Origin: Mucilaginibacter mali
GTDB lineage: Bacteria; Bacteroidota; Bacteroidia; Sphingobacteriales; Sphingobacteriaceae
Assembly: GCF_013283875.1 (NCBI RefSeq)
Contig: NZ_CP054139.1
Location: 4,092,001 to 4,156,000 of the forward strand
Direction of reading: 5' to 3'
Length of the DNA: 64,000 bases
Shown here: positions 1-64,000 of the stretch, piece after piece
How the letters are laid out: every line of letters starts with the position of its first letter
Numbering within the stretch: the first letter of the stretch is position 1
Translations under genes and position numbers: made by a program
Notes under the pieces: model-generated
What the model saw: only the letters and a program-made list of their open reading frames with translations
The model's database searches: none
Told to the model about the DNA's origin: nothing

Positions 1-772
1 GGGCGCTTACTAAGTCAATCAGCCTGTCCATATAGTTTTGCATAGCTTTCAGATCGTCCATGGTGCCGGTTACCTTTTGCGGGTCGAATGCATGGCCGAA
101 CACAAACAGCGTGTCTTTGCTGAACTGCTTTTGCGCTTTGCCCAGCACAACCGACCAGTTGCGTACCGATGCGCCATGCGCCGGATCTATCACCGGGTAG
201 CGGCGGTTAAACACCAAATCGCCGGTGTGGACGATATTGGCGTTCTCGAAATGGATCATGGCATCGCCGTTGGTATGGCCAGGGCCCCAGTAGTGCGTGC
301 GGATACTTTCATCGCCAACTTTGGCTTTCCAGTTATCGGTAAAGGTGATATCGGGATATAGCTGTTTATCATCATTATTAGCTTTTTGGGCGGCGTCCTT
401 TTGGTTGGCAAGCGAGTTGGCGTGCGCTACCACATTCTTCGCGATACCTTTAAATGAAATATTACCGGCGGTATGATCGCCGTGGTGATGGGTATTGATG
501 AGGTATTGAAAAGGTTTATCCGATTGTTTTTGCAATTCGGCAATTACGTGCGTTGCCGGTGCCGGAAACTCAGCATCAACCACAACAATACCGTCTTTAT
601 TAGATAACCAGGCGATGGTGCCGCCCTGCTCTGTAAATATGCCCATGTTGTTGCGCAGCGGCTTAAACTGGTAGGTTTGCTGCTGCATTAAAGCGGCGAA
701 GCTGCTGTTTTTAAAAAGCGCCAGCGCGCCTGCTGATAATAACCCGGTGTTGATGAATTGACGGCGATGCAT
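1..772 (-). CDS. MBL-fold metallo-hydrolase, Tat-type signal (C-terminus beyond window)
   Basis: The reading frame runs off the left edge, so only about 257 N-terminal residues are seen. The ATG at 772 is followed by R3-R4-Q-F-I and a hydrophobic stretch, which looks like a twin-arginine export signal. The zinc motif HxHxDH is complete (H95, H97, D99, H100). A third ligand region GPGHTNGD carries H166, and a later FGHAFDP supplies another histidine. This arrangement is that of metallo-beta-lactamase-fold hydrolases. Substrate cannot be told from sequence; subclass B1-like lactamases and general periplasmic hydrolases share it. No neighbour is close enough to form an operon. Confidence 0.85.
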   Translation of the reverse strand, partial: MHRRQFINTGLLSAGALALFKNSSFAALMQQQTYQFKPLRNNMGIFTEQGGTIAWLSNKDGIVVVDAEFPAPATHVIAELQKQSDKPFQYLINTHHHGDHTAGNISFKGIAKNVVAHANSLANQKDAAQKANNDDKQLYPDITFTDNWKAKVGDESIRTHYWGPGHTNGDAMIHFENANIVHTGDLVFNRRYPVIDPAHGASVRNWSVVLGKAQKQFSKDTLFVFGHAFDPQKVTGTMDDLKAMQNYMDRLIDLVSA

Positions 773-873
773 GTGGTTTGATGTTTAGTTTTAAACTATA
801 ACGAATTTAGGGATAAAAGCGTTGCTTTGCATCCAAAGCGGGGAAATCGCTTTTAGAATTTTGAAGCAGAGAG

Positions 874-1022
874 TTTTTGGCTAAAGCCGCACTTAGTTCA
901 CCAAAACCGTTGGCTAAAGCCAACGGCAATGAAAAACGCTTATCGTTAACATCAAAACTTCATTGCCGTCCCATTTATGGGACGGATCAAGTGATAGAAA
1001 AGGTTGGCTTTAGCCCAAAAAG
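874..1022. repeat. Inverted-repeat cluster, GGCTAAAGCC family, copy 1
   Basis: The 350-base gap between the hydrolase and the next gene holds no gene. It holds the palindrome GTTGGCTAAAGCCAAC, a second palindrome GTCCCATTTATGGGAC, and inverted copies of GGCTAAAGCC and of CCGTTGGC near both ends. The same motifs recur at 59794-60062, so this is a dispersed family and not merely a local terminator. Confidence 0.85.
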
Positions 1023-1123
1023 CACGTAGGTTAACAGCGTTGCTTTGCCGCTATAGCCTATATTTTACAAATGCGGCAGATTTATGCTAATTTGCCATCT
1101 GCATCCACCAAATTATACCTGCC

Positions 1124-2794
1124 ATGAGAATTTTACGATGTGCTTTAGCTTTAGTGTTTATCTGTTCGTTGGGCTTTGCACCAGCGGTCGATGCTCAGCC
1201 GGTTAAGGCCCGGCAAAAGCCCAGGATCGTCAACATCGTAAACTTTATTCGCCTGCTGGAGCCGCGCGAAGCGGCCATTACCCAGGATGTGCTGTACCAA
1301 ACCGTAGTGAAGCAGGTAGAGATCATGAACAAGTATCACCTTAAAGGCACCTTCCTTTTACAGTACGATGCCCTGATGGACGCGCGTTATCAAAAGTTGT
1401 TAAAAAGCCTGCCGCGCGATACTTACGAGATAGGTGCCTGGTGGGAGATCCCGCAGCCGATGGTAGAAAAAGCCGGGTTGAAATGGCGTGGCCGCTACCC
1501 CTGGGACTGGTATGCCAACGTAGGCTTCTCAACCGGGTATACGCCCGAAGAGAGGGAAAAGCTGGCCGATGTATACATGAGCGATTTTAAAAAGATCTTC
1601 GGCTATTATCCTAAAACGGCCGCATCGTGGTTCATTGATGAGCATACGCTGAACTATCTCTATCAGAAATACCATATCGTAGCATCGGCCAATTGCAAGG
1701 ACCAATACGGCACCGATGGCTATACCCTTTGGGGTGGTTATTGGAACCAGGCTTATTATCCCAGCAAGGTAAACTCGTATATGCCCGCGCAAAATGCCGC
1801 CAACCAGATCCCTGTTCCTATCTTCCGCATGCTGGGCAGCGACCCGGTGCGCCAGTATGATGCCGGTTTGGGTACCAGCTGGCAAAGCGTGATCACCCTG
1901 GAACCTGTTTATAAAAAGGCAGGCGGTAGTGCAGAGTGGGTAGATTGGTTCTTTAAGCAATTTGTAACGGGCGAGCCGATGGAGTTTGCTTATACACAAG
2001 CCGGGCAGGAAAACTCGTTCACCTGGGATGCCATGGCTAAGGGTTTTGAGATACAAATGCCGCTGATAGCCAAACTGCGCGACGAGCGTAAGATACAGGT
2101 GGAAACCATGCAGGAATCGGGCATGTGGTTTAAACAGCATTACAAAACCACACCGGCCACATCGGTTACCGTCAGCGAAGATATGCCCGGCAGCGACCGC
2201 AAGACCGTTTGGTTTAACAGTCGCTTTTACCGGGCTAATTTACTTTGGGAGGGTGGCACGCTTAAGTTTAGGGATATCCATCTGTTTAACGAACACATCC
2301 CATCTTTGTATCTCAACAAAAAAGTAGAAACTAATGTGTGCACCTTTTATACCCTGCCATTTGTTGACGGCTACATTTGGAGCACCCCAAAAGATATAGC
2401 CGGCCTGCGCTTTAAAACGATGCAGAACGGGCAGGAAGTCCCTCTAACCGGCGGTGCCCCCGTGGTAACGAATCCATCTACCGGTAAGTTGCATATCGTA
2501 TGGCCTTTAATCGATGGTGCGGGAAACTTAACAATCGACTTTAACGAACAGAAGATGGTGATAAAAGTAAGCGGCAAAAATGCGGCTAACTGGTTTTTAG
2601 ATCTGGGCGTGGCCCCCAAAGCGCAATTGCCCTTTGGTAAGATCAACGCCAATAGCATCACCTGCCAGTTTATGGGTTTTGACTACCGGGTTAGCACGTC
2701 GGACGGGCGATTTACTGAGTTAAAGGATAATGGAGTGTTTAGGATAAGTCCGCGGGTGAATGCGGTGACGCTGGAATTTGCTGCCCGCAATTAA
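1124..2794 (+). CDS. Secreted protein of unknown function, 556 aa
   Basis: The N-terminus is a clear signal peptide (basic MRILR, hydrophobic core, cleavage near A22-D-A-Q), so the product is exported. The mature part begins with a beta-strand-like IVNIVNFIR and has an acid-and-tryptophan-rich stretch (EIGAWWEIPQP). Phrases such as the TFLLQYDAL and ASWFIDE regions recall glycoside hydrolase/deacetylase-type TIM barrels, but I cannot assign a family or catalytic residues. The last 150 residues look like a beta-rich accessory domain. It stands alone, with a repeat cluster upstream and an inverted repeat downstream. A polysaccharide-active role is inference only. Confidence 0.75.
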   Translation: MRILRCALALVFICSLGFAPAVDAQPVKARQKPRIVNIVNFIRLLEPREAAITQDVLYQTVVKQVEIMNKYHLKGTFLLQYDALMDARYQKLLKSLPRDTYEIGAWWEIPQPMVEKAGLKWRGRYPWDWYANVGFSTGYTPEEREKLADVYMSDFKKIFGYYPKTAASWFIDEHTLNYLYQKYHIVASANCKDQYGTDGYTLWGGYWNQAYYPSKVNSYMPAQNAANQIPVPIFRMLGSDPVRQYDAGLGTSWQSVITLEPVYKKAGGSAEWVDWFFKQFVTGEPMEFAYTQAGQENSFTWDAMAKGFEIQMPLIAKLRDERKIQVETMQESGMWFKQHYKTTPATSVTVSEDMPGSDRKTVWFNSRFYRANLLWEGGTLKFRDIHLFNEHIPSLYLNKKVETNVCTFYTLPFVDGYIWSTPKDIAGLRFKTMQNGQEVPLTGGAPVVTNPSTGKLHIVWPLIDGAGNLTIDFNEQKMVIKVSGKNAANWFLDLGVAPKAQLPFGKINANSITCQFMGFDYRVSTSDGRFTELKDNGVFRISPRVNAVTLEFAARN

Positions 2795-2800
2795 CATCCG

Positions 2801-2889
2801 GTTATGCCGAACTTGTTTCGGCATCTCACGTGCAAGATAACTACGCGCTTACTAATCAGATGGGATGCCGAAATAAGTCCGGCATAACG
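2801..2889. repeat. Inverted repeat with TTATGCCGAAC arms
   Basis: The arms start GTTATGCCGAACTTGTTTCG and end CCGAAATAAGTCCGGCATAAC, inverted around about 35 bases, between two convergent genes. It could act as a two-way terminator, but the size and spacer match the other intergenic repeats of this window better. Confidence 0.8.
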
Positions 2890-2897
2890 ATTCATCC

Positions 2898-3581
2898 TTA
2901 CGGTAACCTCAACTCCTGAACCACTCGTTTTTCCGGCGGCAGGGCCATGAACTTTTTGTACGAATCGTTAATATAGACGGCCAGCGACGGGCCGTTGTTG
3001 TTCATTACGTATGCGTAAGTAGGGCGGTACAGGGTCATAAAATTCTCTAAATCCTTACCACGCAGCGGGACAAGACTACTTACATAAGCTATGCTGAATA
3101 CCTGGTCGACGTGGCGTTCCTGTTCCTCACGGTCGAAATAGCGCTTCAGGCGGCGGGCGTTGCGGCCCTCTTTACTTAGCCAACTGCTTGGCGAAAATAC
3201 GTACACTTTGCTTTTGCGGTACACATCGGCATATTCCTCGCGCGGGTTAAAAGGGGCACGGGTTGATGTAATATTTACCTGGCGCAGGGTGATGCCTTGT
3301 ATGGCCATGCTCACACGCTTGGGGTCCATATCTATCACATATAGAGTATCGGATACATACCCGGGCGAAGTAAATATCAGGGTATGGCCGGCGGTGGTTT
3401 TTATTTCAAAATTGCCCTTCTTATCGGTAAGGGCAACTTCCTTGCTGTTAATATCGTGCACAAACACGTTAGGTATCCTGTCAGTACTCCCTATTTCAAC
3501 TACCGATCCTTTTAAGGTTTGCGCATACAGGGGCTTTATGGCAAACAACAGGATGGCGAGTATAAAATATCTGCTTTTCAT
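2898..3581 (-). CDS. Secreted CarboxypepD_reg-like domain protein, 227 aa
   Basis: A signal peptide (MKSRYFILAILLF..., cleavage after YAQ) is followed at about residues 23-95 by the pattern of a carboxypeptidase regulatory-like beta-sandwich: LKGSVVEIGSTDRIPNVFV, then a DKKGNFEIKT turn and an LIFTSPGYV strand. This domain is common at the N-terminus of TonB-dependent receptors, but here no barrel follows. The remaining 130 residues are charged, with no motif I recognise. It is probably a periplasmic or surface protein of unknown role, on its own, facing the 1124 gene across an inverted repeat. Confidence 0.8.
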   Translation of the reverse strand: MKSRYFILAILLFAIKPLYAQTLKGSVVEIGSTDRIPNVFVHDINSKEVALTDKKGNFEIKTTAGHTLIFTSPGYVSDTLYVIDMDPKRVSMAIQGITLRQVNITSTRAPFNPREEYADVYRKSKVYVFSPSSWLSKEGRNARRLKRYFDREEQERHVDQVFSIAYVSSLVPLRGKDLENFMTLYRPTYAYVMNNNGPSLAVYINDSYKKFMALPPEKRVVQELRLP

Positions 3582-3663
3582 GGCAACAAGTTACATACTT
3601 ATAACCTGCTTAATTGCATCCCGGTTTTATATTTAACATTTTTGCCCCGTTATTTAACAAACA

Positions 3664-4086
3664 ATGACAAACCCACCCGAAATAGCCATTGAACAGATCA
3701 CTCAGGAACTCACCTGGCAATTGCGCCGGGATATCCTGTACCCCGGCCAGTACAAGCATGAAATGGCCATGCCCGAGGATGACGAGGGCACACACTTCGG
3801 TGCTTTTTACCAGAACAAACTGGTGGGTGTAGTATCGCTTTTTAATAAGGGTGCCGATTTTCAGTTCCGTAAATTCGCTATCGATGCTTCAGTGCAGGGT
3901 ATAGGTATTGGCAGGCAATTGCTACAATATATAACAGATCAGGCTATTGAAAATGGTGCCACCCGGTTATGGTGCAACGCGCGAAGTACAGCTATTGGAT
4001 TTTATGCGAAGGCAGGCTTTACCATTACCGGCGAACCGTTCAGTAAGAATGGTTTTGATTATGTGGTGATGGAGAGGTTTTTTTGA
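3664..4086 (+). CDS. GNAT-family N-acetyltransferase, 140 aa
   Basis: The length is normal for a single-domain GNAT enzyme. The acetyl-CoA binding motif A is visible as Q78-G-I-G-I-G-R84 after the strand FRKFAIDAS, followed by helix QLLQYITDQA. The late motif with W-C-N-A-R and a tyrosine in the stretch AIGFYAKAGF is also typical. The acceptor (protein, amino acid or small amine) cannot be told. The gene is divergent from the CarboxypepD_reg protein at 3581, with about 80 bases for both promoters. Its 3' side is a repeat, so it is probably monocistronic. Confidence 0.88.
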   Translation: MTNPPEIAIEQITQELTWQLRRDILYPGQYKHEMAMPEDDEGTHFGAFYQNKLVGVVSLFNKGADFQFRKFAIDASVQGIGIGRQLLQYITDQAIENGATRLWCNARSTAIGFYAKAGFTITGEPFSKNGFDYVVMERFF

Positions 4087-4104
4087 TGAGAGCTAACTAC
4101 CAAT

Positions 4105-4201
4105 CGTCATCCTGAGCGATAGCGAAGGATCCCCGACAAGCAGAGCCAAATGCATGGTCGACTTTCACACTGGGGATCCTTCGCTATCGCTCAGGATGAC
4201 G
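4105..4201. repeat. Inverted repeat, GTCATCCTGAGCG family, copy 1
   Basis: The left arm 4105-4132 (CGTCATCCTGAGCGATAGCG...) and the right arm 4174-4201 are near-perfect inverted copies around 41 bases, between two convergent genes. A second copy with the same arms is at 63193-63277. This motif recurs widely in Bacteroidota and other phyla as a REP-like element. Confidence 0.9.
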
Positions 4202-4215
4202 GGCATTTTTTGCGC

Positions 4216-5682
4216 CTACACCCCGTCCGCCAGTAACTTATTCACCAGCGCGTCCATATCTACTTCGGCAAACGAGGTAGAGTAATCAGACAAGCCATAA
4301 GGGATGATCAGTTTATTATTATGCACGATAGATCCGCATGAATACAGCACGTTGGGCACATATCCCTCGCGTTCATCAGTATTGGGTATCAGCAGGGGTT
4401 CGCGCAGGCGGCCTATTTCTTTGGTTGGGTCTTCCAGGTCGAGCAAACTGGCACCCAGTACATACCTGCGCATCGGGCCAACCCCGTGGGTAATTACCAC
4501 CCAGCCTTTTTCGGTTTCGATGGGTGAGCCGCAGTTACCTATCTGTATAAACTCCCAGCTAAACTTAGGCTTTTGCAACAGGATGGGCTTCTCCCAGATA
4601 TTGATCTTATCCGAATACATGATATAGTTATTACAACCATCAATGCGCGATATCATCACAAACTTACCGTTTATCTTACGCGGGAACAGCGCCAGGTTTT
4701 TGTTCTGCGCGCCATCGCCATAAAGCGGCATGATGCGGAAATCGTAAAAATCTTTGGTCTGCAATAGCTTAGGCATAATGAGCGATCCATCATAAGCTGT
4801 ATAAGTGGCATAGTATACATAAGTGCCATCATCATTTACAAACTTCACAAAGCGGGCGTCCTCAATACCTTTGCGTTCGTATTCGGATATGGGGAAGATC
4901 ACCCTGTCGGAGATATCGGTATCCAGCGAGAAAACAATTTCGTAGTACGAGTCGGCCAGCCACAATATCTTGTCGTACTCCAGCCGGTTGATGTCCTCTT
5001 CCTGCAGGTTTTGCGAATCCTGGATAATGCGGCGCAGGGTAGCATATTCAAAGTGGTGATCCAGCTTTTGTTCTACCTCACGCAGCACATCCACATTAAT
5101 TTGTGTGGTGACGGCTTTTTCAAAAAACAGCTTTTTATTGTAGACGGCGTTACGAACGATCTCGGCCTCATCGATATAATCGCCGGCGGGGATAACCGTA
5201 ATGTTATTATACTTATCCAGCAGCGCCCGCCGGAAAGTAATGGATGAGATATGCCCCTCGCCCACCGCTCTGAAACTCATGATCACCCGGCGCTCGCCGT
5301 CTTCCAGTTCGCTTTGGTCGGGGTCGTCCACAATAGAAGGGTTAAAGAAAGCTGCCGATTCGATAGAATATTCGTGCGTAAAGTACGATCCGATGAGTAG
5401 TTTGCGATAAACGGTAAGGCTATCAAAATCGATGCTCAGTTCGGCAAACAGGTTCTTCAGCTTGCTGCAATGCCGGTTTAATACGCGGGTGATATTACGA
5501 TGGCGCTTGGAGTATTCCTGCAGTATCGGCGAAACGATACCGAAAGCTTCCTCCTCGGTGATATCCATTACACGTTCAATTACCTCTTTGGCCCTGTCGT
5601 TGCCGTTAAAAAAAAATCGGGCTATTACACGTTTCGAATCGGGATTTACCTTTACCGGCTTGCGCTCAATGGATAGTCTCAT
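4216..5682 (-). CDS. Glycoside hydrolase family 130 protein, 488 aa
   Basis: GH130 enzymes are five-bladed propellers that phosphorolyse or hydrolyse beta-mannosides. Residues from about 110 on carry the family pattern: AAFFNPSIVDDPDQS, then a SFRAVGEGHISSITFR stretch, blades with DARFVKF and YYATYTAYDG, a NKNLALFPRKINGKF region, and a C-terminal YGLSDYSTSFAEVD. About 100 extra residues form a helical N-terminal extension. There is no signal peptide, so it acts in the cytoplasm or by a route not visible here. It is divergent from the two-component system at 5833. Phosphorylase versus hydrolase cannot be decided from what I can see. Confidence 0.85.
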   Translation of the reverse strand: MRLSIERKPVKVNPDSKRVIARFFFNGNDRAKEVIERVMDITEEEAFGIVSPILQEYSKRHRNITRVLNRHCSKLKNLFAELSIDFDSLTVYRKLLIGSYFTHEYSIESAAFFNPSIVDDPDQSELEDGERRVIMSFRAVGEGHISSITFRRALLDKYNNITVIPAGDYIDEAEIVRNAVYNKKLFFEKAVTTQINVDVLREVEQKLDHHFEYATLRRIIQDSQNLQEEDINRLEYDKILWLADSYYEIVFSLDTDISDRVIFPISEYERKGIEDARFVKFVNDDGTYVYYATYTAYDGSLIMPKLLQTKDFYDFRIMPLYGDGAQNKNLALFPRKINGKFVMISRIDGCNNYIMYSDKINIWEKPILLQKPKFSWEFIQIGNCGSPIETEKGWVVITHGVGPMRRYVLGASLLDLEDPTKEIGRLREPLLIPNTDEREGYVPNVLYSCGSIVHNNKLIIPYGLSDYSTSFAEVDMDALVNKLLADGV

Positions 5683-5832
5683 ACAAAAAACAAGTTTTTA
5701 CCAATAACACTATTTGTGCTAAATTGATTTTAACATTTTACAAATCAAATAATCAGGACTAAGCCGTAAATTATACGTATAAGACAAATTGAAAAGCGTA
5801 TAAGTTTTAGGTTTTTGTAAATTGCAGCAATT

Positions 5833-6510
5833 ATGAATGTACTGATCGTAGAGGACGAAAAAAGCCTTGCGCTTGAAATTGACGAGTTTTTAAGTCGCGA
5901 AGGGTTCACGGTTGAACACGCCCGTACGCGCCGATCGGCCGAGGAAAAGATATTTGTAAACAATTACGATTTTATATTGCTTGACCTTGGCTTGCCCGAC
6001 AGCGACGGCTTCGACCTGCTGAAGATGTTTAAGAAGTTGCCTAACCGTACCGATGCCGTAATTATCCTAACCGCCCGCGGCGCGGTTGATGACCGGATAA
6101 AAGGATTGGAAGAGGGCGCCGACGACTACCTGCCCAAACCCTTCAGCCTGAACGAATTGCTGGCACGCATGCACGCCATTACCCGCCGCAAGCACAAGCT
6201 GGACAGTAACGAGATCAATATTAAAGGCTTCCGCATCAATATCCAAAACCGCACGGTGATGTATAACGATGAACGCATTAACCTTACCAAAAAAGAATTT
6301 GAGATATTTAACTACCTGGTGCTGAATAAAAACCGGGTAATATCGCGCACTAACCTTACCGAACATGTTTGGGGCGATGTGCTGGAGATCAACTCCGACT
6401 CGAACTTTGTGGATGTGCACGTAAAGAACCTGCGCAAAAAACTATCGGCATTTGCCCCCTTAGATTGGTTCGAAACTGTTAGAAGTATAGGCTATCGTAT
6501 CAATATATGA
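5833..6510 (+). CDS. OmpR/PhoB-type response regulator, 225 aa
   Basis: The receiver domain spans about 1-115, with acidic pocket E7-D8, phosphoacceptor D51 in LLDLGLPD, and K102 in LPKPFS. A winged-helix DNA-binding domain covers about 130-225 (NLTKKEFEIFNYLV ... VDVHVKNLRKKL ... IGYRI). It is the cytoplasmic output of the two-component system whose kinase starts 107 bases downstream. The intergenic stretch upstream (5683-5832) is AT-rich and shared with the divergent GH130 gene, which is therefore a candidate target; that link is inference. Confidence 0.95.
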   Translation: MNVLIVEDEKSLALEIDEFLSREGFTVEHARTRRSAEEKIFVNNYDFILLDLGLPDSDGFDLLKMFKKLPNRTDAVIILTARGAVDDRIKGLEEGADDYLPKPFSLNELLARMHAITRRKHKLDSNEINIKGFRINIQNRTVMYNDERINLTKKEFEIFNYLVLNKNRVISRTNLTEHVWGDVLEINSDSNFVDVHVKNLRKKLSAFAPLDWFETVRSIGYRINI

Positions 6511-6612
6511 CCCCTCTCCGCGGGCGAGGGGCTTAGAAACCAGTATATATGGAATGTTTATTATTTTTAACTTCACTAATAAAGCCCTCCCAATCGGGGA
6601 GGATATAGGAGG
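6511..6612. repeat. Two G+C-rich hairpins between regulator and kinase
   Basis: A hairpin CCCCTCTCCGCGGGCGAGGG at 6511-6530 follows the regulator stop directly, and a second, CCCTCCCAATCGGGGAGG, lies at 6586-6603 just before the kinase. They resemble the CCTCCC repeat at 59117-59222. They may lower read-through from the regulator into the kinase. Confidence 0.6.
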
Positions 6613-6617
6613 CGTAT

Positions 6618-7931
6618 ATGAAGCTGCAACTTAAGCTGGCCTTGTATAATACGCTTACCAAAATAGCCATTATCCTGTTTACAGGCTTGTTTACCTTGCT
6701 GGCTGTCGAAAAAGTATCGGTTAACCATATCGAAGCGCGTTTAGAGAAGAGCAAGAACCGGATCATTAACAACCTGTCATCAAACGAGGTAAACAACCTG
6801 CTCACCGACCAAAAGCCCGATTACAACATCCTAAACCAGGAATATGTGCTGATAAAACCCATAGCTAAAGGGCAAAACGACATCGTTATAAAATATCGTA
6901 CCCAACAAACTATGGTTGACGGCAGCCCGGAAACCTACCGTATACTCAATACCAATTTTAGTTTTAACGGGCACGATTATCGCCTGGAGATCGGCGAAAG
7001 CATCGAATCTATCGAAGACCTGAAATCCATCATTAAACAGTTTACCCTGGTAGTGTTGCTGATAACCCTTGCCCTTACCCTGGCCAGCGACCTGATTTTT
7101 ACCCGCTACCTGCTGCGCCCGTTTTATAAGATCATCGACCGTAAGCTGATCAAAGTGAACGATCCGCTGAACTTTGATTATGAAAAGGTGCAAACAACCA
7201 CCCAGGATTTTACATTGCTTGATGACAGCATTAGCACGCTAATGAAAAAGATAAGCGACCTGTTTATCCTCGAAAAGCAATTTATCGCCAATGTTTCACA
7301 CGAATTACTGACGCCCATATCCATCATCAGCACCCGCCTGGAAAACCTGATGCTGCAGGAAAACCTGAGCGAAGAGGCCGAGAATAAGCTATTCGCATCC
7401 TTAAAAACACTAAACCGGCTAAAGTCTATTATCAACAGTCTGTTGCTGATATCGAAGGTAGAAAACAACCAGTTTAATAAGAGCGATACCGTTAGGATAG
7501 CTGATGTGGTAGCCGAAATAACCGAAGAACTGGAAGACCGGCTGGAAGATAAACGCATTGTGTTTTACAACCGAATTGCGTACCAGTATACTATGACCGC
7601 AAACCGCCCGCTGATCCATACCCTGCTGTTCAATATTATTAACAACGCTATTAAATATAACGAACCGAAGGGGCATATCGTAATATCCGACGATGTGAGT
7701 AACAACATTTACACCCTGCAAATTGCCGACACCGGTATTGGTATGGAGCCCGGCCAGATAGAGAACGCCTTTAACCGTTTTGAAAAGCTGGGCAGCGACG
7801 AGATGGAAAGCTTTGGACTGGGTTTGGCCATTGTGAAAAGTATTGCCACGTTTCATAACATCAGCATCGGCATACAATCGCAAAAAGGCAAGGGCACCAC
7901 ATTTAGCCTTACTTTTAACAACCGGGGTTAA
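6618..7931 (+). CDS. Sensor histidine kinase, 437 aa
   Basis: Two membrane helices (about 12-30 and 142-162) enclose a short periplasmic sensor of about 110 residues. A cytoplasmic linker leads to the H-box FIANVSHELLTPISII with H228 as the phosphorylated histidine. The ATPase part follows: N-box NIINNAIKYN, G1 box DTGIGM, and G2 box FGLGLAIVKSIA. It is a complete classical kinase and the evident partner of the regulator upstream. The sensor region shows no motif I recognise, so the signal is unknown. A strong terminator follows the gene. Confidence 0.95.
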   Translation: MKLQLKLALYNTLTKIAIILFTGLFTLLAVEKVSVNHIEARLEKSKNRIINNLSSNEVNNLLTDQKPDYNILNQEYVLIKPIAKGQNDIVIKYRTQQTMVDGSPETYRILNTNFSFNGHDYRLEIGESIESIEDLKSIIKQFTLVVLLITLALTLASDLIFTRYLLRPFYKIIDRKLIKVNDPLNFDYEKVQTTTQDFTLLDDSISTLMKKISDLFILEKQFIANVSHELLTPISIISTRLENLMLQENLSEEAENKLFASLKTLNRLKSIINSLLLISKVENNQFNKSDTVRIADVVAEITEELEDRLEDKRIVFYNRIAYQYTMTANRPLIHTLLFNIINNAIKYNEPKGHIVISDDVSNNIYTLQIADTGIGMEPGQIENAFNRFEKLGSDEMESFGLGLAIVKSIATFHNISIGIQSQKGKGTTFSLTFNNRG

Positions 7932-8002
7932 CTCTTCACTAAATCTTCATATTAAAGGCCTTACTTCGTATAAGTTTTAGTTTCGAAGTTACCCCTATTA
8001 AC

Positions 8003-8044
8003 GGGCTGTTTTTTTGAGCAAGTCAAAAAAGCAGCCTTTTTTTG
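8003..8044 (+). terminator. Rho-independent terminator after the kinase
   Basis: A stem GGGCTG plus T-run pairs with a matching A-run plus GCAGCC around the loop GCAA and is followed by seven T. It closes the two-component operon. Confidence 0.85.
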
Positions 8045-8064
8045 TTTGGGAGGTATTTAACGGG

Positions 8065-8208
8065 ATTTAACCACAGAGGCCACGGAGCTTGTACAGAGAA
8101 CACAGAGTCGCCTTGAAATATACTGATTAGCCACATGGTTACTAACTCATTATCAGGAAAATCTTTGTGTCCTCAGTGTTTCTATCTTTGTGTTCTCTGT
8201 GGTTAAAT
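8065..8208. repeat. Inverted repeat, TTAACCACAGAGG family, copy 1
   Basis: The left arm begins TTAACCACAGAGGCCACGGA, the right arm ends TCTCTGTGGTTAA, with about 50 unrelated bases between. The 428-base gap from 7931 to 8359 holds only the terminator, this repeat and the next one. Related copies are at 19459, 20439, 49105, 53556 and 55526. Confidence 0.9.
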
Positions 8209-8268
8209 AAACACAAAACAAAGCCACAACCAATTATTTCAGGAATTTTTAATGGGGAATAAACAATG

Positions 8269-8338
8269 AAGTCTTAAGTCAAAACTTATCGGAAAATAAA
8301 AGAAGTTAAATGCAAATTCTATTTTCGACTTAAGACTT
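8269..8338. repeat. Inverted repeat with AAGTCTTAAGTC arms
   Basis: AAGTCTTAAGTC at 8269-8280 and GACTTAAGACTT at 8327-8338 are perfect inverted copies around 46 bases. I found no second copy in the window. Confidence 0.8.
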
Positions 8339-8358
8339 TTACCGCTGAGGCAAACTAC

Positions 8359-8556
8359 TTAGCGCAGGCTTTTTGAGAAATTCAGGATATTATCAATAAC
8401 ATGCTGCTGCGGTACTCGTTGCAGCGCGTCAAGATCTGTGCGGATAGCATGATAAAACACCATTTCATCTGCATCCATTAAAGCTATAACATCCGTTTCC
8501 ATCACATTAGCCTGGTTAGCAGTTACATTTAAAGTTCTTGTAGAGGTTTCATCCAT
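8359..8556 (-). CDS. Small hypothetical protein, 65 aa
   Basis: This is a short acidic protein with no signal peptide or membrane helix (MDETSTRTLNVTANQANVME...). Its middle contains a D-A-D-E run and predicted helices. It is not the antisense shadow of another gene, and the leader before its ATG is purine-rich (AGAAGAAACAGCTT), which favours translation. I do not recognise a family. It sits alone between the repeats and the divergent glycosyltransferase at 8860. Confidence 0.5.
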   Translation of the reverse strand: MDETSTRTLNVTANQANVMETDVIALMDADEMVFYHAIRTDLDALQRVPQQHVIDNILNFSKSLR

Positions 8557-8859
8557 AAGCTGTTTCTTCTGTTTCTGGTTTATTTACAGGTTATTAACGC
8601 AAGTTACGATTGATTATTTTGTAAAATGAAAATTAAATGAAATTTTTTTCATAATTGCCTGCCGCTCATCAAAATCCGCCATTTTACAACTATATATACG
8701 GCGGTTTTGCGTCTAAAGTTCATCCTATTTTCATTTAAACCTTAGGAAAATTTCAATCGCATTAGTTAATTACACTGCAATCTAAACGCATATATTTTGT
8801 GCTAAGTATGCGGAGATGCAAATAAGCGCCGATAGTAACATAATATTTATATTTGCCGC
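8557..8859. other. AT-rich divergent intergenic stretch, no gene seen
   Basis: About 300 bases separate the small gene (minus) from the first glycosyltransferase (plus). The stretch is AT-rich, shows no open frame of note and no repeat, and ends with a TATATTTG box. It is best read as a regulatory region for the glycan cluster. Confidence 0.6.
8848..8855 (+). promoter_or_regulatory. Candidate -7 box TATATTTG for the glycosyltransferase at 8860
   Basis: It matches the Bacteroidota -7 consensus TAnnTTTG exactly. It ends four bases before the ATG at 8860, so a transcript starting a few bases downstream would be nearly leaderless. No good -33 TTTG is seen at the expected distance. Confidence 0.45.
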
Positions 8860-9924
8860 ATGTCTAAACGCCGGGTTTTAGTTACGTTCGATTCGATGAA
8901 GGATACCAATTGCGGTTATTTTTCATTTGGCAAGGGTTTGGGCGATGCCCTGCTAAAAGCCAACCACGGCAAATTCGATATCCAGCTTTACCTTTTTCCG
9001 GTAACCGATCATTTTGATGGCCGGGTTAGCATCGTGCGCCGCAACCGGCTGCACGACCTGTACTTTAGCGGCCACAATAAATACGACCTGGTACACCTGA
9101 CCGATCAGCGCACACGCCTGCACCCCACAAGGCTAAAGGCTAAAAAGATCATGACCATTCATGATATCAATAAGGTACACATCAACAAAAGCAAGCCACA
9201 CCGCATCCAGGCGTTTTTAAATAACCTGCGTAAAAAGGTCATCGCCTGTGACCGCGTGGTGGCAATCTCGCAATTTGTGGCCGATGACGTGATCAAATAC
9301 ATCCCTGAAGCCCGCGAAAAAATGAGTGTGATCTATAACGGGGCCGACAGGCTCACCGTACCAGCCGGTCATCAGCCAGCATACAAACCCGCGAAGCCCT
9401 TTTTGTTTACCATCGGCTTACTATCCCCGCAAAAGGGATTTCACTTTATCCCCCCGCTTTTGCAGGGTAACGATTACGAACTGGTGATAGCCGGTATAGA
9501 AACCCCGCACAAGCAAACCATACTGGAAACCGCCGAAAAATTTGGCGTTGCCGACCGCGTAACCATCACCGGCCCGGTAAGCGAAGCCGACAAGGCCTGG
9601 TATTATCAAAACTGTTCCGCATTCATCTTTCCTTCACGGGCAGAGGGATTCGGATTGCCGGTGATTGAGGCTATGCACTTTGGCAAGCCGGTATTCCTGG
9701 CCAGATACACATCTCTGCCCGAAGTTGGCGGTGATGCTGCTTATTACTTTGACAACTTTGAACCGGACCACATGCAGCAGGTTTTTAATAAGGGCATGTT
9801 GGACTACACTGCGAATAATCGCACCGATAGCATTATTGCCAACGCCAATAAATTTACCTGGGAGAACGCAGCGAAGCAGTATTTGGAGATGTATGAAGGT
9901 TTGCTGTCTGAACCGGGCCGCTGA
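8860..9924 (+). CDS. Glycosyltransferase, GT-B fold (GT4-like), 354 aa
   Basis: This cytoplasmic enzyme would transfer a sugar from a nucleotide donor. The C-terminal Rossmann half has the GT4 hallmarks: FLFTIGLLSPQKGFHFIPPL at about 187-206, the donor-site glutamate region SRAEGFGLPVIEAM at about 258-271, and ARYTSLPEVGGDAAYYF. The N-terminal half has a KIMTIHDINKVH stretch typical of acceptor-side domains. Length is normal. It opens a plus-strand run of glycan genes, with about 140 bases to the next gene, filled by an inverted repeat. Sugar and acceptor are unknown. Confidence 0.92.
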   Translation: MSKRRVLVTFDSMKDTNCGYFSFGKGLGDALLKANHGKFDIQLYLFPVTDHFDGRVSIVRRNRLHDLYFSGHNKYDLVHLTDQRTRLHPTRLKAKKIMTIHDINKVHINKSKPHRIQAFLNNLRKKVIACDRVVAISQFVADDVIKYIPEAREKMSVIYNGADRLTVPAGHQPAYKPAKPFLFTIGLLSPQKGFHFIPPLLQGNDYELVIAGIETPHKQTILETAEKFGVADRVTITGPVSEADKAWYYQNCSAFIFPSRAEGFGLPVIEAMHFGKPVFLARYTSLPEVGGDAAYYFDNFEPDHMQQVFNKGMLDYTANNRTDSIIANANKFTWENAAKQYLEMYEGLLSEPGR

Positions 9925-9928
9925 TTCT

Positions 9929-10043
9929 TGACCGCTGATTTTTAGGATGATTTTTTGATTGCGCTGATTTCATCAAGTGCGGTCAAAAATTGGGATGATA
10001 AAAGAAAATCAACGAAATCAGCGTAATCAAAAAAATCAGCGGT
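9929..10043. repeat. Inverted repeat with CCGCTGATTTTT arms
   Basis: The left arm begins CCGCTGATTTTTAGGATG, and the right arm ends AATCAAAAAAATCAGCGG. The arms each contain a second GCTGATTTC/GAAATCAGC motif. The whole lies between two glycosyltransferase genes on the same strand. Confidence 0.85.
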
Positions 10044-10051
10044 TATATTTG
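10044..10051 (+). promoter_or_regulatory. Candidate -7 box TATATTTG for the gene at 10062
   Basis: It is an exact TAnnTTTG match directly after the repeat arm and ten bases before the ATG. It suggests the 10062-11729 pair has its own promoter despite following another glycan gene. Confidence 0.45.
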
Positions 10052-10061
10052 CCCCCACTAT

Positions 10062-10940
10062 ATGAAAGTCGCCGGTTTCACTTTTATCCGCAATGCTGTA
10101 CGCAACGATTATCCCGTGGTAGAGGCCATCACTTCCATCCTGCCCATTTGCGATGAGTTTGTGGTAGCCTTGGGCAATAGCGATGATGGTACCGAAGAAC
10201 TGGTGCGCGGTATTGACTCGCCCAAGATCCGGATCATCAATACCGTTTGGGACGAGAGCATCCGCGAGGGCGGTGCTGTTTTTGCGGCCGAGACTGACAA
10301 GGCCTTTGCCGCCATATCGCCCGATGCGGACTGGGCCTTCTACATCCAGGGCGATGAATGTGTGCACGAGAAATACCTGCCGCTGATTAAACAGGAGATG
10401 CAGGATAACCTGAACAACCCAAAGGTGGAGGGCTTGCTGTTTAAGTACCTGCACTTTTATGGGTCGTACAGTTATTATGGTCATTCCCGCCGTTGGTACA
10501 GGCGCGAGATACGGGTGTTGCGCAATAACAAAAACATCCACTCGTACCGCGATGCACAGGGCTTCCGCTGGGGCGAGCGTAAGATCAACGTAAAACTCAT
10601 CGACGCTTATATTTACCACTATGGCTGGGTGAAGCCGCCGTCGGGATTAAAGAACAAGCTGCGCAACTTCAACCAGTTTTATCATGATGATGCCTGGCTG
10701 GTCGAAAACCTGCCGGAGACCTTTGAGTTTGATTATAAAAACGCCGACCGCTTAGTCCCTTTTACCGGTACGCACCCGGCAGTAATGCAGAAGCGTGTAG
10801 ATGCCACCAACTGGAATTTAAATATCGACCTGAAGGCACTTTCCAAAAAAATGAACTTCCGCCGCAAGGCTTTGCAAAAAATAGAGGACTGGACCGGCTG
10901 GCGCGTGAGCGAATACCGTAACTATAAAATTGTAAAATAG
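10062..10940 (+). CDS. GT2-like glycosyltransferase, 292 aa
   Basis: The N-terminal FTFIRNAVRNDYPVVEAITSILP with NSDDGTEELV is the nucleotide-binding part of a GT-A fold. The acidic motif appears as IQGDECVHEKYL at about 99-110, where a metal-binding D-E takes the place of the classical DxD. The rest is rich in tyrosine and arginine, as in family 2 enzymes that handle surface glycans. No membrane helix is present. The stop codon TAG is followed immediately by the GTG start of the DUF5672 gene, so the two are co-translated. Sugar and acceptor are unknown. Confidence 0.85.
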   Translation: MKVAGFTFIRNAVRNDYPVVEAITSILPICDEFVVALGNSDDGTEELVRGIDSPKIRIINTVWDESIREGGAVFAAETDKAFAAISPDADWAFYIQGDECVHEKYLPLIKQEMQDNLNNPKVEGLLFKYLHFYGSYSYYGHSRRWYRREIRVLRNNKNIHSYRDAQGFRWGERKINVKLIDAYIYHYGWVKPPSGLKNKLRNFNQFYHDDAWLVENLPETFEFDYKNADRLVPFTGTHPAVMQKRVDATNWNLNIDLKALSKKMNFRRKALQKIEDWTGWRVSEYRNYKIVK

Positions 10941-11729
10941 GTGAAGCAGGTAGCCGTTATCATCCCCTTTTATAAGGATAGTTTAAGCGATTATGAAAAG
11001 ATAGCCCTGCAGCAATGCCGGCGCATTTTGCCCACGCATGATATTATCGCCGTTAAGCCCCAAAGTCTCAATGCAAACCCGGCAGCCCAATATGTTGAAT
11101 TTACAGATGTGCTTAGCTTTGACGACAGCTACTTTAATGGCCTCGCCGGCTACAACAGCCTGATGATGTCGGCCGGGTTTTATGGCCGTTTTGCAGATTA
11201 CGAATACATCCTGATCTACCAGATGGACGCTTTTGTTTTTAAAGACGAACTGGCCTATTGGTGCGATGAGGGCTATGATTACATCGGTGCGCCATGGATC
11301 ACCAAAACCTACCATAAAAGTCCGCCGGGTTTGGCCTTGCTGGCGGTGCAGCGTTTTTTTGCTAAGCTTACCGGAAGCAAATCCACCAAATACCTGTTTG
11401 AAAATAAGGTGGGCAACGGCGGCTTCTCGCTTAGGCAGGTGCAACGGTTTCATGACTTGTGCATCAGTATGAAGCCAACCATCGATCATTACCTTTCACA
11501 AAGCGGGCACTTGTATAACGAGGACGTTTTCTGGAGTTTTGAACCTGCCCGTCAGCATCAAAAGTTTAAAGTGCCGGATAGGGATACGGCCTTGCGTTTC
11601 GCATTTGAGGTGCCGCTGAAAAGCGCCCTGAACGCGCCGGCAGCCCAATTACCATTCGGCTGCCATGATTGGGACCGCTATGCCGATTTTTGGCGGCCTA
11701 TTTTTAAGCGGTACGGTTATGATATTTAA
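10941..11729 (+). CDS. DUF5672 family protein, probable glycosyltransferase, 262 aa
   Basis: The start is GTG, chosen because it abuts the preceding stop with no spacing and the first residues (KQVAVIIPFYKDSL) form the first beta-strand of the fold. The central YEYILIYQMDAFVF (about 87-100) carries the family's acidic DxD-like site, followed by YDYIGAPW and a GNGGFSLR loop. DUF5672 proteins resemble GT-A glycosyltransferases and occur in glycan clusters. Activity is unproven. It is cytoplasmic, with no membrane helix. Confidence 0.85.
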   Translation: MKQVAVIIPFYKDSLSDYEKIALQQCRRILPTHDIIAVKPQSLNANPAAQYVEFTDVLSFDDSYFNGLAGYNSLMMSAGFYGRFADYEYILIYQMDAFVFKDELAYWCDEGYDYIGAPWITKTYHKSPPGLALLAVQRFFAKLTGSKSTKYLFENKVGNGGFSLRQVQRFHDLCISMKPTIDHYLSQSGHLYNEDVFWSFEPARQHQKFKVPDRDTALRFAFEVPLKSALNAPAAQLPFGCHDWDRYADFWRPIFKRYGYDI

Positions 11730-11732
11730 ATA

Positions 11733-11833
11733 GGCACGAATTCCCTGCTTATCGGCTACAATTTATCGAATTACACGAATTAGAATCGATAACAGAAGTT
11801 TGTGTAATTCGTTCAATTCGGAAAATTCGTGCC
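11733..11833. repeat. Inverted repeat with CACGAATT arms
   Basis: Arms GGCACGAATT... and ...AAATTCGTGCC are inverted, with inner inverted motifs GAATTACACGAATT and TGTAATTCGTTCAATTC. It separates the DUF5672 gene from the ABC exporter gene. Confidence 0.85.
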
Positions 11834-11915
11834 CTGTTAAAACCACCGGCATCGTCATCCAAATATCAACTCTTCCCTAAACTTAAATAAATAGGTAATA
11901 ACCAACGTTATTTAA

Positions 11916-11923
11916 TAATTTTG
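11916..11923 (+). promoter_or_regulatory. Candidate -7 box TAATTTTG for the ABC exporter operon
   Basis: It is an exact TAnnTTTG match 18 bases before the ATG at 11942. It fits an own promoter for the four-gene run 11942-16554. Confidence 0.45.
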
Positions 11924-11941
11924 CAGAATTATATTTTTTAA

Positions 11942-13783
11942 ATGAAGACATATTTCCGGCTGCTTTCCTTTGCAAAACCTATTGAAAAGTTTGCCATCCC
12001 CTATATCATCTTTATCATTTTTTATGTGATATTCAGCACCCTGGTGCTAACCATGCTGGGCCCTTTGTTAAACACTTTGTTTGATGTAAACACCTGCCAA
12101 AACGCTTGTAAGGCCATGCAGGAAAATGTAAAGCCCGAACATTTATTAGATCTTACCGGCTGGTTTAAATACTATGTAGTGTACATTAAAACCGAGTACA
12201 GTGCCTGGGAGGCATTAAAGTTTGTATGCGCGGTTTTGATCGTGGCCGTTTTTTTAAGCAATATTTTCCGCTACCTCTCGGCGCGCACAATGGAGAATAT
12301 GCGCGTTTTTACCCTGCTTAAACTGCGCCGCGCGGTGTTTAACAATGTAATGAACCTGCACCTTGGCTTTTTCACTAACGAACGTAAGGGTGATATCATC
12401 TCAAAGGTAGCTTCGGACGTGCAGGTAGTGCAGTATACGGTTATAGGCACCCTGCAGGTGGTATTTAAGGAGCCGCTTACCATTATCGCTATGATGGTGG
12501 CCCTGTTCAGCATCTCGGCCAAGCTTACGCTTTTCTCGTTATTGGTGATCCCGATATCGGCTTTTGTGATCTCGCGCATTGTGCGCAACTTAAAAAAGCA
12601 GGCCATATCCGCCCAGGAAACCTCGTCTACCATGATCAGTAACCTCGACGAGGCGTTGTCGGGTATCAAGATCGTTAAGGCTTTCAATGCTACCGAGTTT
12701 ATTAAAAAGCGCTTCGACGACGAGAACAAGCGCTATACCAACATTACCCGCAGCATTGCCAGGCGTCAGCAACTGGCTTCGCCAACTTCCGAGGCGCTGT
12801 CGGTTACCATGATCTCCTTTATTTTATTATACGGCGGCTACCTCATTTTTAACCATAAAGATGGTGCACTTAACGCCGGCGATTTTATCGCTTACCTGGC
12901 CATTTTTTCGCAGTTAATGCGTCCGGCCAAATCCATCTCCGATTCGTTTACCAATATCCACTCGGGCATTGCTTCGGGCGAGCGTGTGCTGGCCCTGATA
13001 GACGAAAAACCGGTTATTGTGGATGCACCTAACGCCATCGATGTCGCCGACTTTGACGAGGGTTTTGAATTTAAGGATGTTGATTTCAGCTACCCGGGCA
13101 GGCAGGTGTTAAAAGGCATCAACCTGCGGATCCCTAAAGGGAAAACCGTGGCACTGGTTGGCCCTTCAGGCGGTGGTAAATCTACCTTGATGGATTTGAT
13201 CCCCCGCTTTATGGAACCGCAGGGTGGCGAGATCCTGTTAGACGGCAAGAATATCCAATCTATAAAAATGGATTCGCTGCGCGCACTGATGGGTACGGTT
13301 AACCAGGAGTCGATCCTGTTTAACGATACCATATTCAACAACATCGCATTCGGTAAGCCCGAGGCTACCATGCAGCAGGTGGAAGCCGCGGCACGTATAG
13401 CCAACGCCCATAACTTTATTATGGATACCGAAAATGGTTATGATACCAATATTGGTGATCGCGGCACCAAGCTAAGCGGCGGCCAGCGCCAGCGCATCTG
13501 TATTGCCCGGGCCGTACTGGCTAACCCGCCGCTGATGCTGCTGGACGAAGCTACCTCGGCACTGGATACCGAATCGGAAAAACTGGTGCAGGACGCGCTG
13601 AACAACCTGATGAAAAACCGCACATCACTCATTATTGCCCACCGTTTAAGTACTATCCAAAATGCCGATATCATCATTGTGTTAGAAGATGGCAACATCG
13701 TTGAACAGGGTACGCATCAGCAGTTGATGGGCAATAACGGCCTGTACCGCCGACTGATAGATATGCAAACCTTTGCCAGTTAA
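11942..13783 (+). CDS. MsbA-like ABC exporter (fused permease and ATPase), 613 aa
   Basis: An N-terminal six-helix transmembrane domain (about 15-345) is fused to an ATPase domain. The latter has Walker A GPSGGGKS at 407-414, signature LSGGQRQR at 511-518, and Walker B LMLLDEATSALD with D535-E536. This is the half-transporter architecture of lipid and polysaccharide exporters, working as a homodimer in the inner membrane. The first outer loop is long and carries two cysteines (CQNACKAM). The gene is followed after two bases by glycosyltransferase genes, so it probably flips a lipid-linked glycan or lipid A-like substrate made by them. The exact substrate is inference. Confidence 0.93.
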   Translation: MKTYFRLLSFAKPIEKFAIPYIIFIIFYVIFSTLVLTMLGPLLNTLFDVNTCQNACKAMQENVKPEHLLDLTGWFKYYVVYIKTEYSAWEALKFVCAVLIVAVFLSNIFRYLSARTMENMRVFTLLKLRRAVFNNVMNLHLGFFTNERKGDIISKVASDVQVVQYTVIGTLQVVFKEPLTIIAMMVALFSISAKLTLFSLLVIPISAFVISRIVRNLKKQAISAQETSSTMISNLDEALSGIKIVKAFNATEFIKKRFDDENKRYTNITRSIARRQQLASPTSEALSVTMISFILLYGGYLIFNHKDGALNAGDFIAYLAIFSQLMRPAKSISDSFTNIHSGIASGERVLALIDEKPVIVDAPNAIDVADFDEGFEFKDVDFSYPGRQVLKGINLRIPKGKTVALVGPSGGGKSTLMDLIPRFMEPQGGEILLDGKNIQSIKMDSLRALMGTVNQESILFNDTIFNNIAFGKPEATMQQVEAAARIANAHNFIMDTENGYDTNIGDRGTKLSGGQRQRICIARAVLANPPLMLLDEATSALDTESEKLVQDALNNLMKNRTSLIIAHRLSTIQNADIIIVLEDGNIVEQGTHQQLMGNNGLYRRLIDMQTFAS

Positions 13784-13785
13784 TT

Positions 13786-14718
13786 ATGGGCGCGCCGCTG
13801 GTATCCATCGCTTTATGCACCTACAATGGTGCAAAATACCTGCGCGAGCAGTTGGATACATTGGTTGGCCAAACTTATAGCTATTTGGAGATCGTGGCGG
13901 TTGATGATGGCTCGACCGATGACACCGTGGCTGTCCTGAATGAGTATGCCGTGCGATATCCCATACTCAAAGTGCATCAAAACACGCAAAACCTGGGCTA
14001 TGTAAAAAACTTTGAGCGGGCCATCGGTTTATGTACCGGCAACTACATCGCCCTTGCCGATCAGGATGATATTTGGGATCTTAATAAGATCCAAATACTG
14101 CTGGATCACATCGGCGATAACATCCTCATCTATCACGATTCGGAATTTGTGGACGAGCAGGGCACATCACTGAACAGGCAGTTATCGCAACTGCGCAATT
14201 TTTATGCGGGTGATGATACCAATGTTTTCTTGCTGGAAAACTGTGTATCGGGCCACGCGCTGCTTTTCAGGCGCGAATTACTGCCATACTTTACCGGTTT
14301 TAACAGCGTCATTTTTCACGATCATTGGCTGGCTTATATCGCCTGCAATAACGGCAGTATCACTTTTACGCCGCAGGCATTGGTGAAATACCGCCAGCAT
14401 ACACAGGCCAATACCAACATCCTGAAACAGGACCGCGGAGCTGAAGTAAAAAAGCCATCGTTAAAAAAGCTGGAAGATCAGTTAGCCATGATGACCCAGT
14501 TTGCTGCCTATCCTTATAACAAGGACCAGGCTTTTAAACAAAAGTTATTAAGGCGGATGCAAAAGCGGATGGATAGCTTTTTCTCGTTCGGGCTGGCCTG
14601 GTTTATTTTCGTTAACCGGGATAGCCTGTTGTTTATCCTGAAAAAATCAGCCATCAGCAAATTCAATTTAAGCCTTAAGTTTGCATGGGGATATCAGCTT
14701 AAAAAACTATTCAACTAA
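13786..14718 (+). CDS. Family 2 glycosyltransferase, 310 aa
   Basis: The GT-A fold is plain: VSIALCTYNGAKYLREQLDTL at the N-terminus, VDDGSTDDT at about 40-48, and the catalytic-metal region ALADQDDIW at about 90-98 with the DxD. H-D-H-W near 180 (FHDHWLAYIA) and a RQHTQANT tail match rhamnosyl- and similar transferases. The C-terminal 60 residues are hydrophobic and basic, possibly membrane-peripheral. It starts two bases after the ABC exporter stop and ends two bases before the next gene, so it is in the same operon. Confidence 0.92.
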   Translation: MGAPLVSIALCTYNGAKYLREQLDTLVGQTYSYLEIVAVDDGSTDDTVAVLNEYAVRYPILKVHQNTQNLGYVKNFERAIGLCTGNYIALADQDDIWDLNKIQILLDHIGDNILIYHDSEFVDEQGTSLNRQLSQLRNFYAGDDTNVFLLENCVSGHALLFRRELLPYFTGFNSVIFHDHWLAYIACNNGSITFTPQALVKYRQHTQANTNILKQDRGAEVKKPSLKKLEDQLAMMTQFAAYPYNKDQAFKQKLLRRMQKRMDSFFSFGLAWFIFVNRDSLLFILKKSAISKFNLSLKFAWGYQLKKLFN

Positions 14719-14720
14719 AT

Positions 14721-15476
14721 ATGACGGAGGGCGGAAAGCGCATACAAGGCAACACCAAACAACCACGGCTAAGCATTATTACCGTGGTATACAATGCTGC
14801 CCCATTGTTTGAACAATACATGGCTAACCTAACGCCTTACCTTAGCAATAATGTTGAACTGGTGATGATCGATGGCGCCAGCACCGACGGCACCACCAAC
14901 CTGCTGAAAACCCACAGCGATAAAATAGACTATTGGCTCAGCGAACCCGACAAGGGCATTTACGATGCCATGAACAAGGCCGTAACTTACGCCAAAGGCC
15001 AATGGGTATATTTTTTAGGGATGGATGATAGCCTGATGGAGGGCTTCCCGGCTATGGTGCAGGAACTGCAAAATGCCAACACTATTTATTATGGCAAAAC
15101 CATTTACTATGGCAAGCCATTCGGTAAGGTTTATAACGATTACTTCCTGACCAAACTGAACCTGGTGCACCAGGCCGTATTTTACCCGCATATAGTTTTT
15201 GATAAATACCAGTACGATACCAAATACAAGGTGTACGCCGATTATCACCTGAACCTGCGCCTGTGGAACGATAAGGATTTCAGGTTTGAATATCGCCCGC
15301 ATTTGGTGGCAGGCTTCCCTGAAGGCGGTTTTTCCAGCACAGCTACCGATCCGGCCTTTGAGCAGGAGCGCGATATGTTATTCAAGAAATATCTCAACCG
15401 CAAAGCTTACTATCGCTACTTAAACCGTACTTTAGGCTGGTTTAAAACCCTTATACGCGTAGTTACCAATGGTTAA
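14721..15476 (+). CDS. Family 2 glycosyltransferase, 251 aa
   Basis: This short GT2 enzyme has LSIITVVYNAAPLFEQYM as its first strand and helix, MIDGASTDGT at about 50-59, a SEPDKGIYDAMNKAV stretch typical of the WcaA-like subgroup, and FLGMDDSL as the metal site at about 95. Its length is usual for that subgroup. The last eight bases overlap the start of the next gene, showing tight coupling. Sugar and acceptor are unknown. Confidence 0.92.
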   Translation: MTEGGKRIQGNTKQPRLSIITVVYNAAPLFEQYMANLTPYLSNNVELVMIDGASTDGTTNLLKTHSDKIDYWLSEPDKGIYDAMNKAVTYAKGQWVYFLGMDDSLMEGFPAMVQELQNANTIYYGKTIYYGKPFGKVYNDYFLTKLNLVHQAVFYPHIVFDKYQYDTKYKVYADYHLNLRLWNDKDFRFEYRPHLVAGFPEGGFSSTATDPAFEQERDMLFKKYLNRKAYYRYLNRTLGWFKTLIRVVTNG

Positions 15477-16554
15477 GATCCTGTACGATCATCAAAAATT
15501 CAGCGAGCAAAAGTATGGCGGTATCACCCGCTATTTTGCCGCTTTGATGAACGGTATTAAACAGCATCCGGGTTTTGAATACCAACTGGCCGCACTGTAC
15601 AGCAGCAACTATTACATCCGTAATGAGCCATTGCCGCTGAATAATTTTATTGGTCGCGCCCTGGTAAAAGGCAATGCCAAACGTGAGTATAAATGGAACC
15701 GGCAGTACAGCAAAATGCTGATAGAACGCGGTGATCATGACGTTTTTCATCCTACCTATTTTAACCCCTACTTTTTAAAGCGGGTAAAAAAGCCCTACGT
15801 GCTTACCATGCACGATATGATCTACGAGGTGATGCCCGAATATTTCCCGGCTAACGACCAGACACCGCTGCATAAAAAACTGACTACCGACGCAGCTACG
15901 GCCATCATCGCCATATCCGAATCGACACGCAGGGATTTGATCAACTTGTTGAATGTGCCGGCCGAAAAGATCACCATGATCCATCATGGGCTTCCGCTTG
16001 ACGAGCCTTTAGCCGTTGAAGCGGTACCCGGCTTACCCGAAAACTTTATCCTTTTTGTTGGCGAACGGGAAAACTACAAAAACTTCGCCCGCTTTGCCGA
16101 AGCTGCGGCCGAGCTGCTAAACGAATACTCCAACCTGCACATCGTGCTTGCGGGTGGTAAACCCTTACAAGCTGGTGAGGTATCTATGGTCGACCGTTAC
16201 CTTCAATTAAACGTGAGCGATGCGCAGCTGAACTACCTCTATCAAAAAGCACAGCTATTCGTTTTCCCATCGGTATACGAGGGTTTTGGGTATCCCCTGC
16301 TTGAAGCCTTTAAAGCCGGCTGCCCGGTAGCGGCCGGCAGTACCAGTTGCTTCCCCGAGATCGGTGGCGAGGCAGTTGCATATTTCGATCCATTTGACGC
16401 GGGCAGTATCTACAAAAGCATCCAGTCGGTTTTAACAGATACCGGGTACCGTAACAACCTGGGTAAAAAAGGAAGCGAACGCCTGCAACTATTCCCTGTC
16501 GAAAAGCAGGTGGAACAAACGCTGGCCTTGTATCAAAAAATTGCCGGTAAGTAA
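15469..16554 (+). CDS. Glycosyltransferase, GT-B fold (GT4-like), 361 aa
   Basis: The N-terminus has the glycine-rich YGGITRYFAALMNG acceptor-side loop. HDMIYEVMPEYF and ISESTRRDLI follow in the order seen in GT4 mannosyl-like transferases. The C-terminal donor site has FVGERENYKNF and PSVYEGFGYPLLEAFKAGCPV, then EIGGEAVAYFDP. It is the last gene of the plus-strand operon and stops three bases before the end of the convergent FkbM-like gene. Donor sugar is not predictable. Confidence 0.92.
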   Translation: MVKILYDHQKFSEQKYGGITRYFAALMNGIKQHPGFEYQLAALYSSNYYIRNEPLPLNNFIGRALVKGNAKREYKWNRQYSKMLIERGDHDVFHPTYFNPYFLKRVKKPYVLTMHDMIYEVMPEYFPANDQTPLHKKLTTDAATAIIAISESTRRDLINLLNVPAEKITMIHHGLPLDEPLAVEAVPGLPENFILFVGERENYKNFARFAEAAAELLNEYSNLHIVLAGGKPLQAGEVSMVDRYLQLNVSDAQLNYLYQKAQLFVFPSVYEGFGYPLLEAFKAGCPVAAGSTSCFPEIGGEAVAYFDPFDAGSIYKSIQSVLTDTGYRNNLGKKGSERLQLFPVEKQVEQTLALYQKIAGK

Positions 16555-16557
16555 TTA

Positions 16558-17406
16558 TCAGCCCGGTAAGCGGTTGGGTGCGTGGCCTAACTTGTGGTAC
16601 AGGAAATAGCGTGCCGGTTCGTAATGATTGGCCGCAGTAAATGGCGCTTCAAAATTGCCGGAAACCAGATCCTCCCGTACAAAAAAGGCGTTATTGCCAC
16701 CAAAATTACAGCCCACCAGTTTATAACCTTTACTATCGGCCAGGGTTTGCAGGGCCAGTAATGATGCGCCGAAATAATTGCCCGTACTGCCGCTACGGTC
16801 GGCTTTGTAAGGCACCACAAAATGGTTATCCGGGCTATGGCTGGCATTGTATTCGATCACCGCTACCCGGGGTTTGTAGTTGGTGATGGCCTGCCAAACA
16901 TAGTAATCGTTATTGTCGATATCTATCGATAACAGATCCGGATCAAGCGGGGCGCCGGCATTGTTAAACAACCCCTCAATATTTTCGGCGGTGATAAAGG
17001 CGTTCCTGATCTTCAACTTGCCGCTTTGTATCACATCGGCAAACATGCGGTTAATGTCATCGCAGTGCTGTTTGCTGCCTTCTATCCAAAGCCCCTGCCA
17101 GTCCTGGTAAAGCAAATTGTGGGTATTGCATTCCAGGCCGTTCTCTACCCCAAATTCAATAAAATACTTGTTGGTAGTGCCTATGCGGTTAAAGATCTCT
17201 TTAATGATGCCATCCTCGCCATACTGCGAAAAGTATTGCTCTTCGAAGCGGTTCAGGCGCTTATTACCCAAATACTTCGGGTTTTTATGCAGGTGCAGAT
17301 CGATAAAGTTAAGGATACTGATGGTCTTCTCATCCAGTTTTACCCGGGTAAGGTTATCCAGTTGCGCCCTGATCTGTTTTAATCGTTTAAGAAAGCCGAA
17401 TGCCAT
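16558..17406 (-). CDS. FkbM-like protein, possible methyltransferase, 282 aa
   Basis: From about residue 50 it shows FSQYGEDGIIKEIFNRI, then FIEFGVENG (the glycine-rich nucleotide strand of a SAM-binding Rossmann fold), GLWIEGSKQH, and LLSIDIDNNDYYVW. This is the pattern of a group related to the FkbM methyltransferases that is common in glycan clusters. A basic helical N-terminus of 45 residues precedes it. It starts eight bases after the FkbM gene on the same strand. O-methylation of a sugar is the likely role, but catalysis is not shown by any motif. Confidence 0.7.
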   Translation of the reverse strand: MAFGFLKRLKQIRAQLDNLTRVKLDEKTISILNFIDLHLHKNPKYLGNKRLNRFEEQYFSQYGEDGIIKEIFNRIGTTNKYFIEFGVENGLECNTHNLLYQDWQGLWIEGSKQHCDDINRMFADVIQSGKLKIRNAFITAENIEGLFNNAGAPLDPDLLSIDIDNNDYYVWQAITNYKPRVAVIEYNASHSPDNHFVVPYKADRSGSTGNYFGASLLALQTLADSKGYKLVGCNFGGNNAFFVREDLVSGNFEAPFTAANHYEPARYFLYHKLGHAPNRLPG

Positions 17407-17414
17407 GCTTTTGG

Positions 17415-18287
17415 TTACTGAGGTTTATAAAAAGCCATTTCCTTAGCTATCACTTCATCAGCCAGCGCGTCATCATCAGCATGGAACAGGCATACATCGT
17501 AATAAGGGAAAGCCGCGTCGCGGTTGCCCATATAGGTATGCAATTGCTCTAACTGCTGCTGGTTATCCAACGTGGTGCTGATGAGCATTTTGCCGTAGTT
17601 ATCGTAATAAATAGCCTTGCTGTAACCCAATCCGTGCAGATCGGTTAGTGTTTGGGTACCGTGCTCATTCTGCTCTTTCAGGTAAACGGCATCATACTCA
17701 AAAAACAAGACCGGTTTATCCTTACGGATCAGATCGAACGCGCCACGCAGGATCTTAAAGTCGAAACCATCGGTATCTACCTTTAATAATTTAACGGTAT
17801 CGAAGTTATTTTCAACAGCCACATCATCCAGCTTTTTAATAGTGATCTGCTTACCGGCATTAGGGTTTACACGGGCTGTGCCTTCGTTCGATTCGATGGC
17901 GCCTTCCTGCACGGTATTTTCTTCACCTAAAAATGTTTCGATGCTTTTGGCTTTGGTAAACTGGACCAGGTTACGTTGCAGCAGTTGAAAGTAGGATGGT
18001 TCGCCCTCAATTAAATACACCTGCTGGTTAACATCCACGCTACGCAACAGGGCGATGGTATCGCCAATATTAGCGCCTACGTCTACAATGGCATAGTTAG
18101 GGTATTTTACTTCGATGTACTTGGCTATGCGGGGCAGGTTGCGCGAATAATATTTAAAGACTGTAAGATAATCCTGTATCGGGTGCAGGCCATTGGCAAA
18201 CAGTTTATAATTGCCAACCTGCAATTGAACGGTCTCTTTACCTCTTTTTTTCTTTTTCCACTCTTTAATACGGCGGCGTAAACCCAT
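17415..18287 (-). CDS. FkbM family methyltransferase, 290 aa
   Basis: It contains the FkbM core: AIVDVGANIGDTIAL (SAM-binding loop) at about 67-81, VYLIEGEPSYFQLLQRNL, an IKKLDDVAVENNFDTVKLLKVDTDGFDFKILRGA section with the family's VDTDG-E/D core at about 170-175, and FFEYDAVYL. Members methylate hydroxyl groups of sugars or polyketides in the cytoplasm. It lies between the acyltransferase gene (4 bases upstream) and the FkbM-like gene (8 bases downstream), so the three are one operon. Confidence 0.92.
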   Translation of the reverse strand: MGLRRRIKEWKKKKRGKETVQLQVGNYKLFANGLHPIQDYLTVFKYYSRNLPRIAKYIEVKYPNYAIVDVGANIGDTIALLRSVDVNQQVYLIEGEPSYFQLLQRNLVQFTKAKSIETFLGEENTVQEGAIESNEGTARVNPNAGKQITIKKLDDVAVENNFDTVKLLKVDTDGFDFKILRGAFDLIRKDKPVLFFEYDAVYLKEQNEHGTQTLTDLHGLGYSKAIYYDNYGKMLISTTLDNQQQLEQLHTYMGNRDAAFPYYDVCLFHADDDALADEVIAKEMAFYKPQ

Positions 18288-18291
18288 AATA

Positions 18292-19407
18292 TTATTTTTT
18301 AGCTATAGCAGTGTTATTACCTATTATCCATCTAAACCTAGTGCGGTTTATCCCCTTCACCAAAAACAAAGTGACTAAATATACAACCAAAAACCTTGAA
18401 TACTGGTATACCGCCAAAGATAAGGCCGGCATATCGCCGGGATTCTCCAGGTTAAGGTGGATCAGTATTTCGGGCAGCAGGTTAAACACCATAATGTAAT
18501 GGATAAGGTAGATGCCGTAGGTAGTTTCACGTGGTTTAAAATATCCGGTCAGGTTAAAATTCCCGATCTTCACCAACAAGGCAAACGAGGCCAGCGAATA
18601 CAAAATATTGGTAACACGCAGCGTATTAAACGGATCCTGGCTGGTACGATCGAACAGGTAACGGCTTTCGGCAAGGGCCAGCGTTAGGGTAAGCAGGTAC
18701 AGTAACACAAAGATGAGATAAGGCGTGCTCCTTATTTCACGTTCAAGCGCCTCCCAATGCTTATGCAATTGCGCGCCCAGCCACAGGAAGAATACAAAGC
18801 CGAATATGGCCGTGGTATGGATGGGATAGATCCATTCAAAATAAATATTCACGCTGTAAAACAGGGTACAGGCCAGCAGAACCGCGCCCAATTTCCACGA
18901 GTATAGCTGCCGTTTAAACATCAGCAATATACCGATACAAATGAGGAAATTGATAATGAACCAATAATTGGAATCGAGGTAAACTACCTTAAGCGTATGC
19001 AGCAGATCGGTCCCGAAGTTATACGGATCATGGTAGATGCGCAGGCTCATTATCGCGTTTTTGACCATAATGGCCACCAAAAACACCAACGACCAGATGA
19101 TCCAGGGTTTAAACGTGCTTTTAAACCGGCGCCCAAGGTATTGCCCGGGTGTATACTCGGCAAACTTATCGCCAAGTAAAAATCCCGCCATCAGAAAGAA
19201 GGTAATGGTACCGAATTTAGCTACCTGGATATTAACCGCATAAGCCCAAAAGCCGGCGCCATACGATTTAAAAATATAATCGCCCATGCCGAAGCTGTGA
19301 TCGGCCACAATGCTCATCATTGCTAAACAACGGATGTCGTCGATAAAGGTATAATTGCGCTTGTGGGGATTATCGTTTACTAAATTCTGCATGTTGTCGG
19401 GGGGCAA
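18292..19407 (-). CDS. Acyltransferase 3 family membrane protein, 371 aa
   Basis: About ten membrane helices are seen. Near the start is RCLAMMSIVADHSFGMGDY, which holds the family's conserved histidine in an R-x(10)-H arrangement. Further on are FFLMAGFLLGDKF and a GIYLIHYIMVF region near residue 300. Proteins of this family move acetyl or other acyl groups across the inner membrane onto glycans. It heads the minus-strand operon with two methyltransferase-like genes, which suggests a module that decorates the polysaccharide made by the convergent operon. Confidence 0.9.
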   Translation of the reverse strand: MPPDNMQNLVNDNPHKRNYTFIDDIRCLAMMSIVADHSFGMGDYIFKSYGAGFWAYAVNIQVAKFGTITFFLMAGFLLGDKFAEYTPGQYLGRRFKSTFKPWIIWSLVFLVAIMVKNAIMSLRIYHDPYNFGTDLLHTLKVVYLDSNYWFIINFLICIGILLMFKRQLYSWKLGAVLLACTLFYSVNIYFEWIYPIHTTAIFGFVFFLWLGAQLHKHWEALEREIRSTPYLIFVLLYLLTLTLALAESRYLFDRTSQDPFNTLRVTNILYSLASFALLVKIGNFNLTGYFKPRETTYGIYLIHYIMVFNLLPEILIHLNLENPGDMPALSLAVYQYSRFLVVYLVTLFLVKGINRTRFRWIIGNNTAIAKK

Positions 19408-19458
19408 AAATACGCTTTTCTGCCGATGGGTGTATCAGCTTTGTTCTAAGAGTAGAAT

Positions 19459-19606
19459 TTAACCACAAAGGACACAAAGAGAAAAGCACAAAGAACACAG
19501 AGCTTTTAATCAGAAATACTTCGTCTAATAAAAAAAGACCACAAAGCCTGATTGGTTCAAGTCTTTGTGGCCTTTGTGTAATTCTTCTTTGTGTACTTAG
19601 TGGTTA
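19459..19606. repeat. Inverted repeat, TTAACCACAAAGG family, copy 2
   Basis: Left arm TTAACCACAAAGGACACAAA and right arm ending TTTGTGTACTTAGTGGTTA surround about 70 bases. It fills the space between the acyltransferase and beta-barrel genes. Confidence 0.85.
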
Positions 19607-19617
19607 GATCACTAATA

Positions 19618-20295
19618 TTAAAAGAACTTAAAGCCCAGCCCTATCTGCCATACCTGGTTACGATATTGCGGCGCGTAGGTGCCGTTGTTGTCGTTATTTT
19701 GCAGATCGAGGGTGTAGCGGCCGCGCAATTCAACGTTCGGGTTCAGGTCGATACCTAAACCGATCACGCCGCCCAGTACGCTTTTGTTGTAACCATCCGC
19801 ATCGCGATTGTAAACCTCTTCTTTGGTGGTCACAAAGCCAGAGCGGTAGGTGTTTGTGGTAGATGTTAAAAACGAGATCTGCGGACCTACTACAAAGTTA
19901 AAGCCCGGGGCCAGTTGCAGTTTGGCCAGCAAAGGCACATCAATAAAGTTGCTGCGCTGTGCAAAATCGCCATCAATTGTTTTAGCAGTGTAGCCTTTCT
20001 GCGAGAACAGAACTTCACCCTCGAATGCCAATGGTTTAACGATAGGTATGTCCAGGCTACCGCCGATGTTCATACCTACCTTGGTATCAGTATTATAATT
20101 AGAGTTGTTAACATTCACCAGGTTAGAGATGTTTACACCGCCGACAATGCCGAATTTCACTTTATAAAAGTCATCACCGCGTTGCACACGATTTTGATTA
20201 GCGGCCGGATACCTGCGTGGCGAGGGGTAACGGCGCTGCGCGCTTACTGAACCTGCTACCAGCAGGGCTATAGCTAAAAAGGTTAATTTTTTCAT
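19618..20295 (-). CDS. Outer membrane beta-barrel protein (PorT-like type), 225 aa
   Basis: The signal peptide MKKLTFLAIALLVAGSVSAQ is followed by a basic RRYPSPRRYP linker. Alternating hydrophobic beta-strands then run from KFGIVGGVNISNLV to a C-terminal VWQIGLGFKFF, ending with a phenylalanine as outer-membrane barrels do. Eight strands would fit the length. This is the small barrel group often named PorT-like in Bacteroidota. Its function is unknown. It is monocistronic and divergent from the GH3 gene. Confidence 0.85.
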   Translation of the reverse strand: MKKLTFLAIALLVAGSVSAQRRYPSPRRYPAANQNRVQRGDDFYKVKFGIVGGVNISNLVNVNNSNYNTDTKVGMNIGGSLDIPIVKPLAFEGEVLFSQKGYTAKTIDGDFAQRSNFIDVPLLAKLQLAPGFNFVVGPQISFLTSTTNTYRSGFVTTKEEVYNRDADGYNKSVLGGVIGLGIDLNPNVELRGRYTLDLQNNDNNGTYAPQYRNQVWQIGLGFKFF

Positions 20296-20438
20296 GGTTA
20301 AATTAAAATGTGTATTAAATTATTACAGCTATAGAATAGTACTTTGCCTAAAGGTTTATTCTACATCGATATTTTCTACCCAATGACAAACAAATTAGCG
20401 GGTTTGTTTTTTTAATTTACCTTTGAGCGTGGTGGCGA

Positions 20439-20487
20439 ATTAACCACAAAGCACACAAAGGGAGAAGCACAAAGGCCACGGAGCCTT
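20439..20487. repeat. Single arm of the TTAACCACAAAG family
   Basis: TTAACCACAAAGCACACAAA and GGCCACGGAGCCTTG are present, but I see no inverted partner before the GH3 start. This is a half element. Confidence 0.7.
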
Positions 20488-20519
20488 GCTATCAGACACC
20501 TATACCACTGTATTAAACG

Positions 20520-22241
20520 ATGAATAAATTATTATTAGGCTGCTTATTTTTTATACTGATCGCATTTGATGCTTCAGCGCAAAGGCAGGATTATATTTCT
20601 ACTATCGACCAGCAAAATCACTGGGTCGATTCGGTGTTTAACAAACTAAGCCGCAGGCGGAAGATACAGCAGTTGCTTTTTGTACGCGCGCATACCAATT
20701 TGGGGCTGAAGTACGAGGATTCGGTAGCCAAGGTCATAAAAAAAGAACAGTTGGGCGGCGTGGTATTCTTCCAGGGTGGCCCGGTGCGCCAGGCCGATCT
20801 GACCAACCGTTACCAAAAGCTGGTGAAGATACCGATGATCATCACCATGGATGGCGAGTGGGGCCTGGGTATGCGTTTGGATAGCACCATCTCCTATCCT
20901 TATCAAATGGCATTGGGCGCTATACAGGATAACAACCTGATCTATAAAATGGGCCAGTACGTAGCTTACGATTTTAAGCGCATGGGCATGCAGATGAACC
21001 TGGCACCCGATATGGATGTGAACAATAACCCCAACAACCCGGTCATCAATTACCGCTCGTTCGGCGATAATAAATACAACGTGGCGCAAAAGGGTATCGC
21101 TTACGTGCAGGGCATGCAAAACGGTGGCATCCTCACTACGGCCAAACACTTCCCCGGTCATGGCGATACGGATGTGGATTCGCACTTCGATCTGCCGCAG
21201 TTAACCTTTAATACTACCAGGTTAGATTCGCTTGAGGAATACCCCTTCCGCGAGGCTATTAAGGCCGGCATCAGCGGGGTGATGGTAGCTCATATGAATA
21301 TCCCGGCTTTGGATAGCACCAAGAATTTACCCTCTACCCTCTCGCGCCCTATCATTACCGGCGTGTTAAAAGATCAGTTAGGCTTTAAAGGGTTGATCGT
21401 ATCCGATGCCATGGGCATGAAGGGGGTAGTGAAGTTTTTCCCCAACGGCCAGGCCGATGTTCGCGCCTTTATTGCCGGTAATGATGTGTTGGAACTGTCC
21501 GAAAACTCCAGGCGCGCCATGAAGATGATCAAAAAAGCCATCCGCAAGGGCGAGATAGACGAAAAGGAACTGGACGCGCGGGTGAAGAAGATCTTAGCCG
21601 CCAAATACTGGGTGGGCTTAAACCAATACCAGCCGGTTAACACCGCCAACCTGGTAGCCGATCTTAATCGCCCCGATGCCCTGGCCCTGCAACAGGAACT
21701 GGCCGATAAAGCTGTTACGCTGCTTAAAGGCGATACCATCATCCAAAAGCTTGACCCAGGCAAACGTACAGCGATAGTAAGCATCGGTGCAACTGCCCCT
21801 ACCGTCTACCAACAGGAACTGGCCAAAACCTTTACCAACAGCAAAATGTACTTTGTAAGCAAGGATGCCCAGGCACCTGATATGAACAGCATCTTGCAAG
21901 ATTTGAAAGGCTACGATCAGGTCATCATCGGTATACATGATAACCGCCTGCGCCCGGCAAGTAAGCTTGATTTCAGCAATAACGTGAAGCTAATGATAGC
22001 CGATCTGGCCGCGTATCCGAACACCGTTATCAGTGTATTTGCTAACCCATATACCATTGCCGGTTTACCGGGGATAGAGAAAAGCGGTGCCTTGTTAGCC
22101 TGCTACCAAAAAGAAGCACCAATGCAAAAGGCGGCTGTTAGGATCATCACCAAACAGATCAAAGCTGCCGGCCGGTTATCGGTTAGTGTGAATACTTATT
22201 TCCCGAATGGGGCGGGGATAGTGGCGGGTGTAAATCCATAA
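20520..22241 (+). CDS. Secreted glycoside hydrolase family 3 (NagZ-like), 573 aa
   Basis: A signal peptide (MNKLLLGCLFFILIAFDASAQ) exports it to the periplasm. The catalytic domain carries the beta-N-acetylhexosaminidase signature TAKHFPGHGDTDVDSH, with H210, H214 and D216, and the nucleophile region VSDAMGMKGV with D296. A second GH3 domain follows from about 400. Such enzymes remove N-acetylglucosamine from peptidoglycan fragments. Many Bacteroidota homologues are near 1000 aa because of a fused beta-lactamase domain; here that domain is absent. It is convergent, with a 9-base gap, on the L,D-transpeptidase gene, which also fits cell-wall turnover. Confidence 0.92.
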   Translation: MNKLLLGCLFFILIAFDASAQRQDYISTIDQQNHWVDSVFNKLSRRRKIQQLLFVRAHTNLGLKYEDSVAKVIKKEQLGGVVFFQGGPVRQADLTNRYQKLVKIPMIITMDGEWGLGMRLDSTISYPYQMALGAIQDNNLIYKMGQYVAYDFKRMGMQMNLAPDMDVNNNPNNPVINYRSFGDNKYNVAQKGIAYVQGMQNGGILTTAKHFPGHGDTDVDSHFDLPQLTFNTTRLDSLEEYPFREAIKAGISGVMVAHMNIPALDSTKNLPSTLSRPIITGVLKDQLGFKGLIVSDAMGMKGVVKFFPNGQADVRAFIAGNDVLELSENSRRAMKMIKKAIRKGEIDEKELDARVKKILAAKYWVGLNQYQPVNTANLVADLNRPDALALQQELADKAVTLLKGDTIIQKLDPGKRTAIVSIGATAPTVYQQELAKTFTNSKMYFVSKDAQAPDMNSILQDLKGYDQVIIGIHDNRLRPASKLDFSNNVKLMIADLAAYPNTVISVFANPYTIAGLPGIEKSGALLACYQKEAPMQKAAVRIITKQIKAAGRLSVSVNTYFPNGAGIVAGVNP

Positions 22242-22250
22242 ACGGATATC

Positions 22251-23069
22251 TCACTTCCTGATCTCAATAACCGTCCCCTGCGCCACCCTATCAAACAGCG
22301 TATCCATATCCTTATTTTGCAGGGCGATGCAGCCGGCGGTCCAGTCTTTAGCGTTCACCTTATCGGGTTTGGTACCGTGTACCATAATGCCATTGCCGGC
22401 GCTGAGACCCTTTTGCTTAGCGTATTGCTTTTCGTCGGGGTTGGGGTACGATATAAGCATACTTTTATAGTAGGCATCATCGCGGGTATATTTCAAATCT
22501 ACATCGTAAATACCCTCGGGGGTTTTGCCGTCCTTATCAAACTGCTTTTTGCCAACCGGCTGAAAGCCCAGGTTGATGGGGAGTGTTAACATGCTGACGC
22601 CTTTGCGCAGCAATATCATTTTACGCTCGCTCTTCAGGACCAATATCCTGTCGGCCTGGTTAAGGGTATGGGCTATTTGATCAAGCTTCACCTGCCAGCT
22701 TTTAACGGTATCGGGCAAAAAGATGCTCCAGCGTCCTGCCCGGTCTACAGCCAGCACATCCTTCTTCAGGGTATCGCGCGCGCCTTCGGTTTTCTGCTGC
22801 AGGCGCCAAACACCCTTGTCCTGGTAAATGCATGCCTCCTTATTAAATACCGGTTTAATATACTGGTTAAATTTCAGCGGTGTACCGTTGGCATCGTGCA
22901 CAATGATGGTGGTATCCAAATTGGCAGGCAGGTGATGCCACAAGCTATCGTTCCATTTTATACCCGTATCCAAATCGGTTACACCGGGGATGACACGGGG
23001 CTGCATTTTGTACCATGCGCACAGGCCGATAGTAGCGGCTAACATGAAAAACAGGATGAATACCTTCAT
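22251..23069 (-). CDS. L,D-transpeptidase family protein (YkuD domain), 272 aa
   Basis: An N-terminal hydrophobic helix (about 1-17) anchors or exports it. Residues about 145-270 form the YkuD domain: RILVLKSERKMILLRKG, TPEGIYDVD, and the catalytic motif HGT...WTAGC with H231 and C247 and conserved G246. These enzymes form 3-3 crosslinks in peptidoglycan or attach proteins to it. The catalytic cysteine is preceded by T-A-G instead of the usual S-x-G, an allowed variation. It is followed upstream by a 614-base gap with repeats. Confidence 0.92.
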   Translation of the reverse strand: MKVFILFFMLAATIGLCAWYKMQPRVIPGVTDLDTGIKWNDSLWHHLPANLDTTIIVHDANGTPLKFNQYIKPVFNKEACIYQDKGVWRLQQKTEGARDTLKKDVLAVDRAGRWSIFLPDTVKSWQVKLDQIAHTLNQADRILVLKSERKMILLRKGVSMLTLPINLGFQPVGKKQFDKDGKTPEGIYDVDLKYTRDDAYYKSMLISYPNPDEKQYAKQKGLSAGNGIMVHGTKPDKVNAKDWTAGCIALQNKDMDTLFDRVAQGTVIEIRK

Positions 23070-23130
23070 TGAATCAAATATAACTAATTAATTAGTTAAT
23101 GCAAATGGCCGGAGCATTATTTGAATTGCG

Positions 23131-23318
23131 CACGCGGTTACTCACCCCGACGACGCTTCGCTGGTCGACCTTCTCTTCGCTGCGCGGGGCAGCGGGTAGG
23201 AGGTGTGGTGGTAATCATATAGCGATGGGTTGTAAACCCATCGGCTACGGTTATAACATTCCCCTCTTTTGCCAAAGGCAAGAGAGGGTGGTCGGCGAAG
23301 CTACGACCGGGTGAGTCA
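23131..23318. repeat. Composite inverted repeat, CTCACCCCGACGACGCTTCG family, copy 1
   Basis: The left arm CTCACCCCGACGACGCTTCG and the right arm ...GGCGAAGCTACGACCGGGTGAGT are inverted. Inside lie a palindrome GATGGGTTGTAAACCCATC (23224-23242) and a CCTCTTTTGCCAAAGG hairpin. The same arms recur at 26868-27011. Confidence 0.85.
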
Positions 23319-23348
23319 GCGCCGCATGCAGAGCCGCTTTGTTTGTAA

Positions 23349-23378
23349 GACTAACGAACGTTCGACGCTCCGTTAGTC
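23349..23378. repeat. Hairpin GACTAACG / CGTTAGTC
   Basis: GACTAACGAACGTTCGACGC begins a 30-base imperfect palindrome ending CCGTTAGTC. The rest of the gap from 23379 to 23682 holds no gene that I can support, only a candidate promoter box. Confidence 0.65.
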
Positions 23379-23608
23379 GGTTGTTGATTTGATTTACCTG
23401 CACAACCGCTCAATATAAACCCGGGCGAAGCGGAAACCCCACAGCAGAAGCGTCGGGTATAGCGTAGGAGCGAGGAGTTGCAGCGTAGCACGGGAACAAA
23501 CACCTGATAGTAGCAATACCACTGCTTTTCAAAATCTCCTTAATATTATTGGTGAATCCTTTATTCACAAAACATCCCAACCTATAACCAAAACTAATAG
23601 CCTATACC

Positions 23609-23616
23609 TATTTTTG
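23609..23616 (+). promoter_or_regulatory. Candidate -7 box TATTTTTG for the helicase gene
   Basis: It is an exact TAnnTTTG match about 67 bases upstream of the ATG chosen at 23683. No convincing -33 box is seen. Confidence 0.4.
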
Positions 23617-23682
23617 TAACCAGCATTTGACGTTGCCGCCGCCCAATTGTGGCGCTTTTTAATTATTTTTACCTTCCAAGCT

Positions 23683-26600
23683 ATGCAGTCTGCCTACCAA
23701 AAATACCAGGAGAAATTTGAACAAGTGTTAGCCGGTTTAAACGAGCAGCAGTTGGCCGCCGTTAATAAAATGGATGGCCCTGTACTGGTAGTGGCCGGGC
23801 CGGGGACGGGTAAAACGCAGATCTTAGCCGCCCGCATTGGCAAGATACTGATAGAAACCGATGCCCAGCCCAACGAGATCCTTTGCCTTACCTATACCGA
23901 TGCCGGCGCCGTGGCCATGCGTAAGCGCCTGTTCGAGTTTATTGGCCCCGATGCTTACCGCATCCACATCCATACCTTTCACGCTTTTTGTAACGAGGTG
24001 ATCCAGGAGAACCTGGAATACTTCGGCAAACTGAGTCTGGAGCCGCTGTCCGACCTGGAATCGGCTATGCTGTTTCGCGAACTGGTGGACGATTTTGGCA
24101 AAGACCACCTGCTGAAGCGTTTTACCGGCGATGTTTATTACGATATCCCAAGGTTGCGTTCGCTGTTCTCGACCATGAAGAAAGAGAACTGGAGCGAGGA
24201 GCAAATAGCCGAAGCGGTACGCGAATATTTGCAGGATCTGCATCTGCGCGAGGGCTTTTATTATAAACGACCCAATGCCAGTCGCGGCATAAAAGCCGGC
24301 GACCCGAAGCAAAAGGAGATAGACGCGGCACACGAGAGCATGAGTAAGCTGTTGGCCGCCGTGGGCGAATACCGGAACTACCAGGCCAAAATGAACAGTC
24401 AAAGCCGTTACGATTACGACGACATGATCATCTGGGTGCTGAACGCTTTCCGTAATAACGAGGAGATTTTGCGCCGCTACCAGGAGCGCTACCAGTACGT
24501 GCTGGTAGATGAGTTTCAGGATACCAGCGGCGCGCAAAACGAGTTGCTGAAATTCATCATCAGCTATTGGGAAACGCCCAATGTGTTTGTGGTGGGCGAT
24601 GATGACCAGTCCATTTTCCGTTTCCAGGGCGCCAACATGAAAAATATTTTGGATTTCGCGGGCGATTACGTGGCCACGCTGAAAACCATCGTACTTAAGC
24701 ATAATTACCGCTCCAACCAGCATATACTGGATATATCGCGCTCACTTATCGATAACAATAACGAGCGGCTAACCACGCAGCTTAACCTTGATAAAAACCT
24801 GCAGGCATCGCACCCGCGCTTTAACAAACTGGCTGTTGAGCCACTGATACGCGAATACGCCAACCCCGACCAGGAAATGGTGGACGTAGCCCGGCAAATA
24901 GAGCAACTGGTGAATACCGGCACGCCCCCGGGCGAGATAGCCGTAATTTACCGAAACCACAGCCAGGCCGAGGATTTGGTGTATTATCTTGATAGTAAAA
25001 AAATAGCTGTAAATACCCGTCGCCGTATTGATATTTTGACAGAGCCATTCGGCGAAAAGATCACCAATATCCTGCGTTACCTCGCCGCCGAAATGGAGAC
25101 GCCTTACAGTGGGGATGATAAGCTGTTCGAGATCTTGCATTACGATTTCTTCGACATCCCACCTATAGATGTGGCTAAGGCCAGCATTGCGGTGGCTACC
25201 GAAAATTACAGCACGGCCAGCAAGGGCTTGCCTAAAACATCGCTGCGGCGTTACATCAGCGAGATGCGCATGCCATCGCAAATTGGCATGTTTGATGCCG
25301 CGCCCAATCACGAAATCAAATACCTGATGCGCTATATCGACGATTTGCTGAAAACATCGGTAAGCGAAACCCTGCAGGAGTTGTTTCAGCAGGTGATCAA
25401 CAAAATGGGCATCCTGAAATATATTATGAAGCAGCCCGATAAGGGTAAGTATATGCAGATGCTCAGCAACTTCTTCGATTTTTTGAAAGGCGAAAGCCGC
25501 AAGAACCCGGAGATCACACTGGCGGAGTTTATCGAAATTATCGACCTGATGAAGAAGAACGGCATCCGGCTGGATCTGCATCAACTGATCTATTCGGACA
25601 ATGGGGTTAACTTCCTCACCGCGCACGGATCAAAGGGTTTGGAGTATGAGCATGTATTTATGATTGGCTGCAACAAAAGGATTTGGGACAGCAAAGGCCG
25701 CAATATGGGCTTCAGTTATCCCGATACGCTGATGCAGGCCCCGGCTAATGATATCTCTGAAAAAGAGGAGGCCCGCCGCCTGTTTTACGTGGCGCTTACC
25801 CGCGCCAAGCAGCACCTGTCCATCTCTTATTCGGCCATGGATAAGAACGAAAAGGACCAGGAGGCATCGCAATTTATCGGCGAGATATTGGCCACCACCC
25901 ACCTGAAGCTAGAGCATCCGAAGGTAGATCCGGACGATATGGTCGACTTTTTCCTAACCCAGTATAACGAGGATGATAAGCCTAAAGTGCAACTGCTGGA
26001 TACCGCCTACATCAACCAATTGCTGCAAAACTACACGCTGTCGGTAACCCACCTTAGTAATTATTTGGATTGCCCGCTTCGGTTTTACTTCCAGTGCTTG
26101 ATCAGGGTGCCATCGGGTAAAAGTCCGGCGGCTACTTTTGGTTCGGCGGTGCACGATGCTTTACGTAAGGCCTTTAAAAAACTGAAGGATAATAACGATG
26201 AGTTCCTGTCGGCAAATGAGTTTTTGCAGGATTTTAAGGCGTACATCTATCGCAACCGCGATGCCTTTACCAAGGATGAATTTAAGCGCCGGGTGGAATA
26301 TGGCGAAAAGATCTTACCGGTTTATTACGACCTGAACACCCCGTACTGGAACAAGGTAACGCTGGTGGAACTACCTATTAAAAACCTGGAAATAGCCGGT
26401 GTACCCGTAAAAGGGAACCTGGATAAGGTGGAGTTTATGGGTAAAGACGTAACCGTGGTTGACTATAAAACCGGTAAGCTGAAATACGCCAAGGATAAAT
26501 TCCGCCGGCCGGATGATGAATTACCTAACGGTGGCGATTACTGGCGCCAGGCGGTATTTTATAAGTTGCTGATAGACCACGACCGCACCAAGGACTGGCA

Positions 26601-26847
26601 GGTAACCGGCACCGTGTTCGATTTTATAGAACCCATTGCCGAGGGCGAATATCACAAAGAAAAGGTGGTGATCAGTCCGCAGGATGAAGAGACGGTAAAA
26701 GAACAGATCACCGAAACCTACCGCAAAATTATGGCGCACGATTTTGCCACCGGCTGCGGCAAAAAAGAATGCGACTGGTGCCACTTTGTGCGCAGCAATT
26801 TTGAACAGCCAGGCAAAATGATGGAGCTGGCGGAGGATGGGGAATAA
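23683..26847 (+). CDS. UvrD-type helicase fused to PD-(D/E)XK nuclease, 1054 aa
   Basis: I start at the ATG 23683; an in-frame TTG 36 bases upstream would add an unlikely hydrophobic leader. The SF1 motor has Q-motif NEQQLAAV, Walker A AGPGTGKT (38-45), Walker B LVDEFQDTS with D276-E277, DDDQSIFRFQGA, and LYYVALTRAKQHL-like motif VI. The C-terminal 260 residues hold a RecB-type nuclease with VVDYKTGKL (D927, K929). C797 with C1025, C1030 and C1033 fits the iron-sulfur staple of AddB-like nucleases. It would unwind and cut DNA ends in recombination or repair. No AddB or RecC partner is in the window. Confidence 0.9.
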   Translation: MQSAYQKYQEKFEQVLAGLNEQQLAAVNKMDGPVLVVAGPGTGKTQILAARIGKILIETDAQPNEILCLTYTDAGAVAMRKRLFEFIGPDAYRIHIHTFHAFCNEVIQENLEYFGKLSLEPLSDLESAMLFRELVDDFGKDHLLKRFTGDVYYDIPRLRSLFSTMKKENWSEEQIAEAVREYLQDLHLREGFYYKRPNASRGIKAGDPKQKEIDAAHESMSKLLAAVGEYRNYQAKMNSQSRYDYDDMIIWVLNAFRNNEEILRRYQERYQYVLVDEFQDTSGAQNELLKFIISYWETPNVFVVGDDDQSIFRFQGANMKNILDFAGDYVATLKTIVLKHNYRSNQHILDISRSLIDNNNERLTTQLNLDKNLQASHPRFNKLAVEPLIREYANPDQEMVDVARQIEQLVNTGTPPGEIAVIYRNHSQAEDLVYYLDSKKIAVNTRRRIDILTEPFGEKITNILRYLAAEMETPYSGDDKLFEILHYDFFDIPPIDVAKASIAVATENYSTASKGLPKTSLRRYISEMRMPSQIGMFDAAPNHEIKYLMRYIDDLLKTSVSETLQELFQQVINKMGILKYIMKQPDKGKYMQMLSNFFDFLKGESRKNPEITLAEFIEIIDLMKKNGIRLDLHQLIYSDNGVNFLTAHGSKGLEYEHVFMIGCNKRIWDSKGRNMGFSYPDTLMQAPANDISEKEEARRLFYVALTRAKQHLSISYSAMDKNEKDQEASQFIGEILATTHLKLEHPKVDPDDMVDFFLTQYNEDDKPKVQLLDTAYINQLLQNYTLSVTHLSNYLDCPLRFYFQCLIRVPSGKSPAATFGSAVHDALRKAFKKLKDNNDEFLSANEFLQDFKAYIYRNRDAFTKDEFKRRVEYGEKILPVYYDLNTPYWNKVTLVELPIKNLEIAGVPVKGNLDKVEFMGKDVTVVDYKTGKLKYAKDKFRRPDDELPNGGDYWRQAVFYKLLIDHDRTKDWQVTGTVFDFIEPIAEGEYHKEKVVISPQDEETVKEQITETYRKIMAHDFATGCGKKECDWCHFVRSNFEQPGKMMELAEDGE

Positions 26848-26867
26848 CCTCAATGTCATTGCGGGGT

Positions 26868-27011
26868 AGACTCACCCGGTCCGCGCTTCGCTGGACCACC
26901 CTCTCTCGCCTTTGGCGAAAGAGGGAAAAAGGTTATCCGATACTGCTTCTGCCCTCTTTCCGCGAAGCGAAGAGAGAGGGTCGACCAGCGAAGCGTAGTC
27001 GGGGTGAGTAA
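26868..27011. repeat. Composite inverted repeat, CTCACCCGG family, copy 2
   Basis: The arms GACTCACCCGGTCCGCGCTT and ...GCGAAGCGTAGTCGGGGTGAG are inverted. Inner hairpins are CCCTCTCTCGCCTTTGGCGA and CCCTCTTTCCGCGAAGCG. Outside the arms, TGTCATTGCGG and CCGCAATGA add a further inverted match. Confidence 0.88.
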
Positions 27012-27055
27012 ATGTCGCCGCAATGAAGAACTGAAGATTTGACAAACTAAACAAC

Positions 27056-28444
27056 ATGAAATACTTAAAACTACTTATCTTATCCTTACTTACCCTCCCT
27101 GCGGTGGCGCAAACCACCGTTAAACAGGACCCGGCCATTAAACAATTGGTTGATGAGGTATCGGCACAAAACGTAGAGTCCATTGTACGCAAGCTGGTAA
27201 GCTTTAAAACCCGCCATACGATGAGCGATACCACCAGCAAAACCGAGGGCATTGGCGCGGCCCGTAACTGGATAAAGTCCGAAATGGAAAAATATGCCGC
27301 CGCCTCAAACGGCCGCATGAAGGTGGAATTTGATGCCTTCGTTCAACCGGTAAGTGCCCGTATTGATAAGCCTACCGTGCTGAAGGATGTGGTAGCCACC
27401 CTGAAAGGTACCGACCCGAACGATAAGCGCGTGTACATCGTTTCTGGTCACTATGACTCGATAGTAGGTAACGTAATGGACAGCAAGGCCGATGCGCCGG
27501 GCGCGGTAGATGACGCGTCGGGCACGGCAGTATCAATGGAATTATGCCGCGTAATGGCTAAAAGCAGTTTCCCGGCCACTATTATATTTGTTTGTGTGCC
27601 CGGCGAAGAACAAGGCTTGGATGGCTCGGCCCACCTGGCCAAGCGCGCCCGCGCCGAGAACTGGAGCGTAGACGCTATGCTGAACAACGATATTGTTGGC
27701 AATACCCACGGCCTGGATAACGACCTGAAAGATAATATGCACGTGCGCGTTTTCAGTGAAGGCGTACCATCAACCGACCTGATCTCCCGAACTGATTCGG
27801 TAGCTGCCCGCCGTGCCGCCGCGGCCATCAGCAGCCTGGTTGGCAATGGCGGCGAGAACGACAGCCCGTCGCGCCAGTTGGCCCGCTATATTAAAGAGAT
27901 CGGTGAGCGCTATGTAGACCAGCTTGATGTAAAACTCATCTACCGCCGCGACCGCTTCCTGCGCGGAGGCGACCATACCTCGTTCCAGTTGCAGGGTTTT
28001 ACCGCCGTACGCTTTACCGAAATGAATGAGAACTTTAACCGCCAGCACCAATACGTGCGCAACGAAAAAGGCGTTGATTACGGCGACGTACCCGAATTTG
28101 CCGATTATACCTATATTCAAAAAGTGGCCCGCATGAACCTTTCGGTACTGGCTAACCTGGCATCGGCCCCTGCATCGCCGCAAAATGTAGTGGTATCTAC
28201 CGCCGGCCTTACCAACAAAACCACCCTGCGCTGGGAAGCCCCGGCCGCCGGGCCGAAACCAATAGGATACTACGTGCTGATGCGCGAAACCATCAGCCCG
28301 TACTGGGAAAAGAAGTTTTTTGTAACCGGTAATACTTACACCTCTATTTATTCAAAGGATAATTACTTCTTCGCTATACAATCGGTAGATGCCGAAGGGC
28401 ATGAAAGCCTGCCGATATTCCCGACGCCGGCGAGGGGGAGGTAG
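27056..28444 (+). CDS. Secreted M28-family metallopeptidase, 462 aa
   Basis: A signal peptide (cleavage after AVA-Q19) leads to a zinc aminopeptidase domain. Metal-ligand motifs appear in the family order: VSGHYDSI (H-x-D), PGAVDDASGTA with the bridging aspartate, and PGEEQGLDGS with the glutamate pair. NNDIVGN and GGDHTSF supply the last ligands. After about residue 360 comes a fibronectin type III-like domain (ASPQNVVVSTA...TTLRWEAP...YYVLMRE). It probably trims peptides in the periplasm or outside. It appears monocistronic, flanked by inverted repeats. Confidence 0.93.
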   Translation: MKYLKLLILSLLTLPAVAQTTVKQDPAIKQLVDEVSAQNVESIVRKLVSFKTRHTMSDTTSKTEGIGAARNWIKSEMEKYAAASNGRMKVEFDAFVQPVSARIDKPTVLKDVVATLKGTDPNDKRVYIVSGHYDSIVGNVMDSKADAPGAVDDASGTAVSMELCRVMAKSSFPATIIFVCVPGEEQGLDGSAHLAKRARAENWSVDAMLNNDIVGNTHGLDNDLKDNMHVRVFSEGVPSTDLISRTDSVAARRAAAAISSLVGNGGENDSPSRQLARYIKEIGERYVDQLDVKLIYRRDRFLRGGDHTSFQLQGFTAVRFTEMNENFNRQHQYVRNEKGVDYGDVPEFADYTYIQKVARMNLSVLANLASAPASPQNVVVSTAGLTNKTTLRWEAPAAGPKPIGYYVLMRETISPYWEKKFFVTGNTYTSIYSKDNYFFAIQSVDAEGHESLPIFPTPARGR

Positions 28445-28448
28445 TTGT

Positions 28449-28548
28449 TTAGAGATTAGAGGTTAGTTAATTAGAGATTAGTTGTTATTTTAGGGCAGTT
28501 GTCAATACCTAATCTCTAATTAACTAACCTCTAATCTCTAATCTCTAA
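28449..28548. repeat. Inverted repeat with TTAGAGATTAGAGG arms
   Basis: The left arm, a run of AGAGATTAGAGGTTAG units (28449-28480), is inverted against AATCTCTAATTAACTAACC and CTAATCTCTAATCTCTAAC (28510-28548). It ends five bases before the next start codon. Confidence 0.88.
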
Positions 28549-28552
28549 CCCC

Positions 28553-29125
28553 ATGCATCGCAAACAATTAGAAGACATTACCGGCGGCTTATTCCTTATG
28601 ACGATATTCACGGCCATTTGGATCATTATTGCCGAGGGTTCGCTGCAGGGCCGCGATCATTGGGCGGGCGGCGTGGTGTTCTCCATCATCATTGTATATC
28701 TTATCGTTAATTATAATCGCCTGAACAAAGTATTGCGCAACCTTTCAAAAGGTGAAAAGGAGAACGATGATCCGATTGAAAAGGAAAAGACCAAACGCTT
28801 TTATTACATCTTCGCCATAGAAGGTATCGCCATTTTTGTAATGCGGGTGATACTGGAAAATACCGGGCATATCAACCTCTTCTTCCCGTCTTTCGGGTTG
28901 ATCGTCGGCCTGCATTTCTTCCCGCTGGCCAAATTGTTCGACCGCGAATTTTATTATGCCATTGGCGGCTGGATGTGCCTGGTGGCCATCGCAGGCTTTA
29001 TCATCGCCTACAAGCACGCGCCTGATTATGTGGCCCCGGCCATTGTTGGTATTGGCTGCGGGTTGGCTACGGCGATGAACGGGATAAGGATGATACGGGA
29101 AGGGGATGAATTGGTGAAGGGATAA
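28553..29125 (+). CDS. Integral membrane protein of unknown function, 190 aa
   Basis: Six or so hydrophobic segments are seen (about 14-28, 42-57, 87-103, 110-125, 139-157 and 161-175), with a charged cytoplasmic loop (KGEKENDDPIEKEKTKR) after the second. No catalytic motif is visible. I suspect the DUF7010-like group but cannot confirm it. It stands alone between an inverted repeat and the hairpin cluster at 29158. Confidence 0.75.
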   Translation: MHRKQLEDITGGLFLMTIFTAIWIIIAEGSLQGRDHWAGGVVFSIIIVYLIVNYNRLNKVLRNLSKGEKENDDPIEKEKTKRFYYIFAIEGIAIFVMRVILENTGHINLFFPSFGLIVGLHFFPLAKLFDREFYYAIGGWMCLVAIAGFIIAYKHAPDYVAPAIVGIGCGLATAMNGIRMIREGDELVKG

Positions 29126-29157
29126 TGTTTTTAATATCAATTTACAGATAGACATCG

Positions 29158-29295
29158 AGAGAGACACGAAGTATCGTGTCTCTACAGTAAATAATCGCTA
29201 CAATTTAACATGACCTTTTCAACGTAGAGACACGATACTTCGTGTCTCATGATCCATATAAACAAAAAAAGACACGAAGTATCGTGTCTCTACAG
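29158..29295. repeat. Three GAGACACGATACTTCGTGTC hairpins, locus 1
   Basis: Three copies lie at about 29158-29185, 29223-29249 and 29271-29295, in mixed orientation. Each is a nine-base stem (GAGACACGA) with a TACT or AGTA loop. The same element is at 37871-38058 and 50611-50689. Confidence 0.9.
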
Positions 29296-29310
29296 TTAAA
29301 TCTGTAATCG

Positions 29311-30117
29311 TTACTTTACACTCTTCTTCTGCACTACATAAAACCCGGTTATAAAAACTATCACCGCTACCACCAGGCCAACGTATAGTTCCTTGGTAAA
29401 TATCTCTACAATGTATTCGGCTTTTAAGCTGGGGCCTTTACCTTTTACGTGTGGCATCATACTTTTTAATGCCGACATAGGGTGCGAGTATGGCACCAGG
29501 TAAGCATATTGCCAATCCAACCCGGCCATAAACATGCCCGATATGGTACATACAAAACCAATACCCATCGGCTTTAAAAAATCTGACCACACTAAGCTTA
29601 GCAAAAACTGGATGGACAAAATACCCAACGACGCCAGGAACAACTTGAAGAAAACCTGTGCCAGCGCCCATTCCATATGGAAATCGGCAAAGCGCAGGGT
29701 GGGTTTTACCATCCCTAACAAATTACCCGTGCCAATAGTGAATAGCAGGAACAGCAGCAGGCAAATAAATATCAGGAACACCGTATATAGGTATTTGGCC
29801 GAGTAGATAGCCCATTTGGATATAGGCAAACTGAAAAGCGTTTTCCAGGTATCCGCTTTATGCTCAACGCTATTGGTAGAATAGGCTACGAAGATGACAA
29901 AAAACGGCAGCAATATCCCCATTATGTTAATGATAGCGCCCGAATAGGCCCGCCACAACATCATGCCCGGCAATTTTTCCATTTTGGCGGCATTATCATA
30001 CATCACCAAAAATATCAGCAGGCTGATAAGCACCGGCAAAACTATAGCCGACCAAAAACCAAGGGTTTTGCGGGTTTTATAAAATTCAGATTGAAACGAT
30101 AATATAAAACCTTTCAT
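29311..30117 (-). CDS. ABC-2 type transporter permease, 268 aa
   Basis: Six membrane helices are seen, starting after SEFYKTRKTLGFWSAI, the typical short N-terminus of ABC2_membrane_4-type permeases (bacitracin/lantibiotic-protection and similar exporters). The HKADTWKTLFSLPISKW cytoplasmic loop lies after helix two and is the usual ATPase contact. Its start overlaps the end of the ATPase gene by four bases, so the pair is co-translated. The substrate is unknown; peptide antibiotic resistance is suggested by family only. Confidence 0.9.
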   Translation of the reverse strand: MKGFILSFQSEFYKTRKTLGFWSAIVLPVLISLLIFLVMYDNAAKMEKLPGMMLWRAYSGAIINIMGILLPFFVIFVAYSTNSVEHKADTWKTLFSLPISKWAIYSAKYLYTVFLIFICLLLFLLFTIGTGNLLGMVKPTLRFADFHMEWALAQVFFKLFLASLGILSIQFLLSLVWSDFLKPMGIGFVCTISGMFMAGLDWQYAYLVPYSHPMSALKSMMPHVKGKGPSLKAEYIVEIFTKELYVGLVVAVIVFITGFYVVQKKSVK

Positions 30118-31019
30118 TGGGCGGCGGTTTTGGTAATGTCTAAAAATAATTTTTCAAGGTCTTTTTGAACTTTGTGGATGCTATAAACGGGGTAACCATT
30201 TTGGTTTAGCAAAGCATTTAACTCTGCCGATTTCTCTTTCGATTTATAGCCAACGGTCAGGTAATCATCCTTAACCTCAATAACAGGGTAACCGTTCTTG
30301 GTGAGCAGGTTAGCCGCGTCCACCGTATTATCGGTTTCGATATGTACCATGGGTTGGCTGATGGATTGCAGGTCTTTTATTTCGCCCTGGAAAAGCATTT
30401 CGCCAAAATTGATGATGCCTACGTGGGTAGCCATACGCTCAATCTCGGCCAGTAAATGGCTTGATATAAAAACGGTCTTTTTATGCTGGTTCACCAAGCG
30501 GATCAGCAATTCGCGGATCTCGATGATGCCGTTAGGGTCCAGGCCGTTGGTCGGCTCATCCAGCATCAGCAACTTAGGGTCCGACAGCATGGCCAGGGCT
30601 ATACCCAGGCGCTGCTTCATTCCCAATGAGTAGTTGCCCGCTTTTTTACCGCCGGCCTGGCTTAGTTTCACCAGTTTCAGCATGTCATCTACCCGGCTTT
30701 CGGGCACTTGCAGTAGCATGGCGCGGTTCATCAGGTTTTCGCGGCCGGTAAGGTGGGCGTAAATAGCAGGCTGCTCTATCAGTGAGCCTATTTGAGAGAG
30801 TATTTCGGTGCGGTGGTTCTTAAAATCAAGCCCGAAGATCTTGATATCGCCCTCCTGCGTTTTCAGCAGGTTGAGCAGTAATTTAATAGTAGTGGTTTTC
30901 CCGGCGCCATTTGGGCCAAGAAAACCATATATACTCCCCTCGGGGACTTGTAACGATAGCGACTTAACAACGGTTTGTGTACCGAAGTTGAAGGTTAGCC
31001 CCTGGGTTTCTATTACCAT
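30114..31019 (-). CDS. ABC transporter ATP-binding protein (BcrA-like), 301 aa
   Basis: It has Walker A GPNGAGKT at 35-42, signature YSLGMKQRL, Walker B LLMLDEPTNGLDPNG, and an H-loop ISSHLL. The C-terminal 80 residues are a small accessory domain, as in bacitracin and lantibiotic-protection ATPases. I choose ATG 31019 (MVIETQG) over one 24 bases upstream because it overlaps the stop of the small upstream gene in an ATGGTAA arrangement. It energises the permease encoded next. Confidence 0.93.
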   Translation of the reverse strand: MVIETQGLTFNFGTQTVVKSLSLQVPEGSIYGFLGPNGAGKTTTIKLLLNLLKTQEGDIKIFGLDFKNHRTEILSQIGSLIEQPAIYAHLTGRENLMNRAMLLQVPESRVDDMLKLVKLSQAGGKKAGNYSLGMKQRLGIALAMLSDPKLLMLDEPTNGLDPNGIIEIRELLIRLVNQHKKTVFISSHLLAEIERMATHVGIINFGEMLFQGEIKDLQSISQPMVHIETDNTVDAANLLTKNGYPVIEVKDDYLTVGYKSKEKSAELNALLNQNGYPVYSIHKVQKDLEKLFLDITKTAAQ

Positions 31020-31231
31020 ACGTTTTGTTTTGCTACGGTGCAAACTGTTTTAACCAAAGTTACACCTTTAAAAAATAATGAGGTAGACTGTTTTACATTT
31101 AGCTGGCCCATCTGTTTTACTTCGGCGCCGGCTTTTTGTTCAAACTGGTAGCTTACTCCCATTACCATGGCAAATAATACCGGTATAAGTATCAGGATAA
31201 AAGGGTTTGAGTTTGAAATTAACTTTTTCAT
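31013..31231 (-). CDS. Small single-helix membrane protein, first gene of the ABC operon, 72 aa
   Basis: The sequence MKKLISNSNPFILILIPVLFAMVMGVSY... is one N-terminal membrane helix with basic N-end, followed by a 45-residue tail with QFEQKAGAEVKQMGQLN. The stop overlaps the ATPase start by seven bases, which supports translation. I do not recognise a family. Location in the operon suggests a helper of the transporter, but this is inference. An in-frame ATG lies 27 bases further upstream. Confidence 0.6.
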   Translation of the reverse strand: MKKLISNSNPFILILIPVLFAMVMGVSYQFEQKAGAEVKQMGQLNVKQSTSLFFKGVTLVKTVCTVAKQNVW

Positions 31232-31438
31232 GGTGTTGTGATTGTTTTGATGATACAAAGGAACACCAAAGGTTTAACCTGCTAAAAACATTTAGACCAA
31301 CTGTCGGTGTTTATAGATGAACGGTTAAATAACCTTGCCGACCAGTTCATCGATCATAATTGCCAGTTCATCGAAAAAAACAGGGGGTACATATAAATTC
31401 TAAGTCATTTAAATGTCTTTATATATACATTTAATCCA

Positions 31439-32467
31439 ATGAAAAAAGGCTGGAAAATATTAGGGCACTCGCTTTTTTGGATATGCGCTACCGCGTTTTT
31501 GGTATTTATTGCGCATAACAACAGCAAAATACCTATGCAAACGCTGTTGGTAGCGTTTGTATTATTCGGCTGTATCAATATTAACTTGTTTTATTTTAAC
31601 TACCTTATTCTTATCCCGCGTTTTCTTGATAAAAAGCTATACAAACGTTATTTCCTGAGTTTACTGGCAGCAACTATAGCTGTGGGGCTCATCAAGTATG
31701 GCTTCTCTACACAGTTATGGGATGTGATGCACCCTAAGGTACCTAACGAAAAAATGGAACACGAAGAACTACACTTCGTATCGTATTTTTTCAGCACGTT
31801 CATCACCAGTATACTATTCATTATTTTTAGTATCATCCTGCAGTTTACCGTAGATTGGTTCACCAACGAACGTGTGCAACGCGATTTGGAAAACCAGCGC
31901 CTCACCGCCGAACTTTCATTCCTGCGCTCGCAGATCAACCCGCATTTCCTGTTCAACTCACTAAATAGTATCTATTCGCTGGCCTATCAAAAATCGGATA
32001 CTACGCCCGAGGCCATCCTGAAGCTATCGGAAATTATGCGTTATATGCTTTATGAGTGTAACGATAACAAGGTGGACCTGGCCAAAGAGCTTACCTACCT
32101 GCAAAACTATATCGACCTGCAAAAGATACGCTTTGGTAACAAAGCTTACGTAGACCTGGAGGTGAACGGTGCGGTAACGAGTCAGCGGATAGCCCCGCTC
32201 CTACTTATCGCCTTTATCGAGAATGCCTTTAAACATGGCGTAGCTAATGATTCAGCACATCCCATCAAACTGATCATTAATGTTTCGGATGGACATTTGT
32301 CGTTCTACATGGAAAATAAAAAGCATGCCCACAACCGCGATTCGTCTGGTGGAATTGGTTTGCATAATGTAAAGCGTCGTTTAGATCTGCTTTACCCCGG
32401 CAATTACAATTTAGAAATTCATGACGATGCCGATACCTATACTTGCGAATTATCATTAATTTTATAG
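31439..32467 (+). CDS. LytS-type sensor histidine kinase, 342 aa
   Basis: Four membrane helices fill the first 140 residues with no sizeable sensor loop. The His_kinase domain begins with QRLTAELSFLRSQINPHFLFNSLNS, with H169 as the phosphorylated residue, and the ATPase part has PLLLIAFIENAFKHG and GGIGLHNVKRRLDLLYP. It is the kinase half of a LytTR-type system, with the regulator starting two bases on. The gene is divergent from the ABC transporter operon (208 bases between starts), a likely target. Confidence 0.94.
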   Translation: MKKGWKILGHSLFWICATAFLVFIAHNNSKIPMQTLLVAFVLFGCININLFYFNYLILIPRFLDKKLYKRYFLSLLAATIAVGLIKYGFSTQLWDVMHPKVPNEKMEHEELHFVSYFFSTFITSILFIIFSIILQFTVDWFTNERVQRDLENQRLTAELSFLRSQINPHFLFNSLNSIYSLAYQKSDTTPEAILKLSEIMRYMLYECNDNKVDLAKELTYLQNYIDLQKIRFGNKAYVDLEVNGAVTSQRIAPLLLIAFIENAFKHGVANDSAHPIKLIINVSDGHLSFYMENKKHAHNRDSSGGIGLHNVKRRLDLLYPGNYNLEIHDDADTYTCELSLIL

Positions 32468-32468
32468 C

Positions 32469-33218
32469 ATGATCAGATGCCTGGTAGTTGATGATGAGCC
32501 TTTGGCCCTACATATCATCGAGGATTATATAGCTAAAACACCTTTTTTAACGCTGGTAAAAGCCACCACCAACCCTATTGAAGCGCTCACCATAGTGCAG
32601 GATGGCGGGGTTGACCTGGTTTACCTCGACGTGCAAATGCCCGAATTGACCGGCATCCAATTTTTGCGGATAGCCAACGGTAAGGCCAAGGTGATATTAA
32701 CCACCGCCTACCCGCAATATGCACTGGAGGGTTACGAACTGGATGTGATAGACTACCTGTTGAAGCCCATCGCTTTCGACCGCTTTTTTAAATCGGCACA
32801 AAAGGCCCAAAGCATTATACAGCCGGCAACCAAAGCCCCGGCATCGGAACAGCAGCCAATTGTGGTAGCCGCCCCTGCACAACCACAGGATGATTTCTCG
32901 CACGATTTTATCTTTGTTAAAACCGAACATAAAATTCAGAAAGTTTACCTGCACGATATTCTTTATATTGAAGGGCTGAAAGATTATATCTCCATTTTCA
33001 CCACGGCCGAGCGCATTATTACCCTGCAAAATATGAAGAAGATGGAAGATGCCCTGCCCGATCGGCATTTTGTGCGGGTGCATAAATCTTACATCGTAGC
33101 GCTTAACAAAATTGACAGTATTGAGCGTTCCCGTATCTTTATCGGCGATAAAGTGATCCCTGTGGGCGATACCTACCGCGATCAGTTTTTTAAGATGATC
33201 GAGGATAGGAATGTGTGA
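32469..33218 (+). CDS. LytTR-family response regulator, 249 aa
   Basis: The receiver domain has acidic D8-D9, phosphoacceptor D54 in YLDVQMPEL, and LKPIAFDRF after the fifth strand. A glutamine/proline/alanine-rich linker (about 115-140) joins it to a LytTR DNA-binding domain at about 145-245 (FVKTEHKIQKVYLHDILYIEGLKDY, MKKMEDALPDRHFVRVHKSYIVAL). It would bind direct repeats near regulated promoters. It forms an operon with the kinase, two bases apart. Confidence 0.95.
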   Translation: MIRCLVVDDEPLALHIIEDYIAKTPFLTLVKATTNPIEALTIVQDGGVDLVYLDVQMPELTGIQFLRIANGKAKVILTTAYPQYALEGYELDVIDYLLKPIAFDRFFKSAQKAQSIIQPATKAPASEQQPIVVAAPAQPQDDFSHDFIFVKTEHKIQKVYLHDILYIEGLKDYISIFTTAERIITLQNMKKMEDALPDRHFVRVHKSYIVALNKIDSIERSRIFIGDKVIPVGDTYRDQFFKMIEDRNV

Positions 33219-33227
33219 GTTATTTTA

Positions 33228-33346
33228 AATTAAGCGTAGACGCTCAATTAGAAGTTGCGGTAAGCGTGGACGCTTACCGCTGCGTAAAAACGGCACAGTG
33301 AAGCGTCCACGCTTCACTGCTTTCCTAATTAAGCGTCCACGCTTAA
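33228..33346. repeat. REP/BIME cluster 1: four GTGGACGC-core palindromes
   Basis: Four palindromes share the core AAGCGTGGACGCTT. A (33228-33249) has flank ATT and is imperfect. B (33257-33280) has flank GCGGT and is a perfect eleven-base stem. C (33296-33319) has flank CAGTG. D (33327-33346) has flank ATT. A-B run in one orientation (GG at the centre) and C-D in the opposite (CC), so two two-hairpin units face each other across 15 bases. The cluster ends eight bases before the RAYT stop. Confidence 0.9.
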
Positions 33347-33353
33347 TTTAATC

Positions 33354-33875
33354 TCAAACAATAATCTTTAAAGGACTATCCGGATTAGCACTACTATACC
33401 AATATTCGTGGGCCGAACCTACAAAACCCGCTTTAACCGGATTATTGTGAATATAATCTATCTTTTGCTGTATAACATCGGCCGAATATAATAATACAGG
33501 ATGATTTCCATTTTGCCATAATTGATGATGAGCATTCCGCGGATTATTTGCTCCTGCCCATTCAAATGATCTTAACAGCCAATCCCGTCGACTTTCCTGC
33601 AAATTATCCTCTATCAGTTTAAACAATTGTTTAGATGTGTAGGTCTTAAAATCGCGGAGAACATCCCCCAACCGACCGTCTTCAACATTGGCTACAATAT
33701 GCAAATGATTGGTCATTAATACGTAGGCATAGATATTGAGTTTTTTATTCTTTTGACAATATGCTAAATTTTCTATGATTAGATTGCTATAGATCCGCCT
33801 TGTAAAAAGATCTATCCAGTTGGTTATAGTTAGGGTAACAAAATAAAGTTCATCGGTTGGTGCAGTGCGTGACAT
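33354..33875 (-). CDS. REP-associated tyrosine transposase (RAYT, Y1_Tnp family), 173 aa
   Basis: It belongs to the single-strand HUH transposase family related to IS200. The HUH metal site is N56-H57-L-H59-I in YVLMTNHLHIV, and the catalytic tyrosine is likely Y141 in KIDYIHNNPVKAG. I start at ATG 33875 (MSRTAPTDEL); an ATG 36 bases upstream adds a doubtful leader. It lies between two clusters of matching palindromes (33228-33346 and 33917-34162), as expected of RAYT enzymes that process REP elements. No second copy of the gene is in the window. Nothing suggests it is broken. Confidence 0.92.
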   Translation of the reverse strand: MSRTAPTDELYFVTLTITNWIDLFTRRIYSNLIIENLAYCQKNKKLNIYAYVLMTNHLHIVANVEDGRLGDVLRDFKTYTSKQLFKLIEDNLQESRRDWLLRSFEWAGANNPRNAHHQLWQNGNHPVLLYSADVIQQKIDYIHNNPVKAGFVGSAHEYWYSSANPDSPLKIIV

Positions 33876-33916
33876 TTTTATAAAAATGCAGATTTCACTT
33901 TTATATCGCAAGTAAA

Positions 33917-34162
33917 AATTAAGCGTGGACGCTTAATTAGAATTTCAGTGAAGCGGGGACGCTTCACCGGGCGCGGTTTATTATATGCAGCAGTAAGTCC
34001 TGTGCAGCGGTAAGCGTCCACGCTTACCGCAACTCCTAATTAAGCGTCCACGCTTAATTTAATCCGAAGTATTATTTTTATCAACAACTTCAATATATAC
34101 AAACTTAAAAATTAAGCGTGGACGCTTAATTAGAAATACGGAGAAGCGTGGACGCTTCACCG
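33917..34162. repeat. REP/BIME cluster 2: six GTGGACGC-core palindromes
   Basis: Six palindromes: E 33917-33938 (flank ATT, GG centre), F 33948-33967 (flank GTG, imperfect), G 34007-34030 (flank GCGGT, CC centre), H 34038-34059 (flank ATT, CC), I 34110-34131 (flank ATT, GG) and J about 34143-34158 (GAAGCGT stem, GG). E-F and H-G face each other around a 39-base spacer. I-J is a single unit ending 14 bases before the dnaE stop. Confidence 0.9.
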
Positions 34163-34175
34163 TGCAATTCAATAA

Positions 34176-37100
34176 CTACGCCAGTACCGCCTCCATATTC
34201 GTCAACGCCTGAATATCTTCTAACAGGTCGTCGCTTGGGTTTACCTTGTAAGTTTTTGATGGCAAATCAACCAACAGGGCTTCCTCACGGTCGCGTACCT
34301 GGAAACGGAGCGTACAGTTTTTATTAGGATAACGATCGTTATTTACCTGTACCATGGCTTCCAGACTTTCCAGTAGTTGGCTGCTTAGCACATGCAGATC
34401 CAATATCACGGTGATGGATTTGGTAAAGCGGTCGCGCAGTTCGGATAGCAGGTTAATGGTGTTGATACGCAGGTCCCAGTTATCCTTTTGGCGGAACTTC
34501 TCTTCGATATTCCCTCTTACCTGCACAAAAAAGCCCTCGCCCAGCAGGTTACGGAATTTAATATAATCATCGCCAAACAGCGCAAATTCGTAGCTATCGT
34601 TATAATCCTCCAATACAAAAGTACCGAATGGCTTACCCGTTTTAGTGGTTTTATGCTGTACGTTAGCCATCAAGCCGCCAATGCACAGTTCGCCTTTTTT
34701 GCGTAGTTCGGCAAAGGCGGTCATAATGTCCTCTCCACCCTCTGCCGAGCGGGCTTTTTGCATGGTCTTCAGGTCGGATACACGCGCGTTACAATATTTT
34801 ACCAGTTCAAGCTTATAGTTATCCAGCGGGTGCCCGGTAAGGTAAATGCCGATCACATCCTTTTCAAACTTCAGTTTCTCTATCAGCGCCCATTGTTCGC
34901 ACTCCGGCATGGCAGGTTCAGGGATAAACGACGCAATATCACTCCCGCCACCAAACAGCGATGATTGCGAGCTGCTTTGCGTATTTTGGTAATCGTTAGC
35001 ATATTTGATCAGGCGTTCGATACCTGTCAGGATACCGTTTTCCGTCTTAGCGAAGAATTGCGCGCGGTGCAGGTTAAAAGCATCAAAGGCTCCGCCATAA
35101 ACCAGGTTTTCGTACGATTTTTTATTGACCGTACGCACATTGCTGCGCTGGGCAAAATCATAAACGGTTTTATACGGGCCATTGGCTTCGCGTTCTTCAA
35201 TAATGCTTTCTACCGCTTTTTCACCCACACCCTTTACGCCAGAAAGCCCGAAACGTACCTCGCCCTTTTTATTTACGGCGAACGAGTTACCGCTCTCGTT
35301 AATATCCGGGCCAAGTACCGGCACGCCCATGCGGCGGCACTCTTCCATAAAGAAAGAAATTTTATCGATACTGTTCTGGTTATTCAATACCGATGCCATG
35401 TATTCGGCAGGATAATGTGCCTTTAACCAGGCGGTTTGGTAAGCCACCAGCGCGTAACAGGTAGAGTGCGATTTGTTGAACGCATATTGCGCGAAGGCTT
35501 TCCAGTCGGTCCATATTTTGGTCAGTTTATCTTTGGGGTGGCCTTTGGCCATAGCACCGTCCATAAACTGGGCTTCCATTTTATTAAGTACCTCTATCTG
35601 CTTTTTACCCATGGCCTTACGCAAAACGTCGGCATCGCCTTTACTAAAGCCGGCCAATTTTTGCGAGAGGAGCATCACCTGTTCCTGGTACACGGTGATA
35701 CCATAGCTTTCTGCCAGGTATTCTTCCATGTCGGGTAAATCGTAAGTAATTGGCTCGCGGCCGTGCTTACGGTTAATAAAGTTAGGGATATACTCTATCG
35801 GCCCCGGGCGGTAAAGGGCGTTCATGGCAATAAGGTCCTCAAATTTATCGGGCTTCAAATCGCGCAGGTACATTTGCATACCATCACTTTCAAACTGGAA
35901 CGTACCGTTGGTATCGCCGCGTTGGTAAAGTTCAAAAGTAAGCTGATCGGTAAGCGGTAAGGCATCAATATCAATATCCTCGCCATGGTTCTGCTTGATC
36001 ATGCGCAGCGCGCCTTTAATAATGGTAAGGGTCTTTAAACCCAAAAAGTCCATCTTGATAACGCCCGCGTCCTCGATCACACGGCCATCATACTGGGTAA
36101 CCAGCAGGTCCGAATCTTTAGCGGTAGCTACGGGCACGATGGTGGTCAGGTCATCGGGTGCGATGATGATGCCCGCCGCGTGTACGCCGGTATTACGTAT
36201 AGATCCTTCCAGCTTTTCGGCCTCGCGCAGTACTACGCCTTTCAGGTCTTTGCTTTTGTAGATCTCCTGTAGTTCGGGTACCTGTTCTATCGCCTGTTTC
36301 AGGTTGATACCCAATGTGTCAGGTACCAGCTTTTTCAACTGGTTCACATCGCTCAGCGGCATATCCAGCACACGGCCCACATCCTGTATACTGGTGCGCG
36401 CGGCCATACTACCGTAGGTAATGATCTGCGCTACCTGGTTCTTGCCGTATTTGTCAACTACGTAATCGATCACCTTTTGGCGGCCCTCGTCATCAAAGTC
36501 TGTATCGATATCGGGCATCGATTTACGATCTGGGTTCAGGAACCTTTCGAACAGGAGGTTGTATTTTATCGGGTCGATATTGGTGATGCCGATACAATAG
36601 GCCACCACCGATCCCGCTGCCGAACCACGGCCCGGACCAATGAATACGCCCATATCGCGCCCGGCCTTAATAAAGTCGGCCACGATAAGGAAGTAACCCG
36701 CGAAACCCATAGTACGGATGGTGAACAACTCGAAGTTGATACGTTCCTCGGCTTCGGCGCTGATATCGATATAACGTTCTTTGGCACCGGTAAAGGTAAG
36801 GTGCTTCAGGTACTCCCACTGGTTCAGCGTGTCCGACTCGGCACCGTCGTGTATCTTAAATTCGGGCGGGATGGGATAGTTGGGCAGCATGATATCGCGC
36901 TTCAGCTTCAGCACATCTACCTTATCTACTATCTCGTTGGTATTATCTAATGATTCGGGCAGGTCGTGAAACAGCTGCCCCATCTCGGCCTGGGTTTTAA
37001 AATAAAACTGGTCGTTCGGGAAGCCGAAGCGATAGCCCTTGCCGCCTTCTTCGTCGGTTGCTATGGGCGTGCTCTGCATATCGCCGGTATTCACACACAG

Positions 37101-37766
37101 CAAAATATCGTGCGCGTTACTATCCTGTTGATCCACGTAGTGCGAATCGTTAGAGCAGATCACCTTAACATTATGCTTTTTTGCCAGTTTGAGCAATGCA
37201 TTGTTAATAATGGTTTGCTCGGGTATCTCGTGGCGTTGCAGTTCGATATAGTAATCCTCGCCGAACAGGTTGAGCCACCATTTAAACTCTTTTTCACCCT
37301 CTTCTTCACCCTGCCTTAAAATAGCCTGCGGCACCGAAGCGCCAATACAGCAGGTAGTAGCGATCAATCCTTTGTGATATTTAAGGATCAGTTCCTTATC
37401 AATACGCGGCCATTTGCTGTAAAGGCCTTCCATATAACCAAGCGAGCATAGTTTTACCAGGTTCTTATAACCTTCGGCGTTTTTAGCCAGCAAAAGCTGG
37501 TGTCGGCGCACGTCCTTATTCTCTTTAGTGAACTGCTTTTTATGGCGGTCTTCCACTACGTAAAATTCGCAGCCTACAATAGGTTTTACATTATGCTTGC
37601 CTGCCTCGGCCACAAATTTAAACACGCCGAACATGTTGCCATGATCGGTAATGGCCAGTGCTTTCATCCCATCGGTCGCGGCTTTTTTGTAAAGCTTGGA
37701 AATATCGGCCGCCCCGTCTAACAGGGAGAATTGTGTATGTACGTGTAAATGAGAGAAATCGGGCAT
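34176..37766 (-). CDS. dnaE: DNA polymerase III subunit alpha
   Basis: This is the replicative polymerase, family C. The PHP domain opens the protein (FSHLHVHTQFSLLDGA, residues 3-18) with its metal-binding HxH. The palm motif MPDIDTDFDDEGR begins at M417 with catalytic D419 and D421; GPGRGSAAGS and RDTNGTFQFES-type motifs are also present, and an OB-fold region lies near the C-terminus (KPFGTFVLEDYNDSYE). At 1196 aa the length is normal for DnaE. There is no sign of an exonuclease insertion that would make it PolC. The gene is bracketed by the RAYT repeats and the hairpins at 37871. Confidence 0.97.
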   Translation of the reverse strand: MPDFSHLHVHTQFSLLDGAADISKLYKKAATDGMKALAITDHGNMFGVFKFVAEAGKHNVKPIVGCEFYVVEDRHKKQFTKENKDVRRHQLLLAKNAEGYKNLVKLCSLGYMEGLYSKWPRIDKELILKYHKGLIATTCCIGASVPQAILRQGEEEGEKEFKWWLNLFGEDYYIELQRHEIPEQTIINNALLKLAKKHNVKVICSNDSHYVDQQDSNAHDILLCVNTGDMQSTPIATDEEGGKGYRFGFPNDQFYFKTQAEMGQLFHDLPESLDNTNEIVDKVDVLKLKRDIMLPNYPIPPEFKIHDGAESDTLNQWEYLKHLTFTGAKERYIDISAEAEERINFELFTIRTMGFAGYFLIVADFIKAGRDMGVFIGPGRGSAAGSVVAYCIGITNIDPIKYNLLFERFLNPDRKSMPDIDTDFDDEGRQKVIDYVVDKYGKNQVAQIITYGSMAARTSIQDVGRVLDMPLSDVNQLKKLVPDTLGINLKQAIEQVPELQEIYKSKDLKGVVLREAEKLEGSIRNTGVHAAGIIIAPDDLTTIVPVATAKDSDLLVTQYDGRVIEDAGVIKMDFLGLKTLTIIKGALRMIKQNHGEDIDIDALPLTDQLTFELYQRGDTNGTFQFESDGMQMYLRDLKPDKFEDLIAMNALYRPGPIEYIPNFINRKHGREPITYDLPDMEEYLAESYGITVYQEQVMLLSQKLAGFSKGDADVLRKAMGKKQIEVLNKMEAQFMDGAMAKGHPKDKLTKIWTDWKAFAQYAFNKSHSTCYALVAYQTAWLKAHYPAEYMASVLNNQNSIDKISFFMEECRRMGVPVLGPDINESGNSFAVNKKGEVRFGLSGVKGVGEKAVESIIEEREANGPYKTVYDFAQRSNVRTVNKKSYENLVYGGAFDAFNLHRAQFFAKTENGILTGIERLIKYANDYQNTQSSSQSSLFGGGSDIASFIPEPAMPECEQWALIEKLKFEKDVIGIYLTGHPLDNYKLELVKYCNARVSDLKTMQKARSAEGGEDIMTAFAELRKKGELCIGGLMANVQHKTTKTGKPFGTFVLEDYNDSYEFALFGDDYIKFRNLLGEGFFVQVRGNIEEKFRQKDNWDLRINTINLLSELRDRFTKSITVILDLHVLSSQLLESLEAMVQVNNDRYPNKNCTLRFQVRDREEALLVDLPSKTYKVNPSDDLLEDIQALTNMEAVLA

Positions 37767-37870
37767 GGTAAAACTACTTCACTAATATCGTTATGCGGAT
37801 AACAAATTTATCAAAAAACAGTGGTTGGTTAGTGCCTTGTGGAAAAATTACGGTGGGGTGGATATTATGA

Positions 37871-38058
37871 CCGGTAATACGTGTAGAGACACGATACTTC
37901 GTGTCTCTTAATAATCCAGATACATATATCAAAGAGACACGAGGTATCGTGTCTCTACTTTGGCGTATTGATCATATAGACAGCGTATCTTGAAAATGAC
38001 CTTGTGGGTCAGTATTTAGCCGGTAATACGTGTAGAGACACGATACTTCGTGTCTCTT
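37871..38058. repeat. Three GAGACACGATACTTCGTGTC hairpins, locus 2
   Basis: Copies lie at about 37882-37908, 37932-37958 and 38031-38057. The first and last share a longer flank (CCGGTAATACGTGTAGAGAC), pointing to a local duplication. They fill the 322-base gap between dnaE and the membrane gene; I see no gene there. Confidence 0.9.
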
Positions 38059-38087
38059 TCCACTTATGTATCTATATAATCAGGAGA

Positions 38088-38633
38088 CTATTGTGTTGGT
38101 AAAGTTTTTCGCCTTGCCTCGCGCCTGCTGATAATCCAATAAATACACCATACAATGAGCACATAAATAAACGCCGATTGAAAGTGATAATACCAGGGCG
38201 TATTCGTAACATGCCATCCGGGTTCGGGTTCAGGAGCGGGATGCCAGGTGAGGATGTATAAGATGATATTATAACCTGCAACTATCAAACCACACATTAT
38301 CGAGTGCCGAAGCTTTCTGAACCAAAATAATTGGGGTAATATCATTCCCCCCGCAAGCATTACAGGATCCCACATTTGCCAGTACGAGGCGGCTGAATAC
38401 CACGCCAAAAACATACAAACAATGCTTTTTACAATAAACAATAAGGCGCCGATTAACATAGCAGTATTTACCGCTGTTATGAGCGTTTGTGAATTTAAAA
38501 CAGGAAGTTTAATCTTAAAAAAATGCAGGATAAAAAGAACCGGCACAACTACGTTTGAGCAATGAACAATAGCGTTAACACAAATATTGCCATAGTTATC
38601 TAAGTAAAACAGGGGCGGCATGTTAAAAGGCAT
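38088..38633 (-). CDS. Hypothetical multi-pass membrane protein, 181 aa
   Basis: Five hydrophobic segments can be seen (about 23-40, 54-76, 88-103, 112-130 and 150-168), with a tryptophan-rich loop (WHPAPEPEPGWHVTNTPWYYH) before the last and a basic tail RREARRK. No family motif is recognised. The C-terminus ends 30 bases from a hairpin cluster. Codon use looks like that of the neighbours, so I treat it as real but unassigned. Confidence 0.65.
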   Translation of the reverse strand: MPFNMPPLFYLDNYGNICVNAIVHCSNVVVPVLFILHFFKIKLPVLNSQTLITAVNTAMLIGALLFIVKSIVCMFLAWYSAASYWQMWDPVMLAGGMILPQLFWFRKLRHSIMCGLIVAGYNIILYILTWHPAPEPEPGWHVTNTPWYYHFQSAFIYVLIVWCIYWIISRREARRKTLPTQ

Positions 38634-38899
38634 AAGGTTTTTCAGGCAGTGTTACTTAACTTATCAGGTCCGGTTCTACATAGTTACGGAATTAAAATGT
38701 ATCAGCACAAAGCAAATAGTAGATTGATAAAGTAAATCCCCTCAAAAATTGTCTTATTTTCCAAACAACTTAGCTGTAAGCATTGTTCAAAAAACTGTGT
38801 AGCCTGTTCAAGGCAGCACAAAATAGTTTAACGTTATCGCAAGCTATCGCATCAACCGGCGGGCCATAACACAACATCAACCCTTTGAAAAACTAAGAC
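38634..38899. other. Intergenic stretch before tamB, nothing recognised
   Basis: Between the divergent membrane gene and tamB lie 266 AT-rich bases. I see no gene or repeat in them. They should hold the promoters of both genes, but no TAnnTTTG box stands out. Confidence 0.5.
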
Positions 38900-41800
38900 T
38901 TGGAAAAATTTGGACGTATAGCCCTTAAAACTATCCTGTGGATCATCGCGAGTGTACTATTCCTGGTGCTGCTGGTGGTGATATTGATACAGGTGCCTGC
39001 CGTGCAAAATTTTGCTAAAAATAAAGTGGTGAATTATGTGCAGGGCAAGATACATACCAAGGTGCAGATAGGCCACTTGAGCCTGGGCCTGCCTAAGCTG
39101 ATCGTGCTGGAGAACGTATATTTTGAAGACCAGAAAAAGGACACCCTGATAGCCGGCGAGAACTTGAAAGTAGACATCAGCCTGTTTAAACTTTTGAACA
39201 ACAAAGTAGAAATAAACGAGATCAACCTGAAGGGCATCACCGCAAAGGTTAACCGCGGTAAAGACAGTGTTTTCAATTTCGATTACATTATCAAAGCATT
39301 CGCAGGCGAACAAAAAAAAGAGGTAAAGCCTGCCGATACTACCTCGACCATGAAGTTCTCGCTGGATAAGATCATTCTCGATCAGATCCATGTCGCTTAT
39401 AAAGATTCAACTACCGGTAACGATGTGCGGTTTTTGCTGGGCCATTTTGATACCCGCATTAAGGATTTCGACCTGGATAAAATGAAGTTCACCATCCCTA
39501 AGATCAACCTTTCGGGACTGAACGCGCGCATTATTCAAACACAGGTGGGGTCATCGATAGGGCAGGCGGCTACCATAGATACGGCCGTGAAGCCGCTGAA
39601 CATGACCATTAACCTGGGCACCATCGATATATCGAAGATAAAACTGGATTACCGTACCAACGAGATGAGCACCCAAATGGATTTGGGCAAACTACTGGTA
39701 GAGATGGACAAGATAGACCTGAAGAACCAAAAGGTAGGCATCAAATCCATCTCCCTTAACGATACCCGTGCCGCATTGGAACTGGCCAAACCTAAAACGG
39801 TAGCCAAAGCCGTGGCGCAAACCGTTAAAAAGTTAGATACCATTATTACCGCCCCGGGAAGCAACAAAGGCTGGGCGGTGAATTTGGCCAAACTGAGTTT
39901 AATTAACGATAATATCCAGTTTGATAATAACGCGGCTAAACCTATCGCCCGTGGTCTGGACTTTAACCACATGAACATCCGCGGGCTGAACAGTGAGATA
40001 AACAATTTTGCCTACAACCCCGATACCATTTCGGGCAAGATCAGCGCTTTGACATTTGACGAAAAAAGCGGATTACGTATCAAAGAGTTCCACACGGCTT
40101 TCTTCTACGGCCCGAAAAATGCATACCTGAACGATATGTACCTGGAAACGCCGAACACAGTGTTGCAAAAACAGGTACATATCGGCTATCCATCGCTGGA
40201 TGCACTGACCAAAAACATTGGCGCGCTAACCATCAACGCCAATTTAGATGGCAGCAAGCTTAACCTGAAAGATGTGCTGCTGCTGATGCCAGATATGGCT
40301 AAGATAGAACCGTTTAAAAGTTCGCCTAATTCGGTATTTAAAATTAATGGCCGCGTGATGGGTAAGGTAAGCAACCTCAATATTCCTAATTTAGAAGTAA
40401 CCGGCCTGGGGCATACCCACATCAAGGCTTCGGCGGTGATAAAAGGCCTGCCCGATGTGAACAAGGTTTATGCCGACCTGAACATTAAAGACTTTACCAC
40501 CACCCGTACCGATATTGCCCGCCTGGTGCCGCCGGGGACTATCCCGACCAGTGTGAGCATCCCCGATAATATGAACCTGAAGGGTACTTTCAAGGGCGGC
40601 ATGACCAACTTTAGCACCAAACTTAACCTGCGCAGTAGCTTAGGCGCCGCCGACCTGAACGCCACCTACAACGGCGCTCGCAAAGGCCGCGAAAGCTACG
40701 TAGCCGATGTTAAAATGAATAACCTTAATGTGGGTGTACTAACTAAGCAACCACAAATGGTTGGCCTGGTTACCGCTACGGCCCACGTGAAAGGCACCGG
40801 CATAGACCCTAAGAACCTGAGCCTTCAGTTTAGCGGAGATGTAGCCAGCGCCTATGTAAAAGGCTATACCTATAAGAACCTGGTGATGAAAGGCACGGCT
40901 ACCAACGGCAGCTACGTGGTGAACGCCCGCATGAAAGACCCCAACATTAACTTTAACGTTGATCTGGCCGCTAACCTGAACAAGAAATATCCATCGGTGA
41001 AAGGCACTGTGATGGTGGATAGCATCGACCTGCAAAAACTGGGCTTTGTGAAAGACCCGCTGCGTTTCCATGGCAAGCTGGTGGCCGATGTGCCTACCGC
41101 CGACCCTGATTACCTGAACGGTAAGATACTTTTAACCGATATGCTGCTGGTGAACAAAGGCGAACGCATTAACCTGGATACCGTAAGTCTGGTGTCAACC
41201 GCTACGCCCGATAGCAGCACCTTGTTATTAAAACTGCCTATGCTTACCGCCCACATGAGCGGCAAATACAAGCTAACCCAGGTTGGCCCGGCGCTACAGG
41301 ATGTGATCAATAAATATTATGATACCAATATGGCCGGTGGCGCTACGGCAGCGGCAAGGGCTAAAATAGATTCCACCAATCGCGTTAAGCTGAAGAATAA
41401 CAAACCGCTTAAACCGGCCTACTCGCCGCAGCAGTTCACTTTTGATCTGCATGTGATCAAAACACCGCTGCTTACCAAGTTTGTGCCCGACCTTAAACAA
41501 TTGAACCCGGTAAACATCAGCGGTAAATTTGACAGCAATACCGGCGAGCTGCTGGTGAACGGCAGCATGCCGAAAGTAGTTTATGGCACCAATACGGTAA
41601 CTAATGGCAAGCTGAATATCAACACCAGTAACAACGCGCTGAACTATGCCCTAACGGTTGATGAAGTGAAAGTAGGCACCTCGCTCGATCTGCTTTACCC
41701 CAGCATTACCGGCAACGCCCAAAACAACAAACTGAATGTAAGTGTACAGGTGCGCGATGCTAAGAAAAAAGAGCGTTACCGCCTTGCCGGCGTGTTTACC

Positions 41801-44221
41801 GCTATGCCTAACGAGTACCAGTTCAGCTTTTTGCAGAACGGGTTGATGTTTGATTATACCCCATGGACCGTTAACCCTAACAACGCCCTGCAATTTGGTG
41901 GTCAGGGTATCCTGGCGCGCGAGTTCAGCATATCTAACAGTAACCAGGTGCTGAGCCTGAATAGCAGTTCGACCGAGTATAACTCGCCCATCAATGTCAA
42001 CTTCAGCAATTTCCGTATCGAAACACTGACCAAGATAGCCCAGCAGGATTCGCTGCTGGTAGGTGGTGTCATTAATGGTAACGCGCAGATCAGCAATTTT
42101 CAAAAGTCGCCGCAATTTGTGGCGGATATGAATATCGGCAACTTCAATTTCAAGGGTGATACAGTAGGTAACATCGCCATAAAAGTGAACAACCAAACCG
42201 AAAACGCCTACGCTGCCGATGTGAACATTACCGGCAAAGGCAACCAGGTAACGCTGAAAGGTTTGTACTATACCGCGCCCGAAAGCCGCCTGGATATGGA
42301 TCTGAACATTGTTACACTGAAAATGAAAAGCATCGAAGGCTTTAGCTTCGGCGCCATCCGCAGGGCCAGCGGCGATATTACCGGGCAACTGAAAATTACC
42401 GGTTCGCCAAGCGAACCGCAGGTGCGGGGCGATGTTAATTTTAACCAGGTGGGCTTCAATGTATCCATGCTCAACTCTTACTTCCGGATGCAGAAAGAGA
42501 CCATCACCTTTAATAACGATGGCATCCGTTTTAACGATTTTACGCTGATCGATTCCGTCGGAAATAAGGCCGTGGTTACAGGCACGGTATACACCAAAAC
42601 CTTTACCGATTTCCGCTTCGGGCTGGATATCAATACCGATAATTTCAGGGTGATCAACTCTACCCAGTCCGATAACCATTTGTATTATGGCAAGCTTTAC
42701 CTGGATAGCCGCATCAAGATCCGCGGCGATATGAACAAGCCGGTGGTTGATGCTACGCTTACGGTAAACGATAAGACCGACATGACCATTGTACTACCCA
42801 CCAACGACCCGGCCATTGAAGACCGGAAGGGCGTGGTGTACTTTGCCAATGCAAACGCGCCGAAGATGGACTCGATCATGCTGGCTAAAAAGCTGGATTC
42901 GCTGAAGAAATCGGATGTTACCGGGATGGATGTTTCAGCAACCATCAACGTAGATAAGAACGCCAACTTTAACATTGTAATTGATGAACGCAACGGCGAT
43001 GTGGTGCACATTAAAGGCGACGCGCAACTGAACGCGGGCATCGACCCAAGCGGCAAGATCAACCTGACGGGTACTTATACCGTTAACGAGGGTTCGTACA
43101 CCCTATCGTACGCCACAGTTAACCGCAAGTTCGATTTTAAAAAGGGCAGCACCATCACCTGGACTGGCGACCCGACCACCGCCGATATTGATCTGACCGC
43201 TGTTTACATAGCCAAGGTTCCGCCGATTGACCTGGTAGAACAGGGCCTAACCGGCGATGAAACACAGCGTACCATGTACAAGCAAAAATTGCCTTTCAAC
43301 GTAAACCTGATGCTGAAGGGCCAGTTGATGGCACCGGTGATCACCTTTGATATCACACTGCCCGAAGATAACTACATGATATCTAACGATGTGATCAACA
43401 CCGTGAACAACAGGTTGGCGCAGGTGCGGCAAGACCCTAACGAATTGAACAAACAGGTATTGGGCGTGCTGGTTTTGGGCCACTTTATTGGCGATAACCC
43501 GCTGGCCAGTCAGGGTCCGGGCACCAGTATAAACGGTACTATCCGCAATAGCGTGAGCAGCCTGCTATCCGACCAATTGAATAAACTGGCCAGCGACCTG
43601 ATCGGCGGGGTGGCATTGAGCTTCGATTTGGAATCGGGTGCGGATTACTCTACCGGTACCGCGCAAAACCGTACAGATTTGAATGTAGGGTTATCGAAAC
43701 AATTCCTGAACGACCGCCTGACAGTTACCGTGGGCAACAACTTTAATTTGGAAGGTAACAACCAGCCAGGCCAAAAAGCCACCAATATTGCGGGCAACGT
43801 ATCGGTAGGTTACAAGCTAAGTAAGGATGGCCGTTACGCGCTGCGTGCTTACCGTAAGGATGAATACGTAGTGATACAGGGCGAGGTGATAGAGACCGGC
43901 GTAGCCTTTACGCTCACGGTTGATTATAATCGCTTCAGCCAGATCTTCCGCAAACGCACGCAGGAAGAAAAGCAGTTGAAGAAGGAAGTGAAAGAACAGG
44001 ACAAAGTGGATAAAGCGGTTGATAAGGCCAGGCAGGATTCGACCGATAAAAAGGCGCAGCAACAACAAGACCAGCAAAAGCAACAGCAGGAACAACAAAA
44101 AAATAATCCGCCTGATGAATTGAATAACGATGAGGGTGAATTGAAGGAGGATAGCATCATCATGAATAAGCAGGACGACGTGTTTCAACAAGACCAGTTC
44201 CTGCAAACAACTACAATGTAA
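38900..44221 (+). CDS. tamB: Translocation and assembly module protein TamB, 1773 aa
   Basis: The start is TTG: the codon two before it is a stop (TAA), and no in-frame ATG lies near. One N-terminal signal-anchor helix (about 8-32) holds it in the inner membrane. The rest is a long run of beta-strands, as in AsmA/TamB-type bridge proteins that span the periplasm. The DUF490-type C-terminal domain lies at about 1300-1690 (INLTGTYTVNEGSYTLSYATVNRKFDFKKGSTI...). A charged, glutamine-rich tail follows. It works with TamL, encoded one base downstream, in outer-membrane protein or lipid delivery. Confidence 0.95.
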   Translation: MEKFGRIALKTILWIIASVLFLVLLVVILIQVPAVQNFAKNKVVNYVQGKIHTKVQIGHLSLGLPKLIVLENVYFEDQKKDTLIAGENLKVDISLFKLLNNKVEINEINLKGITAKVNRGKDSVFNFDYIIKAFAGEQKKEVKPADTTSTMKFSLDKIILDQIHVAYKDSTTGNDVRFLLGHFDTRIKDFDLDKMKFTIPKINLSGLNARIIQTQVGSSIGQAATIDTAVKPLNMTINLGTIDISKIKLDYRTNEMSTQMDLGKLLVEMDKIDLKNQKVGIKSISLNDTRAALELAKPKTVAKAVAQTVKKLDTIITAPGSNKGWAVNLAKLSLINDNIQFDNNAAKPIARGLDFNHMNIRGLNSEINNFAYNPDTISGKISALTFDEKSGLRIKEFHTAFFYGPKNAYLNDMYLETPNTVLQKQVHIGYPSLDALTKNIGALTINANLDGSKLNLKDVLLLMPDMAKIEPFKSSPNSVFKINGRVMGKVSNLNIPNLEVTGLGHTHIKASAVIKGLPDVNKVYADLNIKDFTTTRTDIARLVPPGTIPTSVSIPDNMNLKGTFKGGMTNFSTKLNLRSSLGAADLNATYNGARKGRESYVADVKMNNLNVGVLTKQPQMVGLVTATAHVKGTGIDPKNLSLQFSGDVASAYVKGYTYKNLVMKGTATNGSYVVNARMKDPNINFNVDLAANLNKKYPSVKGTVMVDSIDLQKLGFVKDPLRFHGKLVADVPTADPDYLNGKILLTDMLLVNKGERINLDTVSLVSTATPDSSTLLLKLPMLTAHMSGKYKLTQVGPALQDVINKYYDTNMAGGATAAARAKIDSTNRVKLKNNKPLKPAYSPQQFTFDLHVIKTPLLTKFVPDLKQLNPVNISGKFDSNTGELLVNGSMPKVVYGTNTVTNGKLNINTSNNALNYALTVDEVKVGTSLDLLYPSITGNAQNNKLNVSVQVRDAKKKERYRLAGVFTAMPNEYQFSFLQNGLMFDYTPWTVNPNNALQFGGQGILAREFSISNSNQVLSLNSSSTEYNSPINVNFSNFRIETLTKIAQQDSLLVGGVINGNAQISNFQKSPQFVADMNIGNFNFKGDTVGNIAIKVNNQTENAYAADVNITGKGNQVTLKGLYYTAPESRLDMDLNIVTLKMKSIEGFSFGAIRRASGDITGQLKITGSPSEPQVRGDVNFNQVGFNVSMLNSYFRMQKETITFNNDGIRFNDFTLIDSVGNKAVVTGTVYTKTFTDFRFGLDINTDNFRVINSTQSDNHLYYGKLYLDSRIKIRGDMNKPVVDATLTVNDKTDMTIVLPTNDPAIEDRKGVVYFANANAPKMDSIMLAKKLDSLKKSDVTGMDVSATINVDKNANFNIVIDERNGDVVHIKGDAQLNAGIDPSGKINLTGTYTVNEGSYTLSYATVNRKFDFKKGSTITWTGDPTTADIDLTAVYIAKVPPIDLVEQGLTGDETQRTMYKQKLPFNVNLMLKGQLMAPVITFDITLPEDNYMISNDVINTVNNRLAQVRQDPNELNKQVLGVLVLGHFIGDNPLASQGPGTSINGTIRNSVSSLLSDQLNKLASDLIGGVALSFDLESGADYSTGTAQNRTDLNVGLSKQFLNDRLTVTVGNNFNLEGNNQPGQKATNIAGNVSVGYKLSKDGRYALRAYRKDEYVVIQGEVIETGVAFTLTVDYNRFSQIFRKRTQEEKQLKKEVKEQDKVDKAVDKARQDSTDKKAQQQQDQQKQQQEQQKNNPPDELNNDEGELKEDSIIMNKQDDVFQQDQFLQTTTM

Positions 44222-44222
44222 C

Positions 44223-46478
44223 ATGGGTAAACGGTTTATATATTTAATTATACTGGCTATGCTGGCCAGTGCCTGCAGTAATACCAAATATTTGGTAAAC
44301 AACCAAAAACTGTATACAGGCCCCGAAGTAAAGGTAGATACCAACGAACTGACCAAAAGCGACCAGAAATTCATAGCCAATGAAATGAAGGGACTGGTGC
44401 GGCCGGTGCCCAATTCCAGCATTTTGGGTTTGCGGGTAAAGTTGTGGATCTATAATAAAACCCACGCCCGCCGTAACTTTATCCAAAAGATCTTCAGCAA
44501 ATGGGGCGAACCGCCGGTACTGATAGGCGCGGTTGATGTGAACAGCAACAGCCAGATCATGCAGAACCGTTTGCAAAACGAGGGTTTCTTTTTGGCGCAA
44601 ACCAGCGGCGATACCGTAAGCAAGGGAAAGACCGCCAAAGCCGTATTTAATGTATACGCGGGGCCATCGTACAGTATCCGCAACATCAATTTCCCTAAAG
44701 GAAAGACCGATTTGGATACCGCCGTGGCCGGTACCGCCAAAGAGACCCTGCTGGTGCCCGGCAATAACTATAACCTGGATATCATTAAAGCCGAGCGTGT
44801 GCGTATAGATGCCCGCCTGAAGGAAGAAGGGTTCTATTATTTCGCGCCCGAGGACCTTATCATGCGGATAGATACCCCGATAGCCAACCACCAGTTGGAT
44901 GTTACGGTTGAGGTGAAACCCGAGACCGCCGACCGTGCCCGTCGCATCTACAGCATCAATAACATTTACATTTACCCCAACTATACCCTGCGGGATACCT
45001 CGCTGATGCTGGATAAGGCCGAACGTTACCGCAATTATTACGTGGTGCAAAAACGCGAATACGTGCGCGATTTTGTTTTTAAACAGGTAGTACAATTTCA
45101 GCCTGGCAGCACCTACAGCCGTACCGAGCATAACAAGGCGCTGAACCGCTTTATTGAATTAGGTCCGTTTAAATTTGTGAAGAACCGTTTTGAGGATGTA
45201 AAGACTGACTCGCCGAAGCTGAATGTGTTTTATTTCCTTACCCCCTATCAGCGTAAATCCTTGCAGTTTGAGGTATTGGGACGCACCACATCGGCCAACT
45301 TTACGGGTACGCAGGTTAACCTGAGCTGGCGCAACCGCAATGCCTTTAAAGGCGCGGAACTACTGACCGTATCCCTGTTTGGTAGTACCGATGTGCAGGT
45401 ATCGGGACAGAATAGCGGCAGCAATGTTTACCAGGCCGGTGTAAATACCAGTCTTTCGTGGCCGCGGTTTATCAGTCCGTTTAATTTTACCAATAGCAGC
45501 GCCTTTGTGCCGCATACCAATCTGGCGCTGCAATATGCTATTACCAACCGGGTTTCTTTGTATTCGCTTAACTCGTTTAGCGGATCGTGGGGCTATCAGT
45601 GGAAGGAAAACCTGCACCGATCGCACGAGCTGAATATCACCAATGTCACTTATGTAAACGCGGCCAATGTAAGCCAAAAATATAAAGATACCATTACCGC
45701 CACGGGCAACCCTACGCTGAAACACGTTATTGATAACCAGCTAACCTTTGGCCCGTCATACAGCTACACTTTTACTAACACTACCGAAGATAAGCGCATC
45801 AACTCGCTGTATTATAACGGTAAGATCAGTACTTCGGCGCTGGCCCTTGGCGTGCTGTCGGGCGCGGATACTTTAGCGGGTAAGGTGCGCCAGGTATTTG
45901 GCGCTAATTACAACCAGTATGTAAAACTGGAGAACGAGATCCGCTTTTACCACAAAACCAGCTATTACAGCTCCATCGCTATGCGTATGATGTTTGGCTT
46001 GGGGATACCGTTTGGCAACTCTACCATTATGCCTTACAGCCAGCAGTTCTTTATTGGCGGGACAAACAGCCTGCGCGGTTTCCCGGCAAGGTCGGTTGGC
46101 CCGGGCACTTATAACGCCACATCATCTGGCAGCGCAGGCAGCTTTTTGCCTGATGAATCGGGCGATATTAAGCTGGAGGCCAATATCGAATACCGCCCAA
46201 AACTATTCAGCATAGTTAATGGCGCTCTGTTTGTTGATGCCGGTAATATCTGGAACCTTAACTCGCATGCCGGTTTACCCGGCGGCGCCTTCGGTAAAAA
46301 CTTCCTGAGCCAGATAGCCGCCGACGTAGGTTTCGGCCTGCGGTTTGACCTGACCGTTTTAGTACTGCGTACCGATTTCGGCTTCCCGGTATTAAAACCA
46401 TGGTTGCCCGACGGACAGAAGTTCAGGTTCGATTCGAGGGCAGGGGTGTTTAATTTGGCAATTGGGTATCCGTTTTAA
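44223..46478 (+). CDS. tamL: TamL, lipoprotein BamA/TamA-family outer membrane protein, 751 aa
   Basis: A lipoprotein signal ends in L-A-S-A-C18, which marks it as the TamL variant of TamA found in Bacteroidota. POTRA-like domains (about 75-380) are followed by a 16-strand BamA-type barrel (about 390-751). The barrel contains the conserved FIGGTNSLRGF loop that lies inside BamA barrels (GGTNSLRGFPARSVG) and a C-terminal FNLAIGYPF with terminal phenylalanine. It begins one base after tamB stops, so the two are translated together and probably form one trans-envelope complex. Confidence 0.94.
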   Translation: MGKRFIYLIILAMLASACSNTKYLVNNQKLYTGPEVKVDTNELTKSDQKFIANEMKGLVRPVPNSSILGLRVKLWIYNKTHARRNFIQKIFSKWGEPPVLIGAVDVNSNSQIMQNRLQNEGFFLAQTSGDTVSKGKTAKAVFNVYAGPSYSIRNINFPKGKTDLDTAVAGTAKETLLVPGNNYNLDIIKAERVRIDARLKEEGFYYFAPEDLIMRIDTPIANHQLDVTVEVKPETADRARRIYSINNIYIYPNYTLRDTSLMLDKAERYRNYYVVQKREYVRDFVFKQVVQFQPGSTYSRTEHNKALNRFIELGPFKFVKNRFEDVKTDSPKLNVFYFLTPYQRKSLQFEVLGRTTSANFTGTQVNLSWRNRNAFKGAELLTVSLFGSTDVQVSGQNSGSNVYQAGVNTSLSWPRFISPFNFTNSSAFVPHTNLALQYAITNRVSLYSLNSFSGSWGYQWKENLHRSHELNITNVTYVNAANVSQKYKDTITATGNPTLKHVIDNQLTFGPSYSYTFTNTTEDKRINSLYYNGKISTSALALGVLSGADTLAGKVRQVFGANYNQYVKLENEIRFYHKTSYYSSIAMRMMFGLGIPFGNSTIMPYSQQFFIGGTNSLRGFPARSVGPGTYNATSSGSAGSFLPDESGDIKLEANIEYRPKLFSIVNGALFVDAGNIWNLNSHAGLPGGAFGKNFLSQIAADVGFGLRFDLTVLVLRTDFGFPVLKPWLPDGQKFRFDSRAGVFNLAIGYPF

Positions 46479-46483
46479 CGAAT

Positions 46484-46610
46484 GTGCAGATGTGCAGATG
46501 TGCAGATGACGGAGCGAATGTGCGGATATGCAGATGTGCAAATGATCTCAACATATCGAACATTTAAAAATCATTTGCATATTCGCACATCTGCATATTT
46601 GCACATTAGC
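46484..46610. repeat. Inverted repeat, ATGTGCAGATGTGCAGATG family, copy 1
   Basis: Tandem GTGCAGAT units at the left are inverted as ATTTGCATATTCGCACATC and TGCATATTTGCACATT at the right. It ends at the protease start codon. Copies: 54170-54290, and a single arm at 50737-50769. Confidence 0.88.
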
Positions 46611-47027
46611 ATGACCCACCCCCTCCGCATTATCGAACTTAACGGCGATGGTTATCATCCCTTACTGGATATTCAGCTATTCGGCCAAACCTATACTGTG
46701 GTTTTAGATACCGGCGCATCTAAAACCGCTTTTGATAAAGCCCAGCTGGAGGTGCATGAAGATGCTTTGATATTAGCCAGCGATAAACTATCAACCGGGT
46801 TGGGGACAAACGAAATGGCATCATACACGGCCGTGATACCGGATCTGTATATCGGCGCATTACATATCCGTAATATGGAAGTAGCGGTGTTGGATCTGTC
46901 TACCATTAATATCGCCTACCGGCAAATGAACCATCCTGAAGTTTTAGGGGTAATTGGCGGCGATATATTGATGCAGTACAGCGCGGTGATAGATTATGGG
47001 GCGAGTGAGATCAGGTTTAGTGTATAA
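46611..47027 (+). CDS. Retropepsin-like aspartic protease, 138 aa
   Basis: The start is ATG 46611 (MTHPLRIIEL); the open frame extends upstream to 46482 but that part encodes only the repeat. The active-site motif is VVLDTGASKTAF with D33, T34, G35, and the later GVIGGDILMQYSAVIDY matches the second half of single-domain aspartyl proteases, which act as homodimers. There is no signal peptide, so it is cytoplasmic. Function and substrate are unknown. It follows tamL, separated by an inverted repeat. Confidence 0.85.
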   Translation: MTHPLRIIELNGDGYHPLLDIQLFGQTYTVVLDTGASKTAFDKAQLEVHEDALILASDKLSTGLGTNEMASYTAVIPDLYIGALHIRNMEVAVLDLSTINIAYRQMNHPEVLGVIGGDILMQYSAVIDYGASEIRFSV

Positions 47028-47068
47028 TATTTCGACAACTTGCCAGGGGTACTTGCGCATGCACTACA

Positions 47069-47371
47069 CTAACTCCCTACCGTAAACTGATACTGCTCTT
47101 CCAACTCGCGGCAATTATCAAGCGCGGCATTTTGTACTTTATGCATAGCCAAATAATACAAAACCGAAAAGCTGATAAAAACAGCGCATACCCAATAGAT
47201 CACGTTAGCGCTCAACCTATTATTGCTGAGCATAAACTGGTGGCCTGCATTGTAAATTTGAAACATCACATTTAAAGCGATGAACTCCAGTTGCAGATCG
47301 TAGTGGGTAAAGCCACGCTTGCTGATGAAGCCCTGATATGCTGTAGTCGTTCCTTGTTCAGTTTCATACAT
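47069..47371 (-). CDS. Small membrane protein, last gene of the PadR operon, 100 aa
   Basis: One clear membrane helix is seen (about 56-77: VIYWVCAVFISFSVLYYLAM), with a possible second hydrophobic stretch near 30-40. The start ATG overlaps the preceding stop as TGATG, so it is coupled to the gene upstream. No family is recognised. It may be a degenerate or shortened relative of the two larger membrane proteins, but I cannot show it by motif. Confidence 0.6.
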   Translation of the reverse strand: MYETEQGTTTAYQGFISKRGFTHYDLQLEFIALNVMFQIYNAGHQFMLSNNRLSANVIYWVCAVFISFSVLYYLAMHKVQNAALDNCRELEEQYQFTVGS

Positions 47372-48033
47372 CAGGCAATTTTAAACTCGCGGTTGCTTAC
47401 GCGAATGCAGCTTAAACCATAAATAAAGGAAATGATGAGCAAAAACATACACACCGTCGGCAGGTAATACCTGGGGCTTAAAGCCGATTCGGGCGCAAGC
47501 AGATTAATGCTGTTGACCAGCAAATTAAATACAGCCAGCATCAGGTTAGAAACGGTGATCATGTACCCTTTTGTTAAAGAATGCTTCCCCTTATCGGTGC
47601 GGATATGCCGGCCTTTGATATATACATACACAACAGGCACAATACTAACCAGTAGCAGCAACACCATCATGCATCCCTTAACTGCTTTAACATTTGGCAA
47701 ATAAAAGCTGACTACCATTAGTAAAAGCATTAACGGGACGGTTTGCCAGTTAAAGTAATGCCTGCAATTGGCCCACATGGTTTTTCGTATCCTGTTACGG
47801 TATGCAGTTTGGTATTGTTTTACAATATCCTCGAATGGCCAATAGCCCGGAAATTGCTTTTTTACCACTTCATTAAACAGTATTTCTATATGCCGGTCAT
47901 CGCCAGCTGCGCGCATATTTTCAACAGCCGTAAGCAGGTGATCCTTCAACTCATCGTATACTTCCTGGTACTTGATATCATAAGTATTTAGTTTATCGCT
48001 TACCCAGGTTATTTCTTCGGTTCTAAGTATCAT
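47371..48033 (-). CDS. Membrane protein with helical N-domain, PadR operon, 220 aa
   Basis: Residues 1-75 are soluble and helical (TYDIKYQEVYDELKDHLLTAVE...VVKKQFPGYWPFEDIVKQYQ). They recall the helical domain found beside PadR regulators in Firmicutes (DUF1700/HAAS type). About five to six membrane helices follow. The next upstream gene has the same layout with weak similarity, so the two look like paralogues. The start overlaps that gene by four bases. Function unknown; a PadR-linked sensing or signalling role is inference. Confidence 0.75.
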   Translation of the reverse strand: MILRTEEITWVSDKLNTYDIKYQEVYDELKDHLLTAVENMRAAGDDRHIEILFNEVVKKQFPGYWPFEDIVKQYQTAYRNRIRKTMWANCRHYFNWQTVPLMLLLMVVSFYLPNVKAVKGCMMVLLLLVSIVPVVYVYIKGRHIRTDKGKHSLTKGYMITVSNLMLAVFNLLVNSINLLAPESALSPRYYLPTVCMFLLIISFIYGLSCIRVSNREFKIA

Positions 48034-48695
48034 GCTTGCAGGCTTATTTTAAATTCATCGCGATATAGTTCCAGAAATGCCCTGAGATAAATATTCGATA
48101 GCACAAATAATATAGTAACCACTATTGGATGGGGATCCGTCCAGATATTATGCCCTTGCGCAAAAGACATGGTGAGTAATATTGTGCCCAGCACAAACAA
48201 GCGGATAGGCACAATAGCTATTTTAGCAAACACCGTATCCCGTACCGATCTTTTTGTATCGCCAAAGCGATAGCCTATTTGGTAATACCTCATCAACGAT
48301 AATACACAGGGTGTAATTACCGTTAAGGCCACCATTGCCTCTAAAATAATAGCTAATCGCGCGTAGCCAAAAAAAAGGTAAATAAGGGCAGCGTAAACCA
48401 ATACGTAAATTAACCTTGGCCATTTAAAATAACCCATATAAAAGCCCAGGTACTTGCTGATACCACTTTTAACCGCGGCGTTTTTGGCATCGTCTTCCAT
48501 TTGGCGCAGGTTATCGTAACCGCCAAAATCTTCGCGCAATATTTGGTTAACGGCTTCTTCGAAAGTGCCGGTATATCCCCTGTTTTGAAGCGCGGTAAGC
48601 ACATGGTCGTACACTTCTTCGCACGTTTCACGGTAACGCATCGCATCCCTTAAGTATTTGCGCAGGTGAGTTTCCTGTTCTGATGTGATTTTCAT
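48030..48695 (-). CDS. Membrane protein with helical N-domain, PadR operon, 221 aa
   Basis: Residues 1-75 form a helical domain (EVYDHVLTALQNRGYTGTFEEAVNQILREDFGGYDNLRQMEDDAK) with Y-x-x-V-x-D-H followed by an EEA-x(7)-DFGGY region, as in the partner gene's YDELKDHL and KQFPGYWPF. The rest carries four to six membrane helices. The start overlaps the padR stop by four bases and the end overlaps the next gene by four, so the operon is tightly coupled. No enzyme motif is visible. Confidence 0.78.
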   Translation of the reverse strand: MKITSEQETHLRKYLRDAMRYRETCEEVYDHVLTALQNRGYTGTFEEAVNQILREDFGGYDNLRQMEDDAKNAAVKSGISKYLGFYMGYFKWPRLIYVLVYAALIYLFFGYARLAIILEAMVALTVITPCVLSLMRYYQIGYRFGDTKRSVRDTVFAKIAIVPIRLFVLGTILLTMSFAQGHNIWTDPHPIVVTILFVLSNIYLRAFLELYRDEFKISLQA

Positions 48696-49030
48696 TTTAC
48701 AGCGGGTTTTAAGTTCAGCACATTTTGCAATTGCTCAATAAATGCGCGGGCTTCGTCAAGCTTACTGCTTACTTCTCTGCCGCCCTCTTCTGTAAGACTA
48801 TAATATTTACGGGCGCGACCGTCCACAATTTCGGTAGTGGTTTGCAGCAGGCCCTCGCCCTCCAGCTTATGCAGGGCGGGGTACAGGGCGCCTTCGGTCA
48901 GCAGGATTTCTCCGGCCGAAGCCTCTTTTACCTTTTGGGTGATCTCGTAACCGTACATGCGGTCGTTATCCTCCAGCAATTTCAGGATGATGGTTTGCAG
49001 GGTGCCTTTCAGCATTGGGTTTGCATTCAT
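48692..49030 (-). CDS. PadR-family transcriptional regulator, 112 aa
   Basis: The winged-helix PadR domain occupies residues 5-85: LKGTLQTIILKLLEDNDRMYGYEITQKV, then LTEGALYPALHKLEGEGLLQTT and a GRARKYYSLTEEG wing. The short C-terminal helix matches the small PadR-s2 subgroup. It probably represses its own operon, which includes three membrane-protein genes with overlapping ends. Effector unknown. Confidence 0.93.
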   Translation of the reverse strand: MNANPMLKGTLQTIILKLLEDNDRMYGYEITQKVKEASAGEILLTEGALYPALHKLEGEGLLQTTTEIVDGRARKYYSLTEEGGREVSSKLDEARAFIEQLQNVLNLKPAVK

Positions 49031-49104
49031 ATAGCAAATATATAAAGTTTTATTATATACATAAGAAAATTATGTATATAATTTTTATGTGCATTTAAAG
49101 ATGA

Positions 49105-49306
49105 TTTAACCACAGAGGTCACAGAGAAGAAGCACGGAGGGCACGGAGCTTTTGTTACTTTATAAAAATTTTCTCACGGACAAGTATATCTCTGTGTTCT
49201 CTGTGGTTAATTGACCACAGAGGATACGGAGCTTTTGTTACTTTTTCGCGCGGGCAAATTACATCTCTGTGTCCTCTGTGAAACCTCTGTGTTCTCTGTG
49301 GTTAAA
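49105..49306. repeat. Doubled TTAACCACAGAGG inverted repeat, copy 4
   Basis: Two units lie in tandem: 49105-49208 and 49209-49306. Each has ACGGAGCTTTTGTTACTTT inside, and TCTCTGTGGTTAA closes each one. It fills most of the 326-base gap between padR and the PLP enzyme, which holds no gene. Confidence 0.88.
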
Positions 49307-49332
49307 TCAACCGTCATTTAAAAAATAAATAT

Positions 49333-49340
49333 TAAGTTTG
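49333..49340 (+). promoter_or_regulatory. Candidate -7 box TAAGTTTG for the PLP enzyme
   Basis: It is an exact TAnnTTTG match 17 bases before the ATG at 49357, outside the repeat. Confidence 0.45.
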
Positions 49341-49356
49341 CCCTTTTACAAATACC

Positions 49357-50601
49357 ATGAGCGATAAAAAAGGTTTCACCACCACCATACTCCATTCTGA
49401 CAGACTTTTAAAACCTGAGCACGGCGCGTTGCACCAACCTATCCACACCGCGGTAACCTGGGGTTTTGATGATGTGCAGGGACTTGTGAACGTGTTTCAA
49501 AATAAGGCTAAAGGCTATGCTTACTCGCGCCAGGGTAACCCAACCGTTACCGCGCTTGAGCATAAGGTTACCCAGATGGAAAATGGTATGGCAACCATCG
49601 GTTTTTCGACCGGTATGGCGGCTATCACGGCTTCTATTTTGGCATTGCTGAAACAAGGCGATCATATCATCGCCAGCTCGTACCTGTTTGGCAATAGCCG
49701 CAGTATCATGCAAACCCTTTCGGATGTGGGCCTGCAGTTTAGTTTTGTTGATGCTACTTCTGTTGATGAGGTGAAGGCTGCTTACCAGCCTAATACCCGC
49801 ATGGTATTTGTAGAGACTATTGCCAACCCGGCCACACAGGTTGCCGACCTTGCCCGCATTGGCGATTTCTGCGCTGACAAAGGGCTGATCTATATGGTAG
49901 ATAATACCATGACATCGCCCTACCTGTTCAAACCAGTTAGCGTGAAAGCCAGCCTGGTCATCAACTCGCTTACCAAATATATTGGCGGCCATGCTAACGC
50001 CTTAGGCGGTAGCGTAACCGATACCGGCCTGTTCGACTGGACCAAATTCGACAATATTGCTCCCATACTTCGCGAGCAGATAAAACCCGCTATGCAGGGT
50101 ATGGCCCAAATACGCAAACGCGGCCTGCGCGATGGCGGCGGCACCCTTGCCCCCGAAGCAGCGCACAATATATCGGTAGGCTCGGAGACGTTGGCCTTAC
50201 GCCTTGACCGGGCCTGCGGCAACGCGGCGGCTTTAGCTAAATTTTTAGAAACGCATCCCCTGGTGAGTAAAGTTTACTACCCGGGTTTGGAAAGCCACCC
50301 GCAGCATGATTTGGCTAAACAATTATTCAGTCGTTTTGGCGGCCTGATGAGTTTCGCGCTGAAAGATGGTGTAGATACCTTCGCCTTCCTGAACCACCTG
50401 CAACTGGTAGTAAAAAGCAGTAACCTTGGCGATACCCGTACATTGGCTATCCCGGTGGCGCATACCATATTTTTTGAACTGGGCGCCGAACGCCGTGCTG
50501 AAATGGGTATCCCCGATTCGATGGTACGCCTATCGGTAGGTATCGAGGATACCGACGATCTGATAGGCGATTTTGCGCAGGCGCTGGAATTGGTGAAGTA
50601 A
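49357..50601 (+). CDS. Cystathionine gamma-synthase/methionine gamma-lyase family PLP enzyme, 414 aa
   Basis: This is a fold-type I PLP enzyme of the trans-sulfuration group. The active-site lysine is K207 in NSLTKYIGGHANALGG, preceded by the aspartate in MVDNTMTSPYLF. GYAYSRQGNPTVTALEHKV near 47-65 is the conserved Tyr/Arg phosphate-binding stretch of the neighbouring subunit. Length is normal. It could be a cystathionine synthase, a sulfhydrylase or a gamma-lyase; sequence alone does not decide. No met or cys genes flank it. Confidence 0.92.
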   Translation: MSDKKGFTTTILHSDRLLKPEHGALHQPIHTAVTWGFDDVQGLVNVFQNKAKGYAYSRQGNPTVTALEHKVTQMENGMATIGFSTGMAAITASILALLKQGDHIIASSYLFGNSRSIMQTLSDVGLQFSFVDATSVDEVKAAYQPNTRMVFVETIANPATQVADLARIGDFCADKGLIYMVDNTMTSPYLFKPVSVKASLVINSLTKYIGGHANALGGSVTDTGLFDWTKFDNIAPILREQIKPAMQGMAQIRKRGLRDGGGTLAPEAAHNISVGSETLALRLDRACGNAAALAKFLETHPLVSKVYYPGLESHPQHDLAKQLFSRFGGLMSFALKDGVDTFAFLNHLQLVVKSSNLGDTRTLAIPVAHTIFFELGAERRAEMGIPDSMVRLSVGIEDTDDLIGDFAQALELVK

Positions 50602-50610
50602 GCACCAATG

Positions 50611-50689
50611 GTAGAGACACGATACTTCGTGTCTCCCATAATATAATTAAACCTTGCAACAAGGAGACACGAAGTATCGTGTCTCTACA
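50611..50689. repeat. Two GAGACACGATACTTCGTGTC hairpins, locus 3
   Basis: Copies at 50611-50635 and 50663-50689 face each other. The right one ends ten bases before the terminator. Confidence 0.9.
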
Positions 50690-50699
50690 GGTATCAAAC

Positions 50700-50732
50700 A
50701 AAAAGCGCTTCGGTAAACCGAAGCGCTTTTTT
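50700..50732. terminator. Two-way rho-independent terminator
   Basis: A perfect 13-base stem AAAAGCGCTTCGG / CCGAAGCGCTTTT with TAAA loop has A and T runs on both sides, so it can end both the PLP gene and gyrB, which converge here. Confidence 0.93.
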
Positions 50733-50736
50733 ATCA

Positions 50737-50769
50737 TTTGCATATCTGCATATTTTCACATCTGCACAT
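50737..50769. repeat. Single arm of the GTGCAGATG repeat family
   Basis: CATTTGCATATCTGCATATT and CACATCTGCACATT occur without an inverted partner, between the terminator and the gyrB stop. Confidence 0.75.
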
Positions 50770-50779
50770 TGGCCAGTGC

Positions 50780-52744
<1,965 letters not shown>

Positions 52745-52761
52745 TCAAATAGTATAACTTT

Positions 52762-52769
52762 CAAAAATA
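52762..52769 (-). promoter_or_regulatory. Candidate -7 box TATTTTTG for gyrB
   Basis: On the minus strand it reads TATTTTTG, an exact TAnnTTTG match 23 bases before the ATG of gyrB. No clear -33 box is seen. Confidence 0.4.
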
Positions 52770-52860
52770 CGAATTTTAAGCCGGATTAGTGTAATTGTGG
52801 ATAAATATGACGCTTGTTTAAAACACCTTGCAAAAGATTAGGATACTTGCAATGAAAGTT

Positions 52861-52868
52861 TATCTTTG
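52861..52868 (+). promoter_or_regulatory. Candidate -7 box TATCTTTG for the OmpH-like gene
   Basis: It is an exact TAnnTTTG match 22 bases before the ATG at 52891; a nearby TTG at 52828-52830 lies too far upstream for a good -33 box. Confidence 0.45.
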
Positions 52869-52890
52869 TCAAAATTTTTGAAACTAAGTA

Positions 52891-53475
52891 ATGAAAAGAA
52901 GTGCCTCAATTTTAACCAAGATCACCTTTGGCCTGGCGATCGCAGCGGGTGTAACTGCCTGTAAACAAACCCCAACCGAAACAAAATCAACAGCAGCTGT
53001 TCCTGTGGACGGCAAAGCGACCATTGTATACGTTAACCAGGATTCGCTGACAGCCCAATATAAAGGCGCTATCGATATGCGTAAGCGTTTGGAAGAGAAA
53101 GATAACTCGGCACGTGCCGCTGTACAGGCTAAGCAACAGGCGTTCCAGCGCTCGTATGTTGACGCTCAAAAACGCGCCGCTACTATGACCCCCGATCAGC
53201 AAAAATCGGAAGGCGAACGTTTGCAAAAAGAACAGGCCGCTTTACAGCAGTTTCAGCAAAATGCCGGCGCTGAAGTACAAAACGCGTCATCGGAAGAGTT
53301 GAAAAAACTATACGACAAAATTGTTGAGTTCACTAAAGCCTACGCTAAAGAAAAAGGCTACAAAATGGTTTTGACCTACCAAAACGGCAATACCACCATG
53401 CTGTACGGCGATCCAAGCCTCGACGTAACTGCCGATGTTATCAAACGCCTGAACGACGCTTACGAAAAGAAATAA
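52891..53475 (+). CDS. OmpH/Skp-like lipoprotein, 194 aa
   Basis: A signal ending in GVTAC (cysteine near residue 24) makes it a probable lipoprotein. After a short linker, strand IVYVNQDSL begins the OmpH fold. A long helical coiled-coil region (about 60-150, rich in Q, K, E and A) follows, and the strand YKMVLTYQ closes the small head domain. Skp-like chaperones hold unfolded outer-membrane proteins in the periplasm; many Bacteroidota copies are lipidated. It is monocistronic, with a strong terminator 30 bases after the stop. Confidence 0.9.
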   Translation: MKRSASILTKITFGLAIAAGVTACKQTPTETKSTAAVPVDGKATIVYVNQDSLTAQYKGAIDMRKRLEEKDNSARAAVQAKQQAFQRSYVDAQKRAATMTPDQQKSEGERLQKEQAALQQFQQNAGAEVQNASSEELKKLYDKIVEFTKAYAKEKGYKMVLTYQNGNTTMLYGDPSLDVTADVIKRLNDAYEKK

Positions 53476-53505
53476 TTAGCCTAACAATTATAAATTTGAT
53501 ACACG

Positions 53506-53534
53506 AACCCCGGTCGCCTGACCGGGGTTTTTTA
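53506..53534 (+). terminator. Rho-independent terminator after the OmpH-like gene
   Basis: The stem ACCCCGGTC / GACCGGGGT with GCCT loop is followed by a T-run (TTTTTTA). Confidence 0.93.
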
Positions 53535-53555
53535 TTGGGGATGCAAGGTTAAAGA

Positions 53556-53674
53556 TTTAACCACAAAGAACACAAAGGGAGAACCACAAAGGCCACAAAG
53601 CTTTGTAAAGTAAATAAAGCTTTATTTTTTCTTTGCGCTCTTTGTGAAAAATCTTTGTGACCTTTGTGGTTAAA
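53556..53674. repeat. Inverted repeat, TTAACCACAAAG family, copy 5
   Basis: Arms TTAACCACAAAGAACACAAA and ...GTGACCTTTGTGGTTAA are inverted around about 40 bases. It runs almost to the deaminase start. Confidence 0.9.
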
Positions 53675-53695
53675 TTACCCATCACACCTAAAAAC

Positions 53696-54169
53696 ATGAC
53701 AGACCACGATAAATTTATGCGCATGGCCATTGAATTGGCCGAGAATAACGTTGTACAGGGCCAGGGTGGCCCCTTCGGCGCGGTGATTGTAAAGGATGGC
53801 ATGGTGGTAGCCCGCAGTGCCAACCGGGTAGTCCCTACTAACGACCCAACCGCGCATGCCGAGGTATCGGCCATACGTTTGGCTTGTAAAGAACTGGGCA
53901 GTTTTAGTTTAGAAGGTTGCGTTATTTACACCAGTTGCGAACCCTGCCCTATGTGCCTGGGCGCTATCTATTGGGCGCGTATCGATCAGATCTATTATGC
54001 CAACACCAAGGCCGACGCCGCGGCTATTGGTTTCGACGATAAGTTTATCTACGATGAACTCGACCTGCCTATGGACCAGCGCAAACTGCCCGTTGTTCAA
54101 CTATTGCGCGATGAAGCCCTGCAGGCTTTCCGTCTTTGGGAAACCAGCGCGGGTAAAACGGAATATTAA
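53696..54169 (+). CDS. guaD: Guanine deaminase (CDA-fold nucleoside deaminase family), 157 aa
   Basis: The start is ATG 53696 (MTDHDKF); the frame reaches back to 53657, but that part lies in repeat sequence. The zinc site is H54-A-E56 and P83-C84-P-M-C87, with E56 as proton shuttle. ANTKADAAAIGFDDKFIYDEL matches Bacillus-type guanine deaminases rather than the tRNA deaminase TadA, whose helical C-terminus differs. The enzyme turns guanine to xanthine and ammonia in the cytoplasm. It is separated from the next gene by an inverted repeat. Confidence 0.85.
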   Translation: MTDHDKFMRMAIELAENNVVQGQGGPFGAVIVKDGMVVARSANRVVPTNDPTAHAEVSAIRLACKELGSFSLEGCVIYTSCEPCPMCLGAIYWARIDQIYYANTKADAAAIGFDDKFIYDELDLPMDQRKLPVVQLLRDEALQAFRLWETSAGKTEY

Positions 54170-54290
54170 TGTGCAAATATGCTGATGTGCATATGTGCAG
54201 ATGATTTTTCAATGTACACATTTCTCATTTTGAAAACATCTGCACATCTGCACATTCGCACATCTGCACATCTAAAACATTTACACATTA
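54170..54290. repeat. Inverted repeat, GTGCAGATG family, copy 3
   Basis: Units ATGTGCAAATATGCTGATG and GTGCATATGTGCAGATG are inverted as ATCTGCACATCTGCACATTC and CACATCTGCACATC. It starts at the deaminase stop codon. Confidence 0.88.
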
Positions 54291-54377
54291 ATCAAGGCAA
54301 CCCATCTAATTTTCAAGCCGTAATAACTTATAGAAACCCGCGAACGGGGCAGCACTATATCTATTGTTATTACAGCT

Positions 54378-55511
54378 ATGAAACTACGCATCGCTATTTT
54401 AGGCACCAGGGGTATCCCCAATTATTACGGGGGTTTTGAGCATATATCCGAATATGTATCGGCCGGGCTTGTTAAGCGCGGGCACGAAGTAACGGTGTAC
54501 AACTCGCATAATCACCCTTATAGTGGCGACACCTGGAACGGTGTAAAAATCAAACACTGCTTCGATCCCGAATACCTGATCGGCACTGCAGGTCAGTTTG
54601 TTTATGATATGAATTGCCTGCTGGATGCGCGGAAACAAAAGTTTGATGTAGTGCTGATCATGGGATACACCAGCAGTTCGGTTTGGGGATGGATGTATCC
54701 GCAAAAAAGCACCATTATTACCAACATGGATGGCATGGAGTGGAAGCGTTCCAAATACTCAAAACCGGTACAAAATTTCCTGAAGTATGCCGAGCGCCTG
54801 GCCGTACAATACAGCCAGTACTACATATCCGATTCGAAAGTGATACAAAGCTACCTGGCCGACAAATATCATATCAGCAGTAGCTATATCCCTTACGGTG
54901 CCGAAGTATTTACCGACCAGGAGCGTGAACAGCTTACTCCTGAAGATGCTTTAAAAGAAGATTACTTTTTGCTGATGGCCCGTATGGAGCCCGAGAATAA
55001 CATCGAAAGCATTCTGGAAGGTTTCAACAACAGCAACTCCACCAAGCAATTCCAGGTGCTGGGCAATACCGATAACCGCTTTGGCAAATACATTACCAAT
55101 AAGTTTGAGCGCGATGCGCGCATCAACTTCAGGGGCGGGATCTTTGATACGCCTAAGGTGCGTCAATTGCAAAACAACTCGTACCTGTATTTTCACGGGC
55201 ACAGCGTTGGGGGCACAAACCCGTCCTTGCTGGAAGCCATGGCCAGCGAAGCCCTGATAGCCGCGCATAATAACCCCTTCAATAAATCGGTGCTGAATAC
55301 CGACGCGTTCTACTTTTCGGACGCTGCCGACGTGCGCGAACTGATTGAGAACGTGCAGCGCAAGGATCCCGAAACCATGATGGTAAAAAACAACCTGAAC
55401 AAGATACAGGACCAGTTTAACTGGGAAAAAGTAATACAGCAATACGAGGATTTTATTGTGGAATCCCACCAAAGTAAAAACTTCAGTAAGGTAATCCCAG
55501 ATTTGGGTTAA
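54378..55511 (+). CDS. DUF1972 / GT4-type glycosyltransferase, 377 aa
   Basis: The N-terminal ILGTRGIPNYYGGFEHISEYVS is the DUF1972 hallmark of rhamnosyl-type transferases in extracellular polysaccharide clusters. The donor-side domain has LMARMEPENNIESILEGF near 198-215 and HGHSVGGTNPSLLEAMASEALIAAHNNPFN near 278-307. It is cytoplasmic. It is away from the main glycan cluster and lies alone, with an S4 gene facing it. Confidence 0.93.
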   Translation: MKLRIAILGTRGIPNYYGGFEHISEYVSAGLVKRGHEVTVYNSHNHPYSGDTWNGVKIKHCFDPEYLIGTAGQFVYDMNCLLDARKQKFDVVLIMGYTSSSVWGWMYPQKSTIITNMDGMEWKRSKYSKPVQNFLKYAERLAVQYSQYYISDSKVIQSYLADKYHISSSYIPYGAEVFTDQEREQLTPEDALKEDYFLLMARMEPENNIESILEGFNNSNSTKQFQVLGNTDNRFGKYITNKFERDARINFRGGIFDTPKVRQLQNNSYLYFHGHSVGGTNPSLLEAMASEALIAAHNNPFNKSVLNTDAFYFSDAADVRELIENVQRKDPETMMVKNNLNKIQDQFNWEKVIQQYEDFIVESHQSKNFSKVIPDLG

Positions 55512-55525
55512 GTGCTGGTGGCAAT

Positions 55526-55629
55526 TTAACCACAGAGGCCACAAAGAAAGAACACACTGAGGACACAGAGATTTTATTTGATAATGGCTCTGTGTACTCT
55601 GTGCAAACCTCCGTGATCTCTGTGGTTAA
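55526..55629. repeat. Inverted repeat, TTAACCACAGAGG family, copy 6
   Basis: TTAACCACAGAGGCCACAAA and ...TGATCTCTGTGGTTAA are inverted around about 50 bases, between two convergent genes. Confidence 0.9.
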
Positions 55630-55632
55630 AAA

Positions 55633-56040
55633 TCACTCTTCTTCTTTTTTCTCAAAAAAACCACCCTGCAGGTCATCAATCTCGCGCCTGTCGCGTTTGG
55701 TAGGGCGGCCTGTGCCACGATCACGTTTTAACACCGGGGCATGGAACATGGATTTAAAGGCGGTTGTTTGCTCAACCGGGGTAATATCCTCATAAAACAT
55801 TACGGCGGTTTTGGCATCGGTGCGGTTTTCAAGCAAACCGGTTACTTTTACTACTTTACGTTCGATGCCTTTGGCAATGCTGTACACCTCGCCTATCCGC
55901 ACCTCGTGCGATGGTTTGATGTTCGCGCCATCCAGCTTTACACGGCCGGCCTTGCAGGCATCCGATGCCAGGGTACGCGTTTTAAACATGCGTATGGCCC
56001 ATAGGTATTTATCAATCCGCAGCTTTTCTTTTTCGGGCAT
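55633..56040 (-). CDS. S4-domain RNA-binding protein (HSP15-like), 135 aa
   Basis: The S4 domain lies at residues 7-66 (KLRIDKYLWAIRMFKTRTLASDACKAGRVKLDGANIKPSHEVRIGEVYSI). HSP15-type proteins bind stalled 50S subunits with nascent chain still attached. A lysine- and glutamate-rich tail ends the protein. It starts ten bases after the end of the small membrane gene upstream, so they may be co-transcribed. Confidence 0.9.
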   Translation of the reverse strand: MPEKEKLRIDKYLWAIRMFKTRTLASDACKAGRVKLDGANIKPSHEVRIGEVYSIAKGIERKVVKVTGLLENRTDAKTAVMFYEDITPVEQTTAFKSMFHAPVLKRDRGTGRPTKRDRREIDDLQGGFFEKKEEE

Positions 56041-56050
56041 AAAAAAAATA

Positions 56051-56401
56051 TTAAAAATAAAAATTATGGGTTCTACCCCACCAAAACATCATTAGCGCAT
56101 ATGTAAACAACAAACCCGCTTCAAGACATGTATAAGCTTTTGCCGTTCTAATTCTCTTATCTTTCTTTACCTTGTAAATACGATAAAGGTTCAGCAAGGT
56201 TGGTAACAAAACGGGGAATACAACATAAACGACCGTGTTTATCCTTGAATACAAAAAACTATCAGAACCTTCTCCAAAAAAAGCCCAGATAAAAAACGGA
56301 TAAACAAAAAAGATGAGCATACTAACACCTAATTGTATAATGATCAGGCCGATCACCGCGGGCCAAATTATATCTCCGGTTTCAAACGATGGTTTATTCA
56401 C
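56051..56401 (-). CDS. Small membrane protein of unknown function, 116 aa
   Basis: Three hydrophobic helices are seen (about 12-40, 55-75 and 93-108), with a KVKKDKR loop. No motif is recognised. It is divergent from the membrane gene at 56469, with 67 bases between. Confidence 0.65.
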   Translation of the reverse strand: MNKPSFETGDIIWPAVIGLIIIQLGVSMLIFFVYPFFIWAFFGEGSDSFLYSRINTVVYVVFPVLLPTLLNLYRIYKVKKDKRIRTAKAYTCLEAGLLFTYALMMFWWGRTHNFYF

Positions 56402-56468
56402 AAATTCTTTTCAGACCTAATATCAATTGACGAAACACAAATTTAGGGTTTTAAGCTATATTTGGAGC

Positions 56469-56939
56469 ATGGAAGATCAGTATACCGAACCGGAAGAGCA
56501 ACCCGAAGATATCCAGGACGAAGATGAGCAGGAAGGCGCTGTAGAACTTTACTCAAAGTGGCCTATCAGGTTATTTTCGTTATTCTTTTCGCCCATATTT
56601 GGCGGGATCCTCTTGATGATCAACTTGCGCAAAGTTGGTTATAAGCAAGCGGGCACCCGGGTGCTGTTATTTTCTATCGCTTATACTTTTGCCACCGCCA
56701 TCCTTTTAGGGGGCATGGGTATAACCGGCGGCATTATTCCCATTGTTTTTAACCTGATGGGTGGCGTGATACTCAGCGATTACTATTACAAAAAGTATTT
56801 CCCTGATGATGATTATTACCCACGGCCGGTATGGGGCGCGCTTGCCGTGGCCCTTCTTGTTTACTTTAGCATTTTTATGGCCATGTATTACAGTGGCACG
56901 CTACCGCCCGAGATCATTAAAGTGTTAAATAAAAAATAA
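56469..56939 (+). CDS. Acidic-N-terminus membrane protein, 156 aa
   Basis: I start at ATG 56469 (MEDQYTEPEEQ); the frame reaches back to 56427. A strongly acidic 30-residue N-terminus precedes helices at about 36-55, 65-88, 90-108 and 125-145. LFSLFFSPIFGGILLMINLRKVGYKQAG is a charged hinge after the first helix. No family is recognised. It lies between the divergent small membrane gene and dapD, and nothing in the context hints at a function. Confidence 0.7.
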   Translation: MEDQYTEPEEQPEDIQDEDEQEGAVELYSKWPIRLFSLFFSPIFGGILLMINLRKVGYKQAGTRVLLFSIAYTFATAILLGGMGITGGIIPIVFNLMGGVILSDYYYKKYFPDDDYYPRPVWGALAVALLVYFSIFMAMYYSGTLPPEIIKVLNKK

Positions 56940-57009
56940 ACAAATAGAGCAATGCTATACACTAAAACAAAATTGCCCAAAAATACCTTAATTTGCTAAA
57001 ATTTTAAAT

Positions 57010-57828
57010 ATGGCTACCGACTTAAGAAAACTGATAGAAGACGCCTGGGAAGACCGTACCCTGCTTGGCGAAAACGAATACATTACCGCGATAGAGACCG
57101 TAATAGAACGCCTTGATAAAGGTGAGATGCGCGTAGCCGAACGTATTGGCAACCGCTGGCACGTAAACGATTGGGTAAAAAAGGCCGTGATCCTGTATTT
57201 CCCTATCCGCCGCATGGACGAAGACAAGGTTGGCCCTTTTGTCTATCATGATAAAATGAAGCTGAAGACCGACTATAAAGAAACCGGCGTACGCGTAGTG
57301 CCAAATGCTGTTGCCCGTTATGGCGCGCATTTAGCCAAAGGTGTTATCCTGATGCCATCGTATGTAAATATCGGCGCTTTTGTTGATGAAGGTACCATGG
57401 TTGATACCTGGGCTACTGTAGGTTCGTGCGCGCAAATTGGCAAGCATGTTCACCTAAGCGGTGGTGTTGGTATTGGCGGCGTGTTGGAACCTGTACAGGC
57501 TGCCCCGGTAATTATCGAGGATAACTGCTTCATCGGTTCACGCGCTATTGTGGTAGAGGGTGTACACGTAGAAGAAGAAGCCGTGCTGGGCGCTAACGTG
57601 GTATTAACCGCATCGACCAAGATCATCGACGTAAGTGGCAGCGAACCTATCGAATATAAAGGCCGTGTCCCTGCCCGTTCGGTAGTGATCCCCGGTTCGT
57701 ACACTAAAAAATTCCCTGCCGGCGAATACCAGGTGCCTTGCGCGCTGATCATCGGTAAACGCAAGGAATCAACTGATAAAAAGACTTCTTTGAATGATGC
57801 TTTACGCGACAACAATGTTGCTGTGTAA
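57010..57828 (+). CDS. dapD: 2,3,4,5-tetrahydropyridine-2,6-dicarboxylate N-succinyltransferase
   Basis: This enzyme succinylates tetrahydrodipicolinate in the lysine/diaminopimelate route. Residues 1-95 are the helical N-domain. From about 100 the left-handed beta-helix hexapeptide repeats run through VRVVPNAVARYGAHLAKGVILMPSYVNIGAFVDEGTMVDTWATVGSCAQIGKHVHLSGGVGIGGV, the family signature. Length is normal for DapD. It supplies precursor for peptidoglycan cross-links. Confidence 0.95.
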   Translation: MATDLRKLIEDAWEDRTLLGENEYITAIETVIERLDKGEMRVAERIGNRWHVNDWVKKAVILYFPIRRMDEDKVGPFVYHDKMKLKTDYKETGVRVVPNAVARYGAHLAKGVILMPSYVNIGAFVDEGTMVDTWATVGSCAQIGKHVHLSGGVGIGGVLEPVQAAPVIIEDNCFIGSRAIVVEGVHVEEEAVLGANVVLTASTKIIDVSGSEPIEYKGRVPARSVVIPGSYTKKFPAGEYQVPCALIIGKRKESTDKKTSLNDALRDNNVAV

Positions 57829-57853
57829 GTAGGTGCATTAACTAATACACACC

Positions 57854-57992
57854 CGTCATTGCGAGCGTAGCGTGGCAATCCCCAATATGCAGATCAGTTC
57901 TGCATAACTTAGAGATTATTAATGTTTTAATTGTTTTTTTAAGGCATTAATGAGCTCCCGTTGGTCGGTTGCCTTCGTACCTCGCAATGACG
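57854..57992. repeat. Inverted repeat with CGTCATTGCGAG arms
   Basis: Arms CGTCATTGCGAGCGTAGCGT and ...GTACCTCGCAATGACG are inverted around about 85 AT-rich bases, filling the gap from dapD to the next gene. This motif is one of the commonest bacterial intergenic repeats. Confidence 0.88.
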
Positions 57993-58009
57993 TTTTTAAG
58001 ATAATTTAT

Positions 58010-59140
58010 ATGCGAATTGGATACGATGCCAAACGATTCTTTCTTAACTCCACTGGTCTGGGTAATTACAGCCGCTGGTTGGTGCAGTCGCTTGCGTCTT
58101 ATTATCCCGATAATACTTATCTGCTGTATACACCCAAGGTTGAAAACAGCAGCCGTGTCAGCTTTATAAATTCGCATAAAAATATCCAAACCATATTACC
58201 CAAGCGCAAGGCATTGGCATCGTGGTGGCGCACAAAAGGCATTGTAAAATACCTTAGCCGCGATGGGGTGCAATTATATCATGGCCTTAGTCACGAGCTC
58301 CCTTACGGCATCACCAAAACCGGTATAAAAACCATACTTACCGTACACGATCTGATATTCATGCGCTTCCCGCAATATTTTGGGATGGTAAGCCGCAATA
58401 TCTATTTAGCTAAATTAAAATACGCCTGCCGCATTGCCGATAGCATCATCGCCATCAGCGAACGTACCAAAGCCGATCTGATGGAGTTGCTTCACGTACC
58501 ATCGCACAAAATCAACGTGGTTTACCAGGGCTGTGATGCCGCTTTCAAAGCAGTTTGCCCCCCCGAACAAAAAAAGGCCGTACTGAAGAAATTCAATATT
58601 ACCACACCTTTTGTACTAAGCGTGGGCACTATCGAGGAACGTAAAAACCTGTTGCTCCTTATCAAAGCCATGTCCCGCGTTGAGGGAAATGTACAGTTGG
58701 TAGTTGTGGGCAGGCAAACCGCCTATGCCGAAGAGGTAAAACAAGCCATACACCGTTACCGCCTTACCGATAGAATGGTATTTTTAGATAAGGTTGATTT
58801 TGCCGATCTGCCCGCGCTTTACCAGGCAGCGTCGGTATTTGTATATCCATCGCGCTACGAGGGGTTTGGGATACCCGTATTAGAGGCTTTAAACTCGGGC
58901 ACACCGGTTATAGCGGCAACGGGATCGTGCCTGGAGGAAGCAGGCGGGCCGGATAGTTTGTATAGCAGTCCGGATGACGACGAGGATTTGGCCATTAAAA
59001 TAAACCTGGTGCTGAACTACGATGGCCTGCGCGAAAAAATGATTGCCAAAGGGCACGAATATTCCCGTAATTTTGACGACGACAAACTGGCCGCGCAACT
59101 GATGGCCGTATATACACCCCTCCTAAATCCTCCCCGATAG
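58010..59140 (+). CDS. Glycosyltransferase, GT-B fold (GT4-like), 376 aa
   Basis: The start is ATG 58010 (MRIGYDAKRFF); a longer frame from 57950 translates only repeat sequence. The N-domain has GLGNYSRWLVQSL and LTVHDLIFMRFPQYF, then ISERTKADLMELL. The donor side has VGTIEERKNLLLLIKAM and PSRYEGFGIPVLEALNSGTPVIAATGSC. It belongs to the GT4 group of mannosyl-like transferases. Neighbouring genes (dapD, tsaC) do not suggest a glycan pathway. Confidence 0.93.
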   Translation: MRIGYDAKRFFLNSTGLGNYSRWLVQSLASYYPDNTYLLYTPKVENSSRVSFINSHKNIQTILPKRKALASWWRTKGIVKYLSRDGVQLYHGLSHELPYGITKTGIKTILTVHDLIFMRFPQYFGMVSRNIYLAKLKYACRIADSIIAISERTKADLMELLHVPSHKINVVYQGCDAAFKAVCPPEQKKAVLKKFNITTPFVLSVGTIEERKNLLLLIKAMSRVEGNVQLVVVGRQTAYAEEVKQAIHRYRLTDRMVFLDKVDFADLPALYQAASVFVYPSRYEGFGIPVLEALNSGTPVIAATGSCLEEAGGPDSLYSSPDDDEDLAIKINLVLNYDGLREKMIAKGHEYSRNFDDDKLAAQLMAVYTPLLNPPR

Positions 59141-59222
59141 GGAGGACTTAAGAACAAGGGATAAAACATACAATAATAAAATTCAATAAGCCCTCACCTT
59201 TGGGGAGGGTTGGGAGGGATTT
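59117..59222. repeat. Inverted repeat with CCTAAATCCTCCCC arms
   Basis: CCCCTCCTAAATCCTCCCCG and its hairpin partner ...GGGAGGACTT stand opposite AGCCCTCACCTTTGGGGAGG and GTTGGGAGGGATTTA. The left arm overlaps the last codons of the glycosyltransferase gene, and the right arm ends at the tsaC start. Confidence 0.82.
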
Positions 59223-59789
59223 ATGCTTAAAGACGAAGTAGCCAAAGCACTGAAAGTAATACAGGACGGAGGAATTATCCTTTATCCTACCGATACCATT
59301 TGGGGTATTGGCTGCGATGCCACTAATACCGAAGCCGTAAAAAAAATATACGCCCTCAAACAGCGCGACGAAGCAAAAAGCATGATCATTTTGCTTGATG
59401 TAGATAACAAACTGCAAAGCTACGTAAGCGAAGTACCCGATATTGCTTACGATTTGATAGAATTTGCCGAAAATCCGCTTACCCTGGTGATGCCCGGCGC
59501 TAAGAATATCTCACCAGCTTTAATTGCCGAAGACGGCAGCGTAGGTATCCGCGTGGCCAAGCACGATTTTTGCCAGCAGCTTATCCAGCGCCTGCGCAAG
59601 CCATTGGTATCTACATCGGCCAATACCAGCGGGCAGCCATCGCCCAAAAACTTCGGGCAGGTATCGGCCGAAATTATTGAGGGGGTTGATTACGTAGTTG
59701 ACCTGGAACAGCACGATATGGGCGAAAAACGCCCCTCAACCATTATGCGCCTGGAAGCCGATGGGCGTTTCGAGTTTCTGCGCAGGTAA
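59223..59789 (+). CDS. tsaC: L-threonylcarbamoyladenylate synthase (YrdC/Sua5 domain)
   Basis: The single YrdC domain (188 aa, without the extra Sua5 C-domain) carries the ILYPTDTIWGIGCDATN nucleotide pocket and YALKQRDEAKSM. It ends with VGIRVAKHDFC and STSANTSGQPSPKNF motifs. It makes threonylcarbamoyl-AMP for the t6A modification of tRNA. The start is right after the repeat arm. Confidence 0.94.
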   Translation: MLKDEVAKALKVIQDGGIILYPTDTIWGIGCDATNTEAVKKIYALKQRDEAKSMIILLDVDNKLQSYVSEVPDIAYDLIEFAENPLTLVMPGAKNISPALIAEDGSVGIRVAKHDFCQQLIQRLRKPLVSTSANTSGQPSPKNFGQVSAEIIEGVDYVVDLEQHDMGEKRPSTIMRLEADGRFEFLRR

Positions 59790-59793
59790 AATA

Positions 59794-60062
59794 TTGGGCT
59801 AAAGCCATCTCTTTTCAACTGCGGTCCGTCCCCTAAAGGCGACGGCAATGAATTGATCATTTCTAAACGCAATAACAAAACATTCATTACCTGCATTAAT
59901 TTAATGCCGTTGGCTAAAGCCAACCCATAATTTTAAAGAGAACGACAATGAATTGATCATTTCTAAACCCAATTATAAAACATTCATTATCAACGCCCAT
60001 TCATTGCCGTTGGCTTTAGCCAACGGACAAGGCAAAGAAGTGAAATGGCTTTAGCCGAACTA
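59794..60062. repeat. Inverted-repeat cluster, GGCTAAAGCC family, copy 2
   Basis: The 347-base gap before the CCA gene is almost filled by GGCTAAAGCC, GTTGGCTAAAGCCAAC, its inverted partner GTTGGCTTTAGCCAAC and several AATGAATTGATCATTTCTAA units (59847 and 59950 regions). It matches the cluster at 874-1022. Confidence 0.88.
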
Positions 60063-60089
60063 AAAACAAGGATAAGCCCCGATTTTGAT

Positions 60090-60097
60090 TAAATTTG
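60090..60097 (+). promoter_or_regulatory. Candidate -7 box TAAATTTG for the CCA gene
   Basis: It is an exact TAnnTTTG match 40 bases before the chosen ATG at 60137. Confidence 0.4.
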
Positions 60098-60136
60098 CAA
60101 CAATTGCAAAGTTCTCCTGTTGCAAACACCATAAGT

Positions 60137-61549
60137 ATGAAACAACACCTCCAACACCCTGTATTTAAAGTCATAGCCCAAACGGCTGATGAGTTAAATG
60201 TGCAGGCTTATGCCATTGGGGGTTTTGTGCGCGATATTTTTTTGCAGCGCCCGTCTAAGGATATCGATATCGTGGTGCTGGGCAATGGCATCGCTTTTGC
60301 TGAGAAGGTGGCCGAGCAGTTGAAGGTAAAGGTGGCCGTATTTAAAAACTTCGGCACCGCTATGCTGAAGTATAAGGATATGGAAGTGGAGTTTGTGGGC
60401 GCCCGAAAGGAATCGTACCGGTCGGATTCACGAAAGCCGATTGTAGAGAACGGTACTTTAGAAGATGATCAGAAACGCCGGGATTTTACCATTAACGCGC
60501 TGGCTATTGCCCTACACGCCAGCCGATTTGGAGAGTTGATAGACCCATTTGGCGGTGTTACCCACCTGGAAGAAAAGCTGATAAAAACCCCGCTGGATCC
60601 GGCCGAGACATTTTCGGATGATCCGCTGCGAATGATGCGGGCTGTACGCTTTGCTTCGCAACTGAAATTCAGGATAAGCTACGACGCGATTGAGGCTATT
60701 AAAAACAACAAGGAGCGCATCCGCATTGTATCGCAGGAGCGTATTACCGACGAGTTGAACAAGATCATCCTTTCGCCAAAGCCGTCTATCGGCTTTAATT
60801 ATCTGTTCGATACCGGCCTGCTGCACCTCATCTTCCCGCAAATGACCGACCTTTACGGGGTAGATATCATCGACGGCAAAGGCCATAAGGATAATTTTTA
60901 CCATACCCTGCAGGTACTGGATAATATTTGCACCACAACAACCGATCTGTGGCTACGCTGGGCTGCCATATTACACGATATCGCAAAACCGGCTACCAAG
61001 CGCTTTGAAGCGGGCCACGGCTGGACATTTCATGGCCACGAAGACCGCGGCGCGCGCATGGTGCCTAAAATATTCGCCCAGCTAAAGCTACCGCTTAACG
61101 AGCATATGAAGTTTGTGCAAAAACTGGTGCAGCTACACCTGCGCCCCATTGTGCTGGCCCAGGATATCATTACCGATTCGGCAGTGCGGCGCCTGCTTTT
61201 TGAGGCCGGCGAGGACACCGAGGCGCTGATGTTGCTCTGTAAAGCCGACATCACCACCAAAAATGAATACAAAATAAAACGCTACCGCAACAACTTTGAA
61301 CTGGTAATTCAAAAATTAAAGGATGTGGAGGAGCGCGACCGCGTACGCAACTGGCAGCCCCCGGTTTCGGGTACGGATATTATGGAATTATTCGGCATTA
61401 CAGCGGGCCGCGAAGTGGGCATTATCAAAAACCAGATACGCGAAGCCATACTGGAGGGCGATATTCCAAACACCCGCGAAGCAGCTTTAGCCTTTACAAT
61501 TGCCAGGGGACAGGAAATTGGCTTAAAAGTTGTGGCAAAAACAAATTGA
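60137..61549 (+). CDS. cca: CCA tRNA nucleotidyltransferase (HD-domain type), 470 aa
   Basis: The ATG at 60137 is chosen over the TTG at 60095, which adds 14 weak residues. The head has GGFVRD (28-33), D42-I-D44 as catalytic metal site, and the NLARRDFTINAL-like KRRDFTINALA stretch. It is followed by the tRNA-binding domain (NDPLRMMRAVRFA-type sequence DDPLRMMRAVRF) and an HD phosphohydrolase domain with ILHDIAKP and HGHEDRGARM. It adds or repairs the 3' CCA end of tRNA. Poly(A) polymerase is the alternative, but the HD domain is unusual there. Confidence 0.93.
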   Translation: MKQHLQHPVFKVIAQTADELNVQAYAIGGFVRDIFLQRPSKDIDIVVLGNGIAFAEKVAEQLKVKVAVFKNFGTAMLKYKDMEVEFVGARKESYRSDSRKPIVENGTLEDDQKRRDFTINALAIALHASRFGELIDPFGGVTHLEEKLIKTPLDPAETFSDDPLRMMRAVRFASQLKFRISYDAIEAIKNNKERIRIVSQERITDELNKIILSPKPSIGFNYLFDTGLLHLIFPQMTDLYGVDIIDGKGHKDNFYHTLQVLDNICTTTTDLWLRWAAILHDIAKPATKRFEAGHGWTFHGHEDRGARMVPKIFAQLKLPLNEHMKFVQKLVQLHLRPIVLAQDIITDSAVRRLLFEAGEDTEALMLLCKADITTKNEYKIKRYRNNFELVIQKLKDVEERDRVRNWQPPVSGTDIMELFGITAGREVGIIKNQIREAILEGDIPNTREAALAFTIARGQEIGLKVVAKTN

Positions 61550-61560
61550 AATTAAAATCT

Positions 61561-61568
61561 TATTTTTG
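61561..61568 (+). promoter_or_regulatory. Candidate -7 box TATTTTTG for the PRiA4_ORF3 gene
   Basis: It is an exact TAnnTTTG match, 25 bases before the ATG at 61594, in the short gap after the CCA gene. Confidence 0.4.
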
Positions 61569-61593
61569 ACCAAAAAAATCTACCAGACACACA

Positions 61594-62250
61594 ATGGCAC
61601 TATACAGGTTCAGGGTATCTTTTGAGGACTATGATGATGTGATGCGCGAGATAGACATCAAATCAAACCAAACGTTTGAGGCATTGCACCGTGCTATACA
61701 CCAAAGCACCGGCTACGATGCGGAAAAACCATCCTCTTTTTATATCAGTAACGATCAGTGGACAAAAGGCGAAGAGATCACCTTCCTGCCCAATCAAAAA
61801 CGTATTGACAGGGGCATTTCGCTGATGGAAAAGGTAAAACTGAGCAGTTTTATTGACGACCCGCATCAGAAATTTTATTATACCTATAATTTCGATCGCC
61901 CTTACGATTTTCATGTAGAACTGATGAAGATCATTTTAGATGAAGATCCTAAAGTAACTTACCCCGCCATTGTTAAAAGCGTGGGCGAGGCCCCAAAGCA
62001 GTTTATCAACACATTTACACCTACTGCGGCACCATCGGCAAACGAAGATTTCGATTTCCTTAACGAGATGGAGTTTGAGCCGGAGGATGCCGAAGATTTT
62101 TCGGAAGTGACTGATACCGGCGAGGAGGAGGAAGAGGATAACAACCACGGCATGGGCGATGACGATGATGATGAAATGGACGAATTTTCGGACAACGAGC
62201 ACATGGAAGACGAAGACCATGGACGCGGCGGCCGTCATGACGATTATTAA
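61594..62250 (+). CDS. PRiA4_ORF3-like protein with acidic tail, 218 aa
   Basis: Residues 1-130 match the plasmid pRiA4b ORF-3 fold (YRFRVSFEDYDDVMREIDIKSNQTFEALHRAIHQSTGYD ... FYISNDQW ... LSSFIDDPHQKFYYTYNF). From about 160 the tail is extremely acidic (E/D clusters, then GGRHDDY). The molecular function of the family is unknown. It lies between cca and miaA on the same strand, and all three may be loosely co-expressed tRNA-related genes. Confidence 0.85.
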   Translation: MALYRFRVSFEDYDDVMREIDIKSNQTFEALHRAIHQSTGYDAEKPSSFYISNDQWTKGEEITFLPNQKRIDRGISLMEKVKLSSFIDDPHQKFYYTYNFDRPYDFHVELMKIILDEDPKVTYPAIVKSVGEAPKQFINTFTPTAAPSANEDFDFLNEMEFEPEDAEDFSEVTDTGEEEEEDNNHGMGDDDDDEMDEFSDNEHMEDEDHGRGGRHDDY

Positions 62251-62261
62251 TATTAGCTAAT

Positions 62262-62284
62262 GGTTCATGGATCATAGTTCATAG
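62262..62284. repeat. Short repeat GTTCATGGATCATAGTTCATAG
   Basis: GGTTCATGGATCATAGTTCA repeats GTTCAT twice in the 48-base gap before miaA. It looks like a remnant of a larger repeat. Confidence 0.5.
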
Positions 62285-62298
62285 TAAAAGCTATTGCC

Positions 62299-63210
62299 AT
62301 GAACAGTACTAAAACACTTATAGTTATTGCCGGCCCTACGGCAAGCGGAAAAACAGCGGCGGGCATTACACTTGCCCGCCGTTTGCATACCGATATCATT
62401 TCGGCCGATTCAAGGCAATTTTTCAGTGAGATGGCTATCGGCACGGCCAAGCCAACACCGGATGAACTGGCGCAGGCTAAGCACCATTTTATCGATTCGC
62501 ACAGCGTTACCGACAATTACAATGTTGGCGATTTTGAGCGTGATGGCTTGGCCTTGCTTGATGAACTTTTTAAAACGCACAACCAGGTAGTAATGGTGGG
62601 CGGATCCGGCCTCTACGTTAAAGCTATTTGCGAAGGTTTCGACGAATTTCCTGAAGTATTGCCCGAAGTTCAGCAAAAGGTCAGGGCCGGGTTTGAAGAA
62701 AAGGGCCTGGCCTGGCTACAGCAAAAACTACAGCAGGCAGATCCGCTATATTATCAGCAGGTTGATCTGAATAACCCGCAAAGGTTATTGCGCGCAATGG
62801 AGGTAATTGAAAGCAGCGGGCAGCCGTTCTCATCCTTTCGCAAAGCCGGCGTGCGTAAGCGGCCTTTTAATATCCTGAAGGTTGGGTTGGAATGGCCGCG
62901 CGAGCAACTCTATAACCGCATCAACCAGCGGGTAGATATGATGATTGCCGATGGACTTATAGACGAGGTAAAAGCACTATTCCCCTATCGCCATTTAAAC
63001 GCCCTGCAAACCGTGGGTTATACCGAAATTATTGATTACCTGGATGGCAAAACCGGTCTGCCCACAGCTATTGAACTTATTAAGCGCAATACCCGCCACT
63101 TTGCCAAACGGCAGATGACCTGGTTTAACCGGGATAAGGAAATGAATTGGGTAGCGCCGGAAGAGGTGGAAAATTTTGTAATAGAAAAAATACGTCATCC
63201 TGAGCGATAG
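62299..63210 (+). CDS. miaA: tRNA dimethylallyltransferase
   Basis: It transfers a dimethylallyl group to A37 of tRNAs reading UNN codons. The P-loop GPTASGKT lies at 12-19. DSRQFFSEMAIGTAKP and HHFIDSHSVTDNYNVGDFERD follow, then VGGSGLYVKAICEGFDEFP. The C-terminal part ends TRHFAKRQMTWFNRD. The last residues (RHPER) and the stop codon lie inside the repeat at 63193-63277, so the native C-terminus was replaced or extended by the repeat arm. Length stays near normal. Confidence 0.95.
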   Translation: MNSTKTLIVIAGPTASGKTAAGITLARRLHTDIISADSRQFFSEMAIGTAKPTPDELAQAKHHFIDSHSVTDNYNVGDFERDGLALLDELFKTHNQVVMVGGSGLYVKAICEGFDEFPEVLPEVQQKVRAGFEEKGLAWLQQKLQQADPLYYQQVDLNNPQRLLRAMEVIESSGQPFSSFRKAGVRKRPFNILKVGLEWPREQLYNRINQRVDMMIADGLIDEVKALFPYRHLNALQTVGYTEIIDYLDGKTGLPTAIELIKRNTRHFAKRQMTWFNRDKEMNWVAPEEVENFVIEKIRHPER

Positions 63211-63277
63211 CGAAGGATCCCAAACTATGCATATTGCTCTGCTAATCGGAGATCCTTCGCTATCGCTCTGGATGACG
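63193..63277. repeat. Inverted repeat, GTCATCCTGAGCG family, copy 2
   Basis: The left arm begins CGTCATCCTGAGCGATAGCG at 63193 and contains the miaA stop TAG at 63208-63210. The right arm ends ATCGCTCTGGATGACG. The arms differ by one base (AGCG versus TGGAT region) from copy 1 at 4105-4201. Confidence 0.92.
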
Positions 63278-63293
63278 GAGTGAGTGGAGAATA

Positions 63294-64000
63294 TTAATAC
63301 CTGCTTAAAAAGTCCTGGTAAGCAAGGGCAATGCCTTCTTCCAGTTCAATTTTATGTTTCCAGCCCTGGCTGTGTAATTTAGATACATCCATCAACTTGC
63401 GTGGTGTACCATCAGGCTTTGAGGTATCAAATTTGATCTCGCCTTCGTAACCCACTACTTTACTAATTAATGTGGCCAAATCCTTAATGGTCAGGTCTTC
63501 GCCCGTACCGATATTTACCAGGCCTTCTTCATCGTAGTTTTGCATCAGGTAGTAGCAGGCTTCGGCAAGGTCGTCGGCAAATAAAAATTCGCGCATTGGC
63601 GATCCAGTTCCCCAGATAGTAACATCTGGCGCATTGGCTACCTTAGCTTCGTGAAAGCGGCGAATTAATGCCGGCAGCACGTGCGAGTTTTGCGGGTGAT
63701 AATTATCGTTATAACCATACAGGTTTGTAGGCATTACCGATATGTAGTTGCAGCTGTACTGCGCACGGTAAGCATCGCACATTTTAATACCGGCAATTTT
63801 GGCAATGGCGTAAGGCTCGTTAGTAGGCTCAAGCGTGCCGGTAAGCAGGTATTCTTCTTTTAATGGCTGCGGGGCCATTTTAGGATAGATACAGCTGGAT
63901 CCCAAAAACATCAGTTTTTTAACCCCGTTTAAATACGAGCTATGGATGATGTTGTTTTGAATTTGCAGGTTATCGTACAAAAATTCGGCACGATAGGTAT
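63294..64000 (-). CDS. fcl: GDP-L-fucose synthase (N-terminus beyond window)
   Basis: The frame is open to the right edge; about 235 C-terminal residues are seen. They start with [33 protein letters not shown] and continue with [17 protein letters not shown], in which the SDR catalytic Tyr and Lys (Y-x3-K) are intact. [29 protein letters not shown] and [17 protein letters not shown] are diagnostic. The enzyme makes GDP-L-fucose from GDP-4-keto-6-deoxymannose with NADPH, a sugar donor for surface glycans. An internal TTG at 63980 is not the start. Confidence 0.94.

Follow-up and report, generated by a model that had tools for sequence, protein, structure and literature searches.

A REP-associated tyrosine transposase of Mucilaginibacter mali, the double-hairpin repeats that frame it and their dispersal across the chromosome

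We analyzed a stretch of 64,000 nucleotides of the Mucilaginibacter mali chromosome (hereafter the window; contig NZ_CP054139.1, positions 4,092,001 to 4,156,000), in which a short gene is surrounded by palindromes. The gene lies between two convergent neighbours, named from their sequences as a LytTR-type response regulator (32469-33218, + strand) and dnaE (34176-37766, - strand). The initial annotation had placed here a Y1 transposase with H57-L-H59 and Y141, between ten palindromes sharing a core; the translation bears out the first description and the array the second. The features are the following:

33225..33283, + strand: REP half A, with an imperfect inner hairpin at 33228-33249, the outer hairpin at 33257-33280 and the tag TGC at 33281-33283
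33292..33349, - strand: REP half B, with the tag at 33293-33295 (GCA on the + strand), the outer hairpin at 33296-33319 and the inner one at 33327-33348
33354..33875, - strand: RAYT / TnpA_REP gene, 173 aa, a Y1 HUH enzyme of the subclass 2.6 type
33913..33972, + strand: REP half C, with the inner hairpin at 33917-33938, the outer one at 33948-33967 (one core mismatch) and the tag GGC at 33970-33972
34004..34062, - strand: REP half D, with the tag at 34004-34006 (GCA on the + strand), the outer hairpin at 34007-34030 and the inner one at 34038-34059
34106..34165, + strand: REP half E, with the inner hairpin at 34110-34131, the outer one at 34139-34162 (one mismatch) and the tag TGC at 34163-34165

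The ten palindromes have 14-nt cores at 33232, 33262, 33301, 33331, 33921, 33951, 34012, 34042, 34114, and 34144. Eight of these are exact copies of AAGCGTGGACGCTT in either orientation, and those at 33232 (AAGCGTAGACGCTC) and 33951 (AAGCGGGGACGCTT) have two mismatches and one, respectively. When up to two mismatches are allowed, the core gives 18 matches in the 64-kb window, for 0.47 expected, a number reached in none of 100 shuffles; there is no such match in the rest of the window, outside 33232-34157. The folding of the strand between 33225 and 33350 has a z-score of -10. Beyond what the initial annotation described, the palindromes are arranged in fixed inner/outer pairs with centres 30 bp apart, resulting in five double-hairpin units of alternating orientation. 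In each REP unit, an inner hairpin (I; AATTAAGCGTGGACGCTTAATT at the gene locus) is joined by a linker of about 10 nt, in which AGGA or AGAA is found, to an outer hairpin (O) built on the same core, and a tag, [G/T]GC, follows. Half A runs from inner to outer on the + strand. Halves B, where the linker reads TCCT (AGGA on the minus strand), and C both turn their inner side toward the gene, so that B-gene-C is an outer-inner-gene-inner-outer arrangement. The whole array can be written I'O' / O I [gene] I' O' / O I - I'O': an O-I ... I'-O' frame encloses the gene and a complete four-hairpin unit (34004-34165) adjoins it, in which halves D and E make up one complete REPIN. The tag is TGC in four of the five halves and GGC in half C. 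The repeat consensus does not have the GT[AG]G of canonical REPs at the 5' foot of the hairpin; the tag that is conserved lies on the 3' side of the outer hairpin, in the orientation adopted here, and is a GC after G or T or, rarely, A. Rfam has no family for this repeat.

The translation of the gene carries the motifs N56-H57-L-H59, W120-Q, and Y141-I-H-N-N-P, and an alternative TTG start at 33911 would give a protein of 185 aa. It passes the cut-off of the NCBIfam model NF047646 (REP_Tyr_transpos, REP-associated tyrosine transposase; 105.2 bits for a cut-off of 80) and falls slightly below that of Pfam Y1_Tnp (22.6 bits for 23). The AlphaFold2 model (mean pLDDT of 91) has as top match in structure comparison the TnpA_REP structure 4er8 (E 3e-7), followed by the ISDra2 and IS608 transposases. 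The enzyme thus combines an HUH motif and a single catalytic tyrosine in a Y1 fold, and H57, H59, W120, and Y141 are invariant among 27 homologues. All the motifs of subclass 2.6, or RAYT group 5 (NH[LIV]H, WQ, YIH[QN]NP), are present as NHLH, WQ, and YIHNNP, and by this signature the gene is a RAYT of that TnpA_REP subclass. Relatives are found in Mucilaginibacter, Flavobacterium, Bacteroidales, and others; the named ones of the same subtype belong to Mucilaginibacter, that of M. pineti being 81% identical over the best segment.

A search of the genome for the core away from the gene, as the initial annotation had proposed, revealed many copies. The chromosome (6,044,097 bases in one contig) has 35 exact cores, for none of the reversed-pattern control, and the repeat occurs at 16 intergenic loci besides the gene locus, from 0.37 to 4.36 Mb. 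A covariance model identified 33 REP halves. All 17 loci inspected are intergenic, with genes called from simple ORFs and a codon score and one over-extended start corrected by eye; the adjacent genes are convergent in 8 cases, in tandem in 8, and divergent in 1. Most of the 16 loci have the form O-I-I'-O' and about 130 bp, i.e., two inverted REPs dispersed as one unit, or REPIN. The remaining ones are half units, or a lone outer hairpin between CCGCC/GGCGG, as expected from internal deletion. Hence, the palindromes that flank the RAYT are also dispersed across the genome. The tag of the dispersed copies is GGC almost throughout. The inner hairpin ATTAAGCG...CGCTTAAT was found in all four scored gene-flanking halves, in 8 of the 14 dispersed halves of the M. 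mali genome, and in none of the 56 halves beside RAYTs of other species, and a AATTAGGA-type linker is common to gene-flanking and dispersed copies. Such sharing of a species-specific inner hairpin points to spread within the M. mali lineage. Several copies have terminator-like hairpins beside them, separate from the repeat. Two REPINs (L007 and L023) have another dispersed repeat, TCATTGCGAGGAGCGTAGCGACGTGGCAATCTC...GATTGCCGCGCTATCGCTCGCAATGAC, just to their left, with similar copies at several places of the related genome G087, and a CATGCCGAACTTGTTTCGGCATCCC-type repeat adjoins two further loci (L001 and L009).

To assess the repeat at the genus level, we used 121 genomes, including that of M. 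mali. An orthologous RAYT (63-77% identity) is present in 26 of them, M. mali included, and is truncated or has a stop in a few. Where the flanks of the orthologues are readable, the same double hairpins are found with changed stems: among 46 REP halves, 98.4% of the stem cells are paired, and in 12 of the 19 stem pairs both partners have changed (122 cells of this kind, for 26 in shuffles). The covariation score is 0.41, compared with 0.11 for shuffles and at most 0.10 for slid alignments. A loop A followed by C and the GC of the tag are invariant in the consensus. As judged by eye, the inner hairpin is directed toward the RAYT gene at most loci with both sides readable, and the outer hairpin is the gene-facing one at three loci adjoining a pyrF-like gene. 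The lack of G-U pairs was considered as proof of a DNA rather than RNA structure and was dropped, since G-T counts as a mismatch in the finder with which the hairpins were collected.

Each of the 26 genomes that carry the orthologous RAYT has at least three REP halves, compared with 38 of the 95 without it (Fisher p = 3e-9, a value that ignores kinship), and the median number of halves per genome is 12 and 1, respectively. The exact core is present in 62 of the 121 genomes, and 55 of the 95 genomes without the orthologue have at least one REP half. G026, G075, G025, and others have 20-38 halves each without an orthologous RAYT, and G067 has 15-18 with zero RAYT matches of any kind. In G084, the RAYT is present as deleted fragments only, which is consistent with a gene lost before its repeats. 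The initial annotation had held that the link would not be functional if the palindromes occurred only at this locus and also in genomes with no RAYT. The former is not the case and the latter is, as G026 and G067 have the repeats without the RAYT of the window.

The association seems specific to the RAYT subtype. Four other RAYTs of the chromosome are 47%, 43%, 43%, and 29% identical to that of the window and, like RAYTs of other subtypes in other genomes, they are flanked by other palindromes. The core of the window is absent from all 18 loci of other-subtype RAYTs that were compared. Several of these have related AAGC...GCTT or CAAGCG...CGCTTG hairpins, which may allow cross-recognition between subtypes. 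Of 53 homologues, which belong in nearly all cases to other Bacteroidota, 39 have flanks that are alike as inverted repeats; this is so for 22 of the 311 mismatched controls. Strong hairpins occur in 41% of the near flanks and 2.4% of the far ones. Within the subtype, the TGC tag variant marks one RAYT clade (support of 99/95), a match that joint inheritance of gene and flank explains as well as selection.

Other RAYT loci of M. mali deserve mention. Two copies of another subtype (L033 at 3.9579 Mb and L034 at 0.9856 Mb) are identical at 684 of 688 positions, and each lies within a cluster of AACTGGCGCGAGTATGCAGC repeats, with unrelated sequence past the right end. As RAYT genes are described to occur in one copy and to be passed on vertically, an entire REPtron seems to have been duplicated here recently. 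At 5.268 Mb (L035), the 29% identical paralogue lies between several palindromes, of sequence TTCGTGAGGACACGAA and TTGCCTGTGTCCTCACAGGCAA, that seem to make up yet another REP family. At 2.5628 Mb (L036), a second RAYT of the window subtype persists as a relic (72% identity over 33 aa) by a decayed double hairpin.

For comparison at orthologous sites, we used G087, the nearest relative found, in which long stretches are about 80% identical at the DNA level. It has three REP halves and is without the orthologous RAYT. At 3.059 Mb, a REPIN separates two tandem genes of M. mali that are practically adjacent in G087, and at 0.369 Mb, a REPIN lies between flanks that are conserved in G087 and have no such element there. 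The element is also absent from G087 at four further sites, but these differ between the two genomes by additional DNA as well. No orthologous locus that could serve as outgroup for the 3.059-Mb site was found in 18 further genomes, so that gain in M. mali and loss in G087 cannot be told apart at these empty sites; searches with concatenated flanks were of little help, with only a few places scored in each genome. The RAYT locus itself does not lend itself to such a comparison, since a LytTR gene beside the end of dnaE was found in none of 29 relatives. In G087, an intergenic REP half (L272, near 2060-2130) corresponds to a CCAAGTTTAGCGCAGCGTAACCTGG palindrome in M. mali, which resembles those of other RAYT subtypes.

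Taken together, the anatomy of the locus, the 17 intergenic loci, the covariation, the association with the RAYT, the match between subtype and palindrome, and the presence or absence of the element at given sites make it probable that the locus is a REPtron, i.e., a RAYT of subclass 2.6 / group 5 enclosed by the cognate repeats that it has disseminated, or still disseminates, through the genome. The REP-spreading system proposed in the initial annotation is thereby supported, at the level of sequence comparison, by dispersal, co-occurrence, subtype-specific palindromes, and empty sites. Two REPs placed head to head form the four-hairpin, non-autonomous REPIN of about 130 bp, and the same pair opened by the gene is the gene-bearing version, the RAYT sitting in an expanded REPIN copy. 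By analogy with IS200/IS605 elements and the TnpA_REP of Escherichia coli, a single strand of the repeat would fold into two hairpins and be bound by the enzyme, which would read hairpin, loop, and tag. Tyr141 would then cleave the strand and become linked to it, and the strand would be joined at a new site exposed as single strand. Three observations count against this reading: the many repeats in some genomes without an orthologous RAYT, the difference in tag between the dispersed copies and four of the five gene-flanking halves, and a copy number that is low relative to gammaproteobacterial REPs.

The first two of these could also mean that a different RAYT of the same subtype, now lost, spread the dispersed repeats, and that the gene of the window is idle or has a host function. 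As the tags are GGC in the dispersed copies and mostly TGC at the gene, the present RAYT may indeed not have spread them, and the relic at 2.5628 Mb by its decayed double hairpin, as well as the deleted fragments of G084, fit such a history. We nevertheless consider it unlikely, as the species-specific inner hairpin and the AATTAGGA-type linker are common to both sets of copies, half C carries the GGC tag at the gene itself, and the gene is intact with all its catalytic residues.

It is much less probable that the locus is an ordinary IS200/IS605 insertion sequence with miniature derivatives, even if the gene lies between inverted hairpin ends that short, gene-less copies share. IS200 enzymes have a Y-x-x-x-Q tyrosine motif, according to the motif table of PMC6006769, instead of the Y-I-H-N-N-P of the window gene. 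Nor are there several near-identical gene copies: the gene is single, with paralogues 27-47% identical, its best fold match is TnpA_REP, and the repeats are far more numerous than the gene. Finally, a role of the palindromes as fixed regulatory or terminator sites that surround a transposase gene by chance is hardly credible: their strong folding and their position, always intergenic and mostly downstream of genes, would fit, but orthologous sites occur with and without the element, the composite architecture is strict with conserved outer tags, several copies have separate terminator-like hairpins, and the repeat goes with one RAYT subtype while other RAYTs have other palindromes.

The REPtron reading invites comparison with known systems. 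In Pseudomonas, Bertels and Rainey reportedly described in 2011 two inverted REPs as a dispersed non-autonomous unit, and a RAYT paired with a REP family. The M. mali unit is likewise made of two inverted REPs and linked to a RAYT; in contrast, each Pseudomonas REP is one GTAG-type hairpin and the copies are numerous, whereas those of M. mali have two hairpins, are GTAG-less, and occur at 17 loci. The E. coli TnpA_REP (PDB 4er8) shares the fold and the HUH and tyrosine residues, and by analogy would share a single-strand hairpin substrate, but the M. mali RAYT is only 17% identical to it in the structural alignment; the E. coli enzyme, the subject of in vitro work (PMC8266576), recognises a GTAG-tagged, bulged hairpin. 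The TIRtrons (TIRYT; Di Nocera et al. 2013, PMC3733652) also have a RAYT-like gene between terminal inverted repeats. In the excerpt of that article, some repeats are double palindromes and dimers occur at other genomic sites, and the species named are mainly Proteobacteria and Acidobacteria; covariation, association, and empty-site data, all three available for the M. mali repeat, do not appear in it. Closest are the subclass 2.6 / group 5 REPtrons (Quentin et al. 2018, PMC6006769). The initial annotation implied that such a pair was new to Bacteroidota, which does not hold: as excerpted, that article assigns these RAYTs mostly to Bacteroidetes, with flanking structures devoid of GT[AG]G and copies elsewhere in the genome, and reports the GTAG-reading region as non-conserved. 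M. mali shares their enzyme motifs, host phylum, low copy number, and GTAG-less flanks. It differs in that the main text of the article describes the structures as just atypical and weaker, while in M. mali they fold as strong double hairpins, carry a [G/T]GC tag, and show compensatory changes.

Hence, this type of system is already known in Bacteroidota, and M. mali is a new, well-documented example with unusual double-hairpin repeats. RAYT biochemistry is built on the GTAG-type REPs of Gammaproteobacteria. In the genus, some 25 orthologous enzymes are available along with the sequence of their cognate repeats, which differ in stem, loop length, and tag, and with such varied pairs the recognition rules of the GTAG-independent group could be derived by partner swapping. 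The repeats also give a clear architecture to structures so far described, in the excerpt of PMC6006769, as merely atypical. More tentatively, and with the odds rather against it, the Bacteroidota RAYTs of this group may follow a distinct scheme of recognition, in which the GTAG-tagged hairpin gives way to two adjacent hairpins with a GC tag and a GGA loop that is strand-specific, and the gene is still mobile as an outer-inner-gene-inner-outer unit. If so, these REPtrons would be an extant intermediate stage between IS200-like elements and RAYTs that have been domesticated.
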